Of a stretch of DNA of 64,000 nt, positions 1 through 64,000 are shown in pieces. A program made the translations under genes and the position numbers. The DNA is from Styela clava. Taxonomy: Eukaryota; Chordata; Ascidiacea; Stolidobranchia; Styelidae. Under the pieces are notes generated by a model that made no database searches, was not told the DNA's origin, and saw nothing but the letters and a program-made list of their open reading frames with translations. The stretch covers positions 10,302,974 to 10,366,973 of the forward strand of contig NC_135259.1 in assembly GCF_964204865.1 (NCBI RefSeq). The letters are read 5' to 3'. The number at the start of each line of letters is the position of its first letter. Within the stretch, counting starts at the first letter, position 1.

Positions 1-26
1 GCGACTCAAATTCGTTTCGTTGACAT

Positions 27-180
27 TTGATGAGGAAATACCCAAGTCAGCTGTATCCAGAAAGTTGGCATGCCATGATTTATTCGGATGTTTACGACGC
101 CGCTTTCTTTTCCCGACAGTTTATTACCATCTTTCGTTTTTTTGGCGCGAAACTTATCAATAAACAGTTAGAAAAACATC
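27..180. repeat. Promoter-distal repeat, four copies (27, 3054, 10438, 12548)
   Basis: A segment of about 150 bp starting gatgaggaa and containing gctttatccgg and tcatctttcg occurs at 27-180, 3054-3190, 10438-10580 and 12548-12680. In the second and fourth copies it lies about 100-250 bp upstream of the TATA-like motif of a methyltransferase gene. The first and third copies have no gene directly downstream, so they may be left-over promoter fragments from earlier duplications. Confidence 0.6.
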
Positions 181-194
181 GTGCATCTTATGTC

Positions 195-795
195 TCATGT
201 GCTGTTGTACTATATGTCTATTACTTTTGGTTTGACAACCTCTCAGCATACACCAGAATGATGTATACCTTATATTGATTTTTTTCCATTTTTATTACTT
301 TTTCATGCATAAAATTACCTTCAGAACCCAGCCTCTTTAGAGACCCACGAGTGTATATCTATAACATCATTTAGCTTCTGAATCAATTAAAATTGGTGAT
401 ATCTACCTAGATCTACACAAATGCGGTGCCGCGCCAAAAGAAAAACAGTAGTAGGGTACCTTGGTTGGGTATTCAATGACCCGCGGTTTCCATGGTTACC
501 CAGGCCTGTGGTGTCTGGAGCCGTCTTCTTCTTTTTACTAGGGTGATAACAGGTCGCTCAAATGTGTCTCAAACTCTGGCCTTTGTTAGGATTTTACGTT
601 TGACTTCTTTCTCAGTATGATTTAATGTTAAATTTACTCCTTCGTAGGTGACGCTGCTAGATAACCTTACTGGTTTATCGGGTCTCCTTTCACACTCAAA
701 TTCATATTTATTTATTTTTCCTAATTTTGTTTGTTCATAATGTACTCTCAGTTTGTGATAAAATAAACTACTGACTGACTGAATACTACAAAGTA
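195..795. mobile_element. Insertion in block A, possible retroelement 3' end
   Basis: This stretch is absent from the equivalent place in block C, where the aaacagttagaa motif (10588-10599) runs almost directly on towards the segment matching 795 onwards. It ends with an A/T-rich segment and a short actg-type tandem (about 765-782), as some non-LTR retroelement or SINE 3' ends do. No coding frame was recognised and clear target-site duplications were not found. Confidence 0.3.
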
Positions 796-1779
796 AGGCA
801 CGTTAACAATTCTTGCTCAATAAAAACCTAATCAAAGACGATTTCAATATCTCACTCCACGTTGAAAATTTGAATTTTCAGACTTTCAGTCTATTCTGTT
901 TATCGATTCTCGCATGCATTGGTTGGCTTATTGTAGTAAAAATCTTGTGGCAAAACTCAAAGTGTCTTGATTGGTGTGCATGGAGTAGGCTATGCGTGTG
1001 CATTCTGATTAGGAATCTGGACTTAACGAATTAATGACTTATTTAGTAGAGAGTAGTGCGTTTTTTTAGCCTCACCGTTAGTACAGTGGTGTACTGTAAA
1101 GGATGTGATTGGTTATAGGCATAATCTAAGAGCGAGTACATGATGAAGAATGAAGATACGATTTAATTCATTCCCAAGTTCTTCCAATATTTTTACGAGT
1201 TTTAAATCAGAGAAAAAAATTCAATGTCAAATGAATGCGTAAGTTTAAGGTATCGAATGATGTAGAAGAAAAAAAATTGTCCCTACCTTCCCCTATCTGG
1301 AAAACGCAATTCCACAAGGACTTTAACAATTTAATATTTGAAATTCATGGTAAAGTTTCTCTTCTGACAATTATTAAATCATCCAATTCAAATGACCAGA
1401 AAAACGATGCATCTTCAGGTCCACAATGGGTCGTGTCTGACAATATGCATGCCTTGAAATATCTAATTAATCTGGTTATGAAACACGAGTATTGTCAAAC
1501 ATAGTGTGATCCAGGCTGGCACTTTTAGGATCACCGCCCAAAGAATAAAGTAGCATTTTGCGCCTATATTCAGTTATAGCAAACCCATAGTACAACTTGG
1601 ACAAGTCGCATTTACTACGCGCATCATTTTATATTTGGGCGTCTAGGTGGCAATTACTTATAACCAAATAAGCAATATTTTTTTTGAGATTGGTTATGTG
1701 TTATTATCATTACATACATCCGCCCAAGTGGGTGTTCACCCACTATAGGGAGTGTATGGAAATTACCGTTCATGTTTGT

Positions 1780-1970
1780 TAAAATCACGGAACTTTAATG
1801 TTGTATCGATGCTCCCGAAGTATGTGTATCAAGATGGCGCATAACCTGAACATATTATGTGTATCAAGTTAGGGTCCAGGGCATCCCGAGTGGGTCGCCA
1901 TAAGCTGTGGTAATAAATAGTGGGTCCAAACTCTGAAAAGTTTGGGAACCACTGCTTCAGATAATATGAT
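1780..1970. mobile_element. hAT-like element end, shared with 11050-11250
   Basis: The segment contains the ctcccgaagtatgtg type motif also seen in other repeats of this window, and ends with agtttgggaaccactgct, a terminus typical of nonautonomous hAT elements. The same segment is present in block C (11080-11245), so it was inserted before the block duplication. No transposase remains. Confidence 0.45.
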
Positions 1971-3285
1971 TGTCATCGCAAATTTACTTACTTATATAGT
2001 GAGTCGGGGGAAGTCGAACCCACTAATAAATTATTCTGAATAACTCTTTACAAAATGTCGCAGCTGCATTCGTTCTACATTTGATTTATGTAACCACCAT
2101 TCAGCTATCTCGCCACATTTGCACATCGTTGCCATAGCAACGAATCGGAATATACGCACGATTTTCAGCTAAAGAAATATCGGGATAAGTTGAACATTTT
2201 GTGGGCAAGACGGACATACATCAAAATAAACTTGATGTGTCTCATAAAATTTCGGCCAACGCCTAGATGCCTTAGGATCAGGTCTCTTAACATTTTGTTC
2301 AAACAGATAATTTTTCCTGCATGTTATTAACAGTGTGTACTGTCCGTTTTGCCCCATAAAGGGCATTGCAGGGCAATTTACAAAAGAGTTTGAACAGCTT
2401 TAGAAAAAACAACAAATCTTTTGCACTTTTTATGTCTTCTTTATACAAACCTCTAGAAGTATTTATTTTGTAATTTCTCAGCATAACCTTGGACGTATTT
2501 TAAACGTCTGTGGGGAAAAAAAATTGGATGGAGTAACTTCTAGGGGACCTCGTATAAATGTGGCGATGAGAGTGCTTTTAATCCGTGTTGTAAAAGGGTA
2601 CTTAGTACCAAGAAATAATTATCAACAAGTATCGATGACGACGGCCCATTGACATTCCCAACAGACTAAATTGAATAAAAACTCCCCTCTCCCCCACTCA
2701 AAATTCACCCTACTTCTTAAGTGACCCTGCCTACCCAAAAATGAGCACTGGTAGTCTACTAAAGAATTTTTTCAATCATATGTATCTGCGATGCGTTTTG
2801 GGCGAAGAAAAAGCGCGAGCTGTCGCTATTTGAAGGATTATATTTTGCATGTCCATCATACCCCAGGGGTCCGGGTCCGACTTACCCCGACCTACTATAT
2901 GGGTTTTGAATATTATGCTTTTAGTAGTATTATCCAATGTCTTAGATTTCTAATAATATGCGTTCCAAAGAGAAAGTGATGCACTATGCTAAAACCTACC
3001 AACAATCTTTTGACTTAGCCTATTACAATGACTCAATCATTTTCGTTCACAATTGATGAGGAAGTAACCAAATTCGCTTTATCCGGAAAAGTGTCATGTC
3101 ATGATTTATCTGATTGATTACAGCGTCGCTTTATTCTCCTGATAGTTTGGTATCATCTTTCGTTTATTGTCGTGGATTTTATCAGGGCCCTGTCTGACTC
3201 GTCGTTTCATACTAAAATCTTTCTTCATTTGTCGGTACAAAATTGCTGTGCTAAACGTGAAACGCCAACAGTCAGAAATGACGCC

Positions 3286-3563
3286 ACACTATATATATCC
3301 ATCAAGTTCATTTTAGCTTTGATTACAAAATGCCGCGGCGTGGGTTAAAGAATTTTTGTTCGGCGTATAGTATGTACATTTAATTTTTATTAAGCTAATT
3401 TTCAAAATTATATGTATAAGGAAAGCAAAATTACCTTTTATCTTTATTGTATATTTCTATTGATGAATAATTACAAAATATTTCAAATGAGTATTTTTTT
3501 TTTAAAACTTTCTTTCAGGATTGTGGTTTGATTCAAACTCTACTCAGTTAGCTAACTAGAATA
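3286..3563 (+). promoter_or_regulatory. Methyltransferase 1: TATA-like box, 5'UTR exon, 5'UTR intron
   Basis: A TATA-like run (ctatatatatcc, about 3289-3300) is followed by a probable first exon ending at 3343 with donor gttaaa. The acceptor tctttcag ends at 3518, and the second exon begins gattgtggtttg, 45 bp before the start codon at 3564. The first exon contains an ATG at 3330. After splicing it would read 8 codons (MPRRGIVV) and stop at TGA before the real start, so a short upstream ORF is possible. The donor and acceptor are supported by comparison with copy 3. Confidence 0.5.
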
Positions 3564-4409
3564 ATGGAAGACTATCTGGGAGAAGAAGCAGCAAATGTTT
3601 ACACCAAGAATCCGAAATTCCCACCTCATATTGCAGAATATGTAATGAATCGTCTTAAAAAAATAAAGGGCAATGAAAATTTCGAGAAATTTGAACTTGT
3701 TGTGGACGCTGGATGTGGTAACGGAAAATCATTGTTAGATTTTTTGCCTTTTTTCCAAAGATCCATCGGATTCGACGTCAATGAGAATCAAGTTAGAAGA
3801 GCAAAAGAAAGTATAAAATCCGAGACAGCAACATTTTATGTAGGCATAGAGGAATCTATGCTCGTCGAGGACAAATCCGTAGACTTATTACTCAACGTTG
3901 GCGCTTTGCATTTCATGGATCTTGCGACGTTTTTAAAAGAGTGTAGGCGAGTTTTGAAGAGTACTGGGCTTTGTGCTACTTACGATTCTTCATTTTCGAG
4001 ATTGGAAGTACATTTTCCTGTCAAAAATGCGAATCAGAAAACGGCCGACGGTAGTGGGATTCTTACAAGTTATCGAACAACATTATATCGTTACTATATT
4101 GAAGCCAACCACCCCACTGCGGAATGGCTTAACCGATATGAACAGATTTATGAGCGAGTTACTGGATTCAACAAAGAGAGAAATGATGACGTAACATACG
4201 ATTACAATATGACACTGAAAGAACTGAAAATGTTCTTTCTGTCTTTCCCGACATTCAGAAAACATCACAATTTATTTGGGGAAGAATCTGCTCCATTGAA
4301 TATAATGGGAGAAGATTTGAAGAAACTTGTAAACGCTGAAGGAATTGATGATGAAAAGTTGCAACTTCGTTTCACACTGTCAATGTTCTTTTTATTTTTA
4401 TATAATTAA
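3564..4409 (+). CDS. SAM-dependent methyltransferase, array copy 1
   Basis: Predicted class I (Rossmann) SAM-dependent methyltransferase of 281 residues in one coding exon, resembling the Methyltransf_11 / small-molecule type (cytosolic, no signal peptide or membrane segment). Motif I is VVDAGCGNG at residues 46-54. The acidic residue closing strand 2 is D71 in IGFDV. A hydrophobic motif IV-like strand (VDLLLNVGALHF) spans 106-117. The N-terminus (residues 4-23, tyrosine plus KFPP) looks like the usual lid of this family. The start is the first ATG after the 5'UTR acceptor and is shared by all three copies. A polyadenylation signal AATAAA lies at 4625-4630. The substrate cannot be told from sequence. 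Copies at 7552 and 13055 are near-identical in length and sequence. Residue 53 in motif I differs in all three (N here). Confidence 0.93.
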   Translation: MEDYLGEEAANVYTKNPKFPPHIAEYVMNRLKKIKGNENFEKFELVVDAGCGNGKSLLDFLPFFQRSIGFDVNENQVRRAKESIKSETATFYVGIEESMLVEDKSVDLLLNVGALHFMDLATFLKECRRVLKSTGLCATYDSSFSRLEVHFPVKNANQKTADGSGILTSYRTTLYRYYIEANHPTAEWLNRYEQIYERVTGFNKERNDDVTYDYNMTLKELKMFFLSFPTFRKHHNLFGEESAPLNIMGEDLKKLVNAEGIDDEKLQLRFTLSMFFLFLYN

Positions 4410-6262
4410 ATAATGAGGTAATTATAATGTGCGTCTGCGTTCACCGTAAACGTGCATCCAGCAAGAATTTGTTTAGTATATATGCTAGTTTTCTTGTGTT
4501 GAAAGTTAACTCCTTAATTTCTGATTACCTTATCGAAGCATGATAAATTGAAAATTGTGGCTTTGTGATTTTAATTTCGATTCAAAGTCAACTGTTTTAT
4601 TCGAATTGCTCTTGTTAATCAGCGAATAAAAGGATTTATAAGAAATGGGTTATAGAGCAATCAGTTGTTATTAAATCATGAATACTTGAGCATCGGACTC
4701 CTGATGCCTTCATCCTTTAGGCGCCAAATTAACTAATCCAATCAAGATGTTATGTGCTGATGGTCACAACATATTGCAACATATTTAAAATATATAGTAA
4801 TATACCATATATAAAAAGTTATTGAAAAATACACAAAGAACACAATTGTCGACTCTCTTGTTGAACGTTTTTTCGCGTATCGTGTCTCGGGAAAGTCGAT
4901 TACTCAGAGTTACTCAGTTATATACTGCAGTAATTTTGACGTAAAACCCTTTTGAATAGTTTCAACGCATAAAGGCTTAAAGTCCTATTTGTATGTAACT
5001 AAAATTCAATACATCGAATATATCATACATCCACCAACAAATAATTTACATATATATATATAGAAAAGATGGAAATGCAGAAAAGTATTGCAAAAGTAAA
5101 AGTTACACGATAAGTTTTCATTGTGTATTCATATATCTATGTTCATCTCTCAAAAAGCTTATGCTATCGTTTCAGTTATTTCGAAATGATCGAATTATAA
5201 TCCAAATTAATTAATAGTTGTTACTGGGTATACAATTTTTTTGTGAATTTTGATGTTTGAAATATTTAACATGACGAGACGTTCACAGCCAATGACCAAA
5301 ACATTTTGCTGTAATTCTTAGGTACTTTGGTAACTTGGTATCCCTTTTGTAACTTCTAAATATGCTTGAAAACGATGTTGTCATTATATTTTTCCAGCGT
5401 ATTTTTCTAATTCTTTTATCGTGCTTTCGTTCTTGCCCTTGAGCGATCTTTTCAGTATCACAGAGAGTCTTAATATTGAGCGATCCACGCCACCAGGAAT
5501 AACAATGTCAAGGAGAAATGAGAGTCAAATTTGAACTCTGAAGAGAACGTGGCACAGCGACGAGCGCACTTTTTTTAGCGCTGCCGTTAGTCAGCGGACG
5601 TTAGGAAGTGATTGATTTTTGACTTAGCGTTGCAGGGGAAAGAACGAAGAGAAGGTTGATTCAGTCCTATTTATATTTAAAATTATTGTGGTATTTTAAT
5701 AAATTTTGGTAGCAAAACACCGAAGTTTAATAATAACAAGGGTTTTTGATTGATCTATCTTATTGTTGTATAAAGTGAATATAAGATTGGCATCTAAATT
5801 TTATAACTCCCAATATTCCATTTTTTTTTCTCGCTAATTTTTTGTCAATATTTATTGATCTCAGTAGTATTCAGACATGGTCGACTGCTAACAAATCAAA
5901 GGATTGTTTGGCCAAAATTGATGAGAAATAGACAGGTTTATCGTTCGAAACCTGGAGCAGAATACTGGGCAGGCTGATGCCAAATAAAACGTCATGGTCG
6001 AACGTGGTTGAATATTTTTCTTAAAAAACACGAAATTCACATGGCACTAAATATACGCAATTGCATAGAAGAGTGGGAAAGTGGCAGACTGCAAAAACGT
6101 ATCGCTTGAAAAATGTGCTGATAAAACTGAAACCTGTTGATATAAACCGAACAGTACGTTATTATTATATCAGTTTTTTAAAACATCGTTGAACAGTCGA
6201 TTTTTATTGTATATATACATTATAACTTCGTCCAAATATGAGATCTCTTCGTTGGGTCTACT
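4410..6262. other. Intergenic region with no recognised gene
   Basis: Up to 4898 this is 3' flank shared with copy 3. From 4899 to about 5640 it is A/T-rich sequence in which I see no gene. From about 5640 it matches 8640 onwards in the same orientation, including the motifs gatgagaaatagacagg and aatactgggcaggct. A short segment at 5565-5640 distantly resembles the repeats at 1060-1130 and 6960-7030. Confidence 0.6.
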
Positions 6263-6851
6263 TCATCCACGTCTACGAAGAGAAGGAAACCTGGAACGAT
6301 TTCGTCCACCTGTAACTCAATAGTTAAAATAATCAATGCTATTATCAAACTTAAAATAAATGAACAATTACGAATGTGATACATCTGTCATGTTGACAGG
6401 ATTGGCTAACAATGCCATTCTCCTTGTAAATACATGACACAATCAAAATGTCATCGCCGACTTCGTCACAGGATTTATTATATATTTAATCGTTATATAT
6501 GAATTAGGATTAACACATATATTTTATGTTGAATTCAAAAAGATCCATATATAGAATGATAAAAATATGTATGTGTTTGTTAATTCAATTAGATACTTTA
6601 TTATGACAAAGTTAAGTTTAGTCTTAATATTTAGTTCTATGCATAACGGAACATATATTGTGGTACATTTTACAGGACATAGTACATTCTTTTCATGTGA
6701 TTGGCAAAGATAATTTTATACGTCATGATTACGTACAAACTAGCTATAACAGTGATTTCATGTATTCAACTAATAATTTGATACCTTTAATCGATGTAAT
6801 CCACAGCACCAACACTATGAAAACGTCGATTTTTCTCCAGATAGAACCCAT
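6263..6851 (-). CDS. Predicted short secreted Arg-rich peptide gene, copy A
   Basis: Two-exon minus-strand model, not recognised from any family I know. Exon 1 is 6851..6785: ATG, 22 codons, then split codon G|GT at donor GTATC. It encodes MGSIWRKID and a hydrophobic segment VFIVLVLWI, a plausible signal peptide. Exon 2 is 6309..6263, after acceptor TTACAG, and ends at TGA. The product is 37 residues with tail GGRNRSRFPSLRRRG, which holds 6 arginines and no acidic residue. AATAAA on the minus strand lies at 6208-6203, about 55 nt past the stop. Copy B (9250-9815) keeps the start, both splice sites, the phase, the TGA and the polyadenylation signal, and differs in exon 2 by a 3-bp in-frame gap. 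Cautions: the donor is weak, D9 sits just before the hydrophobic core, and the peptide is very short. A cationic antimicrobial or signalling peptide is inference only. Confidence 0.42.
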
Positions 6852-6951
6852 TTCTCTTATGGTAGTAGCAATCAGTCTTTGCCTCTTAAAAAAACTTGCT
6901 CAAGGATTAACACGACGGGAAATCGAGTTCATAGAGAAAGAAAACTAAGAA

Positions 6952-7551
6952 GAGAGTGGTGCATTTTCCTTAGCCTTACCGTTAGTACAGTTTTATAAAC
7001 TGTAAAGGATGTGATTGGTTATAGGCATAATCTAACAGCGAGTACATGATGAAGAAAGTAGAGACGATTTAATTCATTTCCAGATTCTTTCGATATTTTA
7101 TGCATTTTAAATCAGAGAAAAAAACTGCCAACAGTTAGAAATTAAGCCACGCTCTACATCTCCTTCAAGCTCGTTTTTGCTTCGATTACAAATGCCACGG
7201 CGTTGGGGAAGGCAGTTTGTTTGGCTTTGTATGTACATTTTATTTTTATTTTTAGAGCTAATTTCAGAATTATTTATAAGGAAAACAAAATTAATATTTA
7301 GTTGTTGTATCCAGTTATTAGTATTTATTTAGTTGGGTTAAGGAAGTTTGTTCGGCATTGAATGTACCTTCATTTTTCTATCAGAGCTAATTTTTCATAT
7401 AACATGTATAACGAAAGCAAAATTAGCATTTATCTTTATTGTATATTTTGATTATTAAATAATTACAAAATATTTCAAATGAGTACTTTTTAAATCTTTT
7501 TTTTAGGATTGTGGTTTGATTCAAACTATATCCAGTTAGTTAAATAAAATA
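6952..7551 (+). promoter_or_regulatory. Methyltransferase 2 upstream region: chimeric promoter with duplicated intron segment
   Basis: Bases 6952-7130 match 1048-1225 rather than the region directly upstream of copies 1 and 3. The join to methyltransferase-type 5' sequence lies near 7125. The TATA-like motif is degraded (ctctacatctcc instead of ctatatatatcc). The matching donor position reads gttggggaagg and has lost GT. About 125 bp downstream the donor and intron start are repeated (gttgggttaagg near 7333, then gtttgttcggc), so part of the 5'UTR intron is duplicated in 7200-7400. The acceptor TTTTAG ends at 7506. Confidence 0.5.
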
Positions 7552-8397
7552 ATGGAAGACTATCTGGGAGAAAAAGCAGCAAATGTTTACACCAAGAATC
7601 CGAAATTCCCACCTTATATTGCAGAATATGTAATGAGACGTCTTAAAAAAATAAAAGGCAATGAAAATTGCGACAAATTTGAACTTATCATGGACGCTGG
7701 ATGTGGCCAGGGCAAATCATTATCAGATTTTTTGCCCTTTTTTCAAAGATCCATCGGATTTGACGTCAGTGAGAATCAAGTTAGAAAAGCAAAAGAAAGA
7801 ATAAAATCTGACACAGCAACATTTTATGTAGGCAGAGAGGAATCTATGCTCGCCGAGGACAAATCCGTTGACTTATTACTCAACGTTGGCGCTTTGCATT
7901 TCATGGATCTAGCGATGTTTTTAAAAGAGTGTAGACGAGTTTTGAAGAGTACTGGGCTTTGTGCTATTTACGATTCCTCATTTTCGAGATTGGAAGTAAA
8001 TTTTCCTGTCAAAAATGCAAATCAAATGTCGGCCGACGCTAGTGATATTCTTACAAGTTATCGAACAACATTACATTGTCACTATATTGAAACCAAGCAC
8101 CCCTCTGCAGAATGGTTCAACCGATATGAACAGATTTATGAGCGAGTTACTGGATTCAACAAAGATAGAAATGATGACGTAACATACGATTTCAATATGA
8201 CACTGAAAGAACTGAAAATGTTCTTTTTGTCTTTCCCGACATTCAGAAAACATCACAATTTGTTTGAGGAAGATTCTGCTCCATTGAATATAATGGGAGA
8301 AGATTTGAAGAAACTTGTAGACGCTGAAGAAATTGATGATGAAAAATTGCAACTTCGTTTCACACTGTCAATGTTCTTTATATTTTTATATAATTAA
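7552..8397 (+). CDS. SAM-dependent methyltransferase, array copy 2
   Basis: 281-residue paralogue of the gene at 3564, also intronless in the coding part. Motif I is IMDAGCGQG (residues 46-54), so the variable residue 53 is Q. D71 and the motif IV-like strand are kept. The reading frame is intact with no stop or frameshift and ends in the same FLYN-stop as the other copies. Substitutions are scattered and mostly conservative, which suggests the protein is still under constraint. AATAAA lies at 8575-8580. The 5' region differs from its sisters: lost TATA-like box and a rearranged 5'UTR intron. This copy may therefore be expressed differently or weakly. The substrate is unknown. Confidence 0.9.
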   Translation: MEDYLGEKAANVYTKNPKFPPYIAEYVMRRLKKIKGNENCDKFELIMDAGCGQGKSLSDFLPFFQRSIGFDVSENQVRKAKERIKSDTATFYVGREESMLAEDKSVDLLLNVGALHFMDLAMFLKECRRVLKSTGLCAIYDSSFSRLEVNFPVKNANQMSADASDILTSYRTTLHCHYIETKHPSAEWFNRYEQIYERVTGFNKDRNDDVTYDFNMTLKELKMFFLSFPTFRKHHNLFEEDSAPLNIMGEDLKKLVDAEEIDDEKLQLRFTLSMFFIFLYN

Positions 8398-9249
8398 ATA
8401 ATGAGGTAATTATAATGTGCGTCTGCGTCCACCGTAAACGTGCAACCAACTTTACCGTCAGTTAACTGATATTCAAACGACGGCTATAATCAAAATAAGT
8501 TTAGTAGCCTATATATATATATATGCTAGAATAATAGTCACTTATTTCATTCGAATTGCTTTTGTTATTCAGTGAATAAAATGATTTAAAAGAAAGATGT
8601 TACAGAATAATCAGATTTCATCAAATCCCGAATACTTGTGGAGGTTGCTTCATTCCTATTTATAATCTAGAATATTGTGGTATTTAAAAAATTTTGCTAT
8701 AGTAAAACTCCGCAGTTTTATGACATTAATAATATAAATTCCATAATATCATGATGACAAGTCTTTTTGATTGATTCCTCTTATATAAAGTAAATATATA
8801 TAAGATTCGCATCGAAATTTTATAACTTCCAATATTCCAGGATTTTGTGAGTTTTTTCTTGCCAATATTCTTGTCATTAATTTTTATCTCAGTAGTATTC
8901 AATCATGTTCGACTGGTATCGAACGAAAGGCTTCTTTGGCCAAAATTGATGAGGCCAAAATTAGTGAGAAATATACAGGTATATCGTTCAAAACCTGGCG
9001 GAGAATACTGGGCAGGCTAATGCCAAATAAAACGTCATGGTCGAACTGGGTTAAATGTTTGTTTTTTAAACACGAAATTCACTTAACACTAGAAGTGCAG
9101 ACATAACTATAATCAGTTGATATATAACCGAATAGATCGTTTTTTCATTACATAAGTTTTTTTTAAAACATCGTTGAATAGTCGATTTTTATTATATACA
9201 TTATGATTTCTTCAAAGTATGAGATCACTTTGTTGAGTCTTCATCATCT

Positions 9250-9815
9250 TCACATACGTCTACAAAAAGTACGATACCATGGACGTCGTCTACCTGTAAA
9301 GCAAAAGTTGAAACAATCAAATACTATTATAAAATCTAATATAGATGAACAATTACAGAAGTGATACATCTGTCATGTTAACAGAATCAGATAAAAATGC
9401 CATTCTTCGTGTAAATACATAACTCAATCAAAATGTCATCGCCGACTTCGTCACAGGATTTATTTTATATTAACTGTTATATGATGTTCGGGTTCACACA
9501 TATATTTTTATATCGAATTCAAAAGTATCCATATATAGAATACAAAAAAAATTGTGCTCGTTAATTCAATTAGTTATTTTATTATGAAAAAGTTAAGTCT
9601 AGTCTTAATATTTACTTCTACGGATAACGGAACATTTATTGTGGTAAGTTTTTCAGGAAACAGTACATTTATTTCCCGTTATTGGTAAAGATAATATTGT
9701 ACGTCATGATTAATTACAATCGAGCTACATCAAGTTGTAATTTGGTACCTTCAATCGATGCAATCCATAGCATCAACGCCATGAAAACGGCGATCTTTCT
9801 CCAAATAGGACCCAT
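9250..9815 (-). CDS. Predicted short secreted Arg-rich peptide gene, copy B
   Basis: Paralogue of 6263-6851. Exon 1 is 9815..9749: 22 codons, MGPIWRKIA then hydrophobic VFMALMLWIASI, a better signal peptide than copy A. Donor GTACC. Exon 2 is 9293..9250, after acceptor TTACAG, and ends in TGA. The product is 36 residues with tail GRRRPWYRTFCRRM: 6 arginines, two aromatics (W, Y) and one cysteine, no acidic residue. AATAAA (minus) lies at 9193-9188. An in-frame ATG 12 bp upstream would add MTIE but is absent from copy A. Exon 2 looks more diverged between copies than the neighbouring intron, as seen in fast-evolving defence peptides, although I did not compute rates. If exon 1 is not spliced, the frame would instead run 13 more residues past the donor and stop. 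Confidence 0.45.
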
Positions 9816-9869
9816 TTCTATTGTCATAGTTTTTACTTATCAAAAAACTAAAAAAAAAACATAAATTAC

Positions 9870-12780
9870 TTGAGTTACTCTGAATACATCTGACGCATAC
9901 GTGAGCTGGAGAAGGTCATTCACGGTAGGATCATTCATTCGTTGAAAATATTGAATGGAATTTTTATTGAATCTTTCAGCGAGCTATTTTTCCAATCGTG
10001 TGACTCTGATCAACTTCTACAAAGCAACATGATAGACTTTAGCTGATAATATTGACATCTCAAATTTTCTTACTATTGGTTTTTCAATATGCTTCGTATG
10101 CTTTGTCCACTGTCTTCTACCTTAGAAGGGCTAAAATTTCTAAAGCATCCCACTCAGATGTGCGTTCGAATTATAATATGCAGTTTTAAGACTTCAACTC
10201 AAAAGAAAGATAAAGTGATGCACTATGCTGAAACTTACCCACTCTATTTTGATGATTTATCCTCTTTCAACTACTCAAACCCTCTTTGTTCACATTTATT
10301 GAGAAAAGAAGAGAGCTATGCTTAAATATATGTCCACGTTACGCTGAAATTCACTCTGGTACGCTACTTACCAGCAGGCTTGACCACGGAACCTATTCGC
10401 TGATCACGTGATCAATATGTGTTTGCGGAATCGCTTCTGACGAGGAAATAACCGAGTCAGCTTTATCCGGAATGTCATGATTTATCAGTCATGATTGTCA
10501 TGATTTATCAGATTGTTTACACAGTCGCTTTCTTTTCCTGACCATTCCTTATCATCTTCCGTTTTTTTTGGCGCGAAACCTATCAATAAACAGTTAGAAC
10601 AACACCCTAATATAAAAGAAGGCCCGTAAACAACTCTTGCTCAACAAAAACCTAATCAGAGACGAATTCAATGTCTCACTCCACGTTGAAAATTGTAATT
10701 TTCAGGCTTCAGTCTATTCTGTTTATTGATTCTCGCATGCATTGGTTGGCCTATTGTAGTAAAAATCTTGTGGCATTTTTATGAGTTTTGAATCAGAGAA
10801 AAAAATGTCAAATGAATGCGCAAGTTAAAGGTCTTGAATGATGCAAAAGAAAAAATTGTCTCGACCTTCCCCTATCCGGAAAACGCAATTCCACAAGGAC
10901 TTTATTAATTTAACATTTAAAATTCATGGTAAAGTTTCTCTTCTGACAATTATTAAATCATCCAATTCAAATGACCAGAAAAACGACGCATCTAGCAGGT
11001 CCATAATGGGTCGTGTCTGACAATATGCACCACCTCCTGTTGGGTGGCACAAACTGTTCATGTTTGTTAAAATCACGGAATTTTAATGATGTATCGATGC
11101 TCCCAAAGTATGTGCATCAAGATGACGCACAACCTGAACATATTATGTCCATCAGGTTGGGGTCCAGTGCATCCGAGTGGCTCGCCATAAGCTGTGGTAA
11201 TAAATAGTGTGTCCCAACTCTAAGAAGTTTGGAAACCACTGCTTTAGATATTAAGATTGTCATCGCAAATTTACTTACTTATATAGTAGGGCCGGGGGAA
11301 GTCGGACCTACTAATAAATTATTCTGAATAACTCTATACAAAATATCGCAGCTGCATTCGTTCTACATGTGATTTATGTACCCACGCTCCAGCTATCTTG
11401 CCACATTTGCACATCGTTGCCATAGCAACGAATCGGAATTTATGCGCGATTTTCAGCTAGAGAAATATCGAAAAAAGGATAAGTTGAACGTTTTGTTGGC
11501 AAGCCGGACATACATCAAAATAAACTTGATGTGTCTCATAAGATTTCGGCCAACGCCTAGATGCCTTAGGATAGAATTTTTCCTGCATGTTAACCAGTGT
11601 GTCCGTCCTGCTCCATAAAGGACATTACAGGGCAATTTACAAAAGAGTTTGAACAGCTTTAGAAAAAACAACAAATCTTTTGCACTTTTTCAACTGCAGT
11701 TTTTATGTCTTTCCTTATACAAACCTCTAGAAGTATTTATTTTGTAATTTCTTGGCATAACCTTGGATGTATTTTAAACGTCTGTAGAGAAAAAAAATTG
11801 ATTGGGCTAAGATGAGATTTTACGTCGCACCCAACCTCCAGGAGACCCAGTATCAATGTGGCGATGAGAGTGCTTTTAATCCGTGTTGTAAAAGGGTACT
11901 CAGTGCCAAGAAATAGTTATCAACAAGTATCAATGACGACGGCCCATTGACATTCCCAACAAATTTAATTAAAAAAAAATCCCACCCCTCCCCCACTCAA
12001 AATCCACCCTACCTCTACCCAAAAATGAGCACTGGTAGTCTACTAAAGAATTTTTTCAATCTCATGTATCTAATTTCAGCAAATAAAAAAAATAAATCCG
12101 AGTTCGAAGACTTTTTCCGGCTAAAATCATTCTTTGCAACGTTGAGACTCTATTATTTGACGTTTTTCTACCCCAGCAGAAACACCCTTTCCCCAAAAAG
12201 CCCCGCCTTGTAAGCTGCTGATCTTGAAATGTAAAATCTTAGTTCTGTCGTTGTTCGCATGATGTCGCTCTTTCACGCGATGCGTTTTAAGCGACGAAAA
12301 AGCGCGAGCTGTCGCTATTAGAAGGATTATATTTTGCATGTCCATCATACCCCGGGGGTCCAGTTCCTACTTACCCCGACCTACTATATGGGTTTTTAAT
12401 ATTATTCTTTTTTTCGGATTATCCACTGTCTTAGATTTCTAATGATATGCGTTCAAACGACAAAGTGATGCACTATGCTAAAACCTACCAACAATCTTTT
12501 AAATCATTCTATTACAACGACTCAAATCATTTTCGACTCATCTCCTTTGATGAGGAAGTAACCAAGTTGGCTTTATCCGGAAAGGTGTCATGCCATGATT
12601 TATCTGATTGATTACAGCGTCACTTTATTTTTTTGATAGTTTGTTATCATCTTTCGTTTTTTGTCGTGGATTTTATCAGGGCCCTGGCTGACTCAACGTT
12701 TTATACGCAAATCTTACTTCATTTGTCGGTACAAAATTGCTGTGCTAAACGCGAAACGCCAACAGTCAGAAATGACGCCA
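9870..12780. other. Block C noncoding part (copy of about 800-3290)
   Basis: 9870-10430 is unrecognised sequence with no supported gene. From about 10434 the sequence follows block A in order, with deletions relative to it (no equivalent of 195-795 or 1455-1770). Short open frames here are not conserved in block A, so I treat them as chance. It ends with the fourth copy of the gatgaggaa repeat (12548-12680), which leads into the copy 3 promoter. Confidence 0.7.
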
Positions 12781-13054
12781 CACTATACATATCCTTCAAG
12801 TTCATTTTAGCTTTGATTACAAGATGCCGCGGCGTTGGTTAAGGAATTTTGTTCGGCGTATAGTATGTACATTTAATTTTTTTTAAGCTAATTTTCACAA
12901 TTGTATGTATAAGGAAAGCAAAATTACCTTTTATCTTTATTGTATATTTCTATTGATGAATAATTACAAAATATTTCAATTGTGTATTTTTTTTAAAACT
13001 TTTTTTCAGAATTGTGGTTTGATTCAAACTCTACTCAGTTAGCTAACTAGAATA
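12777..13054 (+). promoter_or_regulatory. Methyltransferase 3: TATA-like box, 5'UTR exon, 5'UTR intron
   Basis: A TATA-like motif (ctatacatatcc, about 12783-12794) precedes a first exon ending at 12837 with donor gttaag. The acceptor ttttttcag ends at 13009, and the start codon is at 13055. The exon 1 ATG at 12824 would read 4 codons (MPRR) and stop at a TGA created exactly across the splice junction. This differs from the 8-codon version in copy 1 because the first base of exon 2 is A rather than G. Confidence 0.5.
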
Positions 13055-13900
13055 ATGGAAGACTATCTGGGAGAAGAAGCACCAAATGTTTACACCAAGA
13101 ATCCAAAATTTCCACCTCATATTGCAAAATATGTAATCAGTCGTCTTAAAAAAATAAAGGGCAATGAAAATTGCGACAAATTTGAACTTGTCATGGACGC
13201 TGGATGTGGCCACGGCAAATCATTATTAGATTTTTTGCCCTTTTTTCAAAGATCCATCGGGTTTGACGTCAGTGAGAATCAAGTTAGAAAAGCAAAAGAA
13301 AGAATAAAATCTGACACAGCAACATTTTATGTAGGTAGAGAGGAATCTATGCTCGCCGACGACAAATCCGTAGACTTATTACTCAACGTCGGCGCTTTGC
13401 ATTTCATGGATCTAGCGATGTTTTTAAAAGAGTGTAGGCGAGTTTTGAAGAGTACTGGGCTTTGTGCTATTTACGATTCTTCATTTTCGAGATTGGAAGT
13501 ACATTTTCCTGTCAAAAATGCGAATCAAAAATCGGCCGACGGTAGTAATATTCTTACAAGTTATCGAACAACATTACATCGTCACTATATTGAAACCAAG
13601 CATCCCTCTTCGGAATGGTTCAACCGATATGAACAGATTTATGAGCAAGTTACTGGATTCAACAAAGAGAGAAATGATGACGTAACATACGATTACGATA
13701 TGACACTGAAAGAACTGAAAATGTTCTTTTTGTCTTTCCCGACATTCAGAAAACATCATAATTTGTTTGAGGAAGAAACTGCACCATTGAATATAATGGG
13801 AGAAGATTTGAAGAAACTTGTAGACGCTGAAGGAATTGATGATGAAAAGTTGCAACTTCGTTTCACACTGTCAATGTTTTTTATATTTTTATATAATTAA
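13055..13900 (+). CDS. SAM-dependent methyltransferase, array copy 3
   Basis: 281-residue paralogue of 3564 and 7552. Motif I is VMDAGCGHG (residue 53 is H), D71 is present, and the frame is intact to FLYN-stop. Its flanks are closest to copy 1 because both sit in the larger block A/C duplication. In the coding region it shares several residues with copy 2 rather than copy 1 (for example NCDKF near residue 40 and VSENQVRKAKERI at 72-84), which hints at gene conversion or an unequal duplication order. AATAAA is at 14116-14121. Same cautions on substrate as copy 1. Confidence 0.92.
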   Translation: MEDYLGEEAPNVYTKNPKFPPHIAKYVISRLKKIKGNENCDKFELVMDAGCGHGKSLLDFLPFFQRSIGFDVSENQVRKAKERIKSDTATFYVGREESMLADDKSVDLLLNVGALHFMDLAMFLKECRRVLKSTGLCAIYDSSFSRLEVHFPVKNANQKSADGSNILTSYRTTLHRHYIETKHPSSEWFNRYEQIYEQVTGFNKERNDDVTYDYDMTLKELKMFFLSFPTFRKHHNLFEEETAPLNIMGEDLKKLVDAEGIDDEKLQLRFTLSMFFIFLYN

Positions 13901-14386
13901 ATAATGAGGTAATTATAATGTGCGTCTGCGTTCGCCGTAAACGTGCACCCAGCAATAGTTTGTTTAGTATATATGCTAGTTTTCTTGTGTTGAAATTTAA
14001 CTCTTCAATTTCTGATTACCTTATCAAAGCATGATAAATTGAAAATTGTGGCATTGTGATTTTAATTTCGATTCATAGTCAACTGTTTTATTCGAATTGC
14101 TCTTGTTAATCAGCGAATAAAAAGATTTATAAGAAATGGGTTAGAGAGAAATCAGCTTTTATTAAATCACGAATACTTGAGTATCGGACGCCTAGTGCCT
14201 TCACTCTTAAGTGCCGGCGCCAAATTAACTAATCCAATTAAGATGTTATGTGCTGAGGGTCAGGATATATTGCTGTTAAAATATATAGTAATATACCATA
14301 ATTAAAAAGTTATTGAAAAATACACAAAGAATACAAATGTCGACTCTCTTGAACGTTTTTTCGCGTATCGTGTCTCGAGAAAGTCG

Positions 14387-15860
14387 ATATTTGTCCTAAC
14401 ATTTCCCAGTACATAAGGAAGAAACTATTTGATGCTGCACTCCGCTTTTCGTATCCTGTTAAAATATCCGAAGTCTGTATCTGTTTCACTTCTATAGGTT
14501 TGGTATCAGTGTAGCAAATATATACATGAGTTGAAAGTAGGATGGTGGATTTCAATATTTTTTAGTCATTGAACAATTCATTTTCCTTATCTTTTTGGTT
14601 CGTTATTCGTGGCGGTATTGTACACATGTGGTATTGTTGCTGGTGTATTTTCGTAATTTGTCACATTAAATAATTCAATTCGATCGTGCAAATTCACAAT
14701 AAAAGAACACTTGGCAACACAAATACTGTGTGTCGTATTCACCTCCTAACGAGTTAGACTGGAGATTCTCGTTACTTAAGTCAAATTAGAAATAGGACAC
14801 GCCCCTGCCCCGAATTTTTTAGGCTGAAAGTTTCCCTCTAAACATTCTGACGTGCAATTACTAGATGTTAAATATATGAGTGCATGTAATATATTTTTTT
14901 TTAAAGATGTTGACAGTCGAGTGGTTTGGTCTACAATTCAAAATTGTCACTCCTCCTGATCTAAATGATTCGTTTTTCATATTTATTTATTAACATTACC
15001 ATAACTTGCAGTATCAAACTGTTCATTTTTTCGTGGTATCAATTTTAATTTTTAAATAATACAATACTCAATGATGTGGGACAATTTTGCTCTTAATTTT
15101 TTTGACCAGACAGCATTATAATTGTAATGCTTTATCATGACATAAAAAAATGAGTTACGGTCTTCAAATATATTAAAATTGGGCTGTAAAAGTGTTTTTT
15201 AAACTCCCAAGGCACAGTGCCCTCAGTGCATCTTGAAAACGCATCTTGAAAAATTGTATGTGTCAGGTCAATGCTTCGGAGCCTTGAAAAATGGTATCTC
15301 CTGAGCGCATTTAGTTTAAAAACAGCCTTAACATTGCTTCCACATTAGAAGAGACAGTGTGAACTTTTCCTCCCACGCCATTTGAAATGGCGCTCATATT
15401 ATGCACAAAGTTGCCAAATAGACTCCAGAACTTATCTCTTCGTGGACGATGAGGAAAATGTTCAAATTTTATTGATAGTACAGATCACCGCAGCAAAACA
15501 GCAATTACCAGATAATTTTTTTTTAAATATTTGCAGCATTCCGCTGTACCTACCACCAATGCTTGAAGCATTGTCGTAAGACTGCCCTTGGTATGTTTTA
15601 AAATTTAGCCTTGAAGAAAGTGCATGCTCTCGCTTTCACATTGGAAATTTAACTAGATTAATATTACGAATCTCCTTATTACGTCTTTCCCATCACCCTC
15701 AAAATACACCACGATGTTGTAAACCTACCGCCATATACATATTTAAGTAAATACAAATGCACCACTGGAAACAAAAATATAGAGGTATTTTATTGTTTAT
15801 CTATAGTCTCGTAATCTGAAATGAACATATATGAAATTTGGCAATGAGTGCTATTCAAAC
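14387..15860. other. Intergenic region with no recognised gene
   Basis: After the end of block C homology the sequence is A/T-rich. An open stretch at 15382-15579 is short, has no ATG-led conserved domain that I recognise and no neighbouring exon, so I do not call it a gene. I see no RNA gene or terminal repeats. Confidence 0.55.
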
Positions 15861-15865
15861 GGTGA

Positions 15866-16052
15866 CAGCACATTTGAACCCACGTACATTTGAACCCATA
15901 CATTTGCACCCGTATATCCGCGGGTTCAATCTATATGCGGGTGCTAAAATCCATGGGTTAGGGTTAGTATGGGTTTAAATATCCGTAGTTGCAAATTCCC
16001 ATAGGTGCAATAGTATGCAGGTGCAATTGTCGTGGGTCCAAATGTAATGAAA
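15866..16052. mobile_element. Palindromic MITE, second copy at about 57345-57520
   Basis: The element is built from near-inverted arms: catttgaacccacgtacatt at the left and a reversed gggtccaaatgtaatg at the right. It has internal alternations of 'acccg/cgggt' and a centre containing gggttagggttag. The same element occurs near 57345-57520. It lies just past the stop codon of the minus-strand transporter gene, in its 3' flank. Confidence 0.65.
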
Positions 16053-16120
16053 CCATTCAAACAGCCTGTGCTTGAAATCCTTTCCTTATGCATCTTCTTC
16101 TTGAGCAAGATTGGTAATGC

Positions 16121-19100
16121 TTATAAGTCATCTGTACGCGATTGTGATTCTCTGCGATACTTTTTGAATCTTCGATTGAATGACCTTCGCATTTGCCTGA
16201 ATGCCATATTTTTTGTTTCGGGAATACAAATCTTAATAAATATTGCGGTCATGATTGCCATGAAAGAGAACGGTAGAAACGTGTACCCTCCAATTGCTGC
16301 CTGTAACGATCATGATAAAATTTGTTTAAATGTCATCCACGCGAATCATTAAAGTATGTAGTTTTAGGATATAAAATACTAACCAGTAAATACGGAGTAA
16401 TCACTACGGTAATGGCGAACGAAATCCACAAAAGTGCTACGGATATTGTTAACGCAGATGATCGAGCTGATTGGTCGAAAAATTCTCCAACCGCTACTAA
16501 TGTTACCGGTCCTGGACCCAACGAAAAACCAGTCCAAAAACCTACAGTAAAATAGATTAGAACATAAATAAATTATAGTATATATTCAAATTTAAATCAT
16601 GTGGATAAAAACACAGAGATTTTGAAAACAAAATGCAAAGAAACAATGAGAGTGATGTTCAAATATATATATGGACACGAAAACCAAGACGAAGTAGTAC
16701 GGGTATGCAATGTGTCACAGTAGACTACCGGTGCCCTACAGCAGCTGGCTACCAGATATCAACTTACGCGGAATCGAAACCGCCACAATGAGCACAATTT
16801 TGAATTTGATGACGCCATCGCACAAAAAAAATCCCATCGAAACCAGTGGAATTTTCGAAATTAAAAAAAGTACTAGCCTTCCAGCGAAAAATGCAATTTT
16901 CAACCGCTAAAAAGCCATTGGTCTAGTAGTTGAATAGAAGAGAACAATAACAATAAGAAAAATAAATACAACAAGAACAACGACATAATAATAAAGATCC
17001 ATATGTACATTTCGTGTCCAAAAACGATCCATAGGTCAATTTCGTGTCCAATATTTAGGAGGCACATCAACATCTCTTATATATATACAAACTTTCATAC
17101 CTAAAGAAGCTGCTACCGACACATATGCCATTTTATCATTGAATTCATATGTTTCTATTGATATCGTTAGCAACAGAAGACTAGCTCCGATGATAGAATA
17201 ACCTAGTATAAGAAGAAATTTTCTACCGCGTCTTTCTGTCAAGTAGGCCTGGAAAAGATATGCATATGCAGTCATGAAAAATATGTTTGTTTATATTTAC
17301 GAAAAAGGTTTTCATGAGGGTGGTAAATAAATACGGACAAGTCTTAAACAAGTCGAAATGAATTCTACCGATATTCACCGTTGGCAAGATGCTTACAAAT
17401 CTTGATGAACAATATAATTTATTCGAAGCTTTTTATTTCTAGTGGTCCGAGTGGTATCAATTTTTTATTTTTTATATACATTTAAAAACATGAAAGTTAT
17501 TCTGTAAATTGTTTGATTTATTGCAAACTTACCCCAAGTACAGTAATTGTGATTATCATGGCGTAAGTTCCTATGCTGACATATTGCACGTAATTTTCAT
17601 GTATACCAGATTTCAAATAAATTGCATTCATGTTAAATGCAACCCCGTTTAGTCCTGTCAACTGTTGTCCTGTCGTTAATACAATTGCTGCTAGTAGTGG
17701 ACGGTGCAGAGATTTCGACAATAAAACCTTAAAAATCACAATTAAATATTATTTATACAGAGAATCATATTTTAATAACATACAACAACCTGGACAGTTG
17801 TCTGGAACGCATTAACGGGTGGTAATCTGGTATCGATTTTACATGCGCAAGCCTGGTTATACAAAACCTCGTCCCCAAGCAGCCACCGAGTGAGAGACAG
17901 AATCATGCTTTGCTTATGATTTTCCACATTTGTACAAAGCACCTAAAATTTGACTGACTCAATGTAGGAGTGTACAACATTTTTTGGCGGTGGGACGACA
18001 AACTGGTCAAAACCAGATGGAACACGAAGAACATTTGGAAGCATAAACGCCAAGATGGCGGCGAACAAATTGTCCCGCGCTGCGACAACGCAAAACGAGA
18101 GAGAAGATCGTTCCATGTATTTCCAGTTTAGTGACTAAGCGTCTTCAATATTCAGTTAACCATGCTTCAATTGCAGGTGACTGATCAGAACCAGCCAGGT
18201 GTGAAGGAAATGTGAGACATGTAGTCTCTGGAGTTAGTGCTAGTTATAAGTGTAGGCTATATTGATTTGTAAACGAAATCACTTCCGGTGTTTTCAGTGA
18301 AAGTTCATACCTCTTTTACCGACATTTGCTGAATCGCACCCGCATCTCTCTTTTCTTGGTCCATGTCAACAATCAGATGAGCAACATCATCTACACCGTG
18401 TAGTTTTTGCAGTAATTCTACAGCCTTCTCTTTTTCCTCTTCATCCATGTAGAGTTGTCTGTGCACATTTGAATTACATTTTCTTTTAACTACGTCGGTA
18501 TCGCAAATTCTTCATAGGTTTTATGACGTCATAACATGAATTGCATTTTGTACCTCTCGTGCAGTAGCGGTATTATGGTATTATATACTGATCACATACT
18601 GATTTAGTACATGGTGCTTGAATAAATATATTTCAATGGTATCTTCTAGCTTAGAATATATATATACTTTTTGGTCGCTTGTCTAAGTTATTATTTGCAA
18701 GATGTGATGTCGACGAATACCAAAACTATATATATTGTTCTAAAGGGAGTAGAGAATACCTTGAAAATATTGCGGCAAGACTCGAAATTTCCTGGTAGGT
18801 ATGTTTGCATGGAGTAGGCTATGCGTGTGCATTCTGATTATGAATCGAAACTGAATTTATGACATATCAAGTATCAGTAATCAGATATAAAATTACAAAA
18901 TGCTGAAAAAATATACCTCGGACTTTGTGCTATGGTCTTTTTTGTAAGAACTAAAACTATAGATGGTAATGCAGTAAATGCAAAGAGGAGGGGCCATAGA
19001 GTCTCATTTCCAAAGATCTGCAAAATAGGTCAATGGTTGTAGATATTACTTTTTATTTATGATAGTTTAATAGAGCTCTGAAGCCCACTACACGTCCTTT

Positions 19101-22100
19101 ATCTTTCGAATATTACTCCGATGTTAAAACAAGTTTTAGAAAAAATTTGAAATATATATTTTATCAATATATTTTAGAGAGATTGAGAAGATTATAAAAA
19201 AAACAAGAAAAGAAACAAGAGGGCTATGCGCAAATATATGGACACGAAAGCCAAAACGAAGTAGCGTCAATTTTTTACAGTACCGGTGGTTTGAGATGAA
19301 GTCACGGAACCATGACAAGGTGCGCATTTTTAATTTTAATGACGTCGTCTCACAAAAAAACAAATCCAATAGGGGAAATTTTTAAACTAAATGGAAGTAA
19401 TAACGTTCTATTGAAAAATTCAATCTTCAACCACTGAAAATTTCAAAGCAATTGGTCGCGTAGCCTAAGAAGAAAAGCGATTTTATCATAACGATAGAAA
19501 CCAAAATAACAGCAACATAATAACAAAACGATCTATATGTACACTTTATGTCCAAAATATTTTGTCTATTTATATACTGTATTTTATACATCATATTTTG
19601 GAGAAATCACTATAAACGACTGGTTTATTTTGGGTTTATACCTGAGAAAGTCCTAAAATATTTGAGAAAAGTAACGATAATGCAATTCCAGCAGATACCA
19701 TTGATCCAAATACTCCACGATATTTTTGTGGACTCACTTCTGTCGTGTACATCACTGATATACCTTGAAAATAATACCAGCGAATTTTAAGAATTAAAAA
19801 AGGACACACAAGTCGAAGGCCATATAGAAGTGTTCTCCTATGTTGTAAAAAGTGTTCCATAAATAAAATGTCACGACCAAATTTTGGTGAAACAACGGAC
19901 CTGTGGAACTTAGCAAACAAATTAGCAAAATGATCTATATCCCATCCGTGTTTTATCTGATACTTATATATATATATATGGAAATGGCACATAGACAAGA
20001 ACGCGAAATAGCAAGATTCAATTAAAAATACACTTGAGCAAGAATTACCACAACATCTTAAGCGTCAGCGAATCAATTCAAATATGTATCAAATTAAAGC
20101 CAATTATTTACTGCTTTGTTAGCCTGAACTGGCAGAAATATATTGCAATACGCCCAACAATATACGTACGTCAATTTGTTACGACTCGATATAGATTGAA
20201 AAAAATCGTTTCCAAAATATCAAATATGCCTTGCTGCAATAAAAGTATGCATGAATTGCCTAGTCCACAAAAGAAAAACTTTACCACAAAAACCAAACTT
20301 CCAACAGAAAAACACTTATGCAAATAACTACAAACCTAAACCGATCGCTCCACTGGTGATTCCAATTCCAAATCTACTCAAAATCATAACTTCTGGTGAT
20401 TTAAAGATTCCACTTAGACTTAGCAGTAATGTAAATAATATCGTGCATATGTGCCCAAGAAATATTCCATTCTGAATAAAATTTTAACATTTAGTCTTAA
20501 TCCTCACATTACTGAAAATTCTCATTTTCAGGATCGATTATTTTTTGGTACTCCTGAAGTATGCGCACCAAGATGTCGCATAACCTGAAACCTAACCTGG
20601 TACACAACCTGAGTTCAGGTTATGCGCCATCTTGGTACGCATACTTCAGGAGGTCCATTTTTGTTTTTACCGAATCACAGCCATATATAATTCAAAGGGA
20701 CACTATACTTCGCAAACCACCAAAAGCAATATCTAGACTTAATTTGTTTACATGGTACTCCCGTAGTGTATGTACCAGGTTAGGGTCACCGTTAGGCCAT
20801 AATTTTATTCCGATTTTCCTTAATTTAGTTCTATTACGAGTTCGGGTACTGTCTGTGTTAGCCAAGTGAATATACCCCCTGCCCAAAGGCTTCCGTCCCT
20901 TCACATAACTTGATATAAAGTAGGCGCACAAAATTAGTTACCTCCATATTGGTACATACACTTGTGAAGCGCCGTTTACATACTATAGAAAACATCAAAT
21001 GGGTTTTCTATCCGATGATATAGACTAGACTAGAGGGCGCTAAATAATAGGATACAATACTCGCAATCATGATAAACTAGAGTGGAAATGAAAGAGGAGA
21101 TTTGTAAATGATCCAGAACAATACAATCTCACCAATCGTCCATATCTCCGAACTATAGGACCAACAAGCAGTGACCCGAATATTCCTCCAACTGGAAATG
21201 CGGCTGAACTTGCCACCCAAACTGCATCCACAACTGTTGTTGAGACCGTTTCGTTCCAACGTTCCTGGAATCATAATGAAAGAAGGTCATTCATTAGTAT
21301 CTTAACATTTTTTACATAGTATGAGTAGGGTGATTTGTTTTGAACTTTTATTCATCAAAATCTTAGTCTTCGCCACCAAAGATACATCTCTAGATTCAGT
21401 AACTTATTGTTTTATTCACGTTCTCTCCCCGTAGACAAATAAATTCTACAGCAGCGGTTCCCAGAGGGTGCGCCGCCAAAATTAACACAATTGTGTTAAC
21501 ATAACTAAAACATGATTGTATTTATTATAAATGTTTTATCGTTTCCCATTTTGAATGCTGTGTATATGAATCAATAAATTTATAGTAATAAATAAAAATA
21601 CGGATAAGAGCTACCTGTGCAATTTTGCGCGCTGCTGAACCGAGTTTAGCAAAAATTAGTGATTTTTTTCAGCATTTTACGAAAAACTCAGGATTTTATT
21701 CCTTAGCATAAATTTATTTTACTTTTATATGTCGTTTACTTCCTGTTTCGTAGTGTCTGCCTCTATTGTTACGTAACAATATAGATAGGCGCCACTTGCT
21801 CCAACTTCGCGAGCTGTAGCTTATTTACGAGTATCTGCTGAACAAAGTTTAATAAACATGAGTGATTTTTTCAGCCTTTCACGGGAAAATCACGCCTTTA
21901 TTTTTTAGGCCCACATGTTTACAAACTTTAAAAAAGCCATAAAGTACACATTACCGATCACAAAACTGAGTTTTATTTGAAACAAGCATTTTTTCGTGTA
22001 ATTGACTTTCCTCCCCTGATAATTTGGCGCTGCACGAACAAAAAGTTGGGGAACCGCTGTATTTACAGCGTAGTTGCTTTTCGGCGCAGTAACAGCAACA

Positions 22101-23260
22101 AAATATACGTTTGCTTAATATATTTGTTTTTTGGCCGACGTAGAAACGAGTAGTTTTATTCGTTTATGGCTTCTGATAAAAGGCGTTTCAAATCGAATTG
22201 CTATAATTGTTATAACACGAATTATAAAGTAGATCGACCAGAGGTCGCAATTTTACCTAGAGCAAAGTTAAACCCCAACATAGAAGAAAAGAAACTCGAC
22301 AATGAGTGTCTTACTCTCCACTCAGAAAATTGGGCCCAAGTCTATGGACCAAATTAACTAGATCGGATTCAGCCAATTTTTTTTTATTTTCAACGCGAAA
22401 TTGGGACGCGTAATCGACGCGTAAGCAGACAAATAAATACCAACATTTCCAACAGACAAGACATAAAACAAAATGCAAAAAACGTGCCGCTTTGGCAATA
22501 ATCATACTTCATACTGGTCTTGAATTACTGTCTTCATTACAAAGTAAATAGAATTGATGGATCCAATGGAGAAGCCATACGGCCATGTACCGGCCAATGC
22601 AACAAAAATAGCAGACCATGCAGCGTAGCACGTCAAAACAGATTTTTCCTGAACAAAAATTTTTGAAATTGCAGATTATATTTTGAATTTTTTAAAACAA
22701 CTTCTTAAACATTTAGAGGAGTAATTAAATCTCTCATTGTATTGATTGGCCAAATGACTTAAAAATGGTAAAATTATTTGATATTTGGATTGGGATTAAT
22801 ATTAGACCAGAGACTAGAAACTAATCTAAAATATTGGGAATATATGCCCTTTCTTTTGTGAGAGTAATAAATTTTTGTACGTCTTAAAGTCTGACACCCC
22901 CAACATCGTTCAAGTGTTACAGCTAGGTAAGTTTTGCTTTCTCCACATTTTACTTTACCATATTAAATTAGGTTATTCATCGAAAAAAGAGTTAGTTTGC
23001 TTCATATTGTAAACAAGTGACAACAAAACGACAAGTCGACAAAGGGACTACTCATTTTTCAGTGAATAAATCCTAGAAAGGTTATAAAGAAGAAAGTCAA
23101 AAGTCAGAAATCCGATTTCTGAAGAATCGTTCTTGTCGACTTTAGTCAAATCTAGTTTTTGCAAATTGCAAATAAATAATAAAACATGCAACATGTAAAT
23201 TACTGCAGTATCTACTTCATAATGCGTTTCTTCGTCATTGTCTTCTGAATTTCGTGCCAT
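16121..23260 (-). CDS. SLC2A/GLUT-family facilitative sugar transporter, 11 exons
   Basis: Membrane transporter of the major facilitator superfamily, predicted to carry hexoses or related polyols across the plasma membrane. Exons (minus order): 23260-23216, 22648-22541, 21264-21133, 20471-20336, 19763-19642, 19017-18917, 18458-18311, 17727-17533, 17248-17101, 16541-16384, 16300-16121. All have GT-AG borders and phases that join without a break, giving 490 residues, the usual length for GLUTs. Family marks: RWNET then PVGGIFGSLL and RRYGR (residues about 53-94); TTEVSPQKYRG; QSPR in place of PESPR; QQLTGLNG in helix 7 (285-292); ERRGR; GPGP (387-390); PETK (458-461). Lack of the QLS triplet in helix 7 suggests class II-like rather than class I specificity (inference). 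Exon 1 is the least certain: donor GTAGAT at 23215 or GTAATT at 23203 both keep frame (490 or 494 residues). Confidence 0.9.
16650..17060 (+). repeat. Dispersed repeat family, copy 1 (others at 19195-19560 and 29310-29765)
   Basis: Shared order in all three copies: atatatggacacg near the left, an accggt motif, a segment with caaagcaattggt or a variant, a run of aac/aat triplets, then a tail with gatc, tatgtac and gtgtcca motifs (duplicated in this copy). All lie in the same orientation. The triplet-rich run and tandem tail suggest a nonautonomous retroelement (SINE-like), but no promoter boxes were found. Confidence 0.6.
19195..19562 (+). repeat. Dispersed repeat family, copy 2
   Basis: Same arrangement as 16650-17060, with gctatgcgcaaatatatggac at its left and the aataacaaaacgatc tail at its right. 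It lies in an intron of the sugar transporter between the exons at 19017 and 19642. It is noncoding. Confidence 0.6.
20551..20652. mobile_element. Short near-perfect inverted repeat (foldback MITE)
   Basis: Left arm 20551-20589 begins ctcctgaagtatgcgcacc. Right arm 20614-20652 ends ggtacgcatacttcaggag. The arms of about 39 bp pair almost completely around a loop of about 24 bp. It sits in a transporter intron. Related arm sequences occur at 1810-1850, 11100-11140, 20748-20790 and 52284-52515. Confidence 0.7.
21452..22059. mobile_element. Nonautonomous hAT-like element in transporter intron
   Basis: Terminal inverted repeats: cagcggttcccagag at the left and gttggggaaccgctg at the right, about 608 bp apart. 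The flanks ttctacag and atttacag are similar, as expected for an aged 8-bp target-site duplication. It is the same family, in opposite orientation, as the element at 32830-33297 (shared ttcgtgcagc subterminal motif). It has no transposase. Confidence 0.65.
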
Positions 23261-23584
23261 GATGAGAATACTTCAGAAATCCCAATTTCAACTTAGTTTC
23301 ACAACTTGTTATAGTAAAGTGATTGTACGTGTTATCATTAAGCATAAGTTTTAATGCAATTCATTCAGCCTTATCCAAATGTTCTCAAATTTTTGAACTC
23401 GCGACCTTACTTCCTGCAATATAAATCATGGCGCATTGAAAATAAAAATTTCACTTTATTATCATCAAATTACAAAAGCAAAGGTTTTGTAATACATGAA
23501 CATCTAATCGATAACATTAGGTTGTTTCGTGGACCTATCTACGTTAATTTGTGATCGATTATTAATGATTTAATGTAAATTTTT

Positions 23585-23872
23585 AATCGCAGACAGATAA
23601 AGACGTACTTTTCTCGACAATTCATATTTCTGGATGTACTCGAGATTATCTCGCGACTCTATAATGCATACGCACAGTTCAATCGCAGACAGATAAAGAC
23701 GTACTTTTCTCGACAATTCATATTTCTGGATGTACTCGAGATTATCTCGCGACTCTATAATGCATACGCACAGTTCAATCGCAGACAGATAAAGACGTAC
23801 TTTTCTCGACAATTCATATTTCTGGATGTACTCGAGATTATCTCGCGACTCTATAATGCATACGCACAGTTT
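23585..23872. repeat. 96-bp tandem repeat, three exact copies
   Basis: Unit starts at 23585, 23681 and 23777, each beginning aatcgcagacagataaag and ending with catacgcacagttc (gtt in the last copy). I see no difference between the copies. 96 is a multiple of 3, and the minus strand stays open through all copies from about 23947 to 23570. This gives a 32-residue protein repeat that includes ESRDNLEYIQKYELSRK. There is no ATG at the start of this open stretch and no strong acceptor, so whether it is an exon is unknown. Confidence 0.85.
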
Positions 23873-23879
23873 GGCACTT

Positions 23880-25078
23880 TCATTTCTATATCGATAATCG
23901 GAATCACGATCTGCTAGCTTTGTATGCTGTTCAAATTCAATGGTCAACTTTTATGTTTCGAGATTTCACTGTGCAAGTCTCTTATTCCCGATCACATTAA
24001 TTAGCATGTCATAATTCAATCAACAAAACATATATATTGAAGAATTAAGCAAAATTTCACGAACGTAAATGCAGGTCAAACTATAAACGCAACGAACTAA
24101 ACGGGGCGGAACGAAACTGGTAAGCTCTACAGACTCTTAAACTATGAGCCTAAATTGGCACAGATAAATACATGAGAAACATAATAGTCTTTTTAGAGTT
24201 AGACAAATCACGGTTGTTTATACGTCAATATCTGGTAATAGACAATAGTTATTTCTAGTTGATTTCCTTGCCCTATTGCGGTCAGCTACCGCTATCTAAA
24301 ACTTTATGCTATACATACAAAACAACTAGCCTACACTACGCTGTCTCGAGGCTTCCATAACGCGGATTGCAATATGTATTTGATATAAAACACGATATGT
24401 ATTGATCTCGTTAACTACTAATGACTCAACAGAATGATGTCATTGCAAGGAAGCAACGCGCGTAAGAGTGCTATAATGGACGTGTTGAACAATATTGGAT
24501 AGCGCGCAACAAAACGTTATTCAACTAGCACTGTCGATAAGATTTGCTTTCCCTGAAACTATGCACAATCGTAATTTATCACATAAATATATCTCCGTTT
24601 TTGCTTATTGCCAAATATCATTTCTCATTCCAAAAATATCTCGACATATCTCTAGAAGTTTATGGTATCGATCAGGAAACAATCAAGGTATTATCCGAAC
24701 AATTTAAAGCACATTTCATTGCCACTTTACCAGTTCCAATCTCGCTTACATATAGGCCGATGACATCGCAACTTTTCTACAGAAGTGCGCATTATTTGGT
24801 CAAACTACAGCATGGGCTCATAGATTACTAAAAATAACTTTGATTCGATTCTTGTGAGTTTATGTCAATTTACGTTGGATCTTCGTTTCATGTTTGCTCA
24901 TTCTTGAATGATACATAGTCTGCCATTGGTTATCTTCACCATAGTTATCCCACATCCACCAGAATATAATGTAATAACCATTGTCCAGCGGTACAACAAA
25001 AGCAGTTTTATTTGAGTTCAGTTATTGCACAGGCGTGACTGATTTTCAATTGAAGGCTTATCGAGTCGACATTTGATA
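23880..25078. other. Intergenic region with no recognised gene
   Basis: A/T-rich sequence upstream of the transporter. A plus-strand open stretch at 24544-24831 has no recognised domain and no neighbouring exon. I see no repeat boundaries here. Confidence 0.5.
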
Positions 25079-25086
25079 TCCTATAG

Positions 25087-26563
25087 CAGGGGTGGTCAAC
25101 CTGCTTTCGACCGCGATCGACTAAAATCTTTGAAATAGATCGCGATCGACTGATCGGTAATAAGGTCGTACACAAAAACGAATGAACACTGGATGTGCAG
25201 ATAACTGTACACACGCATACAAAAAATTCCACCGCTGCCAATGAGAATGTTTTGTGGGCACAATATTATTAAAATCGACACAAAATTTGTATTTTTCATG
25301 TTCCATTTAAGTTGTTGATTCGATTATTTAATTGTACCCGGAATAAATGTTTCAATATTCACAAGATTTATTCAAATCATACAATTCAGATATAAGGCGT
25401 GCCTAATTTTTAGTCGTAAGTGTTAAAAATTCTTCAAGAAATATTCCATTTATTATCCAATAAATATATATATTATCCAAAATAAATATTTTCATATCAT
25501 AAATGTCATAATCATAAATGTTACATGACTGCTCAAACTCTAGTATCTAATTTACAATTTCCTCCAAACGCGATTCTTCGCTTGCTGAGAATTAGAGAAC
25601 AAATTGGGCATTTTGATGCCACTGCTACCATTGCGAATAAAATTTATCACACTATTCTTAGAGTGAGACAATAACTCTTGCATACTGCGGAAGTTATTGT
25701 AGGATCGTTTGTCAGTCTAGCTAGAGCGGAGGTCTCCAACACGCGGGACGCATGCGGCCCGCCAGCCAATTTTTTGCGGCCCACGTCATGATTGGAATTT
25801 TTTTCACAAAAAACTAAAATAGTACGATGTCAACTATATTAGTAGCTTTTATCGTGTCATTTATCTTCAAGAGTCCGGTCCGACAAACTGTAAAAAGTGG
25901 AGCAAAATCCCCCCCCCTGTTTCATTGTGACGAAATAAACGAGTTTCGGTCAGTCCATTGTGCCCGAAGAAAGGTTTGCACAATCACTTTGCATACCTGC
26001 GATTTTTGGCAGTTCCTTTATTTGCGAGCAGTTTTTTCGACTATGAAAGCATACCAACGCAAAATAAGGCCAAACATCGAGACCAAATATCCAGCACAAG
26101 TGAATGAATATTTTTCATGTCTCGTTTGCTGTAAGATTCAAGTGTAATTTCAACACAATACAGCCAGATATCCATTTTTGTACCTAATTTCTTGGTTTGC
26201 GACCCGCGTGGTCAATAAATTTCAAAAAGTAGCCCGCGACATGTTTCGAGTTGGAGACACCTGAGCTAGAGTCTATAGCCACGGGATATTCGGCACTTCA
26301 TTTTTAAACCTTGGCTGCGGAAAACTTGCATTTGTTACGTAATAATATGCTTTATCGGTCTTGCCCAGACTCAAATACTATATATATGTGTATATTGTAT
26401 TTTGCGCATGTAAAGTACTGTATTCTTCATGTTGTGAAACACACAACTGTTTCCAGTCAATTTTGGGGGGTAATTTGATAAAATTCACTCAACATCAGAC
26501 GCGATCGACTGCCGAGACGTGCGATCGACCGGTCAATCGCGATCAACGTGTTGGCCACCCCTG
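25087..26563. mobile_element. hAT-like element with readable target-site duplication
   Basis: Termini caggggtggtcaacctg (left) and gtgttggccacccctg (right) are inverted. The flanking 8-bp repeats are tcctatag (25079-25086) and tcgtatag (26564-26571), one mismatch. Subterminal gcgatcgac motifs occur at both ends. It hosts a second element at 25727-26263. No intact transposase. Confidence 0.8.
25727..26263 (+). mobile_element. Nested hAT-like element with transposase C-terminal remnant
   Basis: Flanked by an exact 8-bp repeat agctagag (25719-25726 and 26264-26271), with inverted ggtctccaac / gttggagaca ends, inside the 25087-26563 element. The plus frame around 26020-26090 reads LYLRAVFSTMKAYQRKIRP, which resembles the FS-MK-K-K-R segment of the hAT C-terminal dimerisation domain. 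The rest of the transposase is missing, so this is a deletion derivative. Confidence 0.75.
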
Positions 26564-26682
26564 TCGTATAGCTTATAACTCGGCCTCTATACGCTCTAAC
26601 TCATTTAATTGCCATTGTTTTCATCCTAATTGCCATTATTTTTATCCATTCACGTTCAAATCCAGCATGGCCTTTTGTTATA

Positions 26683-28530
26683 TTCTCAACTCGAGGTTCG
26701 ATACTAACAGCACAATGGGCATGTATCAAATTCTAGCAGAAAGTTTTCAAATAACAAACTGAAGACGCTACCAAGCAGGCAGGCTATGATGGTTTAATAT
26801 GGAGACAAAGTATGTGGGAAACGGTACGCTGTGCCTTTCAGTTCCTACTAACTTTCCAGTATTCTGGTATAGCCTTTTAAAGAATAACATAGTAGCCTGC
26901 AAAATAAAACGTGTCCCCGTACGCACGACCTGCTGCTTCTTGGAACTGAAAAACATTTTTGATCTGCTTTCGTTGTCATATCATATCTGAGTGCTTCCGC
27001 TTCTGCACAAGATGATTGAAAACATTAACTTAAAAAAGGAGCATAGGTATTCAACTCATTTCTTAAATATTGTAAAGCCTTTCTTTTCAATATATCAAGT
27101 TCAACTTGAAGTATTAATTTAGCATTTATATGATTCTGTCTTTCTCTATTTCGTTAACGTTTATCTAGTCAAGTGATTTTCTCCCTTTTTGAACCGCGGA
27201 ATACTTTTTCTATCATAAATTTTCAGCGAAAAATGATGGAAAATTTCCGATTTTGTAGAAACTTTTAAATTACGACAAGAAAAACTATAAAAGCATTGAC
27301 TTAACGACCCGAGGTGGAGAAAACAAATTATAATGAAACGATTTTTATACTCTTGCATGTCGCAAATCGTCGAAATATAAATAAGATTTATCTAAGACAG
27401 GCAGCTAGAAATAGTAATGTCATTCAATATGATGTATAACCTTGCTTGGATGAGCACAAATCCTATATTCTTGCAGGGAATTTGGAAAGACAAACACGTT
27501 GTTCTTCGAAGGATCTCAGTTTCATGCCACTTCGATATAACATTCTGTATGCAATATGAATAAAGTTGACGAATTGCAACAACAGGCAAATTTCTCGAAT
27601 ATTGTCAATAATAAACTCGATGTTCAATACTAACAACGCAATTGGCATATATCAATTTATAGCAGAAAGTTTCCGAATAACAAATTGACGCTACCAACCA
27701 GGCTATGATGGTTTAGTACGGAGACAAAGTATGTGAGAAACGGTACGCTGTGCTTTTCAACTCCTACCAACTTTCCAGTATTCTGTTATAGCCTTTTAAA
27801 GAATAACATCGTATAGCTTGCAAAATAAAACGTGTTCCTCATACACACGACCTGCTTCTTCTTGAAACACCTAAAAAACATTTTTGATCTATTTTTGTTG
27901 TCATATCATATCCGGGTGATGTTTGAAAATATTCGAAAAAGGAGAATTGATAACGATTCAATTCAAAAGCGTAGCCAGTCCAAAATGTGAGAAGGGGGGG
28001 GGGGGGTATTATATTTTTTGCAAAGTGATGTATGACGACGCTTACTCGTGCCTTTTGCTCCAAACAATGCTAAATAAAAGCAATCAGTGATTGCTAACAA
28101 TATCTTAAAGATCTCACTGCAGACTTACTTAGTTGTCTAGTTATCCAAAGTATATCAGCGCGCATTTTCATCTGTCCCGGCTGGTTCATCTGGTAAAAGG
28201 ATTATCGATAGCAAGCCAGAAAACTTCCGATTTTCAGTATATTGTTCAAGAATAGAGCAAAATGTTTTGAAAACGGCATAAGAATTTATGTCTCACTGCA
28301 AATGCCGTAAAATTGCATTTTAGAAAAAAAGTTGAAATTTTTTGGGAGGTCAATGAATTATCTAAGACAGGCTGTTCGTAGCATTTATTATGATGTATGA
28401 GCTTGCTTAAATGAGCACAAATCCTATATTCTGGCGGGGAATTATGAAAGACAAACACGAACGTTAACAATTTAAAATAACTGGCAAATTTCAGTGGATA
28501 ACCGAATTTCTCAAAAATTGTCAATGTTAA
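26683..28530. repeat. 0.92-kb tandem duplication, two diverged copies
   Basis: Unit 1 (about 26683-27605) and unit 2 (about 27606-28530) share long segments in the same order: gatactaac...gcatgtatcaa, ggagacaaagtatgtg, ccttttaaagaataacat, gagcacaaatcctatattc and ggaaagacaaacacg. Unit 2 has a poly-G run near 27995-28007. The open frames are not kept between units, so I do not call a gene. Confidence 0.7.
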
Positions 28531-30393
28531 ACTTCAAAAAGCGATTATGGGATTTCAGAGTTAGCACTGTTGGTGGATGTTTCCCCGAACATCGCCATCT
28601 TTGTTTATTACGATGACAATGATCGATCAGCAATATGATACGAATTACATTTCAATTGAAATTTGAGCAGTCGCTCACTCTAACAAACATTGACTCGGTT
28701 TTATGTGCCATTTGTCGATTTTTATTTATTTAACATACTTTTCTTATAATAAAATATGTGCTAATTGACATTAGATTTTTTTTATCAGAAAATTTGCAAG
28801 AATATACAAAAAATAGGAAACAACAATTTAACGCGGAATACCTGAGAGTCTCCCTTATCAAGTGCTATATTAGAGGTGATTGTTTAAAAGCTGCTTCCAG
28901 GAAATTTCCGCGCCCTGTAATGACAATTTTCTAAGCTTCCCATTTGGACGGCCTGCCCGCGCTAATGCGTACGGTAACTGAAAACGATGCTACATACTTT
29001 ATGACAAAACAATATAATTGATATATTTCTAGTAACGTCTTTCGTAGGTTATGAACGAAATGGGGCGCAGAATACTTCTTAGTGAATACGAGAAATAGAT
29101 GCTGCTTTGCAATTTGGTCTTTTCCCGCCTATGATCTGAAATACCAATTAACTTTTTTAAAACCATCCGGAAGCGTTTCCGGTAATTTATAAATACTTCT
29201 AAACGGTAGCGATCATCGGCAAGCGACGCGACCGTCGGCGTTCGAAACGAGATAGCCTAAATTTTAGGCCCTAAAACAACAAAAATTACAACAACAACGT
29301 AATAACAAGAGAGCTACGCACAAATATATGGACACGTTAGACCAGAGCGAATCAGTCTTTACCGGTACCTTTGACGCTACCGGTACCCTCAAAAAAGTTC
29401 TGAATTTCCAGTAGCAAGAATTTTGCAGAATCAAAACGTACAGCCAGTCATGACACTGACTAAAATCCGTGTTCCCATGGATAAAAAAAAATACAGCAAA
29501 ATTTTAGACGAAATATCAAATTTCATAGAATTCACGCAAAATTTTGAAATAAATAAAAGTAATAGCCTTCTAGCGAAGAAATTAATCTTTAACCACTGAA
29601 AATTTCAAAGCAATTGGTCCAGTATTCGAAGAGAAAAGCGATTTTTTAAAAACGTGTCAAAGAACAAAAATAACAACAACATAATATTGAAACGATCGTT
29701 ATGGCCACTAAACGTGTCCAATAACAAAATGATTCATAAATCCATTTCGCGTCCAAAAACCAAACCTAGTACTGGCAAAACAAGAACCTTCGAAGTGTAG
29801 CAAGACCAATAAAAGCGGCAAACCTCATAGCATTTGATTACATTTAAACAATATACAGTATAATATGTATTAATATAGCTTCTCGAATTTTAATGAAAGC
29901 ATACGAGACCCCCGGATTGTACTTGCTGCAACCCGGGGTGCCGCGGAAGCCCGGTTGAAACCCACTGATTTTTAGGAGAATAATGTTTTTATCTTGCCAT
30001 AGTAGCGCCTATCCAATGTACCGGTTCGATGTTCCCATTGATGCCAAATGGGAGAAAACTCAATAGGACGAGTTATTTGTTTTAGATGCAATTCTAGAAA
30101 AAAATTTCAAATGGGATTTAGTCCTGAAATGTAGCTACTTCTAGCCACAGGTCTGATTTAGGTTTCGTTATTTAAAAATTTTGCCTCCGGTCTCAAAAAT
30201 AAATGTGGCTCCCGAGTTCTGATGTCCTTACGTTATCGCTGGTTTTGTATTTTAACTGTACAAAATAGGTTGAAGTTGACTCTGAAGATCGCACGGCCGT
30301 ATGGCTGACAAACAAGAAAAAAATGCTAAAATGCATGAGAACCAGTGTGCCGCGGAACCACGGAGCCATCGCAAGCAAAGCATCTGCGTAGAG
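28531..30393. other. Noncoding stretch holding dispersed repeat copy 3
   Basis: 29310-29765 is the third copy of the family at 16650 and 19195 (ctacgcacaaatatatgga, aaagcaattggtcca, aacaacataatattg, tail with gtgtcc). 29928-29975 and 30340-30365 carry 'ccgcggaa' segments resembling hAT-type termini. No gene is supported. Confidence 0.5.
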
Positions 30394-31271
30394 CAGTGAT
30401 TTCCCTACACCCCCCCTATAGGGGGTGAACACCCCCCCTAAAATTTCAAACACCCCCCCTAATTTTGAGATGCGATTCCACACTGAGGGGTTCTAAACCG
30501 CAGTCTGTGGGCCAATTACGGCCCGCGTAACGATTTAAAATGGCCCGCCGAACTTGAGTGAAATAGTTTAACCCTTCATGTGGTTTATTTCTTTATTGAA
30601 AAGAATTAAACTTCAGCGATTTGTCTTCTTACCAACAAAATATTTCAGTTCTGAAAGAATACAACATTATGCGACATTATGATCAGTTGACGAGCGTATT
30701 TCGAAATTTAATTCATACAAAAGTCAAACAAACATGTTCAAAAAAATTAGAAATTTGTAACAAAACTAGCCATAAGTAGGCATTCATACAATGCCAGATG
30801 AGCAAGTAACTTCATTAGTCACTATCAGTTGCAAATTACTTGTTGAAACGTAGTAGTATATATTTACGGTTGAAAGCCGTGCTTGTTATCTATTCCCCGG
30901 GAATTCTATCAGCTAGATATTATAATTATTGATTCCATTACATAACAAACTGCGATGCTAGGTGTATCTAAAATCAAGCTTAGAGCCTATTTTGGTAACT
31001 ATTTCTCAGAATTTTCTCTGCGCGCCCTGAACCCCAGCCGTGTCGTCCCGCATTTTTTCTCACTCCCCTTTTCTGGCCCTACAATTTCATTCTGCTGTGG
31101 ATTTTGGCTCGCCGTCAATCAACTTAGAGGGCCCTCATGTACATCGTTTCTTAAATACATACCATTTTTTAAAAATACAAATAGCCTAGTTTTATCTCTA
31201 AAAGCGAATTATTTACCACCCCCTAAATTTTGGAACACCCCCCCTAAAAAGAAAAGCTGGGGAACATACTG
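30394..31271. mobile_element. hAT-like element with C-rich ends and exact target-site duplication
   Basis: The 8-bp repeat gcgtagag is exact on both sides (30386-30393 and 31272-31279). Ends: cagtgatttcccta on the left and gctggggaacatactg on the right. Both ends carry runs of acacccccccct / aacaccccccctaa. The plus-strand open stretch inside (30955-31434) runs across the right boundary and shows no transposase motif, so I regard it as chance. Confidence 0.75.
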
Positions 31272-31318
31272 GCGTAGAGTCAACAGGGTCATGCAATTGT
31301 CAAGGTCTTATAGAGTAG

Positions 31319-32475
31319 GGCTTTCCAAACTGGGGTTCGCGACCCCGCAGGGGGTGCCGCACGAATTTGAAGTACACTCAAAAAGTAGCCTACACCCATT
31401 TCTCGAAAAGTACAAAATTTATCGTACTTTTTAAACTTTTGATTCGAAACACAATAATTAAAACTAGTGCAAAACCATTGAGGTGTATACTCCGTATATT
31501 ATCGTAGTTTCCATCTTATTTTCTTCGTCGTAAGTGGCCTTCAACCTCCACTCTGTGTTTTTAAAAATTTGTGTGTGTTTTATAATATAAAGGTAAAGGG
31601 CAGATGAGAAAGTACAGTACTATTATGTCATTTTGTAACAAGAACGAATACAAAACTTCAAATCATTACATTTTATCATCCCATTCCAGCGTGCGACATC
31701 TATCGGTGGTTGTTGCAACATCACCTGCAGCACAAAGCACTGACAACCACGGTTCTTTTCTTGCCATTGTTGTAAACTGCTTGTCCGAGGAAGTCTGTAG
31801 AAATACATTCAGTGTTAGTGTGCAGTGGGACTCTTGAATTACATGGTATTGTGTATACGGTAGTCATGTATATTCCTGCTGACTGCTACGGTACGGCATC
31901 CTTGTACAGTTGTATTATAGCTTACGCATACTGCAGTACTGGCATAGGACTGTAGGAAGGATTGCGTGGATTGAGATTTAGTCTCGGGTAACCCCTCTGA
32001 CAATTGACATGGCCCCTGCAAAATAGAATTAGTTTTCGTACCGTATACGGTACTGGTACCTCCCCAGAATAGTCTGTACTCCTCTATGATTCATGCATTT
32101 TTAATGCTGTAATGGGATAACGTTAGAAGGGAACCCGGTATCAAGCTGTTGCTGTGTTGCGAGGTATGACCAGATTGTTATGTCATAAACGTCATCACTT
32201 CAAAGTGATTAAATGAAGAAAACACATAAGGAAAAAATCAAACAAAGACTCCGATATTTTGTGAAATAACAATTTTATTCCTATAACCTTGTCTGAAATC
32301 AATACCCAAGAATGGAAAAACCTCACCTACACCCTTTGTAACCAATTTATTTCTATATCCTACCTTACTGCCTTACTTAATTATAGTAATTTTACTGTTA
32401 CCGGTATCTTTAATTACTTATTACAATCTGGACTATAATTTGGCAATAATAGGCTCTAATTTGGGGAATGAAGTG
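31319..32475. other. Intergenic, with one isolated hAT-like terminus
   Basis: 31319-31370 reads gggctttccaaactggggtt and then gcaggggg, a typical hAT left end, but no matching right end was found, so it is probably truncated. The rest contains short open stretches on both strands with no recognised domain. Confidence 0.45.
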
Positions 32476-32483
32476 GTCTAGCC

Positions 32484-33914
32484 CAGGGCTTCCCAAACTT
32501 CTGGGCTCGCGGCCCCTTTCGAAATATTAAAATTTTTTGCAGCCCCTGTTCACGTTAATAATGCTAAACAGTTCAAAATATTTTTATTGACGCAGTCAAT
32601 TTTTTCACCTTTAAGTAGGCCTACTCGATAACAAAAACACTACTTAACTCCGATTAACACTACTTAATTATTCAGTGTGATGAGTGTGAATGTTTTGCAG
32701 AAGTCCAGCCGTGGCTTAATGTTTGTCGATTGAAGGCCTCAATGATAATAATTACGATGTCTGGCCACCGGCGGCATGGTCCTTATCAGGCTTTGTTACT
32801 CACTTTCAATGATCAAATTTAGCATAAAGCAGCGGTTCGTGCAGCACTAGATTATCAGAGAAAAAATTCACGGCACACCTACACGAGAAAATGCTGCTTT
32901 CAGCTGAAAAAAAACAATTTTATCATCGTTAATGTGCACTTTATGCCTTTAAAGTTTATAAACAAGTAGAAGACCTAAAGAATTCGAGAGGTTAACTTCT
33001 CTTCCATATCTCCGCCGTGTTCTTCTTTAAGAAGCTAAAAAAATCACTCATGTTGCGGCAAATAGGGTTTACCTCTACTATTACGTAACAATAGACCCTA
33101 CGTACAGAAAGTGAACAATATAGAGCGGTGAAATGAAATTATTGATTCATAATATACATCATTTACAATGATGAGAAACGATAAAACCTTTAGAATAAAT
33201 AAAATATATAAAATATTCAATCATAAATTAGTTGATATTTAACACAAATCTCTTAATTTTCGAAGCGCACTTAGCAAAGCGCTTTCGGGAACCGCTGGCA
33301 TAACGATTGAAGCCGGCATCATTGTGCAATCAAATCAAATCGGGTTCACGATCAGTATAATACTATATATGTCTATATTATAGACATTGTTATACAATCG
33401 CGAGGATTCTACCGTGTTTCCCCGAAAATAGGAAAATGTGACCTAGCCCTTCACTTAAAATAAAACTTACTCGATAGCGCAAAATTTTTTTTGACCCAGT
33501 CGATTGCAAGAAATCTTTTCTACTCCTTTTTAATGGTTAATAATCTGTTTAGCAGTTATTTTAAATAAAAACGTGTTATTTACAAGTAAAATAGGTTTTC
33601 CCATTTTGTATATTTAAAATTCACGTAATTCCCTAATTTGTTACTAAAAAATGAAAATAAAAGACATCCCCATCAAAATAAGCCCCATTAATATTTTTCG
33701 AAGGAGAAATTGGAAACACTGTCTTATTTTGGGGGAAACACGGTAAGATGATGTATTCACTCGGAATCGTGAGATTTTTTTACACCTGTTTTAATAATTG
33801 CATTTCGAATCAAGAGTCTGAAAAAGTGCAATAGACATAGTACTTTGTGGAAAATTGGTGTTCTCTTTGCGGCCCCCAAAATTCGTTTTGCGGCCCCTAG
33901 TTTGAGAAGCCCTG
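32484..33914. mobile_element. hAT-like element, 1431 bp, exact target-site duplication
   Basis: Flanked by gtctagcc on both sides (32476-32483 and 33915-33922). Inverted ends cagggcttcccaaactt and agtttgagaagccctg, with gcggccccttt / ttgcggcccc just inside. It contains a second element (32830-33297). I recognised no transposase. Confidence 0.85.
32830..33297. mobile_element. Nested hAT-like element, same family as 21452-22059
   Basis: Ends cagcggttcgtgcagcac and cgggaaccgctg. The 8-bp flanks gcataaag (32822-32829) and gcataacg (33298-33305) differ at one base. It is inserted inside 32484-33914. Subterminal sequence matches the transporter-intron element in inverse orientation. Confidence 0.8.
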
Positions 33915-34199
33915 GTCTAGCCCACCTCTTCATGCACCCAATTCTGGCAACTTTGGTTGGGCAACTTGGCATTTGACTCCAACTATAATCAGCTTGGCAA
34001 TATGTTTTCAATAGAATCTTCCTTTTATTGTTTATTCACGATTAGAATATCGATCAATTTGGCAGTGGCAACCATTACAAAATTATCAATATGGTGTGGC
34101 AAATAATTTTTTTCTTTTTCTAGTATTTTTTATTTTTTTGTTTGTTTACTGTATAGTATAACCTAAATTTATCGCTTTTCATTCTTACTTAAATAACTT

Positions 34200-34430
34200 C
34201 TCAGTGGTTGTGTGTGTGTGTGTGTGGTGGCTGGTGGGTGCATGTCAGCGTGTGTGAAATAACTTAATAATTTTAGGTGAGTGGCAAAACCTTCTTATAT
34301 TCTGTACGTTATAAACCTTATCTAAGGTTTCGTTTGCTCCCCTGAATTCATAATCAGTTTTTATTTATTTTTTTTATCTGTCTGTATTGTTATGCTGATT
34401 ATGGAGTCGAAATAAACTCATTATTATAAT
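34200..34430 (+). repeat. Dispersed repeat with (TG)n, second copy at about 46780-46995
   Basis: Both copies share a gtgtgtgt-rich start, ttaggtgagtg/ttaggtgagcg, aaccttatctaaggtttcgtttgctc or a variant, and end with gttatgctgattatggagtcg. This copy lies just upstream of RNGTT. An open stretch at 34434-34775 starts at its end. It has no recognised domain, and I do not call it a gene. Confidence 0.6.
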
Positions 34431-34860
34431 TAAGTGACCGAAAGTAACTGCATAGTGCCGTACAAGGTAACAGACAGGTCATCCAAGATTGGGGGTTTTA
34501 ATAATAACCATATCGACTCGAATATTAAATACTTGCATTTTGGAGTTCTTGACCCTGGCTGCTCCTATGAAGGTATGATCAATATGTGTATTGCATTAAT
34601 TTGGACTTTGCAGGTCACCAAAAAAACGCAATGGTTAGCTTTGCAGGCCAGAGGTTTGCCATCCACAGATGACAGATCCATGGTATATAAGCAAGCTAGT
34701 TTAGTGCAGTTAGTGTATGATTTCAACACCTGTTTCATCTATTTTTGTTACCTACAGACCAAAATAGGCAAATAAAACATATCCAGTAACTACTTCTGTA
34801 CTTGGAGGAGCGATTTTTTGTGTGCATACGTGTATTACTATACCTACTTTTGTATAAACT

Positions 34861-37800
34861 ATGAGTGTTCCACCACGATGGCTGCATTGTCCCAGGAAAG
34901 GCAACTTGGTGGCTGGGAAATTTTTACCTTTCAAAACACCATTATCATCAAGATATGATAGGGATGTTCCCGAAGAATGCAGGTGAGAATGCTGATTTTT
35001 ATCGATATTGTTTCAAACAAATTTTGAGGATGAGAGGACTCTGATATAATAATTTTTTCACTTTTATCTATTTTGTGCATCATATATCTTTAGGTTTCAT
35101 CCCACGATGCTGCTTGCCTACTTGACAAGTTTGAAAGTTCAAATGTCAACTGTGATCGATCTTACAAATACGACAAGGTTTTACAATAAAGAAGAAATCA
35201 CAAAAATGAATATTGTGCATCAGAAAGTAGCCTGTAGAGGGTAATTAGCGAATAATAATGAATTGCTGGAAGTAGATATTACAATTATATCACTATTTCT
35301 GATGTCGTTTATTTATAAAAGTTGTTTTATCGATTATTTTGCAGATATTATACCAAGCATGTACGAGTTCTCCAACTCTCAATATATCTATATTCAATTT
35401 ATTTATATTTTTCTTCATAAAAAAATAGCAATAAATCCAATGTTCGTTTCATAGAATAAAACCATTTAACACATGATTTAATTATATTATAAAATATATT
35501 GACAAATTGATATAATTTTAAATATATTTAAAACTGATGGTTCAGGAATATGCAATTTTTGGATACAGAATTTCTGATCATCTTTGAAATTTACTCTTTT
35601 CTTGTCTCATTTTTTTTATTTATTACCATTCCATTGCAGATTTTTGAGTTATATTTACTAATCACTGTATAAATAAAGAAAAATTTTTCATTTTCAGCCA
35701 TGGAGAATGTCCGGATGAAGAAACAACAAAATTGTTTGTAAATTTATGTGACAGTTTAATAAGAAAACATCCATTGTCAGTCATTGGTGTTCACTGTACA
35801 CACGGATATAACAGAACTGGTTTTCTTATTTCTGCTTATTTGATTGAAAAAATGGATTGGAGGTAGGAATTTTTCGGGTTACTTTCACACCTTTACATGT
35901 AAAAGGTTTTGGTACAAGTTGACACTGGAATGTAAGAAGATGCTATTTTTAAAAGACCAGTATCTTTGCGATTTATCAATTTACAAGGTCCTGCTCCTCG
36001 GTTGGGTGAACTCAATCTTCAACCTGGAACCTTAACCCCTCAAAGTAGTTAATTTCTGTGGGATTATACTTTTTTTATATAACAGTTATTTTGAATAATT
36101 TATAAGTAACCATTAACAATGATATCAATCTAAGTACAGAGGAAATGCAACTTTACTAAAGTTATCAGTTATCACACTTTGGTAAGGTTTCGATTTTTAG
36201 ATTTGTTATGTCAATATATACTTATTGTACTTTGTTAGGCCCAATGAATGTTCCCCAGGCATCGATTTCCTTGTTTATGGTCGTACCAAGCACCAATCAG
36301 CGATGACTCATCAACTGCAATTTGTGCAGCCACTCAGACAGACCCTTCTTTCGCTCTGACAGATTTTCAAGCATGTTGTAAACTTTGCCTCGTTTTCATG
36401 GTTTTGCATGTTATTTGTCAGTTTCCTCTCCAGAACATTCCCAAAATGAGCGTCAAAAATTTTGCAATGGTGGAAAATTTCAGGGTTCATGGATGACAGA
36501 AACGTCTATAGTTTATATGAGTCAATATTTCAAATACCATTTTTGTAGATATGGTACTCTAGGTATTCCTTAATAAAGTGATTAGTATTGCATATTTGCA
36601 TTGGTAGTTTATTTGACCCTTGTTATATGTATGATGTCTAAATTGGGAATAAGTTAGTTCTTAATAAACGTGTTAATTTTTTTTTGTTTCAAATCACTAT
36701 TTCTAATCAATTATTCATTTATTTTCAGTGTTGAAGCAGCTTTTTCTACATTTGCTCAAGCACGACCTCCAGGAATAATCAAAGGTCATTACATTGAGGA
36801 ATTATTCAGGCGGTATGGTGATGCGGCAGATGCCCCTGGCCCACCCCCACTTCCACCGTGGCATACTGAGTGTGATGATGGTGAAGCAAACGGTAAGAAA
36901 AATAATTAACTTACGACATTGAGGAATTATTCAGGCGGTATGGTGATGCGGCAGATGCCCCTGGCCCACCCCCACTTCCACCGTGGCATACTGAGTGTGA
37001 TGATGGTGAAGCGAATGGTAAGAAAAATAATTAACTTACTTAGGACTCTGAGCTGTAACTTGTATCTATATTTCCAAGTTTTACTTCAACGTGTTCCAAT
37101 CAAAACACTTACAAATCTCGTGGCCTCAGTTTTGAATGGCATTCTGCTCTTGAGTGGATATCTGTATTTAATTCAAAGTTGGAAAATAAGAAGAATTAGA
37201 TTTATTTTCAGCCTCAAAGTTAAATGTATATTAACTTTTTGATTGAGCCCATCAGAGTGGGTATATTTTGCTGGGATTAGCTTAAATTGTTATGATTTTT
37301 TAAAAGAAATCATATTCGTAATATTTAGAGGTTAGTGCCAGCCTTCGTTTCTAATGGCAACTTTGAAGAAATTTCCATATTCTTTTAGTATCGATGTGTA
37401 ATAATTATATAAAAAGGTGTACAAAATCTCTATATGCATTGTGCAAAATTCTTAAGATAATGAATCCAAGGCACAGCATTTTTGAATTGGTGCCTTGTTA
37501 TAATGCTACATTTTGTGCAATGGATTTTTACTAGTACATGCACTATAATTTTCTTCTCCATTCCAGTTGATGACGATGGGCAAGAGGTTAATGGTTCAGT
37601 CTCAAGTGCGACAACTAGTGTCAGAGTAAGTTGTTCATTTGTTGTCATTTTCTTTCTTTTTTAGTAAGTCCTAAGCCAACTTTTTTCTTATATTATTCAG
37701 GTGAAATTAAAGCCATTTATAGAAGGTGTAACGGTGCCTCAAGTCAAACAAATCGCAGTTCAACCTACTTTAAAACAAGTACAGAAACGAGTTCAACAAA

Positions 37801-40800
37801 TATGTAAATGGAAAAGGTATGTTTTTAGATATATTTGTTTTATTGGTCTTACAATCATTACATTAGTATGGGGGAGAGTAGTTTAGTCTCTGGTATACAT
37901 CATTCTAAAATATCTTTTGTCATTATCTGTTTGGGAAGTTTATTCATTACAATGGGAAAGAAGTTTACATTGAAGAATATTCAAAGGATGAATATTTTAT
38001 TGTATAGCTGTTTTGTTCTAGTTTTATTGATTGTGCCTCAAATCAAAAGTCTAAAACATACGATAAATATAGCACTTTGTGTGAAATTATTGTACTCTAG
38101 TGTAGTTTCGTACCTCAAAGTACTTCTAGTGGGCGTAGCATATCAATTTTAGCACATGTCAATCCTGACCCAGCGTCATCCAAAAATTATGTCACTACGC
38201 TTGGTAGATTGTAGGCTTTATATTAGATTGGGAATACATCAAAGTACCAGCTCTTATAGTTACATCAGTTGCAGATTGTGGTCAATCTATATAAAAAGCT
38301 TCTGATTGTTTCTAGTTTGATATTTTTTTTCTATTGCATTTTTGATTTCTGTCAATATATTTTAGGAGAGGATTTCCTGGTGCCCAACCAGTGTCAATGA
38401 CTTTAGAAAATATCAAATTTTTGACTCAAAAATCTTATCAAGTCAGTTGGAAAGCTGATGGAGTTCGATACATGATGCTGATTAATGGAAAGAATCAAGT
38501 TTATATGGTGGACAGAGATAATGCGGTTTTTCAGGTACAAATTCAAAAAATTTTGTTTCACTAATGTCTACAACCAAATTTTTGACTCTTAGTTGTTCCA
38601 CTGTGCATAGTTTCTCAATGAAAAAAGTAAAAAACAGTGTTCTTCAAACTTTTTTCATCGTGACTCACTACCCACTTGGCCAAATTTTGTCACAACCCCC
38701 AGAAACTGAAATTAAGTGAAATTTAATAATACAGTTTGAAGAGCCCTGCTGTAAAACATCCTGCATTACAAGTGAAGCACTTTCTAATTTTAAATGTTGC
38801 TATTGGAAGCAATGACTTCCGGAAAAATCCTTGTTCTGAATTGGATAAGTGTGGCATATTTGTGGGCCAGATGGCCCTTGTCCTTGCGTGTCTGTGTCAT
38901 CAATGATGGAAATTTTTTTTTGAAAACGCTTTAAACACTCTGCTGCTTATACAGAAGCAGCAACTATTTTTTTAAAAAGAATTATATCTCTACAGTTTGG
39001 ATTTGCATGTACGATTTGTTACACCTTGAGTAATCTGGCTACGTTGGGTTTGAGTCCAAGATCTTCATCGAAGACATTAAAATAGTTTAAATTTTCAACC
39101 ACTAGAAAAGGTATTCATTCGGTTATCAAACCTTTGTATATTTCGAGTGGATACACCTTTCAATAATAAAATATTAATTACAAATTATAACCATAACATT
39201 TGACCAAACTCTCCATTCCCATTTCAAATTTTTCTGTATTGGTCGCTATTTCAGATTTCGGATATGGAATTTGTTCATCGTAAAAATCTCGAACATCATC
39301 TCTCTGATACTTTATTAGATGGTGAAATGATTTTAGATGTTGTGGAAGGAATCTCTGTACCAAGATATCTTATTTATGACATTGTTATGTTTGCTGTAAG
39401 TAAAGTAACTTGGTTCTTAAAAAACGTATTTTGTTGAACCGGGGTTTTAATTTAGAATTTGATATTTTTGTGGTAATTTAATGTTAGCATTATAATATTT
39501 AAGTTTTAAGAATATGAAGTTAGAACATTTATCTGAATTTTTTATATTATGCTTTTTGCTTCGAAGGAGGCTCTGTACCAAGCAGCCGCTGATATCTAGC
39601 GAGACGTAAGTACCGGTAGTTGACGTTTTCATTTGGGAGGACTGGAATCTTTTCAGCTGGGTATTGCCTAACCAATATATTGCAAGTTGGGTGGGGGTTG
39701 GTGGTATGGGATTTAACAATGTAGTTAGGTCTAATGCAGTGTTTCCCGACCTTTCATGACTCGTGGGCCGTGGCCCTCTTCAGGAGGAATTTAACATGAG
39801 TGGCCCCCCTTGTTCATTATTTCAAAAATACGAACAATGCAAGTTATGCAAGCACTGTGCACATTCTAGGATTAGACCTTATCGATTTACTTTTGGTGAA
39901 GCCAAAAGCAATGTAGCTGCCATCTCATTTTCATTTTTTTGGGAAAATTAGAAAGTGAGTGGAGTGCAGAGGTATTTATAGTGTTAAATTTTGCGCCCAG
40001 TATCGTGCCCCCCCCCCCCAACTGCACTGTGCCCCCCTTAGAGATCCACGGGTCCCCAGTTGGGAACCGGATCCATAATGCAATGCCATTGTGCCATTAC
40101 AGTCAAAATACCCAACTTGAATTTGAAAAAAGCCTGCAAACGGTAAAGTTTTTGGTCAAAATGTTGATATAGGCTATAGCTTTTATTTAAAAGTTGTAAT
40201 GGGGGATTTTTTTTTCAATATTAATAATTCATCATATTGTTATGAGCCTTCTTTACACATTGATATATTCTAGTATTAGCATAACAAATATGATTTTTCT
40301 TTTTCTTCAGGGACAGCCGGTTGGTGATTGTGATTTTATTACAAGATTATCATGTATTAAAAAAGAAATCATTGGGCCTCGACATGAAAAAATAAGGAGA
40401 GGAATGCTGGATAAATCAAAAGAAGCTTTCAGTGTTCGAATAAAAGATTTCTGGGATATAACACAATCAAGAGAACTATTAGATGGCCAGTATGTACCTT
40501 TTTTACTATATTTTCACCAGACATTCTAATTCCCAATGGATAGGATTTTTTCATGTGCCGGGATAGAGAAAGTTGATACGCACGGGGGGCCGTGTGGTTG
40601 GTGGGGGCCATGATGCTAGGTGACGAATTGATTTTACGTTTCCCCTACAAGTGAACTCCCCATTCTTCCTAATTTCATTGCTTGATAAGGTTATTTCACT
40701 GGGTGTTCTGTTCGCTTATTGTTGGGCATGAATTGTTTGCACATAATTGGAATTTATCAATCATAATAACACTCTAAATACCACTGGAATGATTAACAGG

Positions 40801-43800
40801 GTGTCATATGAGTGCTAGAAGCCTCCGGACGGGGCCCAGGAGACATAAAAGGTTGGGAACCACTGTGATAAGATATCTTAATTATGTGGTGAACCAGGGA
40901 TGACCACAATTGAAGAATCTAATATATATAATACTTTCCGAAAAAATATTTCCGAATATGGAATATCACAACATTCTGAGTCAGATCATGTTCAGTTAGG
41001 AACACTCATTTGATGGATTTTATATTTTCACAATTTCTAAAAATTATATGGAAGGCCAATCTGGCCATACTGTGAGATTTCAATCGCTCAAAATGATGAA
41101 TCTAAATTCGAGAATTTATAATATCGAATAGAAATAATTCTGAATCAATTTGAAAATTTGAATAATTTCGGACATCGCTGCAATGACCACTGCTTGCTGC
41201 CACACTGCTGTCAGAAGCAGCAGCTTTAAATTTATCAAGATTTCAAGTAATTTATGGCAAGAAAATAATTGACTTTGTGAGTTAAAATCATGATGATTAT
41301 AGATGAAGAGTGTGATTATTAATTATCAAATATATGTACACAAATTTGTAAACAAATATTATGGCAATTGTGATGTCACCAAACTTCCATAGAAAGTTTG
41401 AAATCATTGTACTGGATTTTTATATGAAGGTTTTGCTTGTGCATCATAAAAAAACAGTGAAATATTGGGCCATGGAAAAAAAATGAAGAAGCCTTCTATT
41501 ATTCTATCAATAAAAATTTGAATTTGGTTGGTCTATTAGTAGGTGCAGAAAAGCTATTTTCTTACAACAATTGCAATTGGGCAAGGTGAAATTCTGTATA
41601 CGATAAACACAATACTGATAATGCAACAAATTCACTGATGCACAAACTCATGTATATATTTTCAATTTCAGGTTTTCGAAACAAATAAGTCATGAAGTTG
41701 ACGGATTAATTTTTCAACCTGCGTCAGCTCATCCAATAGATGTAGGTATAAACATATTTCAATATCTCTTTTTATTGATCGTTCAAATTGGTTCAAAAAT
41801 TGATATATTTGTTCTAATTGTCATTTGGTGCATTTTTTATTACTTGAAATTTGATACATAATCGCAATATTTTTACAAACATGATCTAAACTTGGTGAAT
41901 GAAAATGAAAATATAGTTTCATTTACTTTTATTTAATGAAAAATACTTCATTTTCATCTTCGTATTAAAAATACTTCAGAAAAAAATGAAAAATAGTAAT
42001 TATTTGCAGATAAAAAATTGTTAACATGCATAAAAGCTTTCTAAAGCTCAATCCTCAGTGTTATTGAAATGGAAATCTTTCATTCGATATTCCAGCGATA
42101 GTCTGAACTCTGAACTAACATTAGATATCCCATTATCTAAAAGTGGTTTCGAATGATCGAAAAATAATATTGTTATACATTTCCACAAGTAAGGATTAGC
42201 AGCTTTCTCAAGCAATTTTGCTCAACACTGAGTCTTAAACTCGTATTAAAAGTTACTTATAGATGAAAATGCAACAGATAGTGTTTGGCATGAGACTTCA
42301 AGTAATTGGAGTCAACGTGTAACCCTTGAAAACATTGTTCATTGGCAAATGGAAACTTCCACAGAGTGATAGTTGATAACATATTTTTTCGTTTGTTTTC
42401 AGGGATACACGTGTGGTAGAAATGATGATATATTGAAATGGAAGCCATCGTCACAAAATAGTGTCGATTTTCGATTAAAAATTCAGCAGGTATCAGGAGT
42501 GGGAATGTTGAAAGAAACATTAGGATTGTTATATGTTGGAGGACATGAACCACCATTTTCTAGTATGAAGGTACAATATAATTGTTATTAATTAATAAGC
42601 TGTCTGCTGCAATCAAATATAGCAACGATTGATGTATTTTTTATGTGCGCTTATTCATGCTTTTCGCTTAGACAAGGCATGTACACGCACCCAGTAATAT
42701 CTATTATTTTGTGATAAAATTTCTGGTTCATCATTTTCTAACCAATTTGATAAATCCTGGAAGAGAACATATGGTTTCAAAACCTGACATGGGTAACCTG
42801 TGATACCAATAGAGTTCTATTTAATGACCAACCACTGAACAATGTATTAAAATCGGTTAATGGGGTAATAAAATTCATTCCATGTTTTTCTAACTGTGCA
42901 GCGTCTGTGGTATGTGTTCTCTATAAACGAAGTGATTTGATGGCTTCATTTTCACAAAATATGTAATTTATTTTATGAGATCTCTCCCTGAGAAAGAAAG
43001 CCGACAATGCAGCCTATCATATACCCAATAATGGCCTGTCGTTCGGTTATTAGTCTGGTTTTCTGCTTGAATAAAGTAAATTATTCATGTAAATGGAACC
43101 TGTCTGTATGTTGCAAAATAATTGTAGGTATCAAGCCATTCTAAATTGTCATTCACCGTAATGCATTTGTTGATTTTGTATGTTTATTATATTTTATTTC
43201 TTCATCTATTATCATATTATGCAGGTTACAAAAACTTTACGTCTATATGATAACAAAATAATCGAATGCACTTTTGAAAATAATACATGGAAGTTTATGA
43301 GGGAAAGAACGGATAAAAGTTTTCCAAATTCTTATGACACAGCAATAGGTATGGATTTTTGTCTTTTTTTTGAACAATTCATTACTCTAAGTGCTTTCCA
43401 CAGAGAGATATGAGCTTTCATGCATTAAATTAAATGGAACTTAAATGGAGCATCATGATCTAGTGCGGAAAAGGCGACAAATCAAGGATGCTCTGTAAAC
43501 TAGGCTACGAGGTAACGCAAGATCTTGCCAATAGGAACAAACATATTCATTCACTTGAAAGTTAAATTCAATCAGGTTTAGTGGGACATATGACATTTTT
43601 TTTGTTTTTCCAAGAATATTAGCTCAAACTAAATTTGACCTTGAAAGTGTGTATTATACATTGCAAAATGTGGTAATTTTTCTTACTTTCTGTGGAAATG
43701 ATTAAAGAAAGTTCACTAGTAATTCAATGGAATTTGTGATGAAATTTACATTTTCTTTCATCTTTTCAGCTGTCTGTGGAAGTATAAAACACCCTGTGAC

Positions 43801-44885
43801 AAAACGAATATTATTTGATGTAATTGATCACAGAAGATATGGCCTACCAAAGCATGGTACTGGTATGTGCTTCTTATATTGTTGTTATATACTTGCATCT
43901 TATGAATTGCCTTGTCGTAATGGTATTTTAATTATGGTGGTTAATTTAGAATAAATTACCATTCCATAAAACTAAATCTAATCCATAATACCAAATCTTA
44001 GTATTTTTTTGGTTTACTGTTAACAATGATCTGATGGGCAAAAAATGGCATCTGAAGTGAAATATTAACTTATACTGGTCTTACAAGTTCTTTCTGATAT
44101 TTTTCTGTCGAAAAAAGATTTCGCTCGACTTCAATACTCGATACAAATCTTCATGGCCTAGTATATTACTTGTTTAGAATTCTTGTATTGCTAGTCGGTT
44201 TAAACTTTAGTAGGTAAATTCTGTTTCAAATAAAAATATTGTGAGCATTCAATTTCATTTCATCTTTTATTTTTACAGGTCATCCACCTTCACAAATATC
44301 TGGACAGAAAAGACCATGTTAGTATTTGAATATAATATCATTATTTTAAATCAGTCGTACTTTTGTTACTGCATACCTTCCGTCTTGTTTGAAAAAAATT
44401 ACCAACTGGGAAAACATTTGAATCCTCCGCTGAATTTCTTTACCTGGCGCATCGTGCTGAGCGTTAGGAATACTTTCGCCACCGCACCTCTGATTACCCT
44501 GCGTGTGTTTGCAGGTTCATATCCCATGTGGGGTTAATTATGTGAGATTTGACTCCTCGTCGACGTAGGGTGGTTCACATAACCGCTGGTCAGTTACAGC
44601 TTCCTTCACCATCATGCATCTGAAAACAAATAACTGGCTAACTAATCCCATACCCGACATGGAGTGGTAACTAGACGAGAGAAAATACACACCATATGAA
44701 TAAACTTGTAAATTCTATCCTATAGTTATGGACTCAGATTTCAAGTTTTCAAGCAATAAGTTTCAAATCTTTATTCAGCAAACAATAGCTCTCAACAACC
44801 TCCTAGCAAACAAATGAGAAGTGAAGAAAGACAACACAATGACTTAATGCCACCTCCTGTTATGACACCACCAAAGAAAAGATGA
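34861..44885 (+). CDS. RNGTT: mRNA capping enzyme (RNA triphosphatase-guanylyltransferase), 15 exons
   Basis: Nuclear bifunctional enzyme that removes the 5' gamma-phosphate of nascent mRNA and adds GMP. Exons: 34861-34982, 35094-35240, 35698-35862, 36729-36892, 37567-37625, 37701-37816, 38366-38534, 39255-39395, 40311-40489, 41672-41741, 42403-42570, 43225-43348, 43770-43862, 44279-44317, 44779-44885. All phases join, giving 620 residues (human enzyme: 597). N-terminal cysteine-phosphatase-type triphosphatase: PPRWLHCP near the start, catalytic loop [10 protein letters not shown] with C123. A proline/acidic linker follows. Guanylyltransferase: KADG with catalytic K287, [20 protein letters not shown], and a C-terminal OB fold with RTDKSFPN. 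The tail is proline/lysine-rich. AATAAA is at 44902. A 125-bp tandem duplication covers the 3' end of exon 4, and an inverted decayed copy of exons 13-14 lies at 53.9-54.5 kb. Confidence 0.97.
36791..37040 (+). repeat. 125-bp tandem duplication of the 3' end of RNGTT exon 4
   Basis: Bases 36791-36915 (end of exon 4, its donor and 23 bp of intron) are repeated at 36916-37040 with very few differences (for example gcaaac to gcgaat before the donor). The second copy keeps a GGTAAG donor. It has no conventional acceptor at its start, though an internal ttattcag occurs in both copies. Use of the second donor would retain extra sequence containing a stop, so it is probably silent or an alternative 3' variant. 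Confidence 0.9.
38635..38750. mobile_element. 116-bp hAT-like MITE in RNGTT intron 7
   Basis: Inverted ends cagtgttcttcaaacttt and cagtttgaagagccctgct. Flanks gtaaaaaa (38627-38634) and gtaaaaca (38751-38758) look like an 8-bp target-site duplication with one mismatch. Confidence 0.65.
39737..40070. mobile_element. hAT-like MITE in RNGTT intron 8
   Basis: Begins cagtgtttcccgacctttc and ends ccccagttgggaaccgg, inverted and C-rich inside (poly-C run near 40010-40019, plus gtggccccc). The target-site duplication is unclear. The fragment ending aggttgggaaccactg at 40838-40854 (intron 9) is a related terminus without a partner. Confidence 0.5.
44443..44695 (+). mobile_element. tRNA-derived SINE, copy 1 (RNGTT last intron)
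   Basis: The 5' part looks like a degenerate tRNA promoter: a box A-like gtgctgagcgttagg and a box B-like ggttcatatcc about 60 bp later. The body has cctcgtcgacgtagggtggttcac and ends near cccgacatggagtgg. Other copies are at 45113-45300, 46998-47060 (-) and 47715-47995 (-). It is not a functional tRNA: no cloverleaf can be closed. Confidence 0.7.
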
Positions 44886-45112
44886 CACTTAGCAGTCTAC
44901 AAATAAATACATTTAATGGTTTTTACTGAACTGTGCTTCTTTATAACAAGGTGTTACCAAACCAAGACTTGCGGAATTGAAGTTAGGTCAATGTTATTCG
45001 GGACATGTGACTTGGCGAGGTAATATAGCCATGTCTGGTTACCGGTACCAGCGCAGATCGAATGTGAAGTAGTATACGATTGAGTGTATCTCCGATGCAT
45101 GCATGTCTTTAC

Positions 45113-45300
45113 AGGTTCGAATGATTGTGATCAAGAGGATTGCTGGACTTCTCACCGCCCCAGGGTATGTTCACGAACCGCTGGTCGGTTCAGGATTTCT
45201 CCTGTCAAGTCCATGAATCCGAAACGAATATCTGGCTAATTAATCCTATACTCGATATGGACTGTGGTCGCCTTATGATTAAGCCGTCTTATCGTTTTTT
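45113..45300 (+). mobile_element. tRNA-derived SINE, copy 2 (5'-truncated)
   Basis: Starts at the box B-like acaggttcgaatg and continues through the same body (ggacttctcaccgcc, ttcacgaaccgctggtcggt, ggctaattaatcctatactc). It lacks the box A half. It lies just 3' of RNGTT. Confidence 0.6.
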
Positions 45301-46779
45301 TCTCCTCCGGACGAAAATGATATCTCATTTTGTGTAATTTTCGGTCAGTCAATAGTGCGGTGCTAAGCACGTTAAACGTAGTAAATTTTTTCAAGAAATA
45401 CCGCTGGAGTTCCAATGATTTGGTTCAATTCCTGAACTTTTTTCTTCAAATCGCTTGGCAAGTTTATTTTTTTTATGTAATTTTGTTGTATTATTTTCAT
45501 GTTTTTTTTAGAAAATAACCAAAATATTTGCAGAACACTGGTCTGGTAAAGTTTTTTCGTAGAATGTTTAAAAAATTCTACCTATATTTTTGCCATTCGC
45601 TCGTTTGTTCTGGAGAGAGAGAGAGTTTAATATTTGACGGTTGACGTCATAAGTACCATCTTACACCCACGAAAGGTTCAAAGTTTCCGTAGGAATATCT
45701 GTTATTTTGCTAGTTTCTCTTGCTCAAACGTCCCGGCATATACTCCATCCTATTATATGGAATTCGATTGTCATTTTTTATTTCTCCGGCAGGTCGAGAC
45801 GGCGTCTCCACAGCCTTTTTATATCAATACCCAGGACTGGGCATACAGTACGGTATAGCTAATACTGGCAGTACCATATGTTCTATGAATATTTCATAAA
45901 TCATGGATCACAGAAAATATAATTCTAGTTATTAGCGGTATGAGCTTAGGCCTATCCATACATTCCTTATATTATCTGACTCGCTCACCCGGGCATATCG
46001 CTATAGCGGAGTTCGGCACGGTTTTTGGACCAGGGGCCAAGAAAGAACGCTAAGAGTGTTATGGGTCCTTAACCAAACTTTATAGGCTATAAATTCAAAC
46101 TCGAGGCTGCACGTGCAAAGAAAAGTGTGTGGAGATGTAGTGTATGCAGAATTGGTTAAGGACAGAAAATTATGACAGCATCAGGCGGGCCCGCTGCGAT
46201 TTACAGAATTAAATGAGATTTATTGCTCGATGTCACAGGGTGTGAATTGGGGACATTCAGTTCGACCACCCTAATCGAACGACAGAGTTATTTGCACTGC
46301 ATTGATACATGAAAACACAAAATCCTTTGTAATATTTCGTATTCAGTAAATATTCGAAGCACAATATACAATATTAAACTGTACCTGAAATACCGATGCA
46401 AACAAAAACGAGATGTTTGTTTTTTAATAAATGAAAATGTATTCCCTTGTTTAAAGTAAGTATCTAACTGTGAATAAAGCGTTGCATTTTATGGGACCAC
46501 CGTTATCACAACTTGGAACTATCCATCCAATTCTAGAGACGTCTTAGAGAAATCCAAATAAATCAGCGGATTATCAGATTTAAGGATAAAATTATCTTCC
46601 ATTGTTTATTTCTGAAGATTTATGCTTTAACAATAAACTGGAAATTTGACAGCATTTCGACGTTTTCCTTCGGTATTTTATGTTTACCTTACATACTTTG
46701 CATAGCTTTACATAACGGATAAATTACAGAGTAATTGATTTATTGTCACGCTTTTTTTTATCCGATCTTATCATGTCTC

Positions 46780-47060
46780 GGTGATTGTGTGTGTATGTGC
46801 CTTAAATAGTTTTAATTCTCTTAGGTGAGCGAACACGTACAACTTCTTCGTAATACCTTCCCATCTAAAATTTGTACGCTTCAAACCTTACTTGAGGTTT
46901 TGTTTGCTCTCCCGATTCTATAATCTGTTTCGTTTATTTTGTTTTATCAATTATTTTATCATCTGTTATGCTGATTATGGAGTCGATAAAACTTATACTT
47001 ATGGGATTCGAACCTGCGAGCCCACGCAGAGTAACCGAAGGTGCGGTGGCGAGGGTATTC
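46780..47060. repeat. Copy 2 of the 34200 repeat joined to a minus-strand SINE fragment
   Basis: 46780-46995 matches 34200-34430. From 46998 it continues into the reverse complement of the SINE head (gggattcgaacctgcgagcc, then ggtgcggtggcgag). The two repeats may be a composite element or a nested insertion. Confidence 0.55.
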
Positions 47061-47714
47061 CATATTAAATAAAATTGGATGGTCTCTTCTAATTTCCAAG
47101 GCAGGTCGAGACGGCGTCTCCACAGCCTTTATATCAATATTCAGGGTTGAGAATACATTATAACTAGGCTTACTATACGTCCCGTATTTATCCGGCGCAG
47201 TCCTAATTTTACCAGTTGTCCCGATCGGTAGATGTAAATGTCCCGGTTATGCAGTATGACAGTTATAAATAATTTTGTTCATTTGATATTATTACAAAAT
47301 TGTTCTTTTTTCAACGAAGGCAGCCGATTTACCACTGATTTGCAACTTGCTTAACTAGTTCAGATAGACTATAGAGAGAGAAATTGGATATTTGAGACCT
47401 ACAGCTAATGTTGATTCCCCGCATTTTGCCTACACTTGTATGGAAAAAGTTTGAACCACAGAATTACTAAGCCTCGATATCAAACCGAGGTTGACTTGTC
47501 CAATCAGCCACTGTCCCGTTTTTTTTCTTCAGATATATGTATAAATAATACTTGTAGTTTGTTTCCTTATGGATATTTCATAAATCTTGGATCAAGGGAA
47601 TTTCAGGAATCATAAATTTAGTTACTAGCGGTATAGGTTAAGGCACAACAGCATACACTTCATAGGATTTTACATATTTATCCAGAAGGAGAGGAAAGTC
47701 GGTAAAAAGGCTCA

Positions 47715-47995
47715 TCATGAAGCAAACCACGGCCTCTCGTCCGGTTACCAGTCCATGTCGGGTATGGGATTAGTTAGCCAGTTACCTGTTTTCGGACTTG
47801 ATGGCGGAGGGAGCCGTCACCGACCAGCGGTTTCGTGAACCCCCTTACGGCGGCGAGGAGTCCAACAATCCTCTCGCGCATAACTATCCCCGCATGGGAT
47901 TCCAACCTGCGAACCCATGCAGGACAACCAATGATGCGGTGGCGAGCGTATTCCTAACGCTCAGCACGAAACGCGACATCGCCAAACTTTTCTGA
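47715..47995 (-). mobile_element. tRNA-derived SINE, copy 3
   Basis: On the minus strand: box A-like cgtgctgagcgttagg, box B-like ggttggaatcc, then cctcgccgccgtaaggggg and the 3' part near cccgacatggactgg. It is the best preserved copy (about 280 bp). It is absent from the paralogous position in unit 2, so it was inserted after the segmental duplication. Confidence 0.7.
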
Positions 47996-49249
47996 TGAAT
48001 ATTTTTTTTCAATCAACAGGATCTTCACATTTGTTAGGGGTATGAAGCCTTTTCATATTTTCAAGTTAGGTCAGGTTGTTATCGGTCTTGAACTGTTCCA
48101 GAAGGTTTAGTTCGCCTATTCCGTTTCCAACACACGCAATATACACGTAGTATGTGGTTATTCCGGGTATATTTGATATTTTTCACCCACTCGTTTTATT
48201 TAAAACAGCTCCACCTGGAGATTTGGTTCACAGAACTTCAGTAATTTGACTTCGATAATGTTTATTTTATCTAAAAATGAGCTTATTTTGCTTTTTTTCA
48301 GTTTTCGTGAATGCGTTTTTGATTTGTGTTGAAAATGTGTGAAAATCATCTGCGGTGGGTATTCAGTTACATTAACAGTCTGCCAAGTACTTCAGTCACG
48401 ACATCTGTTTCGTATCAAAATAAACAATTGCAATTGAGCGTGATTTTGCGAGAAATGCGTTTTTTCTTCTGTAGCTTTGGATGTAAAAAGATAACATAAA
48501 TATTTTGACAGAAATTAAATCTATCTTGATGGAAGGGTGTTTAGTAATCGGGAGTTAGTAGTTTGGGTTGATCACGAAAAAGGTTGTGATGAAATACACT
48601 TGTTCCACTATATATATAAAGAATAACGGTAATGTCGCTTTAGATGGGATGGAGATTGACAAAGTTTATAAATATGACAGTTCGATTTTTTTCTCCGAAT
48701 ACTGGTCTAATGTTTTTCCCAGTTGCGGGTTCGTTTTAACGTCGTAACCCTGTTGTTTTAGACTTTAAATAGAAGACTGCAAATGGGTCATATGCACCGC
48801 AGCACAAGATTAGCGCGATATTTTTCGTTGAGGAAGTTATGTATTAGATTTATGTAAAGGATGTCAAGTTTAATGCAGCTTACGTAGTAACAAACACTTT
48901 CTCGAATAAGGACGTGTTGTTATTGAGTCCGATGTAGAAGAGAATCTGTTTTTAAAATTTTGAATCCCACCACTGGTGATGGCAGGTGAGAATCACAAAA
49001 GCCCCAAATTATAACTAACCACTTTTGATACCGACCAACCGAAGTTATTAACTTAATTATGCTCGAAACAAGCAAGAATAATTATGAGGCTTAGAAGAAG
49101 CATTAGCATTCAAGTATCAGGCTATGTCTCCGTCGTATTTAGTTCTATTTCACGAAATAAAATCAAGATCATATTTCGAAGCACATTTCGGGGGTTTGAT
49201 CGAATACATTTGGGTATTTTGTAGTATTATCAACTATATTTACAACACT
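47996..49249. other. 5' flank of collagen-discoidin gene 1, conserved with 58670-59922
   Basis: No gene is recognised. Long blocks match the flank of gene 2, including ttccgggtatatttgatatt and gggttgatcacgaaaaag. Some conservation may reflect promoter function, but recent duplication alone explains it. No clear TATA box was identified. Confidence 0.5.
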
Positions 49250-51763
49250 ATGAGGTATACCCTAATAAAAACTGGCATTGGTTTTGTCTTGCTTGCACAA
49301 TGTGTGTTGTGTCACATGCCTACGGTATATGAATTCTGTACTCACGTTGTCGCAAATGGGGAACCCATTCATCAATTGACATGTGATTCAAGTCAATGCC
49401 AGGGTAGGCCCGGTAAAACAGGACCTCACGGACCAAAAGGCTCTATTGGCGTTAAAGGAGAGAAAGGTGAAAGGGGCACGACAGAACATCTGGTGGAAGA
49501 AAGAATTAGCGAATTAGAAGGTGAGCGAAGCAAAACTGGCGTATCTGGGTGGTTCAGCAAGAATTAGATTATGTTTATTTTCTTATCTACGATATGACGT
49601 TATTTCGCGGCTTTCGAATATGACGATAAAGCTTTATGGTTCTAGATCTACTTTCCAGTTTTCCATCTTTTTTTAACACCAAGTATGTACAACGATTATA
49701 CTAAACCTTATAAAAAATACCTACTAAATGTGGGCGAAAATATATATACCTGTCATTGGCCCGTATTTCTTGAAGATATAATTTATCTGTCGAACTTGGT
49801 TTGAAAACATGCAACTCCGTTTTTTTTCATAGACTTCCAAGCCACTACATCACGAATTTTAGAAGCATTGCCCAAGTGTGAGTATTTTTGAAAGAAAACC
49901 GATAAATGATCGAATTTCAAGAGAATACGTTTCAATAAAACAATCTCTTGCAGTCCTTGCACCATTCCAATCGCAGCAATTCAAAGCGTCTTGCTCCATG
50001 CGATAATAGTATCAAGTCATTGACTGATGCGAATCTACATAAGCAACCACCGAAATCTTGTTAAACTATTTTCTGTAAAATTTCAAACTATTATTTTTTC
50101 AATATATATATTATTAAAATACCTGAAACGTGTGGACCATCAGCTATTGATATACTTTCAACGAAAATCCTAATTTTCTAAGGCAAGCAATCCGATATAG
50201 TTTAGAGTACGATGATCTCGACCACGTGAATGAATGCGTGACTAATAAGTTCAGCTCAAAATTAAAAGTCAGAAACTATAAATAAATATATATATATATA
50301 TATATAAATCCTTTTGGTATTTCTACATTTTTTAATCAAGTTTTGCATTTTATCATTTGAAAAACAGCCACATACTGCTACATGGGGGTGAGAAACAGAG
50401 ATGTTCCAGATTCAGCAATGACTTCTTTTTCGATTGCGGGTGGTGGATACGAAGCATACAATGGACGACTTGATAATCAGATCAGTTCCGGAAATCATGC
50501 AGTATGGGCAGCAGTATCCAGTTCGTAAAATAATTAACGTTGAAGGGTGCCTGCCTAAAGTGTCGGGTTCATTTTGTCTCAATTGTTTGATTCTCACTTC
50601 ATACGATAGGCTACTCTAACCTTCTACTAAATTAATATTTCTATCCATTTGTCCCACAATATATATTTAACTCGGAACTGTGGGACGCGGGCATCGTTCC
50701 TGACTCCATTCTTTTATATTTTCAAAAACTTTAAATCGGGGGTCGGCGACCTACGGCCCGCGGGACGGATCCGGTCAGCGGAGTAATATAATCCGACCCG
50801 CGACACTTCACTGAAATGCATAACAAACCAGCTGTTTTGACGATTATATTCTTTAAGTAACTGCATTTATTGTGAGACACGTATAGACTAAATTATATTA
50901 TAATCTAACAAGTATAAAATTCACAATTACTCCTTTAATAAGCCTATAATTTTATTATAATTAGACAAATAGCAACAAAACGCAAAAAAAGGTTAAGGCT
51001 AAGGGTTCATGGGGCCGAAAATATTCAAATGGGAGCAATGCAACGAGGGAATAAATCTATATTCTATTCGAAAGATCTATCACTGCTTGATCTTGATTAT
51101 AAAAAGTACCATCCGTTCGGTTTTCAACTTTCTAAAAAATATGTGTGGACCGCCAATGACTTGCAACCCTTAATTTCGACCCGCGAGCGACAAAAGGCTG
51201 CCGACCCCTGCTTTGAATGCTCTGTTCTAATTAGTATTGACTATTTCATTGAGTGGCTAGTATGCTTATGGTATTTTAAGTTGTGCCCTTGATATTTATC
51301 ATTCCAGATCGCCAAGGAGAATGGTTACAGATCGACTTCGGTACTCCCAAACTTATTGGTGGAATCATAACTCAAGGACGACCAATACACAGCCAGTGGG
51401 TTCGATCATTCAAAATATCCTGCGGAAGTTCTACTTCCTCGTTAACGACTATAAAACATAACAACTCAGATAAGGTATACTTTTGTATTTCATATGGCGG
51501 AGGAATATTTATATGCACTTTCCTGAGAACCTATAGTCTGTGTTACATCCACGACAAGACACAAATACATGGGGTACAATATAAATTTTATGCTGTAATT
51601 ACAGATATTTCCCGGCAACCTCGACAGAGATTCGAAAGTGATCAACATGTTTACTGCGCCAATAACATGCAGATATATTCGCGTTCATCCGGAATCCTGG
51701 TATGGACATATCAGCATGAGAGTGGAATTCATTAACGGACTCTGCCATGGCATGGCTCTCTGA
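49250..51763 (+). CDS. Secreted collagen-like discoidin (F5/8 type C) protein, copy 1
   Basis: Five exons: 49250-49520, 49833-49877, 50368-50520, 51308-51474, 51605-51763. Product 264 residues. Layout: signal peptide 1-21 (YTLIKTGIGFVLLAQCVLC), a short Cys-containing segment (C30, C45, C50), eight uninterrupted Gly-X-Y triplets at 52-75 (GRPGKT to GER), a short helical neck (about 77-105, EERISELEG...RILEAL), then a discoidin domain. The domain is bounded by C110 and C259 with VPDSAMTSFS, YNGRLDNQ, QGEWLQIDFG, GGIITQGR, WVRSFKISCG and YIRVHPESWYG. Discoidin domains bind carbohydrates or lipids, and the collagen stalk suggests trimers. I chose the ATG that directly precedes the signal peptide; upstream in-frame codons are not shared by copy 2. 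The exon 3 donor GTTCGT is weak, but it is the only one that keeps frame in both copies. Confidence 0.9.
50737..51210. mobile_element. hAT-like insertion in intron 3 of collagen-discoidin gene 1
   Basis: Ends cgggggtcggcgacctacgg and ggctgccgacccctg. The flanks are ctttaaat (50729-50736) and ctttgaat (51211-51218), one mismatch. The paralogous intron at about 62600-62625 reads cattttaaatgctctg with no insertion, an empty-site record. Confidence 0.85.
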
Positions 51764-51791
51764 GTTTGCTACATCAATATTTCTCGAAATC

Positions 51792-53860
51792 CAAATGGAA
51801 GAAGAAACTACGGCGGTTTCCATTTTATTTAAAAAATCGATTTAAGTTTTCGTAGACAGTCCGTGTGTAAACTTGTATAAATATTGCTTATTAGAATACA
51901 TTTGACGCAACATTCTTTTCGGTTCGTATGAGTTTATTCAGTTTGCAGAATCAAGCAATTTAATAGGTTTGTAACTTACGCACAAATTTAGCGTGTGGGC
52001 TATCGACAATGGCTATATAAGAAAAGAGAAATTCAAAGCGAAAGACTGTTATATAATAAAGAAAAGATTGGTAATTGCTAGTTTGTAGCAAAACAAAAAG
52101 AAAGACAGACAAATGCTAACATAAAAAAAATTGGGATATATTGAACGGTTATGTTGACTAATATTTTCTTCCTGTTTTTGGGGCATGCGAAAAATAGTGA
52201 TATCAAAAAAACAACCCTCAATGTGATCTGTATTTTTGCCCGATCCTCTTAAGTGCGACCACATTCTCTTATGTACAATTATGGGCACTCCCGAAGTATG
52301 TGAACCAAGATGGCGCGCACGGCACGTATATGTGTACCACGTTAGGGTTAGACTATAATTTTATTTCAATTTTCCTTATTTTAGTTATATTATGAGTTCG
52401 GGGACTAGCCGAGTGACTCCCGCAGTATTTGTACCTGAAAATTATGGCCTAACCCTAACCTGGTACACATACTAAGTTCCAGTGTCCGACATCATGATTC
52501 ACATACCTCGGAAATACCCAATTATGTGCCACATTACAAAAAGTGGATAATCAATCTTATTGCCATGCTAAAGTTTTAGACGTTCTCGGTTAGTATTTAG
52601 AGCATTTAGGCCTGGAGTAATTTCTCCCATAAAAGCAATCCAGCAGCGCCAGTCGCTGTTCACAACCGTATTTTGTTAACTATAACGATTCCCATTAAAG
52701 GAGGTTTCCTGCAATGGAAATTCATTTCAGATTGCATCAAATGCGTTGTCTCAAGGTGAATAATCTGTATGTGGGCTATTTTTACAGTGATAGTTTTATG
52801 TAGCCTTATATTCCATTTAACTTGTTGTTGACATGACACACGGACAAACCAATATTGGATATAATATATATAGGTTATATATAATTTATTTAATATATAA
52901 TAATATATATTTAACTTGATGTTGACATGACACACGGACAAACCATTATTGGATACAATATATACCAGGCTTACCACACGTCCGCTTTAGGCGGGACAAT
53001 CTCGCTTTTTAGCGTCTTGTCCCGCCGTCCCGACACGTCAGCCAAAAGTCCCGCTTTGGCGTTCAGCCATCTAGTATAATTCACGAACATGTTCTTGTTA
53101 CTGTTGTTGTTGGGTAGCGCAACACTCGCCTACTTACTGAAGGTGAATACGTTATTTTGTTTGTTTCGTTGTTTCCCGCTAACATTGTTAGAGAACGTTT
53201 CACATGTAAAATCAATTCTAATTGGTCTTGTTCGGACGTTCATGTGAATGTAACGATGAACAACGTCAACAGCATGCTTGGACAAATAGGTGAATTCTCA
53301 ATGCTTGAAAACGGCAGACTATTTCAGAGAACGATCAGAGAATGTAAACATCTACTCGCACCACGCGCAACAGAAAAAATATACTACAACTTCAGAAATA
53401 TTTGAGTTGAAATAAATTTACTGCAATTATAAATCAGATCATATTTATTCCACCATTCTTTATCCAGGACCATTCTTGATACCTGTGATGACGATCATGA
53501 TTTTATCATAACCGTAAGTAGCAAATAGCCTGAATCAATACAATAAATGATCCTGTAATATGTTTGCTATATCTTCGAGTGTTATTCAACTCTCTCTTCA
53601 GAATAAACGTGCGAATTGCAAAGAAACAAAACATTAAGTGTAAACAAAACATTATTACAAACTTCAATAGACCAGTGTTTTGCAATTATTTTGGCTATTT
53701 TCTAGACAAATAAAAATAATGCAGAGGATTCAAATGTTTTCTGCCTTGTTAAATTTGTTTAAACAAGACTAAAAGTATGCAGTAACAAAATGACAAAAGT
53801 ATGACTTGAAATGATTCGTATATGCTTTGTATGATTTGAAATAATCATATATATTATATT
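51792..53860. other. Repeat-rich intergenic region
   Basis: 52284-52515 is an element with inverted ends (ctcccgaagtatgtgaacc and gattcacatacctcgg) related to the foldback at 20551. 52819 and 52913 start two copies of a direct repeat of about 45 bp (acatgacacacggacaaacc) 94 bp apart. 52968-53410 resembles the element at 57822-58379 (ggcttaccacacgtcc, then gtgaatacgttattttg). No gene. Confidence 0.6.
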
Positions 53861-53864
53861 CTTT

Positions 53865-54480
53865 CCTGTCCAGATATGTGTGAAGGTGGATGACCTGAAA
53901 AAATAAAAAAAGGAAATGAAATTCAAAGCTCACAATATTTTTATTTGAAACATAATTTACGGTTCTAAAAATTTACCTGATTAGCAATACAAAAATTCTA
54001 AACAAGTGACATACTAGGCCACGAAGATTTTGAGGATTTAAGTCAAGCGAAAATATTTTTTCGACAAAAAAATACCATGAAAAACTTGTAGGACCAGTAT
54101 AAATTTGTTGATGTGTCATTCCAGATTTTTTGCTCATCAAATAATTGTAAACAATAAACAAAAAAAAGACTAGGATTTGGTATTCTGGATTCGATTTTAC
54201 GTATTATGGAATGGTAATTGATTCTAAATTAATCACCATAACTAAAATATCATCACGACAAGACATTTCATAAGATGGATATTTCGGCAGCATAAGCATA
54301 CAACAACAATATAAAAAGCACTTACCAGTACCAGGTTTTGGTAGGCCATATCTTGTGATCAATTACATCAAATAATATTTGTTTTGTCACAGGGTGTTTT
54401 ATACATCCACAGACATCTGAAAAGACGGTAGAAAATGTAAATTTCATTACGAATTCCATGGAATTACGGGGTGACTAAAA
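53865..54480 (-). pseudogene. Inverted partial duplicate of RNGTT exons 13-14
   Basis: On the minus strand the sequence matches about 43725-44305 of RNGTT, including intron 13. Pseudo-exon 13 is 54416-54326 (91 bp versus 93 bp, with a 2-nt loss in the cacagaagatatgg segment that shifts the frame). Pseudo-exon 14 starts at 53894 with gtcatccaccttcac. The splice dinucleotides survive. Because the intron is retained, this arose by DNA duplication and not retrotransposition. No upstream exons are present, so it cannot make the enzyme. Confidence 0.85.
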
Positions 54481-55790
54481 AAAACAAATTGTGAATTTGT
54501 TTAATGATACCAACAAATGAGAAAAATTTATTCAACAATCAAATTTCGGTTTGTGTATGCGTGTACCTAAAGTTTCAATAATCTAAGAGCTTTGCGTAAA
54601 AGTTATGCTCTCTAGAATAGGTTCCAAATGACCCTGGTTCTAGAATACGAGGCAGAGTGATTATGGAGATGTCCCCTCTTATAAGGTAACATGTATCAAA
54701 AATAATATTAAGAACATTGGTTTCTAACCTTATCAGTGCTGAGGACCTTTTTTCTAGAAGTTATGGACCATTTAAATAAACCAGCCAATAATGTAAATGT
54801 ACGAATATCAAAACTGTTTATAGTAACCAGCAGGAACCCTGAATTTAGAGAATGATGAAACATTTGCTCTGATAAACACTTCTCGAAGATATTCAGGTAC
54901 ACAAACTGCAAGAACAAGTCTTTTGTCAATCTGTATTTACTAACGTGCAATCTCTCACTATAATTCCATATAGTGTCACTAGTTCTGACATTTTAGAGGT
55001 CGTTCGTAGCTTCGCTCATGGATCATTCACTTTAACTCTGAGTGTGTCTTGTGACCTTGCTTTGGGCAAATTAAAAGAAAATGCAAATGACAACTTGATA
55101 ATTTCTTGAATTGAATAATTATGTCCATTCATATGCGCATTATCTTGATACTGATGATCTCTGTATAAGGAAGATGAGCGGTTGGCGTTCTGTTTTGGAT
55201 GCTTTAATATATTATGCATATGCAGGACCGCCATATTCCGCTTATTTCTAAGATTTGTGCTTATTTTCTAGCCCGCGTCTTATAAAGTAACGATGTGCTT
55301 TTTTCTAAGAAAAGTGCTAATTCTTGAGTTACGTGCTTATTTTGTCTTAGAAACATGGATGACTCGTTCACGTTTTGCGTGTGATCATTGAATTACCTGA
55401 TTTATATTTAAGTTTCCGAAACCCAACTGAAAACTAACGAATAGTTAGTTAGAACGAGTTCAAAAACACGAAAACGAGGTAATGTTTACGACCACGCTTG
55501 AAAATATGTCTGAGTGAGAAAAGTGTCTGAGCGTATGAGAAAAGGAAGCATTGTTACGTCACTTTACTCATTTCTTCCCAACGATTGCACCACGCAATTA
55601 ATCAAAACGATATTTCCTGATTCTGAGATTGTTAAGAAATTCTCAAGTGCTAGAACAACGAAGTGAAACTTTTTTTTTCGGTTATCAGATTTTTAACTTT
55701 CGAGTTGGAACTAGGGTGCGTATTCTCGACCTGCGAACGATGCCCTGTGAGTCCTATAAGCAGATAATGAACTTTATTCTTTCTTCTCTC
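54481..55790. other. Intergenic region with no recognised gene
   Basis: Repetitive A/T-rich sequence. From about 55224 the sequence (ccgccatattccgcttatt, repeated gtgcttatttt) may be the left end of the hAT element whose transposase remnant follows. Confidence 0.4.
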
Positions 55791-55799
55791 GAGGAAAAT

Positions 55800-56835
55800 G
55801 GATTGGGTTGAAAAATGTGACATCCTTCTGTGCTGACAATGCAGCAGTGAACTTTGGGGGTTGCGAAAAAAAAGGAAAAAACAATGTTTTCAATCGTCTA
55901 AACTGAAAAAACGAACTTCGGCACGTCTAATCCCAATTAGCTGTTCAGCACATATTTGCACAATGCGGCCGAAAAGGCTCCCAGTCGACATTGAAACAAT
56001 TGTTCTGAAAATCTGTAATCACTTCAAAAGCCAAACCAGCAGAGCGGAAACTCTTAGACAATAATGCTCTCAACCCGATGCCCAGTACACAGCTCTACCT
56101 ACTCACACTCCAACGCGGTGGACTTCATTAGACAATGTGGTGAAAAAGAACTTAGATATTTGGGAACCACTCAAACATCATTTTTGTCATTGAATTGTCC
56201 GCCACGAATTCTTGAAGAATTTTTTAAATCAGAACAATCGCTGACTATTATAACCTTTCTTCATAGCGATATGCTGGTTTTCGAGAAGCCACTATTACTA
56301 TTACAAAAAACAACTGTGTTATTACCTCATCTGACTGATATAATCGATTCGTTCAAGGGCGCAATTACACAGCGTCGAAGTTCTGAGTTTAATGGGGCAA
56401 CAACTGCTGAATTATTAAAAGGGGTTATGGAGAACCATGCTGTGATGCTAAAATCTAGGTTTCAAGAGTTTTACACAATCACTATGTCTGTGGATTAAAT
56501 TAACAAGTAGTATCGACCAGAAGAGCATTCAGGTAACTTAGGGTGGACATTGCTGAGAAATTGGAAAATGAAATACGAAGAAGTATTAGAAATAGCAAAA
56601 CAAACTGTGATCGTATCGTATGCTCTATTCCTGTTAGCAAGGCCTCCATGGAGCGAATATTTTCCATTTATCAGCGCAATGGACCACTGAAAGAAACCGT
56701 CTACGCGAACAATCTGTCAGAGCATTGATACAAGTTGGGGTAAATTTAGACTTCAGTTGCCCTGTAATGCACAACCTAATTCCCAGTGACCAGAGACAGC
56801 TGAAGCAAATTGTTGGTGGCGATAAATATAAATGA
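55800..56835 (+). pseudogene. Dead hAT-superfamily transposase
   Basis: Three frame-shifted open pieces read as one protein. At 55830-56060: CADNAAVNFGG then RLPVDIETIVLKICNHFKSQ, typical of the central hAT catalytic region. At 56064-56498: a middle part with no motif I can assign. At about 56620-56835: SMERIFS continuing in another frame as WTTERNRLREQSVRALIQV, the C-terminal dimerisation segment, to a stop near 56835. An AATAAA follows at about 56856. Stops and frameshifts make it inactive. A possible right end lies near 57190-57260 (cccgtgcttatttttggccc). Confidence 0.75.
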
Positions 56836-57339
56836 TTTGACCTATATTTTAGCTCAATAAAGGGAATATTTAAAATTATGTGTTTATGTTATTTGAGAAT
56901 TAATTTGTTACCCACATTTTGGATTGAATAACTGCGCCTCTCATTGAATAGTTGCAGACGCTCTTTGGGTTGTTGTTTCCTGTTCAATATGTCTAATGCC
57001 GGATGTTTAATATGTGTATTCTTACATTTTGGAGGTTGCATGTGGCTGTTATTTCGTGGCTTTCCGTGGTCTTTCGCGATTTTGAGGCTGCATACAACCT
57101 TGTTCGAAGCGACTTCTGATAAAAAAAAAACTTGAGTGGATAAAAAGTTGGAGCCCGGAAGAGACTTGTGTATGATTCCTTTCTCATTTTTATTTTGCGT
57201 TCTTGTCGTTGTAACCCCCAAATAGCCTTTAGACACCCGTGCTTATTTTTGGCCCCAGGTCGATGGTAACTTTGTGCATATGACATAGACATAAATCATG
57301 GCACTCAGCAGCATGCAGGACAACATGAGAGAGATCGAT

Positions 57340-57522
57340 GATTCCATTACATTTAAACCCACGTACATTTGGACCTATGACAATTGCACCTGCATATTAT
57401 CGCACCTATGGAAAGTTTTTTGTTTTACGGATATTTGGACCCATACTAACCCTAACCCATGGGTTTTACTACCCGCAAATTGATTGAACCCGCGGATATA
57501 CACATGGATTGGATGGGTTTTT
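57340..57522. mobile_element. Palindromic MITE, second copy of 15866-16052
   Basis: Shares cccacgtacatttggacc, caattgcacctgcatatt, cccatactaaccctaaccca and acccgcggatata with the copy at 15866, read on the other strand in part because the element is itself palindromic. It lies just outside duplication unit 2. Confidence 0.6.
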
Positions 57523-57821
57523 TTTTTTTAATTCAAAGACAGGTAGAGACGGCATCTTCACAGCCTCGATATCAATACACAGGGTTGAGCATACAGTGTA
57601 ACTAGACTTGCCATACGTCCCGGTTTTAGCCAGTTGTTCCGCCGTGCCGGTCGACAGACGTAATTGACCCGGTTATGCAGTATGGCTGTCATAAATATAT
57701 ATATTTTTATTTAATATGAATACAAAATCGTAACGAAGGCAGCCGATTTACCACTGATTTGCAACTCACTTAACTAGTTCAGATAGAGAGATAACTTGTT
57801 ATTTCATAGTTATGATATGAA

Positions 57822-58379
57822 TAGGCTTACCATACGTCCCGCTTTAGGCGTCAGCCATCCAGCATAATACACGAACATGTTCTCGTTCCTGTTGTTGCTG
57901 TGTAGCGCAACGCTAGCGTACTTACTGAACGTGAATGCGTTATTTTGTTTGTTTCGTTGTTTCCCGCTAACATTGTTAGCGAACGCATCACATGTAAAAT
58001 CAATTCTAATTGGTCCTGTTCATGTTCATGTAACATTGAACAACGTTTTTTTAAAGGCGTTATCTACAGAAAAGCATGCTTGGGCGAATAAGTAAATTCT
58101 CAAAACTTGAAAACGGCAGACTATTTCATTATTCTTTATTCCTTTTGCTGTACATAAAAAAAATCTAAATTCGGATCATTTGTATCGTTAGCGTCTATTC
58201 CTTTCTATTTTTAACTGAACTCGATATTTAGACAGAGAATATGCGCATGAACTCTCGATGTCAATATGGTCAATGAAAACAGCCGGGATGGCTTAAATGT
58301 AGGCTTAGGTAGTAAAATCGGAAACTGTAAAGTTACAGGAGGCGTCCCGCTTTGAAGTCAAAAAAATATGGTAACCCTA
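57822..58379. mobile_element. hAT-like element with exact target-site duplication
   Basis: The flanking 8-bp repeat gatatgaa is exact (57814-57821 and 58380-58387). Inverted ends taggcttaccatacg and atatggtaaccccta-like (ttaccata core), with cccgctttaggcg / ggcgtcccgcttt inside. The internal sequence matches 53040-53300. No transposase. Confidence 0.75.
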
Positions 58380-59922
58380 GATATGAAGTATGTATATACC
58401 AAAAGTTGAATTAATCCCCAATAGTAATCAAGTTGAATCTTCAAATGCCGTAAACAAAATGCAAGTTCTCGAAAAAAACCTCCATTATTTGAAGCAATAA
58501 CCAATAGTGGATATTTAAGATTCACAGCTAATGTTGGTGCCCGTGTTCTACCCACAATGGTATGGATGAAGTTTAAACCATAGTATTACTAAGCCTCGGA
58601 ATCGAACCGAAGTTGGCTTGTTAAATCCGCACTTACCCGTTTTTTGCTTCATATAACTTTTATTATCGGACCGGTATTGCATAATATTTGAACTCTCGGT
58701 ATCCTTTATCCATGCGTGTTTGGAATACTCGCATACACGTTATTTTATGAAGATGTTTGTTTAAAATCAACTGGACCTTCACCTCGTTGGGACTGCGACG
58801 CCTTTTCATATTTTTTAAGTTAGGGACAGGTGGTTATTAGTCGTGACTTCAATAGAATTTAGTTCGCCTAATTTGTTTCCAACACACGCAAAATAAACGT
58901 AGTATGCGGTTATTCCGGGTATATTTGATATTTTTCACCCACGCGTTTGATATAAAACAGCTTCATCTGGAGATTTTGTTTCACGGAACCTGAGTAATTG
59001 GACTCGGATTATGTTTTATTCTATCTATCTCTTCCACCATTGTTTTTATGAAAGTATTTTTGATTTAAAAATCAGCTGCGACTTGTATTCAGATACAGTA
59101 ACAGACTACCAGGTACTTCAATCGCGACATCTGTTCCGTATTTGGTTGCTCTCAAATTAAAGAGCCGATTTGAGTTCAGTTTTTCTACAAAATTTTCCTT
59201 TGCAGTTTTGGGTGTAAAAAAGAACATAAATATTTGAACAGAATTGTAAATCCATGTTGATGGAAAGATGTTTAGTAATCGGGAGTCAGTAGCTTGGGTT
59301 GATCACGAAAAAGAATTTAACAAGATGGCTGTGATAAGGGAAACTTATATATTATATAACAAACAACAGTAATGTCGCTTTAGGTGGAATAAAGGTTGAC
59401 AAACTTTCGAAATATGAAAGTTTAATTTTCTTCTTTCAAATAAGCAAAATTGTTTTGCCTGAGAAAGGTAGGAAAATACGGTAATATCAGTGACGAGGTT
59501 CAGGAAGTATCTTGTGTTTTGTTGTGGTATTCAAATAGACGAGAAAATAAGTTACATGCAACGCAGCTGATGATTAGCGCTATATTTGACCTTTTTAATT
59601 GACTTCTATGCAAAAAGAATCTGCTCTTAAATTTTCGAATCCCATTACTGGTCATGGCAAATGAGAATCACGAAACTCCTAAATTATAACTTACCACTTT
59701 TGATAACGATCAATCGTAGGTTATTATTACCTATTTTCTTGCCACTCAAGAATGATTATGAGGCTTAAGAAACATTAGCATTCAAGTATGTAACTTATAT
59801 CGCTGTCGCATTTAGTTTTATTCAACGGAATAAAATCAAGATCACATTCCTGAGCTCTTTTTTGTGTTTTGATCGAATACATTTGTGTATTTTGTAGTAT
59901 TATCAACTATATTTACAACGCT

Positions 59923-62900
59923 ATGAAGTATACCCTAATAAAAACTGGCATTGTCATTGTCTTGCTTGCACAATGTGTGTTGTGTCACATGCCTACGGTA
60001 TATGAGTTCTGTTCCCACGTTGTAGCAAATGGGGAACCCATTCATCAATTGACATGTGATTCAAGTCAATGCCAGGGTATGCCCGGTAAAACAGGACCTC
60101 ACGGACCAAAGGGCTCTATTGGCGTTAAAGGAGAGAAAGGTGAAAGGGGCACGGCAGAACATCTGGAAGAAAGAATTAGCGAATTAGAAGGTGAGCGAGG
60201 CAAAACTGACATATCTTGATGGTTCAGCAAGAATTAGATCATGTTTATTTTCTCTTCTACGATATGACGTTATTTCGCGGCTTTCGAATTTGACGATAAA
60301 GCGTTATGGTTCTAGATCTACTTTCCAGATTTCCATCTTTCTTTAACTCCAAGTATGTACAACGATTATACTAAACCTTATAAAAAAATACCTACTAAAT
60401 GTGGGCGAAAAAATATATATATATACCTGTCATTGGCCCGTATTTCTTGAAGATATATATCGTCACGCTAATAACCGAATTGCGTAAGTCATTTTTAGCA
60501 GTTTTGAGAAAAACGTAAAAAACTTCCTAATGATTTTGTTATGCAATTGAGAGTCAATAATTTGCCATGGTTCAATTTTTTGATCGTAGCCGGATTTAGG
60601 TTAGTTTGTATGACGAAGTTAAGTGACGTCATAATGACGCACTGTGACTTAGGCAGAAATGTGTCTATGACTTGGGGACATACGCAATTTTGCAACTTCA
60701 CTATATGCACCAGTCCTGAAAACTTAACATTCCAAAAACGAATGTAATTCTCAGTATCTACAATGTCTAATCCCCAAAATAGCTAATCAGTTTCAATTAC
60801 ATTATTTTTTATGTTTAAAAATATATATTTCATCAATATAAATCGTTCTGCAAACCCACCGAAATAAGACTAAGATTAAATATAAAGAATAAAACAGCAA
60901 TGCACCCAATATAAAAGCCAACCAAGGTAAATTGGACTCGGACATTGAATATCACAAGTGAACGTCTTCCTATACTGTAGTAAAAATTCAAATTAATAAG
61001 CGCTGAGCTAGAATCCGAGATGCAAAAACTCGAAAATACTTCGCGGAGGTTATTTTGCCTTTGTGACGTCACAATAGTACTGCGGTAACAATGATAATTC
61101 ATTATGACAAGACAATTACACAAATGTGCATGTCATACTAAATGTCCATTTTTATGGGTTTCGGAATTCTTAAGATAAAATCTGAGTTAACAGACAGGTG
61201 CGCAGCATTACATAAATACCTATTTTATAAAAAACTCAAAATCGCCAAAAATGACTTACGCAATTCGCTTATTAGCGTGACGATATATTTATAATTTATC
61301 TGTCTAACTTAGTTTGAAAACATGCAACTCCGTTTTTTTTTCATAGACTTCCAAGCCACTACATCACGAATTTTGGAAGCATTGCCCAAGTGTGAGTATT
61401 TTTGGAAGAAAACCGATAAATGATCGTATTTCAAGAGAATACGTTTCAATAAAACAATCTCTTGCACCATTCCAATCGCAGCAATTCAAAGCGTCTTGCT
61501 CCATGCGATAATAGTATCAAATCATTGACTGATGCGGATCTACATAAGCAACCACCGAAAGCTTGTTAAACTATTTTCTGTAAAATTTCAAACTATTATT
61601 TTTTCAATATATATATATAATAAAATACCTGGAACGTGTGGACCATCAGCTATTGATATACTTTCATCGAAAATCCTAATTTTCTAAGGCAAGCAATCCG
61701 ATATAGTTTAGAGTACGATGATCTCGACCACGTGAACGAATGCGTGACTAATAAGTTCAGCTTAAAATTAAAAGTCAGAAACTATAAATAAATATATATA
61801 TATATATAAATCCTTTTGGTATTTCTACATTTTTTAATCAAGTTTTGCATTTTTTCATTTGAAAAACAGCCACATACTGCTACATGGGGGTGAGAAACAG
61901 AGATATTCCAGATTCAGCAATGACTTCTTCTTCGATTTCGCGTGGTGGATATGAAGCATATAATGGACGACTTGATAATCAGATCAGTTCAGGAAATTAC
62001 GCAGTATGGGCAGCAAAAGCCAGTTCGTAAAATAATTAACGTTGAAGGGTGTCTCAAATATGTCGTGTTCCATTTCTCCCAATTGTTGTTGTTGTTATAT
62101 GTTTTATGGCGCGCATAACTTTAGTGGTATTTTGCGCCTTTGACCAATTCGAATTTAAAAATACTATACTAACATATAATACAATATTTACAAATATATA
62201 ATTATACAATTGAATCAATTACAATAAGTAATTATTTTTAAACATTTCTGCCCGTAGACAAAACAAATTCGATAACAGTTTCAATAATGTCAACTAAGAA
62301 CTTCTTCCAAAGTCATTCCAATTTAAGTTTTCTGGGCTACTTTGATGGTTATATTGTTGACAATGCAATAGGTAGTGGGCTATACGGTCTCGGGTACGAA
62401 ACACTGTTAGCAAAATTCGTCAGAAGATTCTCACTTAATACGTTAAGCTACTCTAACCTTCTACTAAATTAATATATCTATCCTAACCCAGAACACACCT
62501 TCGTATGCTTACTTTACCCATTTGTTCCACAATATATATACGTGAACTTAGAACTGTGCGACAAAAGCGAGCATCATTCCCGACTCCACTCTTTTAGATT
62601 TTCAAAACATTTTAAATGCTCTGTTTGTATTATTGATTATTACAATGAGTGGCTAGTATGCTCATAGTATTTTGAGTTGCGTCCTTTGATATTTACCATT
62701 CCAGATCGCCAAGGAGAATGGTTACAGATCGACTTTGGTATTCCCAAACTTATTGGTGGAATCATAACTCAAGGACGACCAAAATCATCACGTCAGTGGG
62801 TTCGATCATTCAAGATATCTTGCGGAAGTTCTACTTCCTCGTTAACGACTATAAAACATAACAACTCAGATAAGGTATATATTTTTTATTTCAGATGGCG

Positions 62901-63160
62901 AAAGAATGTTTATACGCGCCTTTCTTGAGAATCCATACATAGTTTGTGTTAATCCACGACAAGACACGGCGATACAATATAATTTTATGTTATATTTACA
63001 GATATTTCCCGGCAACCTCGACACAGATTCGAAAGTGATCAATTTGTTTACTGCGCCAAGAACATGCAGATATATTCGCGTTCATCCGGAATCCTGGTAT
63101 GGACATATCAGCATGAGAGTGGAATTCATTCACGGACTCTGCCATGGCATGGCTCTCTAA
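59923..63160 (+). CDS. Secreted collagen-like discoidin (F5/8 type C) protein, copy 2
   Basis: Paralogue of 49250-51763 with the same five exons: 59923-60190, 61347-61391, 61870-62022, 62705-62874, 63002-63160. Also 264 residues: one codon shorter in the neck (EHLEE versus EHLVEE) and one longer in the discoidin domain (RPKSSRQW versus RPIHSQW). The signal peptide, eight Gly-X-Y triplets, neck and discoidin motifs (GEWLQIDFG, YIRVHPESWYG) are all intact. The differing residues near RPKSSRQ fall in what is likely a surface loop of the discoidin barrel, possibly at the ligand face (inference). Exon 3 uses the same GTTCGT donor. Introns 1 and 3 are longer because of insertions. Confidence 0.9.
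60457..61286. mobile_element. Long-TIR insertion in intron 1 of collagen-discoidin gene 2
   Basis: Terminal inverted repeats of about 50 bp: atatcgtcacgctaata at the left and attagcgtgacgatat at the right, both continuing with the gcgtaagtca / tgacttacgc segment. The matching intron of gene 1 (near 49785) lacks it. Insertion in an AT run suggests a TA-targeting (Tc1/mariner-like) MITE, but exact borders are blurred by the AT repeat. A minus-strand open stretch inside (60833-61123) shows no transposase motif. Confidence 0.75.
62087..62425 (-). mobile_element. Retroelement-like insertion in intron 3 of collagen-discoidin gene 2
   Basis: Gene 1 lacks this segment: there caattg runs directly to tttgattctcactt. 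Its plus-strand left edge is (ttg)n followed by ttttatggcgcgcataac, as expected for the reversed 3' end of a non-LTR element with an (aac)n tail. No coding frame was recognised. Confidence 0.5.
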
Positions 63161-63201
63161 GTTTGCTACATCAATATTTCTCGAAGTCTATACTCTAGAT
63201 C

Positions 63202-64000
63202 AGGGGTGTGCAATGTGCGGCCCGCGGGCCAAATGCGGCCCGCAAGAGAGAATTGTGTGGCCCGCGGAGAGGTGCTCATTTTGAATGGTGTGCGGCCATC
63301 TAACCTGGTTTTTAATTTAGTTTGATCTGGTACCCTTCGCGTTATATTCGAGTCCAATTTATTATCTATGCCTATGACGTTACAACTACCTAACAGCGAG
63401 GGGAACAACACCATTCACAAAGCTGTCACTTGCTGAGCAGCGAACAATTTAAAAAAAGTGCAGAGCAGACTTAATGAATTTGCAAGAACGGGCAACTGAA
63501 GATTATGCAACTATAGACAGCAGTTTGAAAAAATTTATTATTAAAAGACACAAAAGCTAATGAGTTTTGGTTCCAGCAAATCAGTTGATTTTGTCGAAAT
63601 CTAATCTAAAATAAGATTTGACAGCAAATTATTTGGAAATGAAATGAATCTTGGCGCATTTTACCGAAAACACCAAGATAACTTTCTACACTCGAAAAAA
63701 GTCATGGCTTCAAATATGCCACTTTTCAGTTACATATTTATTTCTAAAATGGGCGTCATATTGAATTGCTAGCATTTCCATGAAGCAAATTTTGATAAAA
63801 GTAGTCGGGAAAAGCATCAAATTTCTCACAGAAATTTCTCTCGTTTAAATTGGATGTGACAATATATTTGAATTACAATTTCAAATAAATTTATGCGTTC
63901 ACCTCATCATTTCTAAAAGAACCACTAATGATGACATGAGATCAACAAGAAAAAGAGACACTATATTGTGCCTGCAACTAATAGAAAGCTTATGTTAAAT
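63202..64000. mobile_element. hAT-like element, runs off the window
   Basis: Begins caggggtgtgcaatgtgcgg followed by repeated gcggcccgc, a common hAT terminus. It starts just outside duplication unit 2. The right end is not in the window and no transposase domain was recognised in the part seen. Confidence 0.5.

Follow-up and report, generated by a model that had tools for sequence, protein, structure and literature searches.

Do two stretches on the minus strand of a methyltransferase array in Styela clava encode secreted peptides, or are their frames open only by chance within a duplicated spacer? A sequence-only reading of the window (the whole 64,000-nucleotide stretch analysed) had proposed two paralogous mini-genes there, each with a signal peptide on exon 1 and a short arginine-rich tail on exon 2. 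Judged from the letters, this observation is confirmed as described: both copies have a 67-bp exon 1, GT and AG borders, a phase-1 junction, a TGA stop and an AATAAA nearby, and the predicted joins 6785^6309 and 9749^9293 are consistent with the sequence at both. With the copies elsewhere in the genome taken into account, we favour, with moderate confidence, a family of 19 or more genes for secreted cationic peptides, predicted to be made as precursors of 36–41 residues without a propeptide and to act most likely as antimicrobials.

Table 1 Features of the two putative peptide genes and the neighbouring methyltransferase genes (positions in the window)
Feature	Positions	Strand	Description
Methyltransferase gene 1 of the array	3564..4409	+	neighbour, outside the peptide gene
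AATAAA 3' of copy 1	6203..6208	-	
Copy 1 exon 2	6263..6309	-	predicted tail GGRNRSRFPSLRRRG, then TGA
Copy 1 intron	6310..6784	-	donor AAG|GTATCA, acceptor TTACAG|G
Copy 1 exon 1	6785..6851	-	predicted leader MGSIWRKIDVFIVLVLWITSIK and one extra base, phase 1; leader homologous across 19 genome copies
Methyltransferase gene 2	7552..8397	+	Methyltransf_11, E 1.4e-16
AATAAA 3' of copy 2	9188..9193	-	
Copy 2 exon 2	9250..9293	-	predicted tail GRRRPWYRTFCRRM, then TGA
Copy 2 intron	9294..9748	-	weak donor AAG|GTACCA, acceptor TTTACAG|G
Copy 2 exon 1	9749..9815	-	predicted leader MGPIWRKIAVFMALMLWIASIE and one extra base, phase 1
Methyltransferase gene 3	13055..13900	+	no peptide copy found downstream within the window

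The evidence from the two window copies on its own is borderline. The donor of copy 2 was weak, the substitutions looked neutral, and conservation seemed better in a different frame of exon 2. Among 3000 simulated duplicated spacers, with thresholds fixed at the observed values, 21 contained a conserved signal-like exon 1 with a donor and nine the full two-exon model. In the real region, five conserved acceptors are possible once exon 1 is given, so that exon 2 came nearly free at this stage. Exon 1 changes between the two copies were as expected without selection, and a methyltransferase control indicated that codon tests on such short segments have little power. The alternative that the frames are open by chance within a duplicated spacer was overturned by the genome copies, whose number (19), codon-specific leader conservation and consistent splice phase make the absence of a gene extremely improbable.

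Searching the genome from which the window comes with the 23-residue leader returned 19 full-length matches, all on one contig, which puts the family at no fewer than 19 members, 17 of them beyond the two in the window. Five copies lie in the methyltransferase array and its inverted duplicate (C13:13.47-13.48 Mb), and 14 form a second cluster (C13:7.82-7.89 Mb) 2.4 Mb distant from the window array. The two clusters are separated in the tree of copies by a long, supported split, and one copy (L058) carries an in-frame TGA within exon 1. The family would have grown through tandem and segmental duplication. It is these 17 further copies, 14 of them distant, together with the same phase and tail type in 19/19, that settle the gene status.

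Phase-1 donor and CAG|G acceptor give an Arg-rich tail in all 19 copies, although the tail finder required at least four Arg and hence was not blind. When acceptors were ranked by pyrimidine content alone, the site yielding the Arg-rich tail fell within the top three for 10/14 copies of the second cluster (11/14 with L058 included, whose site ranks first but whose tail is masked by the TGA) and for two of the five in the array and duplicate. Introns across the family measure about 310–610 bp and are in phase 1. Donors in the second cluster read GTAGGA (8/14), GTAAGA (5/14) or GTATAG (1/14) and score 2.35–4.57, compared, in the array and its duplicate, with 1.01 for L001 and L002 and -1.73 for L003, L004 and L005; GTACCA, the donor of window copy 2, L003 and L004, scores lower than all 10 reference donors.

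All tails comprise 14–19 residues with 5–7 Arg, no acidic residue and a net charge of +5 to +8, as in the second-cluster example GRRKRFQILSRYRRRF, joined in phase 1; the 19-residue tails of that cluster are less Arg-rich (26–32% Arg). As a background, of the 9761 tails of 8–40 residues that could follow an AG anywhere in the window, only seven reach 38% Arg or more while lacking acidic residues, and three of these seven begin inside the two exons 2. An in-frame anionic C-terminal extension is absent throughout, 19/19 tails being acid-free with the stop directly after, and the tails contain no repeated peptide units. R-x-x-R sites occur in 11/19. Helical moments at 100 degrees are low and uneven among tails (0.03–0.53), and a classical amphipathic helix is therefore unsupported. 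The leader, which is conserved in its coding frame, combines a basic n-region with a hydrophobic core; cleavage near residues 19–23 is our guess from the sequence.

Leader and tail differ in how they evolve. In 15 copies with distinct coding sequence, the leader frame of exon 1 was conserved to a degree that none of 2000 relocations equalled, while the other two frames were not conserved (P 0.92 and 0.88). Exon 1 pN/pS between clusters is 0.24, and seven independent pairs showed 14 amino-acid changes where the intron rate would predict 29.3 (P=0.0013). Purifying selection acts on the leader, and only in the frame encoding its hydrophobic sequence. The family had been called rapidly evolving. 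For the tail this is true in comparison with the leader (2.3 times its amino-acid change, P=0.010), but the intron gives no such contrast: under a codon-aware alignment of the seven pairs, 24.3 changes compare with 20.9 expected (P=0.28). A tail rate close to that of the intron is no demonstration of positive selection; a count of 36.3 versus 20.9 (P=0.0017) that had suggested it arose from gap placement inflating the changes. The same placement underlay exon 2 pN/pS ratios of 0.69 (second cluster) and 1.39 (array and duplicate), which become 0.78 and 1.92 when codon-aware, alongside exon 1 ratios of 0.30 and 0.45; these come from overlapping pairs, six in the array and duplicate, where we do not take them as proof. 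Exon 2 alone displayed no significant codon constraint (Arg-rich frame in the second cluster, P 0.10 and 0.21). Retention of charge across clusters would be only mildly unlikely under neutrality, being reached in 3–12% of stop-free simulations at 40–50% change. Together, 19 copies in two clusters, a constrained leader and a variable, always cationic tail support the proposed two-exon family of signal peptide plus short Arg-rich tail.

The peptide genes had also been thought to be amplified together with a methyltransferase. This is true of the window array and of its inverted duplicate, but not of the 14 copies of the second cluster, where the genome search gave no methyltransferase among the matches listed. 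A 79-kb stretch surrounding the next-closest unbroken methyltransferases (C13:12.35-12.42 Mb) contains no peptide copy. On these two observations a general partnership was rejected; the link is local. The two spacers hold seven and four short inverted repeats, none readable as the ends of the duplicated unit, and a mobile element was rejected. A block of 35–40 conserved bases in the introns (6440-6474 / 9425-9459) was dismissed as a regulatory element, because 14 of its bases are missing from L003 and L004 and because 5.7% of 600 simulations produced identical runs of at least 40 bases. Neither Rfam (gathering threshold) nor a tRNA scan gave a hit in the window, and a COX1 search directed at the mitochondrial code gave no match.

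Could exon 1 be real and the product nevertheless use another frame of exon 2? The phase-0 frame, acidic and reached through another leader, donor or acceptor, would then make the Arg-rich frame its shadow. This frame is conserved between the two window copies (P=0.017) and, with gap columns dropped, among the five copies of the array and duplicate by identity (P 0.041, against 0.98 for the Arg-rich frame) and by BLOSUM (P 0.034 against 0.81). In the second cluster, a conserved stretch just past the Arg-rich stop follows it (DELI[KE]NTI, P=0.024), and splicing to an alternative acceptor, TCGTAG|AC, would put DVDEVDPTK in phase behind exon 1, with a better pyrimidine tract in L001-L004. Yet the frame stops after seven residues in three of the 14 second-cluster copies and is shifted in L053, and block 1 of exon 2 in that cluster shows no phase-0 conservation (P=0.71); the Arg-rich tail is open in 19/19 copies, and the conserved exon 1 donor with the common CAG|G acceptor yields its phase. 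Favoured on the array copies and weakened by the second cluster, the acidic frame is retained as a rival that we regard as quite improbable. It is highly unlikely that exon 2 is read in both frames, leader splicing yielding the cationic product and a different leader or splice choice an acidic one (VDE..FVDVDE / ..DELIKNTI). If it were, one short gene would supply an Arg-rich effector and an acidic neutralising partner, the counterpart of the propeptide that other antimicrobial precursors carry in one chain.

The remaining alternatives accept the gene family and question where, or as what, it functions. The window copies may be decayed relics carried along in the methyltransferase array, with function confined to the cluster at 7.82-7.89 Mb: their donor scores and pN/pS ratios compare poorly with those of that cluster, and exon 1 of the window pair has changed as if unselected. 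Decay fits badly, however, with the state of the five array and duplicate copies, all of which keep the ATG, an open, indel-free exon 1, GT, AG, stop and charge despite diverging from one another by up to 18%, and whose two exon 2 indels measure 3 and 6 bases; we consider it unlikely. Alternatively, the peptides could be signals (a neuropeptide, or a gamete or settlement cue), the Arg runs serving as processing sites or receptor contacts. Short secreted peptides commonly serve as signals, and the R-x-x-R sites and the lack of clear amphipathicity would suit such a role. A ligand of a specific receptor would nonetheless hardly be expected in 19 copies whose tails drift at near-intron rate with net charge kept, and the missing repeat units also argue against it; we give a signal a low probability. 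Antimicrobial or signalling, the role is one that we infer.

Profile and sequence searches uncovered no known family. For four precursors, the best Pfam hits were Ferric_reduct (E 0.086) and GPR15L (E 0.13), neither of which passes the cut-off, and NCBIfam gave no match, nor did PDB for the one precursor searched. Six peptide strings of the family did not occur in the texts searched, and themed literature searches gave no title or abstract start describing it among the matches listed. The closest parallels come from mussels and ascidians. PMC12294457 and PMC5577615 describe the mussel myticalins and modiocalins as linear cationic, Arg-rich antimicrobial peptides, multigenic and lineage-specific, with a conserved signal, a variable mature part and a coding sequence interrupted by a phase-1 intron; Arg makes up ~31% of subfamily C and is often grouped in runs where the mature peptide begins. 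The Styela family shares the multigenic organisation, the conserved signal with a variable part, the phase-1 intron and the cationic, Arg-rich tail after the leader (net +5 to +8 in 19/19). As presented there, myticalins differ in having, beyond a dibasic site, an anionic C-terminal extension that the Styela family lacks in frame, and in placing the intron after the mature peptide rather than between leader and tail.

Among ascidians, PMC7387483 lists the Ciona linear cationic peptides Ci-MAM, Ci-PAP, KH.C1.640 and KH.C7.94, likewise built of a signal and a short cationic part, Arg-rich in some (14 residues and +4 in KH.C1.640). Most have an anionic C-terminal region, short or absent in one family; in the Styela family, compared with that linear cationic helical type, none is found in frame and the tail moments run from 0.03 to 0.53. 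The Ci-MAM leader consensus given there shares the letters RKIV with 14/19 Styela leaders, a lead only. Botryllin and the styelins resemble the family in pairing a signal peptide with a cationic mature peptide; botryllin, according to PMC9966394, has a 23-residue signal and a mature peptide of 37 residues within a 158-residue precursor with a long propeptide, against 36–41 residues in all here.

On the favoured reading of secreted antimicrobials, exon 1 would supply a secretory leader of 22–23 residues and exon 2 the whole mature part of 14–19. Signal peptidase probably cuts the leader, releasing the peptide with no propeptide to remove. Arg pairs or triplets, accompanied by some bulky hydrophobic side chains, may then bind anionic microbial membranes; alternatively, the peptide could pass into the cell and there bind nucleic acid. 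Selection would hold the leader while the tail sequence drifts with its charge retained.

With a whole product this small and no exon above 67 coding bases, such a family is likely missed by ordinary gene prediction. The Ciona screen, as outlined in PMC7387483, took only precursors of 50–100 residues, a limit that leaves out those of 36–41, and screens with a 50-residue floor of this kind would probably miss it. If expressed, the family would represent a simple, propeptide-free secreted cationic peptide whose leader and effector are encoded by different exons, and the family's divergent tails would offer a natural series on how much sequence an Arg-rich peptide needs.

All elements of the two minus-strand mini-genes proposed by the sequence-only reading—a leader exon spliced to an arginine-rich tail exon—were present in the window at the positions given for them, within a spacer duplicated together with the methyltransferase array. 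The two copies differed at 10/67 bases in exon 1, 10/43 in exon 2 and 74/453 in the intron, leaving the exons barely better conserved than the intron. Exon 1 carried seven amino-acid and three silent changes, with 7.5 amino-acid changes expected without selection, and a scan of all spacer frames revealed no conservation beyond chance in these copies (P = 0.92). When scored against ten reference donors from clear genes of the window, the donor of copy 1 fell inside their range and that of copy 2 below all of them. Among 3000 simulated neutral pairs, 21 had a conserved first exon resembling a signal together with a donor, and 9 had the full model. Exon 1 could be joined to any of five conserved acceptors, so the two-copy data did not fix the tail; moreover, the alternative, acidic phase-0 frame of exon 2 seemed better kept than the arginine-rich frame joined in phase 1. 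The two window copies alone are therefore insufficient to establish the mini-genes.

Coordinates of the mini-gene family and neighbouring features (positions without a contig name refer to the window)
Feature	Position	Remark
Window	C13:10302974-10366973	in a 376.6-Mb assembly
Methyltransferase gene	3564-4409	intronless, 281 residues
Methyltransferase gene	7552-8397	intronless, 281 residues
Methyltransferase gene	13055-13900	intronless, 281 residues
Mini-gene spacer, copy 1	6115-6866	matches 9095-9830
Mini-gene spacer, copy 2	9095-9830	matches 6115-6866
Mini-gene copy 1, exons	6851-6785, 6309-6263	minus strand
Mini-gene copy 2, exons	9815-9749, 9293-9250	minus strand
Identical intron block	6440-6474, 9425-9459	35 to 40 identical bases
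Paralogous gene pair	49088-51732, 59854-63157	
Cluster 2	C13:7822062-7891245	L049-L062
Identical coding pair, cluster 2	C13:7822062/7835523	13461 bases apart
Identical coding pair, cluster 2	C13:7826892/7840353	13461 bases apart
Inverted duplicate of array	C13:13460000-13488500	L007-L009; 92.5-96% in four long blocks

The window, which is animal DNA, also contains an mRNA-capping enzyme gene and a sugar-transporter-like gene (weak match, under cut-off). One exon-sized match to glycosyl hydrolase 6 (GH6), above cut-off (E 1.5e-6), points to a tunicate; the consulted excerpt of PMC7464555 reports GH6 and cellulose synthase genes from tunicates. The paralogous pair probably encodes a secreted protein. 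Its F5/8 type C domain scored above cut-off in the first member and was seen by eye in the translation of the second; a short stretch resembling collagen stayed under cut-off.

It is the copies elsewhere in the genome that decide for the predicted two-exon family. A DNA search of the Styela clava genome returned five copies of the peptide unit: two in the window, a third ~0.5 kb to its left and two at C13:13.47-13.48 Mb, inside an inverted duplicate that also bears one methyltransferase gene. All five retained the ATG, an open, indel-free exon 1, the GT and AG borders and a cationic tail. In the inverted duplicate, both peptide copies look intact, and the methyltransferase copy is interrupted in frame by a TAG (codon 192 of 281). 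Fourteen bases of the identical intron block are absent from two of the five copies, L003 and L004. Querying the genome with the 23-residue leader gave at least 19 full-length matches. Fourteen of these lie in a new cluster (cluster 2), and a second query taken from that cluster recovered the same 19; copy counts from these searches are lower bounds. The proposed family of a signal plus a short arginine-rich tail was thus borne out: the predicted tails of all 19 copies comprise 14-19 residues with 5-7 arginines, no acidic residue and a net charge of +5 to +8, those of cluster 2 including GRRKRFQMLSSRRRR, GRRKRFQILSSYRRRHYG, GRRKRFQILSRYRRRF and GRRGSFQMLPNSRRRTFAG.

Introns ranged from 308 to 606 bases across the 19 copies. 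In cluster 2, a phase-1 intron opened with GTAGGA (8/14), GTAAGA (5/14) or GTATAG (1/14) and ended in a CAG/G acceptor; with the same scoring throughout, its donors reached 2.35-4.57, and the donors in the window array and its duplicate 1.01 or -1.73. An ATCAG ~31 bases upstream of the ATG in 13 of 14 cluster 2 copies hints at a 5' untranslated exon joined by splicing, or at a trans-spliced leader. L058 carries a TGA within exon 1, and coding sequences were identical in three pairs (L054 and L060, L059 and L062, L001 and L002). The shared spacing of two identical pairs in cluster 2 may reflect either recent duplication in tandem or duplication within the assembly.

We assessed frame conservation by relocating the observed changes to random columns. 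Across 15 copies (omitting L002, L060 and L062, with identical coding sequence, and L058, with a stop), identity in the proposed frame of exon 1 was kept above all 2000 relocations, with no conservation in the two other frames (P = 0.92 and 0.88). The same test gave P = 0.038 for cluster 2 only, and P = 0.21 (identity) and 0.12 (BLOSUM) for the five copies of the array and duplicate; exon 1 pN/pS between clusters was 0.24. Over seven independent pairs, exon 1 showed 14 amino-acid changes against 29.3 predicted by the intron rate (P = 0.0013) and exon 2 showed 24.3 against 20.9 (P = 0.28). Overall, the putative leader is conserved and the tail loose. The suggested rapid evolution of the tail accordingly holds relative to the leader (2.3 times its change rate, P = 0.010; seven pairs) but not relative to the intron, and no positive selection on the tail was demonstrated. 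Exon 2 pN/pS in the array and duplicate was 1.92, from six overlapping pairs. Between L003 and L004, a pair counted in the exon 2 total, exon 2 differs at 8/47 positions and the 5' intron at 1/316; since differences are also raised in the neighbouring intron (7/129) and flank (4/78), a gene conversion patch that covers the 3' part of the intron and exon 2 is probable. That charge is retained speaks weakly for selection acting on it: in drift simulations, ~3-12% of stop-free runs kept at least five arginines and no acidic residue at 40-50% change.

Translation of exon 2 in phase 0 had to be weighed against the arginine-rich frame. In the array and duplicate, conservation was seen for phase 0 (P = 0.041 by identity and 0.034 by BLOSUM) but not for the arginine-rich frame (P = 0.98 and 0.81), whereas in block 1 of exon 2 in cluster 2 the order reversed (phase 0, P = 0.71; arginine-rich frame, P = 0.10). 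The most conserved part of the cluster 2 3' region is a ~25-base stretch directly after the arginine-rich frame's stop, GATGAACTYATCRAGAAYACNATTT, with 6/24 variable columns against 29/68 downstream and 34/42 in the adjacent intron, and its changes follow phase 0 (DELI[KE]NTI, P = 0.024). The phase-0 frame stops after seven residues in L054, L056 and L060 and is shifted in L053, and hence not every copy can have it as its product; it is also out of reach of the conserved exon 1 donor via the common acceptor. For the conserved block, the simple alternative would be an element of the 3' untranslated region.

That the peptides were amplified together with a methyltransferase held for the window array and its duplicate, but not for C13:7.82-7.89 Mb (cluster 2), where no methyltransferase occurs among the matches listed. 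The methyltransferase family is large, with 105 matches in this genome spread over many contigs, including tandem groups and broken copies. No peptide copy was found downstream of the third methyltransferase gene of the window, nor in the 79 kb surrounding the methyltransferases of 58% identity at C13:12.35-12.42 Mb. The peptide genes duplicated with a methyltransferase here and, on the evidence of these searches, without one elsewhere.

Closest in style are myticalins (PMC12294457, PMC5577615), linear cationic peptides of Ciona (PMC7387483) and botryllin (PMC9966394); from each, as described in the consulted excerpts, the present family departs in a defining feature. Searches of Pfam and NCBIfam with four precursors, and of PDB with one, gave no accepted match, and six peptide strings had no occurrence in the literature searched by string. 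The family is known from Styela clava, the only eukaryote genome covered by the searches.

Comparison of the copies demonstrates the predicted gene structure (by homology), the constrained leader and the cationic tails. The genes would be transcribed and spliced, and the precursor secreted, with the leader cleaved near residues 19-23. In being short and rich in arginine, with a few Phe, Trp, Tyr, Leu or Ile residues, the tails resemble many linear antimicrobial peptides. Given that helical moments were low in most of the 19 copies, we favour a picture in which the peptides would act by charge-driven binding or cell entry over one in which an ideal helix disrupts membranes. The conserved leader and multigene tandem growth fit a family of defence peptides.
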